A stretch of 64,000 nt of DNA from Hyperoplus lanceolatus (taxonomy: Eukaryota > Chordata > Actinopteri > Uranoscopiformes > Ammodytidae). The notes under the pieces are model-generated. The model was not told the DNA's origin. It was given only the letters and a program-made list of their open reading frames with translations, and did not search any database. The stretch covers positions 12,980,501 to 13,044,500 of the forward strand of contig CM049404.1 in the NCBI GenBank assembly GCA_026929865.2, given 5' to 3'. The position numbers and the translations under genes were made by a program. Shown here piece after piece: positions 1 to 64,000 of the stretch; the first letter of the stretch is position 1; every line of letters starts with the position of its first letter.

Positions 1-451
1 GCAGCCCCGAGGTGGTGTTGTTGTTGGAGAAGAAAAAATAAAAAATGGAAGGGGGGGGGGGGGTGGGGGTCATGTGGGACGGATGAAATCAAGAAGTAAA
101 TAAATGAATCAATGAATGAATAATGGATTGGGCCTCTTGGAGAGCAGCGATGCAGTATTAATAACTGACTCTTACTGTTCGTCTCTGTGTCATCACTGAT
201 ACTCTTAGGTGGACCGTGGCCAGCATAACACACTGCTGATCTGTACATTCGATCCGGATTACGAACTTTCTTCAGTCCTTCAGGAGGCAAGAGAGAAAAG
301 TAGAGAAAAGTCGAGGAAAAGGAGAAGCATTCTTCCAGCTATAGTGCTGAGCAGACTAAGCAAAAACTCCCACATGCAAGCAATATCAACAGAAGCCACA
401 CAGTATAGAAATACATTTGGAATATACAAGAGCTGTTGGGAAAAAGTTAGG

Positions 452-491
452 CTACTACTACTTCTACTACTACTACTTCTACTACTACTAC

Positions 492-533
<42 letters not shown>
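452..533. repeat. CTA/AAT compound trinucleotide microsatellite
   Basis: CTA triplets with TTC interruptions run directly into AAT triplets. A poly-Leu/poly-Ile open frame through this stretch is only the translation of the repeat. Confidence 0.95.
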
Positions 534-535
<2 letters not shown>

Positions 536-1936
536 GAAATCCATTAATATGTTTATAGTCATTTAAAACAGTGATGTACTCCATTGATTGTATGTAATGG
601 TACCTACAAGTAAAACAGACAGAAATAAGGGTCTTTGTAGCTCTGGCCTGCTTTGATACGGGTCAATAACGCTCCCTAAGTAACCGTGGTAAACTGGATG
701 AATTGATACAATCAATCAGTGGAAGTCGTGCAAAGCAGTCAGCATAGAGGTCTGTTACAGGCAGGCATTAGGAACGATACGTCCCAGTAACCACAGACCG
801 GATCTGGGTCCTATCCATCCACACCTCACTGATTCAATTAAAAAGGCTGTGGTGGTGGTGGTGGGAAGGAGCAAATAAATAAATAAATGGTAGCGCCTGA
901 TTCGACACAAAACTTGGGGAGAGCAAGTCGTCCGACAACACGAGGAGGTTAAATTCATCCTTCTTTACAAATACAGGGCGGGGGAAATATTTACACCATT
1001 GCTGCTGCACAAGCACTTTTTGTAAGTTAATGCGTTGCTTGCTTGATGTTTTGCTGCTGCCGCTTCACCCTGAACATTGAGTGAAATGATAACATCATGA
1101 AACTTTTTTTTTTTTTTTTTTTAAATTGCACCCCCGCTTGAAAAATAAAAGAGAAATATGTCTTCCAGCACAGTTTCGGGGCAACAGGCCTAATTCACAA
1201 TATCGCAGAAAGCAATCGTCGTTGATTGTTTCTGTTGTCGCCAAAAGTTCAAACTGCACTACGGTTTTGATTTGTGAAGTTTACTTAACAAACCTGTGTG
1301 AGTTTTATTTGTCGGTAAACTGCCCTGGTAATCACCGGCCTCATATTTAACTCATTTTAAATCTAAGTAAATATGCTAAACTGCTGTGCCAGCTCTGCAA
1401 CCAAAAAACAGACAGTATCAAGATTAAACTCTAGAGGTACTTAAACACAGCATTTCTTCTTCAGGTGCATTGCAACATCAAAAAAGTGATAGTAGCTTGT
1501 GTTTACAAAAGTGATTATTTCATTTCACACACATTTGGCTCTGGCAATATTTGTACGACTAAATGCTCTGGTAGACACATACGACCACTGGCTGCAGTTG
1601 TATCCAAAGCAGTCTCAGTGTAACACCTATCAAGCCTGTCTTTCCAGGGCCCTCCAGGCCTTGTACTTTAAGTGTAAGGGACCCACAGTGTTTTTATAAG
1701 TGTGAAGGAGGGGGAAAAAATACCCCCAAGGGCCCTGACAATCAGTTAGGCTGGATAGAAATACCCCGGGATGTAAACATTACACCACTGTGTGAGACTG
1801 GGTCACGGCCCCTGGGTTTAACACAAGACGTAACCCTCAGTTGTTGTGGGCCATCATAAGACCTGCCAAACAACTAAGAGAGCCCAGCACTGCCCGCATG
1901 TACCACAAGGACAAAAGGTTAAAGAAACACCGTTTA

Positions 1937-1944
1937 ACTCTCTC

Positions 1945-1975
<31 letters not shown>

Positions 1976-1980
1976 TTCTC
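1937..1980. repeat. (CT)n dinucleotide microsatellite
   Basis: CT repeat with one CG interruption, inside the presumed camta1 intron 1. Confidence 0.95.
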
Positions 1981-4277
1981 GTTACCCGACATCCAGGGAA
2001 ATGTCACGTATAAAAACTGTAAAAGTGACGTACACTGATGAAGCATGTTCTGCTTTAACGAACAGTCAAAATTAGAAAGAAAAACTGGACGCAGGAGTAA
2101 AGATTAAGCATGACAGCTCTGTGTAAAAGTAAAAGCTCCAAGGGCCAGGTTTGCATGAGACGAAAACGCATGAAGGTAAGAAGCACTCTCTCTCTTTCTC
2201 TCCCTCTCTTTATGCTCCCCTTGCTCCTCCACCTCCTTTTTCCACTGACCGGCCTCACAGGAACACTGAAAATAACTTAACCTGCTCAGCACTGGGACTT
2301 TCAAGCAAGGGTTTTCAATGAGCGTTGGGTGTGTTGGAGAGAGGCATCCACATATGAACAACCGGAGCCTATTTGTTAAGTTCAGGCAATGTAGATGAAT
2401 ACATTACAGCTATACGCCACAGTGAAGTCATTACTATCATAAAACCCAGATGTCTTCATTTTTTGTCATAGCCACAGACAGATCCCTCCTATGGTAATTG
2501 TCCTCCTGAAGCTCAATAGCACCCCCTGGTGGCGCTCTGCTTAGTGGTTGGCACATTGACATCCAAACAACTGAATTCCTCCCAGTCTTTTATCATCTCC
2601 CCTCACATGGACCGAGCCGAAGCAATTTGTTTACACTCATTTGAGACATTAAAGGGAGTCCGCAGCCAAAGGGATTGGTGTTTGAGGTTACTGACACCAA
2701 ACTATGACAGAGGTCCATTCAATTTGGAAGCCTGCAAACGAAAATGAGCGGCTCAGAAACGGTTGAACCTAACAATTTATGTTCTGTTTGTCTTTTATTC
2801 TCTCTCCCTCTCTCAAATTATGCAGCCAATTATAAAGTCTATGACAAGTCTTTTGCTCCACCCCAAGGGTCGATATATATAATAATCAATACATGTATTC
2901 AAAATATCACAAGTTTGAGGGAGAAATAAGCAAGAAAATACTGTACTAATGAGTGAATGTTCTACTCAATTCAACTCATCAAACAACTGAAGTTAAAGAG
3001 AAATATTTGACGTAACTGAGACCAGCTATAGCAGAAAAGGTGACGTAAGCATATTGAGTATATTCCATGAGATTCTATGACATTTTTGAGTAGCTTTTTG
3101 TTTTTTTATGATCCGACAATGTGAAACAGAAATTGAAAACACTCATTGGAGTCTGGAAAAGCTGCCACCTGGCTTTAAAAGCTATAGCCCTCTTACATTT
3201 TATGTCTTATCCCTTTTCTCATATGTTTCTTTGAATTACTCACCCAAAAAATCCATTGTCTTGGCTGAACGAGAGCAGATCTCAGTCTCATGCATATGTT
3301 TTGCAGTAAAATAGCCCACTAAACAGGGAATAAGGAAGTCTAGTGCATTTCATTTTAAGTTAGTGAGCCGTATGGAATAAGCTTAGGGGTTGAAAGTAAT
3401 CATTGTGTCCTATGTGTTAAGTAGTGGAATGGGCAGACTGCTGGAAATCCCACTCTCTCCATCCTCCCTGCCTCCTCCAGTGTGATGGCATTTCATTGCA
3501 AGTGCGATAGGGCATTGCAAGCAGAGCGGACATCGCTACCTTTTGATGCTTATGTCTCCAACCAAATACAATGGTACTGTACATTTGGCATTAGAAGAAC
3601 ATAATAGTCGCTCATTAGAAGATAAGAAATTTAAAAACATATCACTTCTGACACGTTAAGCACTAATCGCTGAAACCCTCGCACTTCAACGGGGAAGTAC
3701 ACGACCCCTCTCCCAAGGCGGAGAAAAAGCAAAATAAAAAACTAAGACGGCTATCGTTAAAAACATGAAAATTATTATTACACCGCCTTCAAAACAAGCG
3801 TCGCTAAGCGGTTGTGGAAGAGAGCCGTGTTCGCAGATACACTGAACACAACCACGGCGCTTTTTAAAGCTGGGTAATACGGGAAGAAGTTAGTCGATGC
3901 CAATGACATGTTGTCATTAACTTAGCCTTGTTGTTAACAACTTGAATTGCTCGCCATTTGACAAGAATCGCGGGCGAAGTCAACGGTAAACGCTGCTACT
4001 TTAAGCACGCGGGCTGTTTGTCCCCGTGGCGTGCTTTAAATGTGGGCTACGATGGGAATAGTAGCTGGCTAGAAATGCAAGCTAATATTAGCTGGCTAGG
4101 TGATGTCTCTCCACGTTTTGAGCTGCCTAGTCGGAGGAAAACAGCAGAGCCCGTATTTCCAACGGAAATTTCTCCACTTGCCCTCGCGCGTCTGTCATCT
4201 CCGCTCGGAGTTGCGGCTGTTCTAAAAAATCACAGAGCAGTCATACTAGTAAATTAATCCCATTATATTTCTCTTAC

Positions 4278-4322
4278 CTTCCGGCTTGTTTTCGGCAGCC
4301 ATTTCCCCTTCACGCGCAACAT
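4278..4322 (-). CDS. camta1: camta1 first coding exon (calmodulin-binding transcription activator 1), partial gene
   Basis: On the minus strand an ATG at 4322-4320 opens a 15-codon exon, MLRVKGKWLPKTSRK, followed at once by a GTAAG donor in phase 0. Human CAMTA1 begins with a 15-residue exon MWRAEGKWLPKTSRK that ends at the same phase, so 11 of 15 residues match, including the whole GKWLPKTSRK run. CAMTA1 is a nuclear transcription factor with a CG-1 DNA-binding domain, an IPT/TIG fold, ankyrin repeats and IQ motifs. None of those domains lies in this exon, and the following exon is not seen in the 4.2 kb to the window edge. The upstream leader (4323 to about 4450) is rich in CTCC/GGAG and CpG, as expected for a promoter-proximal exon. 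The gene is divergent from dnajc11, matching the human order. Whether this is the camta1a or camta1b copy cannot be told. Confidence 0.8.
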
Positions 4323-6142
4323 CCTCCTCCTCCTCACGACCGTGGGTACCACGCGCGTGCACGGCGAGGACAGCACGAGGAGGGACTGGAGGAGCAGGCG
4401 GCGAGTCGGTCCGGCCGAGGAGAACTTACCATTGGCTGTGAGGCGGTGACTGACAAGAGAGGCTCCGGGATGAAAAACACATCTCCCCCTCACCTTGACA
4501 AGACCAGCCGGGGTTTTTTTTTTTAATTTTTTTTTTCTTTAGTTTTTTTGGTTGTTGTTTTTTTACTGTCAATTTAAAAAAGCTGAGAGACGCTACAGCT
4601 TTGACATGACTATAAACCTACTATGTTAAACTAGGGTGTTGTGTTTTGAAATATGTAAAACAATAAACTTAATGCTCAGTAAGTGAGGTGTGTGCATTCA
4701 CGAGGCTAAATTGGGATGTTTGTAAGCCTCCTTTAAGTTTTGACTTTCCAACACATCTAACATCAGTCTGCTTATCTAAACTGATAACAGGAAACCCCTC
4801 TGCATAATAAATGTTCATTATTGCAAGTCTTGTTTTAGTTTAAATGTTGATTTTAGTATATTTATTATCAATCAGTATCAGTTGTTGTTCCCAGCCAGGG
4901 AGCACTGGGCATAGGCTATAGCTTATCAAAAAACAAACAGCAAAACTTCAGTAGACACATCAACAGTCTGTACAGTGTATCAATCAAGTGTCCAGATGTC
5001 AGTTTAGACTTTAAAGCCTGTGGACTAGTTCATTCCCTTGTAAACATGTCTAACCAATTTCAGATGATGGCACCATGATACTGGAGGCGGCGGTATTTTC
5101 CAGGAGATGTCGATCCAACCTCTTATGTGACAATTTGGTGCTGGTGATGGAGTCCATCTAAAACAGTTCTGTCAGGCACTGGGGGGTCTGTCTGATGCAC
5201 CGATTTGAAGGCCAATTGCCAACACAGTTGCTTTTTAATTCCATCCACAATGATGTGAAGGTTTTCAACTTCCATCATTGTGGTGCAGCAGTTACATAGT
5301 CTAGACAATGGCATGGCTTCATTAAACGACTACAGGCAATCTAATAACAGATTGTGCTTAACAGATTGTGCTTAATAGACTTTGCTTTTGGCACCCGCTT
5401 CAACTACAGCACTTAAAGACAGACTTCAGCTCATATTAAGAGGCCGGTGGCCGGCAGTGCTGAAATGCAGAAATGCAGTGTATGGTTTGAGGTGGTGGTG
5501 CTGAAAGGACAGCTCCTCTGCTGCCTGCTGCTGCTCATACCCACTGTATAGTATACTACGGCTTGTTGTTATTGCAAAGAAAGTAATAATGAACTAATGA
5601 AATACCTAATGCAATGTGGTGAAGTGATTTTCTCATTCCTTGCCTTAATTGTCCCTGGGTGGATAGGATGCAGACAATATCCCTTTGGAATTAGGTACAG
5701 GTACCTATCTTCAATATGCATTTCAATGCACCAAGAAATAAACTCTAAACTCAAATTAGTGTTTTTCTTAATGCAAAATTAAGTGGCCTAGCTATGTTTG
5801 GTACTGGCAAATGTTATTATGATAATAAAGAACTGACATTCAAGTGAATAAATAAGAATAAGTTAAACAAGAATTTCACATATCATTTATCATTGGCTGC
5901 TCCATAGCTTTGACACTATACTTTTTACATTGGAAACAGGTCGCATACTCTGAGCGTTATCTCCGCAACAATACTCATAACTTAGCCCAAAAACAATGAA
6001 AAACTGAACATTTTACTCCCCACTAATATGAATACAGTTGCTGTGTCGTCGTTCATCCCGCACACGAGGGGGCGACAGAGCGCCTAAAGACTCCCATGGA
6101 AGACCCAAAATCACACGAAGAAGAAGATGACCGGGTGTAAAC
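4323..6142. promoter_or_regulatory. Shared upstream region between divergent camta1 and dnajc11
   Basis: About 1.8 kb separate the camta1 start codon (minus) from the dnajc11 start codon (plus). The camta1 side (about 4290-4500) is CpG-rich. The dnajc11 leader just before 6143 carries GAAGAAGAAG purine triplets. T-rich runs occur at 4513-4565. No TATA box was seen near either start. No convincing coding exon is present between the two genes. Confidence 0.5.
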
Positions 6143-9100
6143 ATGGCGTCTGCCTTGGACGATGATGAGATCCTGAACGATGATTATTACTCCCTGCTAA
6201 ATGTCAGACGAGAGGTACTAAACGCAGTTGTGACCTGAGTGGATGTGTGTGCTGGTGCATGCGGTAGACCCTCTGTAAGCTTTGCCCCGCCGTTATTTAA
6301 CGGTTGCTCGTATAAACACATGTAAAGTTAGCTAGGCGGCTAGCTTGTGACCCTCGACATTGATTTTCCTGTGCTGTGACTCTTCGGCTGAAACTTTGAT
6401 AGACGCACAACAGGTTGTGGGGGTCACGAGTGTTTCCCACCATGAGTTGTCAGTCGATTAAATGTGATAGAGAGTCCTTTGTTATCGTGGTAATGTGTCA
6501 GATAATGTGAAGGAACTCGAGTTATTTTCAGTTTCATTATGATTACTGAAGACTGTGGACAGTGCTAACTAGCTAATGCTACAACTTCATGCAACACTTA
6601 CAGTTGATGAGATTACACTAATGGGATCAGGCAGCAGCTTTCGATCTGAATCATTCAACTTGTAAATTTGAGAACAATACGCGTGATATGCAGATGACAC
6701 TGACAAAAAAGACAATTTGAACTTATAATATGAACGGGGACATGCTGTTCTCAACAGCACCTAAATATTGCTCAATGTTTATGTTACTTTGAATTAGCAT
6801 ATTATTAAAGTGGCCGAGCATGAAAAGATAAAATATGCACTAAAAAATGCTTTCATGAAAAATTCTCATTCAAAAATATTAATCCCATGTTGTCTATGTA
6901 TGCTATCCACTAAAAGACAAACGAAGTAATGTTTTTTATGACAGTTATTTCCAATTTGAAAACATTTTGACATTATTAGACTAAATTGCATAGCTATTAC
7001 TGAATTACAAGCTGTGAATATGTTCTCATTAACTATTATGATTAACGGGTGGTACCTTCTGCACCATAGTCTCTCTCCTAACCATCTAAATATAGTCTTG
7101 AGTTGAAGATCAGGTTTCTTAATTTACCATATGCGCAACATATAGCCTACGTGCGCAGTCGTCCTCCGTCCCCCTCCCAACAACGCAACATCCAAAAAAG
7201 AGATGAAAGGAGACAAGGGAATCTAAAGAAACAGTAGCAAGGTTCCATCCTGGGCTGTTTTGTGAACATTCATCTAACCACTGAATGGCATTTTAGCAGG
7301 GATGAAAGAATTCATGGAGTTTGAACAGGTGTTGACTTGTAAATTAAGTTTGAAGTAGGGGTGGGTTCAGAAATGGAAACATAATTCCTGGTTTTTCTAC
7401 ACTGTTGATGAAGTTTCCTCTGCACAAGTGCACTCATTTTCTCCATATCAACTTTGTGTTTCAGGCGACGCAAGATGAGCTGAAGGCGGCATATAGGAGA
7501 CTATGCATGCTGTATCACCCAGACAAACACCGGGACCCTGAGCTAAAGCGTCAGGCTGAGCAGCTTTTCAACCTTGTACATGAAGCTTATGAAGGTAAAG
7601 AAAAAACTGCAATCACATCAAAGACAACTCTAAGCTTATGTAGACTTTGAACAGGTTATGGTCAACATTGCATTATTTGGAGAGAAAAAATAAACTACTC
7701 CGATGTTAATGTTATTGCTGGTTATCCATGTCTTTCTAGTGCTTAAAGACCCACAGGCACGAGCTATCTACGATATCTATGGCAAGCGAGGACTCGATGT
7801 TGAAGGCTGGGAGGTAAGTCCATTAGTCACTACTGTACACAATACTCTATTCACTTACCAACTGTTTTTGTTTTTTTTACCTTGGTCAGAATGGTCAGGA
7901 TAGTGTGTTTTTCATGTGCGTCTATCGATGGCTGCCTTCCATTAGAACAAAGATTTAGAGAGAAAAGTATATACTTAGCATCTGTCTCTTGCATTAGAGC
8001 AAGGTATAGTTTGGAGGAGCTTTTGTTAAATTTGACTTTTACTTAAGAAATTTCAGCTTTTAGACATAGTTATATTTTGACCATATGACTTTGGACCCAG
8101 TTGATACAAATGTGTGTGCCATTGAGTCATCAAGAGTATAACATCAAAAGAAATGTTGTGCCTAAAAGTTGTTCTCAGTTTTATTCACCATTAAGATTCC
8201 TGCAGTCTAACTGTTATGCCCTAGTCTAAAGGTTCCAAGACACAACACAAAGTAGTTATTTGCCTGGGCCCAAAACCAGCAAGCAAACAGTGATGTAAGT
8301 TTGACACATTTAAGTATTTATTCAAAAAACAAGTGAGCAATATATTTACAGTTATTATTATTATTTAATTTATTTAAAAGGGACAATGTACAGTTAGAAC
8401 ATAAATGTTGCCATTTGATGCACTATACCAGATTATAGCTTTAAGCTAATTTGCATCTGTAGTCCCTTGGCAGGTCACAAAAATACAACACAGTAACAAG
8501 ACAGATTATTAGTATACAGTGAATGAAGCTCTGTGTCAGGGTGAGGCCAACATAATAAACAAAACCAAATTGTATTGAAATCTAACTAAACCCTAAGAAT
8601 TAAAGAAGAAAACAAAATACAGCTTCTAAGTCAAACTCCCTTATCTAATAATAAAGCTCACCAGGGCAGACACAATTCACAGACACGATTCAGAATATTT
8701 GCTAGCAAGGTTTGGAGGTTGAAAAGCAAGGCGCAGAAAAAATATATTTCTGTTTTTATATGACATCGCCTCTTTAAACTTGCATGAAATAGTTCTGGTT
8801 TTGCTTTGTCCAAGGTTCCTAAACCCATCAATGGTTGACAGTATGTATGACTTAAAGCCACTACGAGTAACATGGCACGTTGGCGTCCCCTTTGGACAAA
8901 AGCGGTAGTATTTTTACGACGCCCGCTGTCGCAAAGCTGTTTTCTAGCTCGTGCCAGGAGCGTGAGTGTGAACTGAGAAGGGAGCAATATAGTGCATGTC
9001 CGTGTGTTGAAAGTGTGAGGACTCTTTTCGGCTCCGTGAGAGTGGTTTTGACACTGCCTGAACTAATGCCAGTCACTGCCACACACACCTGATTGCAATG

Positions 9101-12100
9101 AGTTGATGCAGCAGTGTCACCTAACTACTCTCTCACGGAGCTGAAAGATTACGAAAGCGAATGAACGATAGACGGCAGTTTGTATGGATCACGATGAGGT
9201 AATGTGTTTATGTTGTTGTAAATAATTGCTATTTCATATAATGGTTATCTGATGATGGTGAAGCAAAGCAAACTTTGTGTTAGTACCAACCGCTCATTCA
9301 TTTAGGAGTAAACACTGCAGTCTAGTTTCGCTCTCGTGAAATTGTATACACGTTGCTTGGCAACGCCCTCGTCCCCCCGTAGCCTATATCACTCTTCCTT
9401 TTAGCTTTTCTTCATTGCATCTTCTTTTTTTTCTTTGATGGTTCAGTCACGTTATCAGTCATTATGACGACAAATAACTGTATCAAACAAGGCTCCCGCT
9501 CCCCTTCCCTCACCTGGAGGGATAGGCTTCTCAATTCACGTTGCTGCGCCACACTGAAATCTGCGACCAATACGGATATGTGACCATAGAGCCTGCACGA
9601 GCGAACCGAAAATCGGACTGGGTGTGCGACCATACCAAAAGCAGTAATAAAAACTATTTAAAAATGTCTTTCTTTGCACTGATGGTCTCGTTTGCTGTTA
9701 AAGGTAATTTATGATTATCAGAGGAAACATGAAGCTGTTTAAAAGATATTTAAATGTTACTCGTAGCCGCTTTAATTACTGACTTTTCACAGGAATAACA
9801 TACTAGAGCCGTAAAATTTGTCTGAAATATATTCTACTTTAAGTTTCAATCTGCAGTGTGTGAAGCAGCCACCCTTTTCCTTTACATTCCAATGGTATCT
9901 TCTAACTCCAGGTGGTGGAAAGGAAAAGAACCCCGGCAGAGATTCGAGAAGAGTATGAGCGCCTTCAGAAAGAGCGAGAGGAGAGGAGGCTTCAGCAAAG
10001 GACCAACCCAAAGGTTCGTTCAGGGGAAGATAAACCAGGCCTGCATTGAACGGACTGTGACATAAAGATATTATTAGTAATCTTGTTTCTTTTATATTCG
10101 TCATTAATTACACAGTATCAACTTCTGTCAATTCCTGTTATTTGCAGGGAACGATTAGTGTGGGTATTGATGCCACGGAACTCTTTGACCCCTATGATGA
10201 AGACTTTGAGGATATTTCTGGAGGGGGAGTCCCACATTTGGAAATCAACAAGATGCACATATCACAATCAATAGAGGTAATGCTGCTTCATTTTCCTCAT
10301 GTATTATGTAAATATGCTTTGTATAGGAAGATAAGTAGCCACAGTTAAATCTGTGTTATGAAAGATTTTCTGAGCCAATTCTTATCAAAGGAATCGTTTT
10401 TTTGCGCGTTCCACCGCAGGCTCCTCTTACAACTAAAGACACAGCCATTTTGTCTGGCTCTTTGTCGACCCACAACGGAAATGGAGGTGGCACGGTGAAC
10501 TTGGCCTTGAGGAGAGTCACCTCGACAAAGGGGTGGGGAGAGGTAAGCTGCATTCTCACTGGGGAAGCGGACACACTCATTTTGTGTTTTCTTCCCACGC
10601 CTGCGTGTGTCACAAAGCACACAAAATATTTTAAGTTGTGAAAAGTGATCGGTTTCTTTGTGTGCACAGGTCGAGCTCGGTGCTGGAGACACCCATGGGC
10701 CTCTCCTTGGAATGAAGATATTCCGTAATTTGACGCCTCGATTGTATGTATTGAAATACAACAGAAAATAAATCTTAATTCCGTTTTTTTTTTTTTTTTT
10801 TTTTCTGCAACATAAACCAATCCAGTAACTTTTTATTCCTTTTTTCCCCTCAGCTTTATGACTGCTCACTGCGGTCTCCAGTTTTCACACCGAGGCGTGC
10901 GCCCTGGGGTCACCACCGTGCTGGCCCGTCACTTAGACAAGAACACTATGGGCTATCTGCAGTGGCGCTGGGGGATACAGTCTTCTATGAACACCAGCAT
11001 AGTTAGGGACACCAAGAGCAGCCACTTCACCTTTGCAATGCAGGTTAGCAGCCAGCAGTTATATTTACCCCTAATGCTCGCCAAGATAGCATTACATCAA
11101 CAGATGCTGGTCGGGGTGGTGCCAAAAGGATAATTTCTTTTTTTTTTGTCTCTGCAGCTTGGCATTCCACACACTTTTGCGATGCTGAGCTACCAGTACA
11201 AGTTCCAGGATGAAGACCAGACGAAGATTAAAGGCTCAATAAAGTACGTAAATGTTTTTTTGGAATCGTAAATTCAAAATCCAATTATTGTAGTTCTTAA
11301 TTGGATCTGTTTAGTGTCAATCTGTTTGCACAACAACTCAAATTTCCAGCCATATAAGTTTGCGTCGTTTGCAGCTTTTTGTGCTCAAACCGACAACTCA
11401 AATTCAAGTAAACTCTGCTGGTAGAGAGTTAGTGACTGTGTGTGTGTGTTACAGATCAGGTTTCTTTGGTACTGTGATAGAGTACGGCGCCGAGAGGAAG
11501 ATCAGTCGGCACAGTGTCCTGGGGGCTACTGTCAGTGTGGGCGTGCCCCAAGGTGTCTCCCTCAAGATCAAGTAAGTGTAAGCGCTCTGCTCCAGCTCCC
11601 TGGTTGGTTTACGTCCCAGAGGCCTTTTTTTTTCTCACAGCACTGTTGCCTTGACATCCCAAAGGAATCCAGACAGGACAATATGTCAGCCACTCAAAGT
11701 CATTTTCTGCAAGTTAAGTGCGCTCAGTCCTCAGATATGAGTTTAAAAGTTTAAGCATATACACTATATTTCTTCTTTTCTGTGACACTGATGGAAAACC
11801 GTTGAACATATGGCAGAGTTCATTCTCCAACATATGAGACACATATTTAGTTTTTTACTTTGCGGTGTTCATCCTAATGCAGAAGTAGCTGAGAAACTGC
11901 TTAGAACTTTTATTTCTTTCTGAATTTGACCTTAGTTTTCTGCCATTTTCCGAAAACAACCAAAATATGACATTGACTAACCAATTGAGCAGCCAATTAG
12001 TGGCCACTCCAAACAATAATGGAACCTACTCTCTGTCTGCAGACTAAACAGGGCCAGCCAGACGTATTTCTTCCCTATCCACCTGACCGACCAGCTCCTG

Positions 12101-15100
12101 CCTAGTGCTGTTTTTTACGCCACAGTTGGACCACTGGTTTTCTACCTCGCCATCCAGCAGCTTGTTATCCGGCCCTACGTGCGGGCCCAGAAGGAAGAGT
12201 AAGAAAAAAAACATCACTTTTAACTTGGTTTGTTTCATGCATGCAAAGTCATTCGAAGTAGCAGCACATTTTTTTTTTTTTTTTTTTTTTAGATATTACA
12301 ATTATTATGGACCAATTTTTTATGAGCTAATTTTAATTTCTCCATCTTATCTTTTGAACTCAACAGAGATTTAGAGAAGCAGCAGGAGAGCTCGGCCTCC
12401 AACATCGCCCGGAAGAAGCAGGAGGCGGAGTCTGCTGTGAGTATTTGACGGGCTTCGCGTTGCCGTGGCGCCAACCCTACATTATTGTTTAAGTGTGAGA
12501 TAAGAAATGCGGGCATCCTGGGTGACTGTCAAATCACTCCGCCCAGTCAGGCGAAGGGGGGTGGAGATGGGATTAGAAAAGACGCAAAGTCTTAGTGAAA
12601 TTCATACGTGTAATCCATATGATGAGATGTATCTCATTGTTTGTGTTTGTGTCCTTACATTTTTCCTCTGTGTCTTTTGTTCCCCCTTCTCTTAAAGGTC
12701 TTGCTCATGCAGGAATCTGTGCGCAGGATTATCGAAGCCGAGGAGTCTAGAATGGGTAAGGGTAAGATCAGTTATATACAGTATTAGGAATACACTTATC
12801 CTGGGAATAATGTTTTAAAGCAGGTTGTGAAACTATTAGATTGTTTTACATTCTAAGCATTCAATGCAATCTAAAGTTGAAATATGTTGATGCCTAGTTA
12901 AATATTACCAACTTCAAAGTGTAATTTCTGATATACAGTGCTTGTTTTTCACTACATGAGAGACCAGTAGTGCTTTTTTTTTCAAGATAATTTTTTGGCA
13001 CTTTTTCAAGTTGCATTAGATAGTACAGAGTTCAAATGGGGAGACAGAGAGAAAGGGGGGATGACCTGGGTTTTGAGCCCGCGATCACTGCAATGAAGGC
13101 CGGAGCAATTATGGTATGCACTCTATCCACTACGCCACTGGAGCGCCCACCAGTAGTGCTTTTGGCACACAACAATTTAACTGCTTTGTCTGCAACTGTG
13201 TAAAAAAAAAGAGAAGTGTGCCGAGCCGCATCGAACCACTCAGTGGGAGCACGGCTTTAGTCTTCTTGGGCAGTTTGTTCAAAACAAGTCAAAAAGCCAA
13301 ACCAAAGGCTAGTGTGTGGCTCTTTCCATTGTTGTATTAGGAGACTTAATGTATAGTATTCAGTGTGATTTTGCTAGGATATGGGAAGTTTTTCTTTTAA
13401 CAGGGTTCAATTTGGCAGGGGGTGGGGGATTTGGGGAGTTTGGCAGATTTTTTAATGACCCTCTAGCCTCTGTTCTAGTTAGCGATGATTGGCGCTTTTT
13501 AGTTTGCTTTTGATAAGTAAACTAACAAAAGGCACCCAGCTGACAGTATAATTTTCACCTGAGGGGAGCATCGCAGGTGATAATTGGCACCTGTCATTGT
13601 CAAACGTTGCTTTGATTTTTAGTATCATCAGAGGTACCACAGACTGCACTGGTAACAGTTAAAAGCGGTGTGTGCGTGTTTGTTATGACAAACACACATA
13701 CCGCTGCCGTATTAGATGGACTCCACTTTAGGAAAATGTCACAGCATAATGTATGCAGCTTGCAATTAAAACTAATTGTGCTGTCTTTTTGGGTGCGTGC
13801 TCGCAAAAGGATTTTAACCAACAAGTCTCAAAAATTATGATGTTTCTGTTATAAAATATGGGGCTAAAAACTGCTGACACGCAAGATTCAAATGATTATA
13901 TGGAGAGACTGGGGATTTCTGTTGGACTTTTAATATTCATTCATTGATCCCAAAATCCCTGTCTGTAATGTCATCCTTGGAATACTCAACTGCCATCTTA
14001 AATCAAACTAAGTTTTTGGTGGCTAACGTGTATTTTCAAACACATTAAAAAAATAACACATGAATACATTAAAACTTCCAATTAAATGGCACTATCCCTG
14101 CTGCTGCTTCTTTTAACCAGGTCTCATCATCCTCAACGCCTGGTACGGCAAGTTTGTGACGGACAACAGCAGAAAACACGAGAGGGCAAAGGTCATCGAT
14201 GTGACGGTGCCACTGCAGTGTCTGGTGAAAGACTCCAAACTCATCCTCACTGAGGCCACAAAGGTAAAAACTACTGAGCTCCAGAATTAAAGGTGGAGTC
14301 AGTGATTCTGGAGAATGTGTGTTGTCAATATCAGTATATATCTCCTCACGATCCGCTACCTGTGTTATTACACAGCCTTGGCTCTGTTAACTGGTATGTA
14401 AAGTTTTAAGTGTATGTAAACAAAGGGGGCCCACCATAGATAGCAACACGCCCGTTTACAAAGCCTAGGCTGTAGACTTAACCCTGGATTTTTTATTTAC
14501 ACACAGTATGGACAGGTAGCAGATTGTTAAGAGATATTCACTGAGTATGACAAAGTAATTTTGGAAAACATGCATTCTCCAGAATCGCTGAATCTGGAAT
14601 CAATCCAAGACGTATACTATGAGGTCAATTCTTAAGCTCCAATGTTATTGTTCATTGATACAGTAAAGCGTTTTTTTGTAAAACCAGTTATAACTTATGT
14701 TATCTCAACTTGCTGTATGATGTTTCTGTGTGCTACTGCTGGTGTGCGACCTTACTGTTATGTCGTTTTTCCAGTCGGGACTCCCTGGCTTCTACGACCC
14801 CTGTGTTGGGGAGGACAAGAGCCTGAAGGTGCTGTATCAGTTCCGCGGAGTCATGCATCAAGTCCTGTCAGGAGACAAAGAAGCACTCAGGATACCAAAG
14901 CAATGTAAGTCCCTTGTAGTAGCATGGCGTGTCACAGTGTTGCCCCCTATTACCATAGCAATTAGGTTCTGTACTTCAGTGCAGGTGTAATGATTCGGTA
15001 GCTCTCTTGAACATGTATACTTCAGTCAAGGTTTAATTTGGTAGCTCTCTTGAACATGCCCCAGTTTTAGATGTAGCTGGTAGCAGGGGGGGGGGGGCTT

Positions 15101-15275
15101 CTTCAACCCTTTTTATAGATGTTTGATGCAATGTATCTTTGACTATTTCATCTCCACTCAGAGAATGACTCCTTAAAATCAACTGAGCTATATAACCTGC
15201 CACCTTCGCGTATTTCTGACTTTCTTTGTTCTCCTTTGCACCGTTCCAGCTCACCGGATTGATGCAGACACATAG
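6143..15275 (+). CDS. dnajc11: DnaJ homolog subfamily C member 11, complete, 16 exons, 559 aa
   Basis: Exons read from splice sites and phase: 6143-6214, 7465-7594, 7740-7813, 9912-10013, 10148-10276, 10420-10542, 10670-10743, 10854-11043, 11158-11243, 11455-11571, 12043-12198, 12367-12436, 12698-12755, 14121-14263, 14775-14904, 15250-15275. They sum to 1680 nt, or 559 aa plus stop, the same length as I recall for human DNAJC11. The J domain spans about residues 14-82 with the HPD motif at 42-44 ([13 protein letters not shown]). A charged helix ([19 protein letters not shown]) lies at about 105-125. A central beta-rich region contains [16 protein letters not shown] and [16 protein letters not shown], and the C-terminal DUF3395-type domain ends in IPKQSHRIDADT. 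In mammals the protein sits at mitochondrial membranes with the MICOS/MIB complex and supports cristae shape; as a J protein it would stimulate an Hsp70 ATPase. All introns are GT-AG. Introns carry several transposons, including 8856-9771 and a SINE at 12978-13148, without damage to exons. Confidence 0.97.
8345..8650 (+). mobile_element. Probable LINE 3'-end fragment in dnajc11 intron 3
   Basis: The segment opens with an ATT/TTTA-rich stretch followed by AAAAGGGACAATGTAC and later CATCTGTAGTCCCTTGGCAG. This combination resembles the 3' untranslated ends of teleost LINEs as I remember them. No open frame survives and the family cannot be named from sequence alone. Confidence 0.35.
8856..9771. 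mobile_element. Non-autonomous TIR transposon, TTAA target site (copy 1)
   Basis: The element begins AGCCACTACGAGTAACAT and ends with the near-perfect inverse, ATGTTACTCGTAGCCGCT. TTAA lies directly outside both ends (8852-8855 and 9772-9775), as expected for a TTAA-specific transposase such as piggyBac or Kolobok. It is 916 bp with no transposase frame. A second copy in opposite orientation lies in the chitinase gene (36327-37106). An internal inverted motif around CTCCGTGAGAG / CTCTCACGGAG suggests a hairpin. It sits in dnajc11 intron 3, about 140 bp before exon 4. Confidence 0.8.
12978..13148 (-). mobile_element. tRNA-derived SINE with 15-bp target-site duplication
   Basis: Read on the minus strand it starts GGGCGCTCCAGTGGCGTAGT with a tRNA-like A box (GTAGTGGATAGAGTGC) and a degenerate B box, then a tail containing CCCATTTGAACTC. 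The direct repeat ACCAGTAGTGCTTTT occurs at 12963-12977 and again at 13149-13163, exactly flanking it. This is a clean target-site duplication of a LINE-mobilised insertion. It is in dnajc11 intron 13. Related copies are at 59830-59998 and, as a different subfamily, 29114-29305. Confidence 0.8.
14291..14600. mobile_element. MITE-like element with TTAA-side terminus
   Basis: The left end after TTAA (14287-14290) reads AGGTGGAGTCAGTGATTCTG. The right end, in reverse complement, carries TCAGCGATTCTGGAGAATG, so the termini form an imperfect inverted repeat of more than 20 bp. The right TTAA is not intact, so the outer right edge is approximate. It lies in dnajc11 intron 14 and has no coding frame. 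Confidence 0.55.
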
Positions 15276-15713
15276 GAGCTCCTCCGCCGACCAAAAAGAA
15301 GAGAAAAAAAAAGACTCATCTCTCAGCTGTTCGACAGATGACGGATAAAAGCTGTTTTAGATACGGCATGGACTTGGAAGTCCTTGTTACTCAGAAATCG
15401 TGCATTTCCTTTTTTTTTGTCTTTCTATTCATAGAAATATGCAGAGCGGAGTTAAATGCATCTCAAGACTGGATTGATCATAATTCAGCATCCATGGACA
15501 GGGTTGTGGTGGCCTGCTCGGAAAAAAAATATAATGTGACACCAAAACGCAGTGGCTATCATCTTATTTCCCAGGTCCCTGGTATCCATTTATATTTTGG
15601 TATGGCTTGTATTATAAGATCGAGTTCTATGTACTCTACTGTATTGTACACAAACTGCAGTGCCTGTGTGATTGAAGAAAATAAATGCACCTCTGTTTAT
15701 TTGCCATATTATT

Positions 15714-15719
15714 AATAAA
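15714..15719 (+). terminator. dnajc11: Polyadenylation signal AATAAA, dnajc11
   Basis: AATAAA about 440 bp after the dnajc11 stop codon. Another AATAAA lies at 15680-15685. Either could be used. Confidence 0.6.
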
Positions 15720-17949
15720 ATCAGTCTCTCTCATGTTGTTCAACCATTTCGGTACTTTCTGTACCATTTCGGTAACTTCAGTTGATGACTGCATTCCACT
15801 TGTCCACTTTACAAACTTGAGTTCAGTCTTACACTCTAGTTTTTTCTCCTTCAGATCCTTTTATATGATCTTAGTGAGGTGATGCCTCCTGAGAGACCTC
15901 CTACCCTTCATTGGTTTGCCAGTTATCGAGTCATAAATAGAATAGAGTGGATCAACTAAAGCAATGCAAGGCCAAAGCTTGTTTCACTCCTTGTGAAAAA
16001 ATTTAAAAATGCAACCCGGCCTTTTTAAGAATTATAACGAGCTGATGATTTTAAGTATGAATCGGTCAACTCAACTATTTGAGTTATTCCCACTATATTT
16101 AAAGACTATTCAAGATTATCAAGGTGGCAACTTGTTTTTTCAGTTGAAAAATTTGTACAGTAATTACTCTATTTTCTATTTCTATTTTCAATAGTTTTGA
16201 AGTTAAACTGTACCTTTTATATTAAAATCGCATCATCATGATTATTTGAACCCATGCCTATCAAACCATAACCTTTGTGAAACTCCTTGCATGTAGATAA
16301 AGTAGATATTTAGGTGTTATTGTGAATCTTGGACAGAGAAACATTTATTTAAATTACAGGTCAATCAATGTCAACCTTTGTCAGATTATTCATCCAGTGT
16401 TTGAAGTCAAAAAACTTGATTGGATAGGCCTACTATATTGATTGAAGGCTGGAAACACTTATAGTTAAGTCACTTAAAGCTACAAGTCGTGATATGGTCC
16501 TTTTAAGACAGTGTCAATGAACAAATTTGTTAAGTTGTCCCTCCGCCAGTCCGCCTACTCTTCTTGCTTCCAGTCTGTGCGCCAGGGGGGAACGGGGAGC
16601 GCATCATTGGTGAACTGGCAGGAGGAAGAACGTATGTGACCAATAGCAAAAGCAACATGCTATTTATCCTAATGGACCTAGAGGGGAGGAGAAGACGTCC
16701 TATCTGTTAAACTTCGACTGAGATGCGACGTGTTTTTCGGTCACTTTCACGTATTTTATTGTATTATCTGTTCATTTATTCTCTATTTCAAGCACAGACA
16801 GACAAAAACAAAATGCATGTGTAGCAATGTAGAAGCATTTCTAATCAGTGTTGAACCTAGTGCTCTTGAACACAGCCTGCAAATGGCCCAGTCCCCTAAT
16901 CAAGCCCCGTATATAAAGCAGGTGTGTTGTGCCAGTATGGTGTTGTCTCTGCTGTGGCTGGTGACCATGTGAGTATCTGTTTTTAGAAGATGTACTGAAC
17001 GTAATTTTAAACAAGCGTCCATTAATTTGGTATTATTTCTTTTAGCTTTAGGATAGCCCCCCTGTGACCGAGTGAATGTCATGCTATACCCCCAAACCCA
17101 TGGTGGTGAGTAGTTTGTAGGCCACACTAATTGATTCAAGTATGCAGCATAGTGAGCCGAAGTTAACTTTATTTTCCTCCATGTTGTAGGTTCACTTGCT
17201 GCTGTTTTGCCTTAGTGTAGTATTTAGTTGTTTGTCTTTCTTTTTGAGTGTTTATTGAACCAACTGGGGGATAATTGTTGTTTTTGATTGATGTTTTAAT
17301 AGTTATTTTGCTTTAGGCTGGAGCTGGGTGCCAAACTGTCTGTAAGGAGGCTAGGCACCCCTGGTGAGGTCCCGTCACTTGCATGCGAGTTAAAGCACAG
17401 GGATATAACACGTTTTTCACCAGTTTTAGTGTGTAGTGACTATTGATGTGAGGTACTTGTGGTGAGTGGTAGCACCCCTAGGTAGGCCTACTCCTCGGCG
17501 TAGTTTGCCTCTCAGCAGTTGGCCTCAGCTTTAGTCTGTTTGGTTTTGTTTAAGTTTGGGACTGCTATTTTAGATAGCCTATTGTGACTTTTAGACGTTC
17601 TATAGCCTATAAATGAGTTTTAGCAATTTTGTAATAAAGAATATTTTCTCTTTAGTTATCTTGTTTATTCATTCTTACACACTAATCCCTTTTCATCCTT
17701 AGTAGTTCCAGTTCCTGCACATTCTATCTGTTTTCCATCAAAATAAAGATTTGGTTTATTTTGAATTCCCGTCTCTGTCTGTCAGTTTCACGAATCTGTT
17801 TGCCTTATCAGCATTGTTAATATTATTCAACACAAAAGTTACATCCCTTATCTTTACTTTATTTACAGGGGTGTAATTCCCCTGGTGGTGTTGTCGGTAC
17901 TCCCTCCCCCCCATTCTTCCCCCTTTATTGCCGCGCTCGCTACACGTGC
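15720..17949. other. Spacer after dnajc11; no gene supported
   Basis: No recognisable protein frame is seen. A lone transposon-like terminus follows a TTAA at 16474-16477 (AGCTACAAGTCGTGATATGG) without a partner end in view. AATAAA-rich sequence lies near 17630-17760. A TATA-like box at 16910 followed by a short hydrophobic frame was considered and rejected as a gene start. Confidence 0.5.
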
Positions 17950-17953
17950 TTAA

Positions 17954-19401
17954 AGCTGCAGTTGAGAGTTTCAGGTTGGGATCCCAACTATGGAATCAGA
18001 CGGGTGTTTTCCCAACGCTCTACCTGCTGTAGCTCCTCCCTCCGAACGACAGCTATGCGCGTTCATGTGAATTGAGTTAGGCTACATTAGTCTCGCAAAG
18101 CCAGACCAAACTACAGCAAGTAGTATGGTCTGGAAGCACTCCGTTTAGAGCCGTCTATTCGGGGGGAAACTGGGCTGGCCTGTTTTTATTTATTTAAACC
18201 AATCACAATCATCTACGGCGGGGCTAACCCCGGGAAGCAGCCAATGGAGGCGTAGCGTTGTTTGCCGACGCCAGCGCTTAATAGACGCTGGCGGGAGTGG
18301 TCAAGCCAGACTAGGCTACATTGACAGGAGACAAACACCATGTCCGATTCCGAGGTGATTAAACATTAGTAATGATAACTACATACGTACATATTGAGCA
18401 TACATTTTAATCACAGACATACCATGTATGTTAGCTTAAAATCATTGTAAGTGTGCTGGTAGGCCTAACAAAAGTAGGCTAGCTGTAACAGCCAGGCAAG
18501 ATAGCAAACTAATTGTAACAGAGCGGAGAGGAGTGTGTGTGTATCTCCTACTATCTATGCTCCTGCTCTGACCGCAACTGGGAGGGGCTGCTCGGGGCTG
18601 CTGCGTGAGGAGCGGGCTGCGTGTCAGGCTCCCGCTGCTCGTTGAGAAGAGGTACTTACTTGCTTTGGCGAAAAAAGTCACCAATAGGCCTAACGCCAGA
18701 AAAAAAGCTAGATTTGTTGCTGTTTTGAAAAAAAAAAGTCGCCCGGGGGGCTGAAGAGTCACTAAATATAGCGACAAGATCGCTTTGAGTTGGCAACACT
18801 GAGCACAGGACGAGGGCTATATAGGGCCAGCGGGCGTCCTGCTGCAGCCTAGGGGCAGAGCAAGGGGACGAGGTCGCGGTCGGAGAGGTCTTGATGTGAT
18901 AGGGCAAGAAGACATGGCCGGTGTACTTTTTTTTTCGAGCTCTCTCCGTCTCCCTTTCAGCAGTTAACTTTTCAACATTCGTCTTTCCTCGTTTTTTTGC
19001 TGTCTTAGCGGTGTTAGTTGTTGGTATCCTGGGAATGGTAAATTGAGGGTTTGTTTGTGAAGACATGCTACTTGCTGTCCGCCGTAGTAGCCTAGTACCA
19101 AACAGTAGGCTAGTGTCAGACTCATGGGGTCAGACTGCTAGGGTCGTGAACGCTCACGCAACTGACGCATCAACGTCGTTGCCAAGGTCCCACAGCCAAT
19201 AAGAACGGAGAATCTGACCTCGCTCTGATTGGTCAAAATTAACATGAGCGGTGGCAATTTTGGGGGGCAGCACACAGAGGCAGGGGGGAGCAAAGTGATA
19301 AAAAAAAAGTATTTTCAGACCACTTCACCTACATATAGCTGAATGGCTATTATGACAGTTTTGCCAAATATTACAGTAAAAAAAAACTCACAACTGCAGC
19401 T
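17954..19401. mobile_element. TTAA-flanked TIR element, 1.45 kb, carrying a nested transposon
   Basis: The left end is AGCTGCAGTTGAGAGTTT and the right end in reverse complement is AGCTGCAGTTGTGAGTTT, one mismatch in 18. TTAA is directly outside at 17950-17953 and 19402-19405. No transposase was recognised, so it appears non-autonomous. The interior includes a separate insertion at 18088-18313. Its termini begin with AG after TTAA, as in the elements at 8856, 14291 and 36327, suggesting one superfamily. Confidence 0.75.
18088..18313. mobile_element. hAT-like MITE nested in the TTAA element
   Basis: The direct repeat GGCTACAT occurs at 18080-18087 and 18314-18321, giving an 8-bp target duplication. 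The enclosed 226 bp begin TAGTCTCGC and end with the near inverse GCCAGACTA. The 8-bp duplication fits the hAT superfamily, but the inverted termini are short, so the class is tentative. Confidence 0.5.
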
Positions 19402-19483
19402 TTAAAAGCTTTTTTTGAATGTACAACTAAAACAGTGTAAAACAGTGTTTTACACTGCTTGAAAATGTTTGATTTTTTTTTTC

Positions 19484-19550
19484 TTTCATTTTAATAGCCC
19501 AATATCACAAATGGTATGTCTCAGGGGGCTTTACAATCTTGTACAGCATA
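19484..19550 (-). mobile_element. LINE/SINE 3'-tail fragment, minus orientation
   Basis: In reverse complement this reads GATTGTAAAGCCCCCTGAGA followed by TTTGTGATATTGGGCTAT. The same tail occurs on the plus strand at about 20430-20518. It is a very common teleost retroelement tail as I remember it; the body on this side was not delimited. Confidence 0.5.
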
Positions 19551-20264
19551 GGTCAGAGAGATAAACATAGCATAAATAATGAGGTTGTCGGGGATGTTAA
19601 AATAACTCGATCCTGATGCTGCCTGAACCACAACTTCCCCTGCACTGTGAGGCCCTTTTGAGAGGAAAGACCAGACAACCACACATTAACGCTACATTTT
19701 CCAACTGATTCGCACCTTCCATGAACCTTCCCAAACAGGCCAATGTCCTTTTTGCCAACAACTCGTTTGGAAGGTTTGACAGACATTAGAAGGGCAAAAG
19801 GTCAAGGTGTTCCTTAAATAAATTAACTGAAACGATGCAGAATTTGAAATTAAATCTGTAGTGTTTTATTTAAAGAGCAGCAACATCCCCACTCTTTAAA
19901 TCCATGTTAAATCCACAAGTTCCATCCATGAGTCCCATATGAGTCTCTGCCATGGACCTTTGTAAATAGCCTAATAAAAGAGGTCCCGACTCCACCCACG
20001 GGGAAGGCCCGTTTATAATAGGTCCACGCGGGGATGAGTCACTAATGTCAGATCTAAAGGGTTCTCTTTTACTTTGACCGGCGTGCACCGAAAGTCGTCC
20101 CGGCAGTAAAACCAACGCTATCCAGCTCACTGGTTGTGGTGGAGCACGTGAAATCACCGCCGTCCGTCCACTATTCGCACTTTACTTAGTATTACCATGT
20201 AATCGCCTGGTCAATGATCAAATTCCTTCGTGATTTTCTCTACTTATGACATCTATTGCAGTAG
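19551..20264. other. Spacer between two retroelement tails; nothing identified
   Basis: No gene or clear repeat could be assigned. The open frames present on the minus strand have no recognisable domain. Confidence 0.4.
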
Positions 20265-20518
20265 GCCTATGTCCGTCCTGGGAGAGGGATCCCTTACTCT
20301 GTCGACTCTCCCTGAGATTTCTTCAATGTTTTTTTATTCCCGGTAAAGGGTTTTTACTGGGAGTTTTTTTCTCATCCGAGCTAAGGGTGTAAGGGGAGGG
20401 CAGGGTGTCATATTGGATCATAGGCCGATATCATATTGTATGAAATGTAAAGCCCACTGAGACAAATGTGTTTGTGATTTTGGGCTATACAAATAAAACT
20501 GATTTGATTTTGATTTGT
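20265..20518 (+). mobile_element. LINE/SINE 3'-end, plus orientation
   Basis: Contains the module TTTTTACTGGGAGTTTTTTT, then TGTAAAGCCCACTGAGACAA and TTTGGGCTATACAAATAAAA, ending in the tandem tail GATTTGATTTTGATTT. A conserved tail finishing in a short tandem repeat is typical of L2-type LINEs and the SINEs they mobilise. The left boundary is approximate. Confidence 0.55.
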
Positions 20519-20970
20519 CCAGTGTTGCAGTTGCTAGGGTTAATTGGTGCGCGCGTAGACCTACTTCTGTTGCGTTGTTTTCATTTGTCTAGCTCCGCCC
20601 GCGCCCCAGCACCCTGGCGTCAATAACAAGCGCGACCGTCGTAAAATTATAGGATTTGTTTTATCGAAAGTGTGACACACAGTTTACATTGTAAATAGGT
20701 AAAGCCCAAAACAGAAAAGTGGCTGTTGTTTTACAAGAACCGGTGCTCAGCTGCGTATGGTTAGGGTTTATAAATGTTCTAGCTGCGTTGACCTCGTATA
20801 TCAAGCATCCTTTGCTCGTACCGCACTACTTCCGTGTTGTGCTTTATCGGATATGGACATTGAATATATAGTAGCCGTTTAAACAATCGTTGCTAAAATA
20901 TCGCGAGTAGATTATAGATGTTGATAGTGTTGTCTGGTAAAAACGACACTTTCCTGGGTCTGCCCCGGGC

Positions 20971-23323
20971 ATGAAGAGGAGGGCTAAAGCTATGGGTGCA
21001 ACACAGAGCTCGGATCCAGTCCCAAGACGGAAGTCTTCAGCCACAGTCCCGTCCAACTCGCTTTCACAAGGAGATGTAAGTGCTTTTCATGAATCCAGGC
21101 TCAAACTGTCTGCTCACGGAGATTCACATGAAGGCAGCCTGTTGTAGAGGTCCCATGATGTGTGTGACTGTGTATTACAACCAGCTGTTGCTTGTTTTGT
21201 CTGAACACTGTAGGCCTATTACCCTTTAATCAGACGTAGGGAAATATAGTGTGCACTATAAATGTCAACTGTCAGTCTTTTCCAATCCTTTTTTCTTAAT
21301 TTCAATCTTCATCAAATAGCTCATTTGGTTCCTGTCAGGCTATTTGTGGAAGGTGGTGAATATGGTGCCTCGAGGGAGAGGGGGAAAACCCAAAACGATG
21401 ATTCATAAAAGAAAAAAAAATCTAAAATGGAAAGATAGCCTACACAACTGAGTAGCAAAATGTGGTTTTCAACAGACTGTAAAAAAGAAACATTGGGTTT
21501 TCAACAGCTTTGTGAGGAGGCCTATTGAACAGCTTTGTTTTGCTGAATTCTTTAACTATTTGCTGACAAAATGCTGATGTAAGCTTTATTATCCGTTAAT
21601 GTAATCAGTGGGAGTGAGTGGGGGCATTGGTCAAACGTCAGTTCTTGGCAAAAATGTAACTTTGAGCCTAGTGTCTTATCTGTTCATGTCAGATGTTAGC
21701 GGTTCCTCTGGAGATTCTGGAGGAGATCTTCCTGAATGTCCCTGCCCATCAGGTGGTCCATGTTTGTAGGTTAGTGTGCCAGCAGTGGAAAGAAGTGGCC
21801 GACAGTGAATCTCTGTGGAGAGAGAGGTGTAGAAGAGAAGGATATCGGCTCCGTGACGCTTCCAAAATACCCAAAGACTGGAGGTTGTTCTACCACTTGT
21901 GTAAGAAGAGAAGAAATCTTCTCAACAATCCAAAAGGAGAACGTAAGAACCCCCAAAATGTGGCTGTGGTGAGGCCATTTTTTTTTTACCCTGCAGTACA
22001 ACGAATGAGCTGTGCAAAAATGATTCTCTTACAAGCCCTATCTCTTTTACAGATAAAATGAAGGACTGGCAGATATTGGAGAGTGGTGGTGATAATTGGA
22101 AAGTGGAGGGAGTTATGGAGCCACATCCAAATGAGGCAGTCCAGAAAAACTTTGTGACCTCTTTTGGGTGGGTATTCACCAGGACTGGTCCAGAAAAACA
22201 AATGGCAATAATACGACATGCTACAATTTCATGAATATATTTATTAAGTAACTACAACTCTTTCTGTTTCCCGAAGCATGTGCAAGAAGTCACAGCTGAT
22301 TGATTTGGGGAAGGAAGGTTATATCCCATCGTTTATGGATCACTTCCAGCCAGACATCAAAATATCTGATTGGTGAGAAGAATACACGTCTATAGGCAAT
22401 ACTCCCACAACTCCAAGTCATAACTACATCGATGGCAAATTGAAAAATCCTGATTTTTAAAGTCAGGTTTTTTTTTTGCGGTAAACAACCCTGTTTTGGA
22501 AAATAAAGAGCATGGTATAATTGGGGCATGATTCTTAAATTTAAGCCTATTACTGTACTTATGAGATGAATATATTGCATTACTGATAACCAGTATTTTC
22601 AGTCAACTATAAATGAAGGAGGCCACTGTTAGTCATGTGTAAAACACATCCTTTCCATGTCTAGTGTTTATTTTATGTACTTCGATACTATGTGTTTACA
22701 CTCGTAAAGTTACCCACTAGCCTCATAGTGCAATGTGTTCATGTATTAGACTTTTTTTTAGGATATACATACTATGCTATGATTTTTACTCAGAACAAAA
22801 TCAAATAAACAAAATGCATTCAGAACTTCTAGAAATGTGTTTCTACCGCTTCGGCCCCCAAGTAAACAATGCTCAACAAGAAACTGGCCAGCTTTTGAAC
22901 CTAATCGTTGACCCCTTATCTATTTGTACATTTATTAGGTATGCACCAAGATTTGATTGTGGCAGTGAATATGAGATCTGTGTGGAGTTGCTGAATCAAA
23001 GAAAGACACCCATCCAGACATTTGCCCCTGAGACGATCTACTTTGAGCAATGGAACGATCAGAAATGGAATCAGGTATGTTTACAAGGGATGAGGCATTA
23101 ATCAGATATGATGGGAGTTCAGATGAGGCACAATACCCTTTGACAACTCTAGACTCACTTGTTTTTTGTTTACCAGATGAAACATGTGTTCCAAAACTAT
23201 GGAAAGGGAGTGAGATACATCCGCTTTACTCACGGAGGCAAGGACACACAGTTCTGGAAAGGATGGTATGGCATTCGCGTCACCGACAGCTGCGTTGAGA
23301 TATGTCCAGGAACGGACACATAG
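20971..23323 (+). CDS. F-box/FBA-domain protein of the FBXO2/FBXO6/FBXO44 group, complete, 6 exons
   Basis: Exons: 20971-21075, 21693-21942, 22053-22167, 22277-22372, 22939-23074, 23177-23323 (849 nt, 282 aa, or 275 aa from the second ATG). The F-box runs over about residues 36-80 (VPLEILEEIFLNVPAHQVVH, CRLVCQQWKEV, SLWRERC). The FBA/sugar-binding domain covers about 115-280 with MCKKSQLIDLGKEGY, FQPDIKISDWYAP, GVRYIRFTHGGKDTQFWKGW and RVTDSC. In mammals this group forms SCF ubiquitin ligases that bind high-mannose N-glycans of misfolded glycoproteins; the FWKGW loop is in the glycan-contact region of FBXO2. The FBA sequence looks nearest to FBXO44 (DCGSEYEICVELL), then FBXO6. Two in-frame ATGs exist, at 20971 and 20992. 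The second has a strong Kozak context and would give an MGATQS N-terminus, a candidate myristoylation signal. The gene ends tail-to-tail with cdc42. Confidence 0.92.
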
Positions 23324-23661
23324 CTATTTTTGACTAATCTAAAGGCTGCTTCTTGCCTTTGCCTGCAACATTGCACTGTCTAAATTGCCTTTTATAATCT
23401 GAAGTAAGTTAACATGTTAATGGAAATGTGTTGGTGTAAAAAAAGCTATGAATACTGTTATGTTAATTAGTTTTGATATTAAGACCCTCCAAATGCAGCT
23501 CCTTAATGCAAAGTAATAGTAGCATGGGCTATAAGTTAAGCTTGTACTGTGTAGGGACCTGAAGGAGTGTACAAGTGGCACTGAAAAATAAAAAAATATT
23601 TTAAATGATGAAAATCTTAAAGAGTATTTGAATAGATTGCCAACCTGTTTCTGTAATGTGC

Positions 23662-23667
23662 AATAAA
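23662..23667 (+). terminator. Polyadenylation signal AATAAA, F-box gene
   Basis: AATAAA 340 bp after the F-box stop codon. It lies about 130 bp from the presumed end of the convergent cdc42 transcript. Confidence 0.65.
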
Positions 23668-23794
23668 ATTGTTGCTGTATGTACCATTATTTCCTTGTAT
23701 GTCTTACCCTTGCTTCAAATGTGGAAAATGTATACAAGTTCACAAACTTTAAGTCAGACATGTAGTATTTGAAGTTGTTTATTCATAACACTGG

Positions 23795-23800
23795 TTTATT
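23795..23800 (-). terminator. cdc42: Candidate polyadenylation signal for cdc42
   Basis: TTTATT on the plus strand is AATAAA on the minus strand; a second lies at 23778-23783. Both would end a cdc42 3' UTR of about 1.27 kb (23.8-25.07 kb). The UTR stretch has no other gene. Confidence 0.5.
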
Positions 23801-25065
23801 GTGATGCAAGATACAGTACAACTTTGATGTCAAATTCAATAAAAATCAAAGAGTCCAAGAAATGCATTCTCATAACATTTCCCTGGTTAATTTGAATTCA
23901 GTGTCTCTCTAAATCTCACCATCAGTAATGCACGCATTGTATTCAGTCAATAAATTAGGAGTTAATCTCACTATATTTACAAATTCAAGCCCACCATCCA
24001 GGCAAGGATATAGTAAAAGACAAATGCAAATAGTGCTAGTTCAGTCACTCAGGAAGTCTTCACAGGGTCTAAAACCAAGTATAGCATTTTGTAATAATGG
24101 TCACAATGTGTAGTTATGGGACTTAACAATGTAGCAGCAATAGGACGTCGCCTTGTTAACTTCTATCACAAAAAGTAAATGTTGTGCTCCAATTCGTCGC
24201 ATGTAACGTATTGACAGTGGCCATTTGTGAGACATTGTACTCAAGCATGTTCCACTTCTCCGTGGAGCTTTATTCTGACACTAACAATATGTCAGGTGTT
24301 GATTTGGCAAACTAGAACTATGATGGTGCATAGCCCAGAAATATCACAGGATATCAAATATTTCTTGAATCTGCTATGAGGCTATGTTCAATATGAAGTT
24401 ATATAAAAAGGAGTACAATGTGGTGAATTTTAAAGAAATGCATAAGTCTTATAGAAATGATTGGAAAACAAACTATTTGAGTTTTATGTCTTTAGCAGAA
24501 TTTATATTGCTAGATACTTCCCCGGTGATAGAAAAATGATGTAACCAAATATAGTTTGGTGCAACAGGTACAACATAGTACAAATTATAAACTTAAAAAG
24601 GAATTTGTCGAAAAGTTACAAAACGGATGTAGGATGTACAACAATCTGAGCATCTCGCTAACCTATCATTTTCAGCTTGTTTGCGTTTTACAGGGCAGTC
24701 GATAAAAAACAGTTCTATTAAAATACTATTTCATATTCAGTTCATTTGGAATAGCACTTCTGCACATTTAACTCTAAATAATGATAATAATGTCACCAAC
24801 AGTTTGTTGATACATTGTATGGATTCACTGTTCACTTCATGAAAGACCAAGTCAATTGCATCAAATCAGCACAAACGGCATCAAATGTTATTCAATCTTA
24901 AAATGACGTTGGTTCAGGACTAAAATGGGTATTCAGGTTAAGTCAGTCAGAAGGCAAATATTGTATGATACCTCAGCTCATGATGGAATGTGCTTGTGCA
25001 GCAAACCTCTTCAGTATTGTTACCCTACATTTGGAATCTGGTGTGGAGAGGGGCTGTGACGAGAC

Positions 25066-28450
<3,385 letters not shown>

Positions 28451-28532
28451 AGAGATGAGCCTCTGGTCTCATTTACGACTGTCAAGCTACACAGAATAAT
28501 ACCGGATATCACCTTCAAAATAAAACATTTGT

Positions 28533-28690
<158 letters not shown>

Positions 28691-29113
28691 CCTTATGTAG
28701 ATTTTATATAATTTTTGAAGCTATACTTTTACTTTGAAAGATAACTTTATCTGGTAATAGTGGTTGTTTTGATGCCAGTTCATGCGAGAGGTTCCTGCAG
28801 CAGATGGGGTTGACGTCACCTCCAAACTATCTTATACCTTGCATCCTACTCACCTGAATCTAAGCTCTACTACTTCACAGTCACAACACATCTACAGGTA
28901 CAACAATGACACTCTGAGTATGATCAAGAATATTAATATATATTTATAATTGAGCAAGATACCCATTTTAAGAGGATAATACATAAAATACAAAAAAATA
29001 GCAAATATCCCACCTTCATAATACAAAACAATTGCCAACATATTAATACTAAATAAAATTAATTTTTATGTTATTGACACTAGTTCTGTTGTTTAGTAGG
29101 TTGATAATTTTAT

Positions 29114-29305
29114 TTTTACTTTTTTTTAAAGATATTTTTTTTTTTGCATTTTTATGCTTTATTGATAGTGTGGAGTCAGAGTTGAAATGGGGCAGAGAGG
29201 GGAGTGACATGCAGAGAACGACCGCGGGCTGGAATCGAACCCCGGCCCGCTGCTGGCCGAGGCCCATGGGGGGGACGCCCTACCAACTGAGCTAAGGGCG
29301 CCCCC
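29114..29305 (-). mobile_element. tRNA-derived SINE, well-preserved A and B boxes
   Basis: On the minus strand it begins GGGGGCGCCCTTAGCTCAGT, with A box TAGCTCAGTTGGTAGGGCG and B box GGTTCGATTCC, then a tail containing CCCATTTCAACTCTGACTCC and a T/A-rich end. Flanks share AGGTTGAT (29098 onward and 29306 onward), an imperfect target duplication. The head is still tRNA-like enough that tRNA finders may flag it. Confidence 0.75.
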
Positions 29306-30584
29306 AGGTTGATTACATTTTATACAGCAGCTACTTTCGACTTTTGTTAGAATACGTTTTGATATGCCACATTACAAAATACACAGGTGTAAATAATTAA
29401 ACAGTTCATAGCTGAATTCCATTAAGCTGCTTCAGTTTTAGGGCCCTTGCATAGTGCATACTGGCTCCCTGTCACGGCTTTTGGGACATGCTGTGAATAG
29501 AACTGATCCATCGTTAATGTTATTGGTGACAGCTGCTTGTCAGTCAGAATGTCTGCCGTGAAAAATACACCTCAAGGTGTCATTAATGTTTTGTCATTCA
29601 TGTAGGCCTTCATAAAATAGTGACATAATATGAAAACAGCAGCCTATAAGGCATCAGAATACAGCACTGCAGAGGACTAAATACTTCTGTACCTCTCTGA
29701 CACATAAACTGAACATTACTATACATTCTCCATAAAATAGAAGAAAGATATATCATGCAGGGTTATTGCATCAGATTGTACAGGGCTGGCTGATAAACTG
29801 TTAATATATGCTTTTCCCTGGATGCAAAGACTAAACAACACAATTGTCACACTTCCCGCAGTTATAATCATCAGGATGATGAATTCTGCTTGACAAGGAT
29901 CACAAATCACCACTGCCTCTTTTAGAAACCATGTTAAAAAGCAGTTTATGGGAAATTTTAGAATATGATTCAACTTTGATTGTTGAACTCACCAGTTTGC
30001 ACACATTGAGAGAAAACTCTGTCTCGCTTATGGAAATCCCACCTCTGTGATTTTTACTTACATTAACTAAATATAAAGTGGCATGACATCTTTTTTTTAA
30101 AACAGCACTACACAAGAGTATAGGGTCTTAATGTATGCATTAATTCATTCTGTATAGCGTTCAGATCCTTGGAGTGCCTAATTTCCTAACACCCCTAAGA
30201 CAGGTGGTTAAATGCAAAAAGAATATCAACCTCTATGACTGTCCTGTCCGTATAAGATCTGCAAATAAATTGAATTAAAGCCTAAGCTCCCTAGAGGTTC
30301 TAACTTTAAGCTGATTGGATATTACAAAGTTGGGCCCAAAGTTATCTTAGGCCTTGGCCTTGAAATTAATAAGGTTTTAATAATTAAACAGTTAGGAAAA
30401 AAGAGCCTGAAAGCCAAAATCAAACTTGGTTTATCTTTCAGTTGAATTCACACACTGATGAGTGTCCAATGGAGGGATGGTTTCGAGCCTCCAGTTGGCT
30501 ATTAAGGGTATCATAATTGCCCCGTGATTCAAAATTCTGTTTTTGTTGTTGTTGTTAAACTCACTTAAATGCAAGGAAACACGA

Positions 30585-30600
30585 AGAGAGAGAGAGGGAG

Positions 30601-30634
<34 letters not shown>
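30585..30634. repeat. (GA)n microsatellite
   Basis: GA repeat with GGGAGAAACA interruption. Confidence 0.95.
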
Positions 30635-30637
<3 letters not shown>

Positions 30638-30943
30638 TATGACATGTAATGAAGGTCCACACACAGACAGAATCAAACCAAGAACATTGCAGGTATGTGG
30701 TACAGGGTCTTCACCAGTCAGCTAATGGGCCACCCCATTGTTTGCGTTTTCATGTGGAACTTGTTGGTGTCGCCATATTTTCCTTGGAGTCTTCATCCAC
30801 CACATAGCGACATGTGTTGATACCAAACAGCACAACATTAAAGTAAAGACGATCCAACGTAGAGTCACCCACCAACTTGGTAAAACAAAGCAAAAAAAAC
30901 TGTGGTTGTTAATATTTTAATAATTTGTCAGTCACTAAATTAT

Positions 30944-31008
<65 letters not shown>

Positions 31009-31041
31009 GGATAGATGGATAGATGGATAGATGGATAGATG

Positions 31042-31096
<55 letters not shown>

Positions 31097-31099
31097 GGA
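30944..31099. repeat. (TAGA)n tetranucleotide array with TGGA variants
   Basis: About 39 units of TAGA, with a run of alternating TAGA and TGGA units near 31007-31045. The reverse-complement motif forms a second array at 32227-32364, on the other side of the Ig-V gene. Confidence 0.95.
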
Positions 31100-31359
31100 T
31101 CGACATTTTATAATATAACAATAATATAATGTGTATAATATGAAATACAGTAGTAGCGCAATACTGGCATATCTTTACCATATTTCATCATGTAATATCT
31201 GTGAGGTTGTGATGGTGGTGGTTGTTATCACTGTGGAACAGAACACAAAGAACACATAGCAAAAATCTAGCCTACAAGTCGGAGTCAGTTAGATATTTTT
31301 TTTTGTCTTTTTGTGTCAGCAATAAATCAGTGCTTTCAAAGCAAGAATATCAAGTATAC

Positions 31360-31862
31360 CTTGGTTGGAGATGATCAAACTAACGCCGGTGTAGACGTTC
31401 CCTCTACGCCTGTAGATGACACACCAGTACATGTCCTGATCACTTTCTCTGAGAGAAGTCATAGTCAGTGTGAAGACTCCTGCCTCCTTATTATCTGCAA
31501 TTGAGCTCCTGTCATTTTCCAGCTTCCCGGGCGTTCTCACCATTTCAGTGCACAGCCCATAAACTGGCCCTTTGCACCAGTACTTTGAGTATTTTCTGAG
31601 CCGATTTTCGTACTGACAAGAGAGGGTCACAGATCCCTCCTGGGCTGCCCATACCATCACTGGAGCAGACAGTTGAGCTGAGTCCACTGCATACATTGTT
31701 AGCCAGAAGAGACAGAGAAGTGGAGCTGCAAAATAAAAAAAGAACATTTCACGTGATTTAAGTTATTCATTTTCCCAAGCGTACTCTTCCCTTGCACAGT
31801 ATTGCAGTATTTTTCAAAGAGCGGCTATTACCACTGAACATGATCGCTGAGTTCCTTGTCAT
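31360..31862 (-). CDS. CD300/CMRF35-like receptor, leader and Ig-V exons (apparently incomplete)
   Basis: Exon 1 is 31832-31862 (MTRNSAIMFS plus one base) with a GTAAT donor; exon 2 is 31360-31725 after a TTTTGCAG acceptor. Together they encode a leader (APLLCLFWLTMYAVDSA) and one V-type Ig domain: VTLSCQY, KYWCKGPVYGLC, DRSSIADNKEAGVFTLTMTS, SDQDMYWC. The extra cysteine pair in KYWCKG...LC is typical of the CD300/pIgR family of surface immune receptors on myeloid cells and of teleost relatives. A donor follows ISNQ at 31359, so more exons (stalk, membrane span, tail) should follow toward lower coordinates. None is certain. A hydrophobic frame near 29.85 kb is a weak candidate. The gene may be a truncated copy or may use distant exons. 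An alternative start is the internal MFS. Confidence 0.75.
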
Positions 31863-32226
31863 GGGAATGGAAAGATCAACTTGAAGCAGAAGCGAAAACT
31901 GTGAAACATTTAGAGCCTTCCTCTTATTTCTCCAGAGCTGTGGTGAGGTTGTGCAATCATATGATTCATGAGAAACCAGGGTGTTGGTAAAGTTAATCTG
32001 TGTTTGTCTGTGCATTATTATTATTGTGTATCATTACTTTTGGAATATGAGTGTCTTGTGCTTTTTGATCCTCTGTGTAAAGACACTATAACGTATACAC
32101 TGTAAGGCTAGTTATTCATTTAAACAGCAGGTGGCACTAAAGACCAGACTGGGACATAATGTCTCTTCGATCTAGTGACCTTGGGATGTGTGCCATTATT
32201 AATTTCTATTTATGTCTGTGTTTATG

Positions 32227-32364
<138 letters not shown>

Positions 32365-34267
32365 AGATCCATCCACTGCATTTGTCTGAGTATATCCTCA
32401 GGCTTTCATTCATCCAATTTAATTATTTTCAAGTATGCCCCACTGTACATTTATAATGGCTTTATAATCAACGCATGCTTTTTTTCCCGTTAACGATCTT
32501 GCTTTCAGATTTTCTTTTATGGGTTTCTATATTTTGTGTGCATATCACATTCACAGCATTTGACTTTGCCAGGGCTTTTGTTGCAGGGCAGTTTGGTCCT
32601 GCATACATGAGTTGACTATAAATGTTTTAATTATGTCACAGTTTATGTTGTTTTTATGTCATCTTTACTGATGACTTTTTCTCAGTGGCAGCTTAAATAT
32701 GACTTTGTTAGAGTATTGGACAGCAACCAACCAAACAACTACAGTAATTGCAAGAGCAAAAACCACAAGACATGACATATTGTGTACATCTGACCCATGG
32801 TTGTGTCAGAGAGGGAAGTGGTGTGAGAATATAACACAGGATCCCCCTGAACTCCATGTACCATATCTTCAAGATATTTTTTTCAAAATTAAAACCTGCG
32901 AATATTTACCTTATTTTTATCAATTAATGTATTCATCAATTATTATAATTGATAGATCCTCAGAGTTTTGGAGGAAAATTAAACAACGTCAATGCATTCT
33001 TTGAGGTCCACCCACGTAGTAAAAAACAGAACTATGGTGTCGACACATGCAGCATGGGGGCAAGCATGCCAAAGGGCTACAACACCCACAGCCACACATG
33101 CGGTTTTTGAAAACATCTGGCTTAACCTATTAAACTTGAATAGTTTAATCTGATACACAATAGTTTACACTTCTTAACACAAAACACATTTTAAGTTTGT
33201 CAATATTCAGGCTATATTATTGGATGAAGTCACAGCGTTAACCTTTTTTAACTGAGCAGATCTTCAACATTTTAGCACACGTATATGGCAGCACAGGTGA
33301 CAGATTAGTCTTAAATGTGTACCTTAGGGAAAGCCTGTTAAATTAAACTTTCCTGAGATGATGAAATGACTTGATGAGCTTTTGTTAAAGCTTAAATTGG
33401 ACTGTTTTAACTAAGACAATCAGGGGGTAAATGACCCCCCCCCACAACACACACACCCACACACACCAATATATATTTTTAAATTGACCAGGCATGCCAT
33501 TAAAAGGTTTGTTTTAAAAAAGCAAATGGGAATACTCCTTGTTCCATGGCTCAGTTGGGATATTTTCCACTGACACCAGCGTATCTGTCTTTAAAAATGA
33601 AATAATCTGTCAAAGATAAAGAAGGCTGCATTATAATGAAAGCCAAATGATTAGATAAGTTCTCTGTTTTTGCCAAGTGAACACTTTTTGATTTGGAATG
33701 CAAATCCCTGTTCATGACATATCACGATCATCTTTGCAGCATGATTAGAGTTGTCAAACATATTTATCGTCACGTATCTGCAGTCTAGACCGACCGGTTT
33801 TTAAGCCAATTTTGCCCATTGTTTATGTGAATTGACTTCAAATGTTTTATGTAACCACTGAACAGAGATGGTGAATTAATTGAGTGGCACGAAAGGGAAT
33901 ATTTGATAAGATATAGTCAAAATGTCCCTCAATTTAGAATCATATCCTTAAGTCAAATCATAAACTGTGTCTTTCCTCTTATTTTGCTGTGTTTTTTTCC
34001 ATCCAAAAATGTAAACAATTCAGTTTTGCTCATTCTGTGCCAAGGATTTTTAGACGTGGGCATATTTTCTGCATTATGTTTGATGAATGAGTCCTTCACA
34101 CAAGGTAAAAGTGCGCCTGTGGAGAATATGCTTGAAGGCGTGATAAGTAATCACATATTACTCCTTAAGTGGGCACATTTGATAATCTTCTCTGAAACAA
34201 TCATTTGTAAATAAACACCTTTTTGGCAGTTATCCCATGTTTGTTATGTTTGAGCAAACTGGCTATG
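32365..34267. other. Spacer upstream of the chitinase; nothing identified
   Basis: AT-rich single-copy-looking sequence with a C-run and CA stretch at about 33435-33470. No recognisable coding exon. Confidence 0.45.
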
Positions 34268-34275
34268 TATAAAAG
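34268..34275 (+). promoter_or_regulatory. chia: TATA box of the chitinase gene
   Basis: TATAAAAG lies 50 bp before the start codon at 34318. A transcription start about 30 bp downstream gives a leader of roughly 20 nt, a compact TATA-driven layout common in strongly expressed digestive-tract genes. Confidence 0.7.
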
Positions 34276-34317
34276 TAGAGTGCAACTGTTAGATGAGGTC
34301 CTCATACAAAGGTAGTC

Positions 34318-37300
34318 ATGGGCAAGGTACTGTTTGTGACAGGTAAGAAAGTTCTGCTCTATTTGAAAAGAATGTTCTCAATGTGCAGCAGATGTCTTGT
34401 GGTTGCTATTTCCAGGATTTGGATATAAGATATAATGCATACATATATGTAGCGGAGGCTTTTGAGCACTTTTTGCAATAACTTTCTATTTTTCTTGAAG
34501 ATAACAATGTGACTTTTAATTTTACAGCTCTGGCCCTGCTGCTGCATGCGCAGCTTGGTAAGTAATTAATATGGGAAACAGTGTGCATGTTTTTTTGTCC
34601 ATTTTTATTGCTAGAAATTGCATTTCATGTATTTGTCAATAAAAGTATAGCTTTCCTTTGATTCAAAGGCTCAGCCTACATACTGTCATGCTACTTCACG
34701 AACTGGGCACAGTACAGACCGCCTCCGAGCATTTATATGCCCACCGACATCGACCCATGTCTGTGTACCCATCTTCTGTATGCCTTCGCCACCATAAAGA
34801 ATGGCCATTTGGCCACCTTTGAGTGGAATGATGTGACTCTTTACAGTCAGTTCAACGCCCTGAAGAACCAGTGAGTTACTGAAACCATTTGTTTCCTCTT
34901 GTTCTTCATAGGAAATAACCTACATAAACACATGTGTTTAAGTTGTCACTGCAGTGTAAAATGTCATTTTATTTGGCAGGAATGGCAACCTGAAGACTCT
35001 TCTGTCTGTTGGAGGATGGAACTTCGGCTCTACTGGGTGAGATAGTCTAGAGATATCTGCTGAGTGGGCACTCCAACAGTGGAGGTCTTATGTTGTACAT
35101 TCATTTCTGTTCCCACATTAGGTTTTCACAAATGGTGGGGAGCCCTTCCAACCGTAAGACGTTCATCGACTCCGTCATTAAATTCCTGAGACAGTATGAG
35201 TTTGATGGGCTTGACATTGACTGGGAGTATCCAGCCAACAGAGGAGGCTCTTATAACGACAAGCAGTACTACTCTGTTTTCCTGCAGGTTTGTTTGCCTT
35301 GTCTGGTTTTCTGCTCAGTTTCCGGTTTATTTTTTCCTCTATATGGTTAGCAAAAATGTCATACGCAATAGCAAATATCACTGTTCAAGCTTGCGATGAT
35401 TGTTTTTGGCCACAATAATTCCCCTGTGGGGTTTGTACTGTGCCTTGCCAAGTCTAAGGTACATAAAAGCAATATAACTCATATCACCCGACCATGTATC
35501 AAATCATGAAGTTCAGTTACTACTAAATATTTTATATCTGTTGACATTCAACAGGAGATGAAAACTGCCTTTGAGAATGAGGCCAAGCAGAGCAACAGGG
35601 CTCGTCTTCTGATGTCTGCTGCTGTGTCGGCTGGAAAGGACACCATTGATTCTGCTTATCAGATTCCCCAGCTTGGCCAGTAAGCATTTGAAGCATGTTT
35701 GGTGTGTCCAATCTCAACCACAGCAACATCATGGGGCACAGTTGAACAGAACAACTCTGAATCTCACCCCTTAGTCTAAATGATCAATGAAAACCTTTTA
35801 ATGCCGGCATCTTAACCCTCTTCCTTTGTTGTCTGCCTCACCCAGGTCCTTGGATATGATCAACGTCATGACATATGACTTCCATGGCTCTTGGGACCCC
35901 ATGACTGGCGAGTGCAGTCCCCTATTCAGAGGCCCCCAGGACCAAGGTGGCTTCATCTACTTCAATGTGGTGAGTACATCCTCAAGAAAATATTTTTTCA
36001 TTGAACAAAACTTGGGAATACATTGCAGTTTCTCTGTAACAATCTTTATAAGCAACTATATCAAAGCATCCGCTAAAGATATCTACTTACAGATCCATGT
36101 ATGTTTCCAATGCCGTTTTTCCCCAGGACTATGCAATGAACTACTGGAAGAGCCAAGGAGCCCCGGCTGAGAAGCTGATTGTTGGTTTCCCTACATATGG
36201 CAACACATTCACTCTTAAGAGCGCTGCTAATAATGGTCTTGGAGCAGCTATTGCTGGCGCTGGAACTCCAGGAAAGTACACACAAGAGGCTGGAGAACTC
36301 GCTTACTTTGAGGTAGGTTTCCTTAAAGCGGCTACGAGTAACATTTAAATATCTTTTAAACAGCCTCATGTTTCCTCTGATAATCATAAATGACCTTTAA
36401 TAGCAAACCAGACCATCAGTGCAAAGAAAGACGTTTTTAAATAGTTTTTATTACTGCATTTGATCTGGTCGTACACCCAGTCCGATTTTCGGTTCACGGG
36501 GCTGCACCATAAAAGAAAAAAAAGAAAATGCAATGAAGAAAAGCTAAAAGGGAGAGTGATGGTCGGGCGGGAGGGCGTTGCCAAGCAACGTATACACAAT
36601 TTCACGCAGCGAAACTAGACTGCAGTGTTTACTCCTAAATGAATGAGCGGTAGCCTACTAAAACAAAGTTTACTTTGCCTCACCAGCATCATCAGATGAC
36701 CATTATTCATCGGAAATAGTCATTATTTACAACATAAACACATTACCTCATCGTGATCCATACTAACTAACTGCCATCTCTCGTTCATTCGCTTTGTGTG
36801 AGGACACGGGGACTCGTTCAGCTCCGTGAGAGGTGACAATGCATCAACTCATTGCAATCAGGTGTGTTTAGCACTTGCTGGCATTAGTTGATGCTGTGTC
36901 ACCCATAGACTCACGGAGCCGTAAAGAGTCCGGTGCCCTCACACTTTCAACACACGGACACGCCACGCACCATATTGCTTCCTGATTATTTGAATCTTGC
37001 ACTCCCTGCACGAGCTAGAAAACAGCTTCACGACAGCTGGCGTCGTAATAATACTACCGCTTTTGTTCAAAGGTGTCGCCAACGTGCCGACTTACTCGTA
37101 GTAGCTTTAATGTTTTAATAAACCAAGAAATAACTAGTTTGAATGTTGACTGTATTCTCTTGGGTTGGTTTACAGACTCCAGTTAATAAGAAATAAATGA
37201 GTGCTTTAGGTTGTCATTAATGCACTGCTTTGTGAAATTACAGATCTGCGACTTTTTGAAAAATGGAGCAACGCAGGTGTGGAACCAGGCCCAGGATGTG

Positions 37301-38126
37301 CCATATGCCTACAAGGGGAACCAGTGGGTGGGCTATGACAACATTAAGAGCTTCCAGACCAAGGTAACAAACAAGCACCAAATACTTATTTGACCATTTG
37401 ACAGGCCAATGTTTGCTGTTGAGAATAACCTCTGACATACATTTTTTTCAAAAATCTTTCTACATAACCCTTAAGAATTATACTAAGTATTACAAAATAT
37501 GGCAGGAGAAAATGTATTCAATGTTTTGTATTTGATCTGTTTGTGGGATCGTCCTACAGTTATCAGCTAACAATGTAAAGTTCTTTTTTAAAATGTCCTG
37601 ATTCTGGCTGGCTGTAGGTTGACTGGCTGAAGAAGAGCAACTTTGGAGGCGCCATGGTGTGGACCCTCGACATGGATGACTACAAGGGCACCTACTGTAA
37701 CCAGGGGAAATACCCACTCATTAATGTTCTCAAAAAGGGTCTCAATCTGGAACAAGCATGTAAGCCTCTCTACGCCTTGACCATTGATAATAAGTGTAAA
37801 CAATCTAAGATTATTGTATTAAAGAATTTCTTTGTGTTTTTCCAGCCTGTACCCCACCAGCTACTCGCCTTCCTCCAATCCCAGGAGCGAGCACAACTCC
37901 CAGTAGCAGTTCTGGAGGAGGATCCAGTGGTGGCAGCTCCTCTGGTGGGGGCTCTGGTACCAGTGGCATGGACAGCGGCTTCTGCACTGGAAAGGCTAAC
38001 GGCATGTACCCGGACCCAAAGAACAAGAACCAATTCTACAACTGCAGCCGGGGCAAGACCTACTTTCAGAACTGTGCCGCTGGCCTGGTCTTTGACAGCG
38101 CCTGTTCTTGTTGCAACTGGTCCTAA
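34318..38126 (+). CDS. chia: Acidic (mammalian-type) chitinase, complete, 11 exons, 485 aa
   Basis: Exons: 34318-34342, 34528-34557, 34669-34870, 34980-35036, 35122-35287, 35555-35679, 35846-35969, 36127-36312, 37244-37363, 37618-37759, 37846-38126 (1458 nt). A 21-residue signal peptide ends at GSA, so the enzyme is secreted. The GH18 barrel has SVGGWNFG and the catalytic [11 protein letters not shown], with Asp136, Asp138 and Glu140 at the same numbers as human [13 protein letters not shown] and [12 protein letters not shown] supply the substrate-binding Tyr/Asp and Trp. A Gly/Ser linker (about 410-435) leads to a CBM14 chitin-binding domain with six cysteines, from [11 protein letters not shown] to CSCCNWS. 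All catalytic residues are present, so it should hydrolyse chitin from food or parasites. Intron 8 contains a TTAA transposon that begins about 10 bp after the exon 8 donor. Teleosts carry several chia paralogs and which one this is cannot be told. Confidence 0.96.
36327..37106. mobile_element. Non-autonomous TIR transposon, TTAA target site (copy 2)
   Basis: Begins AGCGGCTACGAGTAACAT and ends with the inverse TTACTCGTAGTAGCT. TTAA flanks both sides (36323-36326 and 37107-37110). It matches the element at 8856-9771 in reverse complement but is 136 bp shorter. It sits in chia intron 8, very close to the exon 8 donor. Confidence 0.8.
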
Positions 38127-38285
38127 AGCTGAAGTTATAGATTGACTGGTTAAATGTTAAAAAGAATGCAGGATAACTCTGTTCATTTGTTTCTCAGTTC
38201 TCAGGGATCTGAGTACAAAGTCCGACGTCCTTCCACACTGGATGTTAAACAATGTAAAACCCAGAGGCTGTCCTTAGCAAAGAAA

Positions 38286-38291
38286 AATAAA
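38286..38291 (+). terminator. chia: Polyadenylation signal AATAAA, chitinase
   Basis: AATAAA 160 bp after the chitinase stop codon. Confidence 0.65.
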
Positions 38292-38862
38292 GATTTGAAT
38301 TGTTGCAGATGTGTTGTACATCCACATTCTTTTATTTGTTGTCTATTATTAAATGTGGTAGGAATCGACTCTGTATCAACCAAAGCTCTACTATGTACAA
38401 TGCACTAGTATGATTGCTTTAATACACACGTTATAAAGTATCTATATTTTCATCTGCATGTTCCAAAAGTTATGCAACAACACACGACAACAGTATTAAA
38501 ACAAAAGATTACAATTGAAATGAAAAACAATATTTGTCAAGTATTCTACAAGTAATCATAATCACTGTATTGTAAATTTCAAACCCTGATGCAATATCAA
38601 AACACAAAAAAGCAATTTGACGAGCATTGTCTGATTTACACAACAGAACCATTTTTGTTGTTGTTGAACTATAACCTCTTACAGTTGCACGCCATCTACT
38701 TTGCAAATACCATGTCATTTCCAGCACAATGAAAATATATTGGCACATTGCTCATTTGGTAGGCTTTGGTAAAACATTTGAAGTAGTTAATGATAGATTG
38801 TTGAAACACTTCATCACCTATACAGTGTCCAGTAAAGGAGAAACCCCAGCCTGCAGCCCCTC

Positions 38863-41659
38863 TCAGCTGCTCTCTGTCTCCTCCTTCTGTTCTGTTTTTG
38901 TAGATCCATTCTGCTCCGTTGCTGGTTCCTCCACCATGGCTGACTTTTTCGTTGTTCCTGTTGGGATGCAGAGGGAGTGTGAGTGGGGGGATGATGAGCA
39001 TGAAATGAATGAAAACAAACCCTTCAGCAACAGCTTTACGAGGGTGCTGCTTGATAATATACCTGTGAGGTAATTCCTGTGCATTCGATGGAACAGCAGG
39101 AGACCGAAGAATAGGATAAAACCGATGCAGGCAATTATCATTCCACACAGCAGGAAGCTGTAGCTGCCTTTGGTTTGAATAATCTGGGGATAAGATAGCA
39201 ACATTAAAACTACTGAACATGAATCTAACCCTCCACTGGGCTTGCTTTTTGCAATTAAACTATTTCTCTACTTCTACGCACAATGGCATTTTCTGTAATT
39301 AAAATAAGAGTAGATATAAAACTTACTGAGCCAACCACAACCTGCATTACCATCTCTCCCATCCCAGCACTGGTCACCAGGACTGATGTTGCACATCCTG
39401 CAAAAACAAATGTAAGGTTTATATTCCCTCTCTTGCTTTTATTCCATAACAGTATGTTATTATAATTGTGCTATAAACACTGCATTATACCCTGATAATC
39501 GAGGATGTCTTCAGTATAGGCAAGCATGCAGGGGAATATGCTGCTGAGAAAAAGCCCACATAAACACGTGCCGACAAACAGAAAGGTGCTGCTGGTGTAG
39601 AAGATTAGCAGCAGAAGCACAGTAACAATAGCACCTGCCTGTAAAAAAACAAAGAAAAGGGAGTATTATCAATTTTGAGTTGACATCACCATGTGTTTCA
39701 AGTGTAAGTTTTTACTGTGTATGTGATGGCACAATGATGTGTTAGCCTTACCAGGTTGAACATGAGCAGTCTCACAGGCTGGAAACGGTACGAGAGAGGA
39801 ATGGACAACAGACGGCCCACAGTGATCGCTCCCCAAAATATGCTGGCCAGGTAACCTGCTGTCTTATTAGGCAGGGACATAGGCGGTGATACTCCGTAGG
39901 TGTACACAAAGCCGGCATATGCACCCTGAGAGGAAAAGGCAGATTCTTTGATGTGCTTCTGCTTTATGAATTCAATTTTTTTTTTATCTGGAACATAGAA
40001 AATGAAATGTACATCACATTATTTATCTGCACCGCTCACTCACCACAATACCATCGGTCATGAAGAGCACCATCCCACCAAGGATATGAATCATAAAGAA
40101 GGATACTGGCAGCCCACGCAGGTTATCATTCTGACAACAGCTAAAGATATCCCCGTGACCTGTAACAGCGTGGAAAATCACAATTGAAAGATTGTAGCAG
40201 ACAAAATGGCATTTACATTTTTTGTATTTAATTTATTTAAATCTATACCAGTTTGGAATCCGCAATTTAAAGTATACACTATTCATCTTAAAATATGGGA
40301 CCTACAGTATATTCTCTTTTTAAATGTCTCTACCTCCTCCAGCTTCGTGTTCTTTTTGCTCCACGTCCGGCCCCTCGGCCCCCTGCTGGTTCTCCATTGC
40401 TAGTTCATCTTTGTCCAGAAGACGAGGAGTGGTGCTGTGGCAAAATGGGATCAGATTCTCCCGATACAACAGGAACAGGACTGCAAGGGGCACGGGTAAC
40501 TGAGGGTGCACACAAAATGTTCAGTCATTTTCAAACATTAACCGAAATATCAGATTACAAACATCTATGAGAAGGGAACTCCTCTCCTGGACTTTTAATT
40601 CTGGGCATGGATTCTGTGTCTTACATTGATAAGGGCCATGATCCAGAAGGCATAGTGCACAATGGACTCCTCCTCTCCTCCCTCATGGGGCAGCATGCTC
40701 TGAGTAATGTTGTGCTCTGCGATGGGACTGTTTCTCAGCATGTTCCTGAAATGATGCATGATCTCAGTCCCGTTCCCTGTTTGATTCCCGCAGCCCGTCT
40801 CTGAAAGGAACGGATCGGCAATCAGTGGGCTCACCAGGGCTCCGAACCCAATGAAGAAATGAAGAGCCTGTACAAATTTGAGGAAGGAAAAAGGCCAGAG
40901 AAATTACTCACTGTGTTTTTTTTAAACTATATAATTGGCTCATAACATGACAAAACAAAACAAACCCACTGAACATATTGTGTGGAGAAATCTTGTAAAG
41001 TTGCCACATTGTGGAGGATGACAAATCAAACATTTCTTATACTCTCTACATTATACCTTATATTAAGTTGGAATATGAAGGTAAAAGAATGTGAATGCTA
41101 ACCATCTCACTACATCTACAGATAGAAGCACAACAGGCTTTTTTTTACCTGCAAGAAAACAGCAGAGTCTCTTTGATAGATGGCCACCAGTTGGATGTTG
41201 GCGATGGTGTCAATAATGCCCATGGCAAAACCAGACACAGCCATGGCGATGGCAAGCACGAGAACATTATTGCACAGAGGGATGATGGCAAATATTATAG
41301 AGATGACAAGGGCGGAGACAAATAAGGCAGCAAGGGCACTGAACAACCTTTAAGAAAGAAAAGAGAAAAATGCAGTTATGATGATTGTGTAGCGTCGGGG
41401 GGATAACACGCCAGCTGTGTGTTCATGATACTTACGTTCTCTTGAAAACACCACCAATGGAGCTGCCAATCAACAAGCAAAATTGCTGAGCAAAGAATAC
41501 CCAGGTAATCTGACTAAGTGTTGAGTTTGTTTGACATTGCAAGTCCAAAATTGTAGGTCCCAGGAATGCAATGCACAGTCCAAAGCTGAAGAAAACACTC
41601 CAGTAGGTCAGTGTGTGATGGGCATTCCTTTTGAACAGAGTTAATATCCGCTCGTCCAT
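38863..41659 (-). CDS. mfsd4a: Major facilitator superfamily domain-containing protein 4A, complete, 9 exons
   Basis: Minus-strand exons: 41436-41659, 41149-41347, 40625-40867, 40334-40499, 40044-40159, 39752-39925, 39491-39638, 39327-39397, 38863-39183 (1662 nt, 553 aa). Twelve hydrophobic spans are visible, from LTYWSVFFSFGLCIAFLGP near the N-terminus to YSFLLCGMIIACIGFILFF. Strong matches to human MFSD4A are CIAFLGPTILDLQCQT, LIGSSIGGVFKRT, SGFAMGIIDTIANIQLV, LVSPLIADPFLSE, AFWIMALINLPVPLAVL and LAYTEDILDY. MFSD4A is a multipass membrane protein related to the sodium-dependent glucose transporter NAGLT1/MFSD4B; its own substrate is poorly defined. The large loop between spans 5 and 6 has N-glycosylation sequons (NGT, NIT). 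The C-tail is longer and more Ser-rich than I recall for human. The start MDERILTLF is chosen by homology; an in-frame ATG two codons upstream is an alternative. It is convergent with chia. Confidence 0.92.
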
Positions 41660-42329
41660 AAACATCTTGGCCACAATAGAGATAGATCTAGCTGAGAGAA
41701 ACTGACCAAGGATGGCCAAGGATTTTTCACTGCTAAGTATTACGATCTCAATATGTGACAGCGGCACTGCAAACTCTTGTAAGTGCTCGGCGTAGTATAA
41801 TAGAGTTTCTTGATCTCTTTTAAAGCGTCTGAGCTCCCTCCTTTTCGGATTGCTTAACTGAAAAAAGGATGTCCTCTTGGGTTAATGGATGAAGTGGAGA
41901 TTCTTGCAACAATAATATGACCATTTGAATTGGGTCAATGATTAGCAATGAAAAAGAGTCTTGTGTTGAAATGATACCAGTGCATTTATGTGTCATTGAA
42001 GCTTAAACCTATCAATGGAAAATTGAAAAAATGCATCATTCAGGAAACAATGACACATAGGCTTCTCATGGACAGGTCGTCTTTTCTTTTACACCTGGAC
42101 ATCCTTGTGGCATGTATTACAAAGGAAGCTTGGACACTAAAAATGACATTAGGTACTATGAAATGTCACTTTAATATAGATACAAAAGTACAACTGATTT
42201 TCGCAGTTATATGAAATGTAAGGTCAATGTTGTGACTGCAACATCATTCATTCATTTATTTTAATAAAGTCTATCTGATAACAAGTGCCCTATTTCTTCG
42301 TTATTATTATTTTAGCCATTGTAATGTTG
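41660..42329. other. Region upstream of mfsd4a; no gene seen
   Basis: Probably holds the mfsd4a promoter and leader. The open frame continues a short way upstream of the chosen ATG without further homology. No TATA box is evident. Confidence 0.45.
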
Positions 42330-43620
42330 TGGCTTGATGGATGCAAATGCTGGTCTGTTGTTGGTCCAGACTGAAATATCCTGACAACTATTTGATGGAT
42401 TGCAATTAGGTATTAGACAGAAAGCTATAGTCTGCAGTTGATGATTCCCTCTGACTTTAGTGATACCTGACTTATTCTCTAGCGGTTAGCACCTGTCGCA
42501 GGCCAAAGTTTTCACTTGCAGCCTGTGAAATCTCTCGACATCTACCGAATGGATGCATGGTTCTCAGACAATGGATCCTACGGGCACTGGTGATCTAGTC
42601 AAACATTTCAAAAACTATAGAATGGATTGCCATTAAATGTACAAACATTCATGACACCAACAGGATGAATTGTAAGAACTTTGGTCATTGCCTGAGTTTG
42701 AATCCAGCGTTGTCCGAAGATCCAAGTTCCAATTAGTTTAGTTTAGTTTAGTTTATTTATTTAGCACACATTAACAATTAATGGTGCAAGGAGGGAACGA
42801 AGCCCAATGGGCTTGTACAGAGTTCCACCCCTATCAATAATCACAATGAAATCATATTCAGGCTAACAATAAACTCTAGAAATTAAGGAGACAAAGTACA
42901 TAAATACTCCAAATAATCAAAAATAGATGGAAAAAAATGTGATAAATACATGTCAAAGATAATGAAAAAATTAGAAAGAAAAAGAAAAAAACAAAGGAGA
43001 AGACAGGAGGTTATTAGAAGATTCACAAAAAGATAAGGTGTTTTTTAAGCTGCTTTTTAAAGAGTGAGTGGGATGATATGGATCTTAAAAGGGGAGGTAA
43101 GACATTCCATAATGCCGGGCCTCTATAATATATACTAAATTGATGATGTGATGTGCGGGAAAAGGGTAAAGATAAGTTGTTATTGGTGCTCTGTCTAGTG
43201 CGATGTGAATGTACGTTAAATGAATAAGTAAACAAAGTCTGAAAGCTTTCCGGGAGATCTTGGTTTCTGTAAATAAACTTGTGAATGAATAAACATGTGA
43301 GATAGATATTCAATTTGTGAATTGGAAATATATAAAAATGAATAAAAAGTGGTGCTGACGGAGCATATCTATTTGAATGTGAGATGAATCTTAAGAATCT
43401 TAAGAATTTTTTACATTACTTTTGTACATGACCAAATAACCCGCAAAAATGACCATCAACTACAACTGTACTTTGTGATTATTGCTAATTAGCAAACTAG
43501 CTGCCGGACTAAGGTGAATATGATCTACACCTGCTTAACATCAGCTTGTTAGCATTGACGTAAGTATTCTCATGTAAGCATTTAGCACAATTTCCCTTTT
43601 GGATGAATCAAGCTGCCGTC
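42330..43620. repeat. Common teleost interspersed repeat, split by a LINE insertion
   Basis: The left part (about 42330-42734) has phrases such as TCCAGACTGAAATATC, GAATGGATTGCCATTAAATG and AAAGTTTTCACTTGCAG. The right part (about 43440-43620) has TTGCTAATTAGCAAACTAGC and ACATCAGCTTGTTAGCATTG. These are the two halves of a widespread fish repeat I recognise from memory. The LINE fragment at 42735-43395 lies between them, so the repeat is older than the LINE. Confidence 0.5.
42735..43395 (-). mobile_element. 5'-truncated LINE, 3' end of reverse-transcriptase ORF and 3' UTR
   Basis: A minus-strand frame (43023-43313) contains HRTRQSTNNNLSLPFSRT, YYRGPALWNVLPPLL and SLFKKQLKKHL. The RGPxLWNxLPxxL plus FKxxLKxxL pattern is the C-terminal signature of L2/Jockey-type LINE ORF2 proteins. 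The 3' UTR runs to a tandem AAACT tail (TTTAG repeats on the plus strand at 42737-42757). It is heavily 5'-truncated, so it is inactive. Clade assignment is tentative. Confidence 0.7.
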
Positions 43621-46600
43621 CTGTCTCCTTTCTCTGTCTATGAACAGAATTTGTATAAGTCAATGTGAGTTGTTTAAAGTCTGAAGTTCAGGAGGGCCAC
43701 TGAGGAAAGACAATATGTGCGATATGACATAACAATGTTTAGCTTGACCCTGTTTGAGGATGGATGTCAACCTGCAAAAAAATTGGTAGATGGTGTTCAC
43801 CTCAAGGCTTCTTCATGATTAAGATATTTGGGATTCTTGTACTTCACTGTTCCTTGAATTTCTAAAAAGTGTATTCTGCAAAACAGTATGGAGCCCAATG
43901 TGTTGTATTACTTTACTTTATGATATAAGAAGGAATGATTACCTAATCCCTTTAACAATTACATCAAAGTGGCAAGGCTCAACCGGTTGTGACCAAATAT
44001 GGGCATCCAGCAAGGAAGGAAGAAAACTGTGCAATTTAAGAAATCCCAATACAGTCTCATTATTCAAACTGTGAATTTAGTCAGATTAAACTAACAATAA
44101 ATCACAGACCCTTGCAAAAGGCACTGTAGGAGGCTAACGTATAAATATAATTTTTTAAGTGTGCAATTTTATGCTCTCTGTTATCAATTAATTAACTTAT
44201 TTTCTTTTAGTTCTTATATTGTTTCTGCAGTGACCCAATTACTTAATTTTTCATTGTTCTCTAAATAAGCATGATGCACATCTATGCCATCTAATTTTAA
44301 AGACCTACTTCTTTCTCTCTTCTCTCTGTACTGAATCCGGCATGAACTGTATTTGCAACTGTATCACACAGCCTATCAAACTAAGCTGTGTAACTGATTT
44401 GCCAACAATGTCCTGCAAGGCTGAGATGTTGGTCAGGTTCTAAACCATGAGAAACATTATGTGTTTATACAAAAGGCACTCATTAACAACCACTTCCTTC
44501 TTTGGAGATAAAGCAACACAGAGGTGACTACTTCAGTTTATTGTCAACTAACATGATCTTAGAGGTGTGTAAAGCAGTGTTAAAAATCAACAGCAACCTG
44601 TGGTTACTAAAGTAGGACATCCGTTTTTGAATGAACTTATTATTCACACATGTTAGATCGGGGAGGGATACTGCATGTGTTTCCTAAGAATCTGGAATTT
44701 GTGTACTTGAATGAGTAAGTGCAAAGCGCAAAGCGCAAAGCTGATGCAAAACTTAACAACTAATTGTATGAGAAATTTGAGCAGTTTTTCCTCACTGCTT
44801 AGTATATCTAAAACAGCAACAGTCTACATTTAAAGATGCCCTTATTCACGTTTTTAAATCACCCTTTTGTAAGATGCATATTGAACCAGGATTGGCTTCT
44901 AGTTGTAAGGTCAGAGCAATCCTGCTCATAGCTGTTCAGATTTAAGGCGAGCAGAGAAACAGCCAGTCAAACAGCCTCTTAGTGTCAAACTCTCATCATC
45001 ATCATTATGCACAGTGAAGCAGAGGCATGCATCCAAGGGACTGATTTTGAGTAAGTGCATTTTCAACGCACAATTCCAACACTAGATGGTGCACAAGTGT
45101 TGCATTCATTTACAATTCCATAAGGTTTTCCATTACAGAAACAACATATTTATCATGCGTCTCTTTACAAGAAGTAAGTGAAATAGAATAATGGAGGAGG
45201 CATCACATTGACAGGTAATAAATTATACAACAAAATGATAGCTGCTTTTAGGTTTTTCACAAAAATACTTATTGTTGCTTTCTAAAACATACACGAAAAC
45301 GCCATCTCCTTTTCAGTCTCACACATGGTTTGCTGGTTGCAGCCACATAAAGATGCAACACATAAGTGACAGTGTTCAAAGTGGATAAAAACAAAGCATT
45401 GCCTTGCTCCTCTCTGTCTCATCTCCATAGGCTGACATTTAGCCAACCCTCAATCAGAGACCTGTGCCAAGACAATGTGACAGGAATCATAATCTGATCG
45501 GTCTGTTTTGTCTCCATGCTCTTCTCCCACTGCTGCTATTTGCTTTTATCTATATACTGTGTTTCTTAAGGGTCCGGAGAGCCTGCGAAAAAAAAGGAAT
45601 CCCAGGTTTCCATAAAATAATCAACATGGTAAGACTCACCAGGCCCAATGTATTCCTTCATAAGCCTGCAGATGTGTTTATGTAATCATATGAGAGCCAG
45701 CAACATAACCATTTCAATGGCTGCGAGAAGGAGGAAGTCACAATATGTTTGTGTATTATTACTTGTCAAGTCAGACAGGCACATATGATTCAGTATATGC
45801 AAAGTGAGTGGATTAGCTAAAGTAGACATGACACAGGCTTAAGAGGAGATTTATCTGTCACCTATCCCACATTTCTCCAATCGGTCCCCATAGCCCCGGG
45901 TAAAACTGCCCTGTAGTGCACCCCCTACACATCTCCTCAGGACAAAAATAGAGCCAAGGACATGTGGTATGCAAACAGACACGGCTGCAAGGCGAAACAA
46001 GGCTATTCTGGAGGCGCTGCGCTATCAGACTAGATGCTGCTGAGGACGCCAATATATAAAGCACTTTAAAAAGTTAGTACCTGAGTGAATAAAAAAAAGT
46101 TATCCAAGTAGAAATATTCAGAAGAGAGAGAGAGAAAATGGAGTAGTACGTATTTTATTTGTAACCTGCAGTGCTGCATGTGGTTAGGGAGGGTTAAGTA
46201 AAAAAAATTAAATAATAATAATTTAAAAAAGTAATCTTGACTTTTCATACTGTTGACATTTTCAACATTTAACCAAGACTATGACTTTCCCAGAACTTTA
46301 AAAGGATTGCCAAGTGCCAAGTGCCGATTCGTACACTTTTTTTCTTGGTGTTATCATTCATCGTGATCATAGTGGCACTGGCCAGGGTGAAACCCCTTAT
46401 GAACCTGCTTGCAATGAAAAGGCTTATTTTCATTCAATAGTACTGGCTCTACTCTACTCTACTCTACTCTACTCTACTCTACTCTACTCTACTCTACTCT
46501 ACTCTACTCTACTCTACTCTACTCTACTCTACTCTACTCTACTTTACTCTACTCTACTCTACTCTACTCTATTCTACTCTACTCTACTCTACTCTACTCT

Positions 46601-47141
46601 ACCTGGTACCTGGTTATTGGTGGACCAACTCACATCTCCTAACTTAATGAAAAAATCACATTCTAAAGTTTATCTGAAGCAAAAATGAGGCCTCAGCAGT
46701 CTAATGGGTAAAGTTACAGCCTTGTTACTATAACAATTCCCTCTCTGTATTTCCCTGGACAGTTATTATATGCTGAGCTGTGGTAGAGCAAAAATAACAT
46801 GAACAGTGAATTTTATAGAACAAATATTTAGAAGAGTTACTTAGAAAGATAACGGCAATGACTTCATAATGGGCTGGGCTTCATAATAACTTCAAAAACG
46901 TTTTGAAGGACTTTTGTTCCATTTCCATAATATTCAACTTACTTTAATAAAACAATAGGCATTATGTTTTCTGACCTAACTTATTTGCATAATGTATAGA
47001 GGACAGCAGGATAACAAGGCATGTACTTGCAGGAGATATCTTTTAATACAATCCCACACTTATCATGCATCTTCGAAGAATGCTTCTTGTATTCAGATTT
47101 GTGAACATTATGTCTTTCAGAACATCATTTGTAGGCTCCTG
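43621..47141. other. Gene-free spacer with a pentanucleotide array
   Basis: No recognisable exon. Open frames at about 45.5 kb and 45.9 kb show no domain or splice logic. The ACTCT array at 46447-46602 is the only defined feature. Confidence 0.45.
46447..46602. repeat. (ACTCT)n pentanucleotide microsatellite
   Basis: About 31 units with a few TTTAC/TATTC variants. A Tyr-Ser-Thr-Leu-Leu periodic frame is the repeat read in one phase. Confidence 0.97.
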
Positions 47142-47492
47142 GGTAACGTAATAAGGACCTTATAAGATGCTTATTAACATCAGTTTGTGTTAATAAGACT
47201 ATATTTAAGTGTTAATAATAACACAATAAACATGTTTACTGTGTGATTATAAGACTTTTATAAGCACTTATGAGAAACTTCTTAACTATTTATTGATTGC
47301 TTAATAGCATTAATGAAAGTCTCATGAGATTCTGATAGCTGTTAATAAAAGAGTTACAAACCCATGTATTGAGTCTTACTAACTTACCTATTATGTCATA
47401 GTTAAACCTTTACTAAGCATTGTTTGTTCCTTTATGAAGGTGAACACACCTTTATTATTTGTTTATTAGCAGTTAACTATGTTCTAAGAACA

Positions 47493-47770
47493 TAGCGAGA
47501 ACAATGCTTATTAAGGTTAATAAGTCCTTTATTAAACAGGTAATAATGCATTTTGAAGGTACTGGATCTAAAGCGAGAACAATGCTTATTAAGGCCAATA
47601 AGTCCTTTATTAAACAGGTAATAATGCATTTTGAAGGTACCTGATCTAAAGCGAGAACAATGTTTATTAAGGTTAAAAAGTCCTTTATTAAACAGGTAAT
47701 AATGCATTTTGAAGGTACTGGATCTAAAGCGAGAACAGTGCTTATTAAGGTTAATAAATCCTTTAACATA
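47493..47770. repeat. 78-bp tandem repeat inside the left TIR
   Basis: The motif AGCGAGAACA recurs at 78-bp spacing, with units starting at 47493, 47571, 47649 and 47727. The right TIR has only one related unit, so the expansion occurred on the left arm. Because 78 is divisible by 3, long repetitive open frames appear on the minus strand; they are not genes. Confidence 0.92.
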
Positions 47771-48248
47771 CACTTTTTAACAGTTAATAAGTACTATATC
47801 TTGTCAAGGTGGATACAATGTGAATTAAAAAAAACTACATGTAAATACAATGTTAGAGAGGTGAAGCACAAAAACTTACTTTTAAAGAAAAAAAAAACAC
47901 TTAACAACTGTGCAATTGTAAACATGTTTGTTTGTTTCCCAGAACTTCCATGAACAACATTTTACTAAATGTAAAAAAATAAATACCTTTGTAAAATAAA
48001 AATGCTGCCTGACATCAATTCAAGTGTCCAATGATTAAGACTATTAATTAAAAATATTAAATGAATAAGAACAATTAAACGAGTAGAGCAAAAAAACTTC
48101 AATCAAACAATAATAAAAAAAAACTCTGTTGTAGGTAAAACAATATAAAACGACGTGGGGTTGTATGAGTTGCTTCTGCATATTGAATCTGTAACCTTAT
48201 GGAGATGGCAATCCTCACTAGAGGAATTTGGGCGAGACGTTGCTGTAT

Positions 48249-48544
48249 CAGAAGTCAGCATTATACTGTTGCAGATCGGACAAGCAGAAAACCACATACA
48301 ACTATATAGATGCTAACCCAGTGGTTCTCAAACTTGTTTTGTCATTCCCCACTTTGGAGGTGGGAATATTTTCAAGTCCCACCGTTCCCCGATTGTGTCA
48401 ACAAAATAGTAAGAAAATTGGTCAGTCTTAAAAGTTTAAAATGTATTGAAATAAAATCAAGTAATACAATTCAAAAATAGATAATTAAAAAAAAAAAGCC
48501 TTCTTCTGCTGGCCCCCTCTGCAACAGTATAATGCTGACTTCTG
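48249..48544. repeat. 27-bp perfect inverted repeat enclosing a hAT-end fragment
   Basis: Positions 48249-48275 and 48518-48544 are exact reverse complements over 27 bp (key core CAGCATTATACTGTTGCAG). The right copy is part of the CCDC106-like exon, so exon sequence has been duplicated in inverted form. The enclosed 242 bp begin a hAT-type end at 48319. Confidence 0.9.
48319..48430. mobile_element. hAT (Charlie-type) terminal fragment
   Basis: CAGTGGTTCTCAAACTTGTT matches the classic hAT/Charlie terminal sequence CAGTGGTTCTCAA. No opposite terminus was found, so this is one end only and its inner limit is arbitrary. Confidence 0.5.
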
Positions 48545-49285
48545 TTATACTTCGTCTTCCTCTTCCCATCGTCTGAGGAGGAGTCAGAGGAGTCAGACGA
48601 CACCGGACTTGAGCCCCAGGGGAAGGTTGAGTCAGGCTGGTCTTTCTTGTTACTGTGTAAAGACAACACAAAGAAACATTGATCACAATTAGACAGATAG
48701 CAGACAGGTTATACTAAGCATTTAAGCGATTTGGACATGGAATCTGAGAAAAGGGGTGCAGTATCAAGTAAATTTAGTCTGTAATGGTGACAATTGTTGG
48801 AAAAAAGTAAATATTTTCTTTCATTCAGATAGTTGTCCCTTCAAGAAATCTCTCTCCGTTGTCAGGTCTTTTATTTTTACATCCTGGCATTCTAATTTAT
48901 ACCTGGCCAGCTCATGTTTATATTTCTGTAGACCCAGTTTGGCAGTTAGGACAATTTGGGCAGCATCTGGGTCAGCACAGAAATAACCATTCAGCATTAC
49001 TTTGCCCCTTCCTGACAAGCTAGCATGACACAACTGTTAATAGATACGTTTGGTTGCAGTTTTTATGATAGTGTAAGCTAAACGTTAGCTCAAAAAAGAA
49101 GCTCACCAAAGCTTCTGAAAGAAAGTAATGTAAGCTAGGCAAACAACTAGCAAGCTAGAACCAGCTAACGATACTAAAGCACTACATTCTTAAACTTACC
49201 AGAAGAGTCATCCTCCAGTTCGGACCTCACCCTCTTTATTTTTCAGAGACCTGGTTTGGGGTGCTGACTGTGCTGACTCCGACAT
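48501..49285 (-). pseudogene. CCDC106-like coiled-coil gene fragment, frameshifted and C-terminally truncated
   Basis: Minus-strand pieces: 49200-49285 (ATG at 49285, GTAAG donor), about 48830-49018 (after a CTTGTCAG acceptor) and about 48501-48650 (after TTTACACAG). Readable parts are MSESAQSAPQTRSLK, RVRSELEDDSSGRGKVM, a coiled-coil stretch with KIKDLTTERDFLKGQL, and SSDSSDSSSDDGKRKT ending EGASRRR. The ERDFLxxQL, Ser-rich and ASRRR order resembles CCDC106, a nuclear coiled-coil protein reported to bind CK2 and p53. The conserved C-terminal half of CCDC106 is missing; the frame runs into a poly-A/T tract. The ATG frame and the frame of the later exons differ by one base at an A-run near 49240, and the second piece has no GT donor. 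It lies wholly inside the TIR element. Confidence 0.55.
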
Positions 49286-50244
49286 GTTCTCCTTACTTTC
49301 GTGAAACACTTTGTCAAGCATGGCCGTCAAGCTGGCGTCAAGCCATCAGCGACTTGCATACACGGAACTTCCGGTTTTACAACTACCTTCAAAATAAAAG
49401 CCCTTTAAGGATCTGATTTGAGGCACAAAACCGATCATACGAGTCATATTCATCATAGATTGTGAAAAATATACTACGTTCTCGGGGCATCTCATTTTAA
49501 CACTCACACAACATGTGTGCGCACACATAGAGGTGAAAGAATCACTTCAGAGCAAAAACAAATATATTAAGCACTCATTATGCTAGATGCCAAAAGACAA
49601 CATTTTGGAAAGAGGGATGAAAATCAGTGACTTTAGCCAACTAAGATATGGCGCTGCAAACCAAACTCAGAAAACTCATTTTTGAAGGTACTTCAACAAG
49701 AAAAACATTAAAGCTAATCAAATACCTTCACCGCTCTAACATTGTATTTACATGTCGTTTTTCTAATTCTCATTGTATCCTCCTTGACAAGATATAGTAC
49801 TTATTAACTGTTATTAAGTGTTTAATAAAGGACGTATTAACTTTAATAAGCATTGTTCATAGAGCATAGTTAACTGTTATTAATTGATTTATAAAGATGT
49901 GGTTACCTTCATAAAGCAACAAACAATGCTTAGTAAATGTTTAACAATGACATAATAGGCAAGTTAGTAAGACTCAATCAATAGGTTTGTAACGCTTTTA
50001 TTAACAGCTATCAGAAACTCATAAGACTTTTATTAATGCTATTAAGCACTCAATAAATAGTTAAGAAGTGTCTTATAAGTGCTTATAAAAGTCTTATAAT
50101 CACACTGTCAACATGTTTATTATGTTATTATTAACACTTATATATAGTCTTCTTAACACAAATTAATGTTAATAAGCATCTAATAAGGTCCTTATTACCT
50201 ATTTATTAAGGCTTATAACAAGAACCTTAATATAAAGCGTTACC

Positions 50245-50602
50245 GGCTCCGGTATTCAGGGGCGGTTCTACACGGGGGGGGGGGGAGGGGGCAAAGGGGG
50301 CAGCGGCCCCCCCCACTGAAGAGCCTTGTCCCCCAGCTGCCGCCCTGACTTTTGCATTCTCAAAAATGTACTTGTAAGAACAAACCGCCACTATGTCAAC
50401 AAGCCACTCAAATATTTGAAACAAACAATACATTGAACAAAAGTAAATTATTTTAAATCTAATCTTATGTCCTGCCCCTCAAATACTTAGACACGGCCCT
50501 GCATCATCAGCGATCACACAGTTTGTCACACACAGCGAGTCAGCGCGCTGCTGTGCCATGCAGCCCGGTGAAGAGTAACTGACCTGCTCCGAGCATCTTA
50601 AG
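50245..50602. other. G/C-run repeat-like segment between two transposons
   Basis: Contains GGGGCGGTTCTACACGGGGG and runs of C at about 50306-50316. It looks like another degraded repeat, but no termini were found. Confidence 0.4.
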
Positions 50603-50610
50603 GTGAAGTT

Positions 50611-51579
50611 CACGGACGTCGATTTGGCTAAACAAGTGGGGGGGACAAACAGGCATTCTGGAGTGCATTTTCAAAAGTGGGGGGGACAATGAGGAAACAT
50701 CTTTTTTTCTCTTTAGTGCAGGTAATGAACGGTTCTGAAAGACGGCATACCCGCTCACTAATGAATAAAATGTATACAAAACACTGATGTCTGACACATT
50801 TGATGAAAAAAGCATTTTCAAAAAGCAGCGGACATATGAGCCACTAGCTGCTCCCCGTAGCCCAACCAAACATGACGTAAACAAAAGGAGCTTGGGAAGG
50901 TAGTTCCGATTTAGCAATCTGATTGGTCGAAAGCATTTTGACCGTGCTCAAATCGAGCCGAAGCACGGCTGGACTGTCGCACAACAATATTACTCCGCCT
51001 CGGTCTCCATGGAAACCTAGCTAGTAGCATAGCCATGATCAGCTTCAATTACTTCTTGATAAACAACATCGACATCGTCAGTAGGCCTATCCATGTGCCG
51101 CGACACAAGCTGCTGTTTGTGTCTGCTACATTTACAGTCATTAGTGGGCATAGAGGAACTAGCGGAGACTTCGGAGCATGTTCAATGTTTTGTCGTTGGT
51201 AGACCTATCCACTGCTGTTGTGCTATTTAGAAAAAGTTTACGGTCTAAGCCTACTAGTGCCGCTTCTACGCTTATCTGTTTAGGTTTAAACAGAGAGAAG
51301 GCGAAAAAGAGAGGCGAGAGGCTCACACCATGAGCCGACAGTTCTCAATTCACAACACGCATCCATCCAATCTGGTAGTGCGAAACAAGGATAGGCGGCG
51401 GCCAATCACGGTCGCGCGCGCACAGAGATAGAGAGAGAGAAAGAGAGACCTTGACGCTGTGTTTTAATACGGCTGGACGCACTCCATGTCCGGCTTAAAA
51501 AGTGGGGGGGACAAAATGAGTCTTGACGAAAATTGGGGGGTACATTTACCCCCCATCCCCCCCGTAATCGACGTCTATG
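50611..51579. mobile_element. Non-autonomous hAT-type element, 969 bp, exact 8-bp TSD
   Basis: GTGAAGTT occurs directly before (50603-50610) and after (51580-51587). The ends are CACGGACGTCGATT and, in reverse complement, CATAGACGTCGATT: 12 of 14 identical, beginning CA and ending TG as hAT elements do. Subterminal GTGGGGGGGACA blocks occur near both ends in the same polarity. No transposase frame is present. Confidence 0.8.
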
Positions 51580-51863
51580 GTGAAGTTAGTTTACCCTTGT
51601 GAATTTTAAACACACCAATTTAACTTAAAGTTAAATTTGTAATGAATGTAATGCAATGTAAAAGTAGCTAATTCATCGATAAGAGTACATCCATTCATCG
51701 TTGGCCAAAAGGAAAATCACTCGCTTGTGACTTGTAGGAGCATATTGCCCTTTTATTAATTTGTAGGCCTATTGTAGTAGGCTACAGGCAAGAGCTTGAT
51801 AAAAATATTTAAAAAAAACTTGCATGTTCGGATCCATACAATTTAACAGTGGATCGCCGTTTC

Positions 51864-51914
51864 GAGAGAGAGAGAGAGAGCGAGCGAGCGAGCGAGCGAG
51901 AGAGAGAGAGAGAG
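51864..51914. repeat. (GA)n with internal (GCGA)n
   Basis: A GA array switches to GCGA units and back to GA. Confidence 0.95.
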
Positions 51915-52156
51915 TTGCCGTTTCTGAGGCCTCGAAATACTACAGTGACACTGACAGTGCTATAGGAGATCGATCATTTTTGTTTGAATAGCCAAACATA
52001 GCCTATTAAAAACTCTCACATATCACAGCAAACGAGCTGCACAAATTAAACCAGGTTACATTAGGCTATCACATGTTAAAGACATGAATAAATAAGTGGA
52101 GGAAAAGAGGGAAAATAAGAAATAAATGTGAGGGATGAAGAGGAGGTTTTATATTC

Positions 52157-52256
52157 AGACAGAGGGACAGAGGCAGGTAGTGATCAGGCAGGTGAAAGGT
52201 AGACAGAGGGACAGAGGCAGGTAGTGATCAGCAAGCAGATGAAAGGTAGGCAGAGG
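52157..52256. repeat. 44-bp tandem duplication, two copies
   Basis: AGACAGAGGGACAGAGGCAG recurs 44 bp later with the following GTAGTGATCA and a similar GAAAGGTAG end. Confidence 0.85.
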
Positions 52257-54819
52257 GTCTGACTGCAGTCCCAGCCTAAACTACTGTATCGTTATTCTCC
52301 TTCCATATAAATTCCACTAGACTAGAATGATATGTCATGTCACTCAAAATAACATGTTTCAATGACTGCCTGTTTTCTGTTGTAGCAATGTGTTGTATAG
52401 AGTAAGCTATGTAGGCTTAAGATATAGGCTACAAATGTCTTATTTTATCAGAAATGATGATCAATATAATATATATGGGGATTCCCGCTACCGTCCTCCC
52501 ATGCCCCCCTGCCAAGACCTCTTGCCCCCCCTACGCCACCCCATGTAACATTTTCTAGATCCTCCACCTGCCTGTAATAGACTGAGTGCAAAGCCTTATT
52601 CTCAAACAATACAGGCTTTAATGTCATATGAATAGAAACCTAAGTTCAGTGGAGCGTTGACGCTTATCCAGAAACTTCAATCAGGAATTCCCACCCAGGA
52701 TTCCTAAACGCACAGTGGCCAATCACATCTGGAGCCCTGTGAATATAATGGCTTCTGTCAGCCAATGCCCACACTGCACTTCACATTAATGGGGCGATGC
52801 TGTATATGTTGATGCCTGTTATACTGGATAATTACACTCAAGTGATCAACGCCGTTAGTAATGGTCATTATTGGTATATCATGAATTGTTTATGAATGGC
52901 CAATTCATTTGTTGTTGTTGTATCTACTCTCCACCATGACCTGAGTCTGCATGACGGACTGACATTGTCTTGAACTTTTAAAAATGTACAAAAACATTTG
53001 TTTTGATATTAGTCTACATAGCATTGTTTCTTAAAAGCTCAGCATTTCACACCACATTTTACTCGCCTTCAGATTTTGGATTAAAAACTGTGCTAATTTG
53101 TTCTTTTAATAGAGTAAAGCTGAAATTAAATCCTCTCAGTGGAATTTTAGGGTGTGGGACGGGCTCTGCTTTAAAATGTTACAACTAATCCCGGAATATA
53201 TTACTCATCAGGTGCCACTCAAGTCCAGCTCACAAGGTTTATATACGTAGGTGTGGAACTGACGAGGATTTTCACTATCAATAATCTGTCCATAGTTTTC
53301 TCAATAGATCTTTTAGTAAAACAACCCCCATAGCAACAGCAGGGAGATACATAGTTTTGTAGCCTAGTGCACTAAGAAAAGAAAACAAATTCACATTGTG
53401 TTAAGCTGGAACAAGAATGTTTTTGTAAAACTGTCTTAAAAAGGATTAAAATAATTAATTTATTCTAAAAATAGTAGCCAATAAGTTTTTCTTTGTTGAT
53501 CAACTTCTTGTTGCAGCTGTGCTTGATAATAAATAATACCCTTTCTTCACTTTTTAAGGACAATGCAAATACAACAGCTTTAATGTCCTATTCAGACTCC
53601 AATTTGCTTTGTCTGCTGATGTATGCAGGAAATAAAAAAGGAGGAAATGCATCCTATGTTTTTTGCAAATAATTGCCGAGATGATTAATTTGTTTGTTTA
53701 AAACCTTGGGAAAGAGGAAGCCGTTGATAAGTAAAACAAACTCCGCTACACTGTGGAGTCTGCTGTTCCCTTGATCACGATATGGCAGAACAAAGAAAAA
53801 TGAAAGAGAATTCAAAGTCGTAGTCTTTAAAGGTGTTCTAATGTTCTCACTTTCACAAATGATCTCATCCGTATGAAAAGCCAAAAAATCTAATCTGTAT
53901 GTTTTTGTGGTAATCATTGCTATTGAGAACAGCTGACTAAAGGCTAAAATCAAAAGTAGCATAACAAATGATTCATTACAAGTAGGGGTTTCCTGAAATT
54001 GATGTGACGTGTAGTTATAGACTGTAGAAGGCTCAGACTGAGCCAACACAGTAATTGAAACCAAGCATTGTGCCCATTTTTATGGAAGAGATGCTTTGTA
54101 GGTACAGTATTTCAGCACAGATAATAATTTTAATGCTGTGATAGAGCGTACGACCTCGGCTGATTCGATGAAAAGCAAAGGATAATGATTCAAAACCCCA
54201 ACCATGGAAAACAGATTTCTGTATTGAGGGACTGAACCAGCGTTATTCCCCTGAAGATTTTCTCTATCAGAGACAGATATGGAGAACAACTTATGCACGC
54301 AGCTGTCTGGTAACATGTGTTTGTACACCAATCCATACACTACAAAACACATACAGTGATTTATTCTTTTCTTATCATAAGATGTCTCCTGCTTTCCCCC
54401 CTTCTTCTCCCTCTTCCTGTCCTTCTCTCCTCCCTGCCTCTCTCCCGACACAGTTGTAGGGAACAGAGCAATGATGCGTGTCTTAGAGAAACCTGGTGAA
54501 TAGTAATGAACCCGGCCTGTGTGTGTGTGTTTATTTGAGGGAAAAATCAAGGGGAACAGAGAGAGAGAGAGAGAAAGAGAGATAGAGAGAGAGATGGAGA
54601 GAGAGAGAGGTAGGGAAGGGTTTGTGGAGAAGAGGGAGGAGGGGGTGTAGACTGTGAGTGAAAACAGGGCTTCTCTTGCGGCACTGATGCAGCACAAGGA
54701 GCAGTGGGAAGCACACAGTGGTGACATGACAAGAGATACAGTTGCATTGATCTCTCACACACCTCAGTATACGTGATCTCCTTCGCTCTGTGTCACCCAG
54801 CTAGTCAGACAGCAGTCCG

Positions 54820-54839
54820 ATTGGGGCGGCGTGACGTCA
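54820..54839. promoter_or_regulatory. CCAAT-inverse / GC-box / CRE cluster
   Basis: Within 20 bp lie ATTGG (inverse CCAAT), GGGGCGG (Sp1-type GC box) and the palindromic CRE TGACGTCA (54832-54839). This order and density are typical of a proximal promoter or a CREB-responsive enhancer. No coding exon was recognised within several kb. Confidence 0.45.
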
Positions 54840-57800
54840 CTCATTAAGACCTTCCACAAACTGCACATCTTCTCTGGGTGTGTTTCTTGTGCTTCCTTAA
54901 ACAGTAGCTCATTCTCCCTATCTACCCCCCCCCCCTCTTTTCTTTCACAGACAGGGGAAGGAGGGAGTATTTGTAGAGGAAACGGATGGAGTGGGGAGAG
55001 AGAGCAGTGAGTGAATGTGGCTCAGAGAGGGGCAACAGCACCTGCTGTCTTCATCTCAGATTCACCAGGCAAAACAGCATTCTGCCTCCACTAGTGGTTG
55101 ACTGTTAGGGGGGGGGGACAAAGAAAGGCAGAAAAGAGGCCCAAACAAAGACTAAAAGACTCCAGGAGATTCAGATCAGTGCAGACTGGCTGGGCCACTC
55201 TAATTTGGTCATTATTTTGGTCCTTTGTTTTTTCAACCTTAAACGTTACACCCAAACTGTCCACGATGTATATGTAGGATGACAAAAACAAAAAGTTTGA
55301 GTCATGGTTACAACACGAGCATGGATTCCACATGGAAAAGAAGAAAATAAAAATGTGTGCTTCTATTTATAATCGAGGAATAAGTGACTGGAATATCGAG
55401 CAACTCGCTGCAAAGATTAACTGGAGTGGCGGGACTGAAAGGAAAGGAACAAACACAATAGACAGGCCCCCCTACCTCAGCCCCTCTTTTATCCTTTTCC
55501 ATCCAGGGACCCATGGGCACTCTGCCAACTTGGAATCTTAAGAACTCATTCAAATAAAGCCAAAGAAAGGGACTTGTTTAAAAACCAGGACCTATTCTCG
55601 CACAGTTTCTTGTTTTTCCTTACATTTCCCACGTGAAGGGGGGCGGGGGGGATTTCTGGTTATGTGTTTTCTCTGACATCGCAACTGAGTAGGGGAGATG
55701 GGAGGGAGTTTTTATTTCTCTTTTAAAGAATTGTCATTCATGTAACGTTTCCTCAGATTCGTGGCTAGGGAGTATTGTGAAGGAAATCTCTTTCTCCCTC
55801 TGGTCTCTCTCTCTCTCTCCCAGTTTTCTATTCTGCTTTTACTCCCTATGTCTCCCCACTCTCGCTCCTGCTCACATAGTAACTCCTCCCCCCCCCACAC
55901 TACCCATTGTCTCTCCATACAGTATTAGGCTGAGGGGATGCCATACCCGTTCCAGCGAGGGGAACGCAGGAGAGGGAGAAGGAGGTAAGAGTCAGATTTA
56001 TAGCATAAGAATGCTACCGGCAGCAAATGCACGTGACCGTTACTTTCAGTTAAGTGTAGAGTGTGCTGGTCAAAATAGCAGTTTGTTTTCATTATAGGAA
56101 TGACAATGTCCATAGGAGGCTGCTTCAATGATGCTCTGACGTGTTGTGCGCAGTGTTTGAGTGTGTTTTGGTTTTCTTGTCTACCAGAGGAAGGTGCTAA
56201 GGTGTGTTTCACAAAAAAAATGAAAAGGGGGCACTGCATAGGATAAGAGATCAGGGGCCACTCCTTTATGGTCCACTTTATCTTAAGATTAAAAATCATT
56301 CTGTACATGTAAAATAGCGGGAAATGTGTACATTTGCTGTATTGTTAAAGCTTTGTATCTACAATTGCACTGCTCATACTCCTCTGTCACAGAAAGAGAG
56401 GAATGTGTTCAAATATATTAAAAATTGCCATTATCTAAAGCCATGAAAAACATCTGGCTATATTGATGATTTCACAAATTAGCTCCCTGTAGAAATGGAC
56501 CATGTACGATGTGTGGTGATTAAAGCTAATGTGGCCCCGTGGCTAAGATTCACCTTCTTGCCTGGACAGAGTCTCACACAGGGGCTTTACTCATTTATTC
56601 TGAGACATGCATGAGCACAAGCTCCCTGGAGCTCGGTGGCCATGGCCTTTTTTTGGAACCTGAGAAAAGTCTGATTGGGTTAACACTTCCCCCCCCCCCA
56701 ATCAGTAGCTATTGTTCTCTGTCAGAGGTCATGTGAAATATCCAGCATATATCAGAGCAATGAGAGATCAAAGAGTTGGGGAGCTGTTCGGTGAGACTGA
56801 CAACCTCAAAGAATAGTTTGGATGTCTCATGACGGAAGTTAGGACATCTTGGGACTATGTGACCAAATCAAATAAAATGTAAAGTTAAATGGGGCAAAGC
56901 TGAGAGAAGAGATGTGAAACTATCTTACAAAGTGTTTTTTAATCCCTATAGTGCTCGTCGGAACAACTTCAAACAGGTGCACAAAAAGAAGACTAGAAGT
57001 GGTTCGCTCAGTAATACTGGACAGTTGTAGCCTATTACAGGAAGCTTTGTGTGCTTGTTCAGAGAGGGGAGAGAAAAAAAATGGAGGCTGTCTCAATGGG
57101 GCTTTTGTTGCTTGAGTTGGAGACAGCAAAAGCACAAGAAACACTGACTGACAAATACCTGGCCCCTCTGTGCCTCAAATACCTCAGTGTTGCACTTGAT
57201 ACAATGTCAACAAATGCCTCCTCTGTCTCCTATAGTAGCCAGCTACCTCTCTGTCCACAAGATTGTTTCATGTTTTTATAAAGGCTACTGTTTTTCTGAG
57301 CAGACATCTGGGTGAGCAGACTTGGCCTGCATAGCTGGAGTGCTGAGTCTCTACTCAGTGAGGGGGATGAAAATGGTCCAAAGCACTGCCAACAGTTTTG
57401 TGCTTAAAATTGTGGTAAAAAGTCTTGCATTTCAGTTGAATGTATAGAAAAAATTGTGAATAAGTTCAGGTTATAGGTTAGTCCTAAGAGTATTAGTCAA
57501 CTTATAATGAAATCAATCAAGTGTATCCAAGTATAGTAGTGTTTCCTATGCCTATGATGCATGGCTCATCAGTACAAGGGCTACTGTATGGCAATGCTAA
57601 CTTTGTCAGTGTAAAAAGATGTTGGTCATTAAACAAAAACTGCCAAGCCTTCTGTGCCAGGTGGTTGAATTAAAATGCTGAGGAAATGATCTACTTTGTG
57701 CTTGAGGAAGTCGAGCAAGGGGGTTGCTTCAGAATATAAAAAGACTTTATGTAACCTGTTTTGAATTCAGAAATAAAATTCCTTTTGATTACCACTGCAC

Positions 57801-59046
57801 CTTCTCCCTGTAGACACTGATTTGAGGCTGCATATTTAATCAAAGATTATTCTGCAAAGCCCCCAAAGGAAATGAGTAGCTTGCAGAATATTTCTGTAAG
57901 ATTCGAGCATTGGGTCAGGTCAATTTATTTGAGCTTGTGCTGTGAGAAAATGTAACTCCTTCTGTGCAAAAGACTCACATAACAGTTTCATTTCACTCCC
58001 CCCGGGTGCCTCAGATGAATACTTTTGAGTTTCTTTGGTTAATTATTCATGTGGATGTGAGTTTTAAATCCTCAACGCTATCTGCAACTTGCCCCTGTTT
58101 TTTCCTCTTTGTTGTCAAGCTTTCACCTCTAACTGCATCTTCTCAAAGTGCATTGGAGACTGATTTTGTATTGTCATCTTCCAAACCAAACCACAACTGT
58201 GTCTTATGGCTTTCTATTCCTATGTGAATTCTTTCTAACATATCATGTAGGGTTTAAAGCCATTGGGTACACGGTGGACATTCAACTCATAAACTCTGAT
58301 GACTTTTTGGACATTTTATTTGTATGATGAGAAATAAATTCCTGTAAGAATTATCATCATTTGCCGTTTAAAATAAGTTTGAACTTGCCTGGCATTTTAG
58401 TCAGCCAAGCTATTAGCATCATCTTATAAGCAACATTAATAAATGCCGTATCTTTCAGCCTCTACACCATTCATCTTTCCTTGCATAAATGGTTGGTTGT
58501 GTGGGGCAAATGCAGATATTCTAAAATGAGTAATGCAGTCTTTTTGGGAGACGACTGCGTGGTTTTCAAAAAGAGTTGTGACTAAGCAGATGGTCGGGGA
58601 TATTTAACAGATATTTTCCTGCTGCTGTCAGCCGTTTACAACTTCCATGAGCAGCTCAGAGCTCACGTTTCTACTGGGAGTTTTACTGTGGAAGTCACAA
58701 CTGAGTTTATTCAGAGATGTGTTAAATAACTGTGGGATATGTTACACACCACCAAAAGTTAAAGCTCTAAAATAAAATAAAATGGTATTTGTATGCTACT
58801 ACCTATGTACAGTACATTTGATTTAAATTAAATAGATACCAACAAAAGGTGACCCCAAAATATAAAATGATGTTGTGTCAGAGTAAGTTTATAGGACCTA
58901 GTGGAGTTTCCTCATTAACAGTTTACATTCAGTGTTGCCCATTACAAGCACAGTGTGTGTATCTTTAAATCAAGCATTGTTTATATCCATTTTATTTGGC
59001 TCGCAGTCTTCTTCTCTGCCTTTGCCAGGGCATTGCATCATTTCTT
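54840..59046. other. Gene-free spacer
   Basis: Purine-rich and pyrimidine-rich tracts (about 54920-55010, 55790-55820) and short homopolymers occur, but no recognisable exon or transposon. A noncoding transcript cannot be excluded. Confidence 0.4.
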
Positions 59047-59615
59047 TAGACTGGAAATCCAGACACATATCTAGAACAATATAGGGTCTGGCCATGATCA
59101 ATAGACCTTCTCAACTCAAGGGGCGGCACCAGGGCCATATAAAGAGATGGCTCTGGGCGGCACCAACGCACACATTTCAAATACCAATGCACACAATTGG
59201 ATAGCACTACGACCAATAAGAGCTATGAACAAGGTGATGTATTGAGCCTTGTTTGTTTAACGAACAGCAGGGTTAACTGGTAAATTCAACTTTTGACATG
59301 GTTGGTCGACAAAACAGAACATTCTTCTTTCTTGCTAATGAAAGATTTGAGTGCTGTCTTTCAAATCGTTGAGTGTCGAGGCCAAAGTCGTTTCAAACTC
59401 ATACAAAGTATCCACAACTATATTTGTTGTTTACTATCAAGGCATCCACCCCAGAGCCCCATACATAAGTCTCTGGCCCGCCCATATTAGATAGAACGAT
59501 TTGATTGGCAGCTCCGAATTTTCCGACATAGTTAATGAGCTCCAATGGATTGTGTCCAGACCAACAGGCTGAAAAAATCTAAATTTGCCAGTTGCAGGTC
59601 TGGATTTCCAGGCTA
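59047..59615. mobile_element. MITE, 569 bp, with 9-bp target duplication
   Basis: Begins TAGACTGGAAATCCAGAC and ends with the inverse GTCTGGATTTCCAGGCTA, 17 of 18 identical. TCATTTCTT is present directly before (59038-59046) and after (59616-59624). No protein frame. The 8-9 bp duplication suggests a hAT-like mobiliser. Confidence 0.8.
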
Positions 59616-59829
59616 TCATTTCTTGGCATGTTACTGATGAATGTTGATCAGTGCAATAGCGTAAAAACATTGACAGGACTGTGTACTGAGTCAACCACGT
59701 GCATGTTCATCCTTAAACAGGTCAAAAAGTCCACAGGGAAACAGTTTCTTGACCTGCCTGATCTGAGTCAATGGCAAACGCTGTTGACCAACAAGTACAA
59801 CATCATTATGCATACAACCAGGAATATTT

Positions 59830-59998
59830 TTTTGTCTTTTTTATTAGATAGCACAGAGTTGAAATGGGGAGAAAAAGAGAGAGGGGGAAGGACCTGCAGT
59901 ATAGGTCCATGGGTCTGATTTGAATCCGCGACAACTGCAACGAAGGCCGGAGCCAATATGGTACGCGCTCTATCCATTACCCCATCGGAGCGCCCAGA
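59830..59998 (-). mobile_element. tRNA-derived SINE (same subfamily as 12978-13148)
   Basis: Minus-strand start GGGCGCTCCGATGGGGTAAT, A box GTAATGGATAGAGCGCG, then GCTCCGGCCTTCGTTGCAGT as in the 13-kb copy, and a tail with CCCATTTCAACTCTGTGC. No clean target duplication was found. Confidence 0.65.
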
Positions 59999-60030
59999 GA
60001 AGAAGGCTATTTAAAAAAAATAAAAAATAA

Positions 60031-60031
<1 letters not shown>

Positions 60032-60123
<92 letters not shown>
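60032..60123. repeat. (AAT)n trinucleotide microsatellite
   Basis: About 30 uninterrupted AAT units. A poly-Leu frame on the minus strand is the repeat. Confidence 0.97.
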
Positions 60124-60125
<2 letters not shown>

Positions 60126-62333
60126 AACAGTATGCATGTTCCAAACTGATGAATCCCAATCAGGCAATTTCAATCCCCACTTCTCTCTGGACATTTTCAC
60201 TGAAAACAAATGTTGTTTTTCTAACGTCGCAATCTGTTCATCCAATCTAAAAATGATACAGTTCAAGTTCACCACAGAAAACAGCACAGCAGGTGATCAA
60301 GTCTGTTCAACTCAAATATGACTGCAACTCAATGTCAACACCTTCTGTCTTCATGTCATTCCCTATTTGCATGTGCAGAGCAACTACGCAAAGTTGACTT
60401 TTAAATAAATGTTTCAACAGTTTTACACAATTTAAAACAAACACAAACAACGACACATCTATTGTTAACGGGGTACATTTTGCTTCATCTTCTGATGTTC
60501 CGATATATGTATCAGATATAATCCTGTGGGAACATTTTATACTCTTTCTTTTTTTTTCTTATGCTTTTTCAACACGAAAGAGCCATTTGCTATGAAAATA
60601 TCTCCATTGCAATTATTACCAATATATTTAGAAAGACTGTTTCCCCCGAAAACAAGGATATTTTTCATGAAACAGGATAATAACCAGGAAAAGCTCTAGT
60701 CACTACAGTACCAAATGTTTGACTGGTTTTTCTTGTTGAATTTCCCTCACCAAGTGTTCACCTGGGTCTAATAATCAATCATAATGTGTTTGAATTATTT
60801 AATAAATCTGTCAACAGGCAACAGAAACAAGGAAAGAGCAACTCACCACTTCTACATGCACTAAGTAAATGGATCACTCCAATAGAGATGCAGCAGCAGC
60901 ACGAGGCAGAGACATCACAACACCAACATCGACCAAATCCCGGATCAAACCTGGAGGTCAAAGGTATAGCCTACACTATAGACTGAAAGGGAATTTGCAC
61001 TTAATCTTCAACTGTACAAACTACCTTATTATTATTAAGTATTTTACAGATGACAGTTAACATGTAGGATAAGCACAGGTTTGAAAATGACCAATAATGA
61101 TGGCTGGTTTCCATTTAGCCGCTTTGACTTCAGGGTCGCAGCACTGTGCATGCTAGCTCGCTGTCACACTTACTGAGTTGTTTAAATTGGTTTGAATATA
61201 AAGGTGACATTACTGTTACCCATACTTTTACCGCTAGCCTGACAAGTCATGGTTATTGTCGATAAAAAACAGACGAACAGAAACAAAAAAACAAAACAAA
61301 AAATCTAAAATTGAGAAAAAAACTTCTAAAGGCAGAATTTCCCAAATTAAAGCTGTTATCCATTGTGTCTAGTGGCCGTTAATGTAGTTGCAGGCACTTC
61401 TGGACCAGAGTTTCTTTCAAAACTGAACATCATAGACTATATGAAGTCAGTAGATTGGCAATTCAACATTGTGACCCAGAAGTAATATGAAGTGCAGACT
61501 GCAGTGAGAGCTCTCGCCCATGCATGCTGCGTTCGATTGTATAAAATGGCAAAGCAGCAAATATTGGCTTTCTTCAGTGGGTTCCATGGTCAGTCACAAT
61601 TGTTTTAACTAAGAATTCGTAAGATAGGAACTTAACAGAAAATAAAGTAGATGCTAATGTTACGGAGTAGCTTACAACTTGTAAATCAGAAAAAATTGAA
61701 TTTATGACATTTTTTGAAGAACATTTTCTAAAAAAAATTGAGACTATTGGACATTTTGAGTTTTTTCTCAAAATATATCCCCTCCCTAACATCCATATTA
61801 TTGTCTTTTTTTTGGTTGAACCTAGATTATTGTATTTTGTATTGAAATTAGACTAATAATATAATTGTATCTATTTTATATATTTTTTGTATTGTCTGCT
61901 CCAAACCTCCATAGGCCTACTAGAGTAACTGGGGTTGAAAATAATAATACATTCGCCTACAATCAAAACAAATAAATAGGTATTGAAAGCCGTATGCATT
62001 ACATTTTTTGTTTACCATCATTTGTTCAAAGGTTCTTAGCTTTAACTTGAATTTAAATGTTTCATCTTAACTTCAAAGCTAGCTTTGTTAGCCTGCAGGT
62101 GCTGGTATGTTTACTCAGTAACGCTATAAGCTGCTTGCTGTCAATCAAGTCTTGGCTTGCAGCTGTTCTCAATTCAGTCAGTGTGACTCTCAGAAAGGCA
62201 GAGGAGTTTCTCCGAGCAGCTCATTCCGCTACATTCGATTTTTTTTAGTGTGTGGATACAAATAGCCTTTAAAATCAGCTAAACACTAAACTTACGCTAT
62301 TTTCATTTTAATTTTCCGCGTCGTTCTTCAGAC
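60124..62333. other. Spacer and upstream region of tmpo
   Basis: No supported exon. The tmpo promoter should lie in the last few hundred bases. A short pyrimidine-rich leader (TTCCGCGTCGTTCTTCAGAC) directly precedes the ATG, and no TATA box is evident. Confidence 0.45.
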
Positions 62334-62531
62334 ATGCCGGTGTTTAACGAAGACCCTGCTCACCTCTCCAAGTCTAAACTGAAGACGGCTTTAGTCGCCC
62401 ACAATGTCTCTCTGCCACCTGCAAAGAGCAAAAAGGAGGTTTACGTGGAGCTGCACTTAAAACACATTGAACAGAAAAACGCAGCGGATTTTTCTAGCGA
62501 TGAAGAGGAGGAACAAGTACTAGACGTGGCA
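62334..62531 (+). CDS. tmpo: tmpo (thymopoietin / LAP2) exon 1, LEM-like domain, partial gene
   Basis: The exon encodes 66 residues and ends at a GTGAGT donor in phase 0. MPVFNEDPAHLSKSKLKTAL followed by VAHNVSLPPAKSKKEVYVEL matches the LEM-like (DNA-binding) domain at the start of human LAP2, MPEFLEDPSVLTKDKLKSEL; DFSSDEEEE matches the acidic DFSSDEE segment after it. LAP2 isoforms are inner nuclear membrane or nucleoplasmic proteins that bind chromatin, BAF and lamins. The start is fixed by the family's MP-x-F-x-EDP opening. The remaining exons (true LEM domain, transmembrane segment) lie beyond the right edge of the window. Confidence 0.93.

Positions 62532-64000
<1,469 letters not shown>

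Follow-up and report, generated by a model that had tools for sequence, protein, structure and literature searches.

The window, a stretch of 64,000 nucleotides of Hyperoplus lanceolatus DNA, hosts at positions 47142 to 50244 an element with long terminal inverted repeats (TIRs). This element is a transposon, and its 3-kb form has moved to many sites in the genome. We propose, with a probability of roughly 0.6, that the window copy is a non-autonomous deletion derivative of a two-gene transposon of the Merlin superfamily, carrying a transposase and a CCDC106-like gene. This reading is based on a last exon of the gene that lies beside the same TIR elsewhere, on Merlin frames near the gene, and on a second family of elements with a gene of its own. 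These observations suggest that the CCDC106-like gene may be a component of the transposon and not the product of a chance capture.

Ends, arms and target site

The tips of the element are GGTAACG (47142-47148) and CGTTACC, which stops at 50244. The features of its ends are as follows.

47142..50244, no strand: whole element, 3103 bp, GGTAACG...CGTTACC (from the sequence and from copies in the genome)
47134..47141, no strand: left target-site duplication, GGCTCCTG (from the sequence and from 8-bp duplications at other copies)
50245..50252, no strand: right target-site duplication, GGCTCCGG, 7/8 against the left
47142..47866, plus strand: left TIR arm, holding a 78-bp spaced repeat array; about 46 bp missing near the tip relative to other copies
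47494..47772, plus strand: 78-bp spaced repeats of the left arm, repeat family D2 (from self-comparison of the sequence)
49726..50244, minus strand: right TIR arm (from the sequence and genome matches)

An earlier note, made from the letters alone, had called the 8-bp flanks near-identical, and they do agree at seven of eight positions. The inverted arms match at 90% identity between 47148-47492 and 49854-50198, and the match extends inward to about 47866 and 49726 at 88-95%, giving arm lengths of about 725 and 519 bp. Near the tip, the left end of the window copy is some 46 bp shorter than its right end. All 39 of the other full-length left-end matches that were scored start at query base 7 or 8, and in six copies with left tips examined the element end lies 46 bp further out than the window alignment.

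Immediately left of the element there is a long (CTCTA)n pentanucleotide array (46447-46603). The window also hosts part of an F-box gene (a frame at 21672-22061 with an F-box domain, PF12937, E 1.8e-10), an Ig V-set frame on the minus strand (31316-31762, PF07686, E 1.5e-12) and a glycosyl hydrolase 18, chitinase-like region (35802-38145), where one frame matches PF00704 (E 4.3e-8) and a second piece that was tested gave no match.

Copies in the genome

The assembly holding the window (G000, 807 Mb) was searched with each arm and with the interior, a check that the earlier note had proposed, and many loci with matching TIRs, 8-bp duplications and the same gene pieces were found. The first look gave 379 candidates for the right arm, 172 for the interior and 385 for the left arm. 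The best 40 of each that were scored reached 96-100% (right arm, window copy included), 96-100% (interior) and 95-100% over the main length (left arm), and 30 locus sequences were examined for each of the right-arm and interior lists. The three lists of 40 fall into 64 clusters, 24 of which have both arms; the interior is also present in 12 of these 24.

The exact 23-base element end occurs at 171 genome sites (82 + 89) and the backward control at 0, so these ends are not due to chance. Among 100 ends listed there are at least 40 facing pairs, 2.8-12.7 kb apart, with 20 of these ends unpaired; the number of facing pairs expected by chance genome-wide is 0.18. Six other copies were tested for target-site duplications. 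Three have perfect 8-bp duplications that differ between sites (CTAAACAC, AGATTTTG and ATTTTTTG), one agrees at 7/8, one reaches 6/8 only with a one-base shift, and one has none. The earlier identification of a long-TIR transposon with 8-bp duplications is thus well founded, given arms of 88-95%, 7/8 agreement in the window and 171 exact ends against a control of 0.

The core of exon B (26 bases, at most 3 mismatches) is found at 119 genome sites, with 0 for the backward control. One hundred of the 119 sites were listed, and a tally on contigs C1-C8 used the 56 listed sites with 0-1 mismatch: exact-end pairs enclose 32, a single exact end lies within 8 kb of another 12, and there is no such end near the other 12. 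A listed exon B site is lacking in 7 of the 39 end pairs on C1-C8. In a sample of 36 copies, biased since these are the copies most like the window, the exon region matches the majority sequence at 98.7-100% in 35 copies and at 95.6% in the remaining one. The window-element family is young, with many copies, and the 3-kb form spread recently.

A gene remnant inside the short element

Three exon-like pieces on the minus strand, with splice signals, had been described in the window copy, and all three were recovered: exon A with its GTAAGT, exon B with ERDFLKGQL, and exon C, Ser-rich and with EGASRRR.

49200..49285, minus strand: exon A of the CCDC106-like gene; donor GTAAGT at 49199-49194; frame broken in the window copy
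48824..49011, minus strand: exon B, coiled-coil piece (...ERDFLKGQLSE); putative acceptor position
48490..48652 (end approximate), minus strand: exon C, Ser-rich piece; tail EGASRRR
48228..48290, plus strand: inverted second copy of the sequence 3′ of the last exon in loci L063 and L064 (from sequence comparison)

Exon A is open in 32 of the 36 copies, broken in 3 (the window copy among them) and was not found in 1. A GT donor after exon B is absent from all 33 copies where exon B was located (it was not found in 3 of the 36). As this donor is lost throughout and the copies are near-identical, the spreading form must have been an already broken gene, and its spread recent. The short form thus has neither the exon B donor nor the last exon, and the amplified copies carry gene fragments with introns. 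No transposase was seen among the open frames of the window copy, in agreement with the earlier note.

On their own the window exon pieces match the CCDC106 model, PF15794, only at E 0.0094-0.012 (at most 16.2 bits, short of the cut-off of 30.2 bits). The likeness to CCDC106 that had been read from them is therefore weak in the window itself, and its support comes from the intact exon L063 beside the same TIR (E 1.3e-29). The EGASRRR tail, which had been counted as a gene piece, is indeed found at the end of exon C. It also resembles, over 60 bp at 80%, sequence beyond the last-exon stop in L063, and because that match lies after the stop, the tail may be 3′-untranslated sequence joined on by a deletion.

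Some further insertions were seen in this region. An insert of about 600 bp with inverted ends AGAGGACC...GGTCCTCT is common to L002, L003 and L004, at the exon A donor (window 49190-49194); in L004 it measures 613 bp and is matched at other loci that bear repeats. The inserts of the partial copies L010, L018, L024 and L053 gave no lead when compared with other loci. The segment 48309-48500 contains CAGTGGTTCTCAAACTTG, a possible hAT (Charlie-type) end, and it is present in the amplified copies whose alignments pass through it.

A last exon beside the same TIR

There are 29 genome matches to PF15794. One of these, L063 (C3:139694), is an intact last exon with an open frame of 124 aa (104 bits, against the cut-off of 30.2). 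The left arm of the window TIR family starts about 0.3 kb downstream of this exon, at 88-95%, and its tip lies about 1.15 kb downstream. The exon is located inside the exact-end pair C3:128447-141152, which at 12,706 bp is the largest of the 40 listed pairs.

DNA of this last exon is found at four places in the genome. Besides C3, these are C16 (L064), with the same last exon and element interior in rearranged form, the exon A segment being inverted relative to the last exon; C6 (L078), where the frame is broken by stops and no element match lies within the 3.2 kb examined; and C1:43264397, a partial match. The earlier note had named an intact donor gene elsewhere without TIRs as support for its reading; no such close donor was found among these places, of which C3, C16 and C6 were read, and the ordinary CCDC106 genes.

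Exons A-C were not found in the 2 kb examined upstream of the C3 last exon. Exon B is not among the listed 0-1 mismatch sites within the 12.7-kb C3 pair (19 of the 119 sites fall outside the listing), and exon A, searched with the L064 version, is not there among the best 40 of 157 candidates. The last exons of L063 and L064 differ by 2 synonymous and 4 non-synonymous changes (pS 0.028, pN 0.017), too few to decide whether the exon is under selection.

Two ordinary CCDC106 genes of this genome are about 40% identical to the element last exon, and the coil is followed by the Ser-rich piece in the same order as in CCDC106. The last-exon domain matches HTH_23 weakly (E 0.076) and, in a comparison with the PDB using an 8-sequence profile, the RsbU N-terminal domain weakly (E 0.003), neither match being decisive; the PDB comparison with a single last-exon sequence gave one match (E 1.4).

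A second family with its own CCDC106-like gene

A second TIR family, with ends GGTAACACTTTA and TAAAGTGTTACC, was found at L069, L073, L074/L075 and L081, and it carries another CCDC106-like gene. Like the first family it has a TTA-rich arm, and its ends begin with the same bases. A perfect 8-bp duplication, AATGAATT, flanks L074/L075 (C6), and no 8-bp duplication was found at L081 (C13). Exact ends of this family occur 1105 times in the genome (559 + 546; control 0), and many of the listed facing ends are about 475 bp apart. One pair of facing ends lies 11.7 kb apart (C1:25581581-25593275), with no PF15794 or PF12762 match inside. A text search of the literature for the motif GGTAACACTTTA did not find it.

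The last exon of the second family (L068, L069 and L073) shares 43-54% identity with the two intact copies of the first family, and the rearranged second-family copy on C6 is 40% identical to the intact first-family last exons; for the broken first-family copy L078 against the second-family last exon the values are 33-45%. A second-family end lies about 2 kb downstream of the L068 last exon. L069 has exons B, C and D colinear on a single strand, and exon B is followed by a GTAAGT donor. In either TIR family the last exon has its 3′ side towards the nearer element end. In a tree of 18 sequences, which is unrooted and built from short, in some cases truncated, sequences, four groups associated with repeats are separated from ordinary CCDC106 (support 0.92).

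A third repeat family also hosts CCDC106-like last exons (L083-L086 and L088, on C12, C11, C1, C9 and C3). One in-frame stop is common to all five loci, four of which are no more than 1.5 Mb from the end of a contig. The inverted arms of L084 start near GGCTACGAGTAAC.

Merlin transposase near the gene

The Merlin-type transposase model PF12762 (DDE_Tnp_IS1595) has 11 matches in the genome, with 14 of 14 candidates scored. One of these, at C3:132723, is a frame of 166 codons with no stop, and it lies within the 12.7-kb end pair that also hosts the L063 last exon. Two more are head-to-head with second-family last exons, at 4.28 kb from L069 (C4:36549428) and 4.21 kb from L073 (C21:26793574), and a further match, C9:2914270, is 12 kb from the CCDC106 locus L067. 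The Merlin and CCDC106 genes are on the same strand at C3. A CCDC106 last-exon match lies within 13 kb of 4 of the 11 Merlin matches and of none of the other 7, a count made with 24 of the 29 PF15794 places (L071, L076, L079, L082 and L089, which are N-terminal, middle or split pieces, were left out). When the 11 matches were placed at random in 200,000 runs, three neighbours were never reached; C4 and C21, which belong to one family, should be counted as a single case.

Three transposase families were searched for in the 12.7-kb C3 pair: PF12762, MULE and KDZ. MULE (PF10551, 8 genome matches) and KDZ (PF18758, 18 genome matches) were rejected as sources of the transposase, as none of their matches lies in this pair.

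Interpretation

On the two-gene reading, the full-length lineage would carry a Merlin transposase together with a CCDC106-like gene, made up of a coiled coil, a Ser-rich stretch and a C-terminal CCDC106 domain. Merlin transposase supplied in trans would cut at the GGTAAC ends, insert the element and duplicate 8 bp. Judging from its architecture and linkage, the CCDC106-like protein could be a transposon accessory, which probably dimerises by its coil and whose C-terminal domain may bind DNA or the transposase. A short form that needs the TIRs only, and that has recently spread, would then have arisen when the transposase, the last exon and a splice site were deleted. At C3, the Merlin frame and the CCDC106 exon may form one element; nested elements are the alternative there. 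Some results weigh against the two-gene reading. Exons A-C are missing from the 2 kb examined upstream of the C3 last exon, exon B is missing among the listed sites of the C3 pair, and 7 of 39 pairs lack a listed exon B site. In addition, 7 of the 11 Merlin matches lack a CCDC106 neighbour, gene orientation differs between C3 and C4/C21, one of the six duplication tests fails and another needs a shift, and the broken last exon L078 shows no element sequence in 3.2 kb.

The earlier note described the window copy as a Pack-type element, and left a choice between a captured host gene and a multi-copy CCDC106-like family that spreads in this way. Its observation of CCDC106-like gene pieces between TIRs with target-site duplications stands, and of its two alternatives the spreading family fits better and host-gene capture less well. 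Under capture, a TIR element (Merlin or other) would have acquired a portion of a host CCDC106-like gene in one event and then amplified, and the second family would have captured another paralogue independently. Such a history has some points in its favour: the accessible text of an animal survey counts 370 Pack-TIRs in 100 genomes, 8 of them in zebrafish (PMC8277862), CCDC106-like genes are multi-copy here with 29 PF15794 matches, the amplified copies are gene fragments with introns, and the broken last exon at L078 has no element match in 3.2 kb, beside the partial match on C1. We nevertheless regard it as unlikely. No intact, close, TIR-free donor turned up among the places with last-exon DNA, the intact last exon L063 is next to the same TIR, both families have the last exon with its 3′ side towards the nearer end, linkage to Merlin recurs (4 of 11 within 13 kb), and the repeat-associated families group together in the unrooted tree (0.92), short and partly truncated as its sequences are. 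Since the second TIR family has a diverged gene of its own, and Merlin frames are close to the gene in either family, the term "Pack-type capture" probably does not suit an element that we prefer to derive by deletion from a transposon with two genes. An ancient capture of a host gene, before the families split, is possible.

It is also conceivable that the Merlin frames belong to unrelated elements nested in regions rich in repeats, and that the GGTAAC elements were moved by another superfamily. The C3 locus lies close to the end of its contig, and the strand arrangement differs between C3 and C4/C21, as such a chance neighbourhood might allow. This is quite improbable given that only 11 Merlin matches exist in 807 Mb, 4 of them near CCDC106, with 0 of 200,000 random placements reaching 3; moreover, GG termini and 8-bp duplications are Merlin features, and the C3 pair holds no MULE or KDZ match. 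The remaining idea, that there is no transposon and that the inverted arms came from independent insertions, a chance palindrome or a fold-back artefact, has next to nothing left to commend it. One of the six tested copies has no matching duplication, but two-ended copies are numerous, sit at different sites with different 8-bp duplications where tested, and include 40 facing pairs. The unrelated flanks that the earlier note had named as evidence against its own reading are contradicted by the same duplications and end pairs.

If the two-gene reading is correct, multi-exon gene pieces of host-like appearance can become numerous in an animal genome with no Pack-type capture of the usual sort. 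The abundant repeats that end in GGTAAC here (1105 exact ends for the second family) would also have a likely superfamily. If two diverged TIR families have both kept a second gene, this would indicate an accessory factor of Merlin elements, and that gene would be either the origin of CCDC106 or a side branch of it. A broader idea, which we hold tentatively and with some doubt, is that CCDC106-like proteins are an ancient accessory of vertebrate Merlin transposons, that the conserved CCDC106 is a domesticated descendant, and that this genome still keeps the two-gene transposons.

Comparison with known systems

Merlin elements are typically simple one-gene transposons. The text available of a Merlin survey describes the related IS family as having a single transposase gene, and judges an extra overlapping frame in one protist Merlin family to be due to chance (PMC8101967). 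The words "ccdc" and "coiled" do not occur in the survey, which names no linked gene of the CCDC106 kind, unlike what we find here. It gives Merlin GG termini and target duplications of 8-9 bp, and among its zebrafish families it names Dr A and Dr B. Our elements resemble this superfamily (IS1016/IS1595-related) in their TIRs, which start with GG in the window element and at the 171 exact ends, and in their 8-bp duplications (perfect in three of six copies, 7/8 in the window); a DDE_Tnp_IS1595 frame, which may belong to the element, also lies within the largest listed end pair. They differ in that the window copy has no transposase and in that its arms of about 725 and 519 bp exceed the quoted TIR length of 24-462 bp, a range that is descriptive and not a strict criterion.

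The likeness to Pack-TIRs and Pack-MULEs lies in the multi-exon gene pieces between TIRs, the target-site duplications and the many copies. The differences are that no intact TIR-free parental copy was found and that the last exon occurs beside the same TIR elsewhere. Moreover, the accessible text of the animal survey counts only four Pack-TIRs with several copies in its reference genomes, apart from the Ssk-FB4 family of flies, and no Pack-MULE there (PMC8277862).

CCDC106 itself is said to reduce p53 stability (PMC6423756, as far as its available text goes). In a literature search, with most subscription papers outside its reach, we found no earlier report linking CCDC106 to Merlin or to teleosts, nor, going by titles and the openings of abstracts, one of a CCDC106 transposon. 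The gene in our elements differs from CCDC106 in that its last exon is about 40% identical to the two ordinary genes and the window pieces fall below the Pfam cut-off, yet it resembles CCDC106 in the order of its coil and Ser-rich pieces and in the C-terminal exon at L063, which matches PF15794 at E 1.3e-29.
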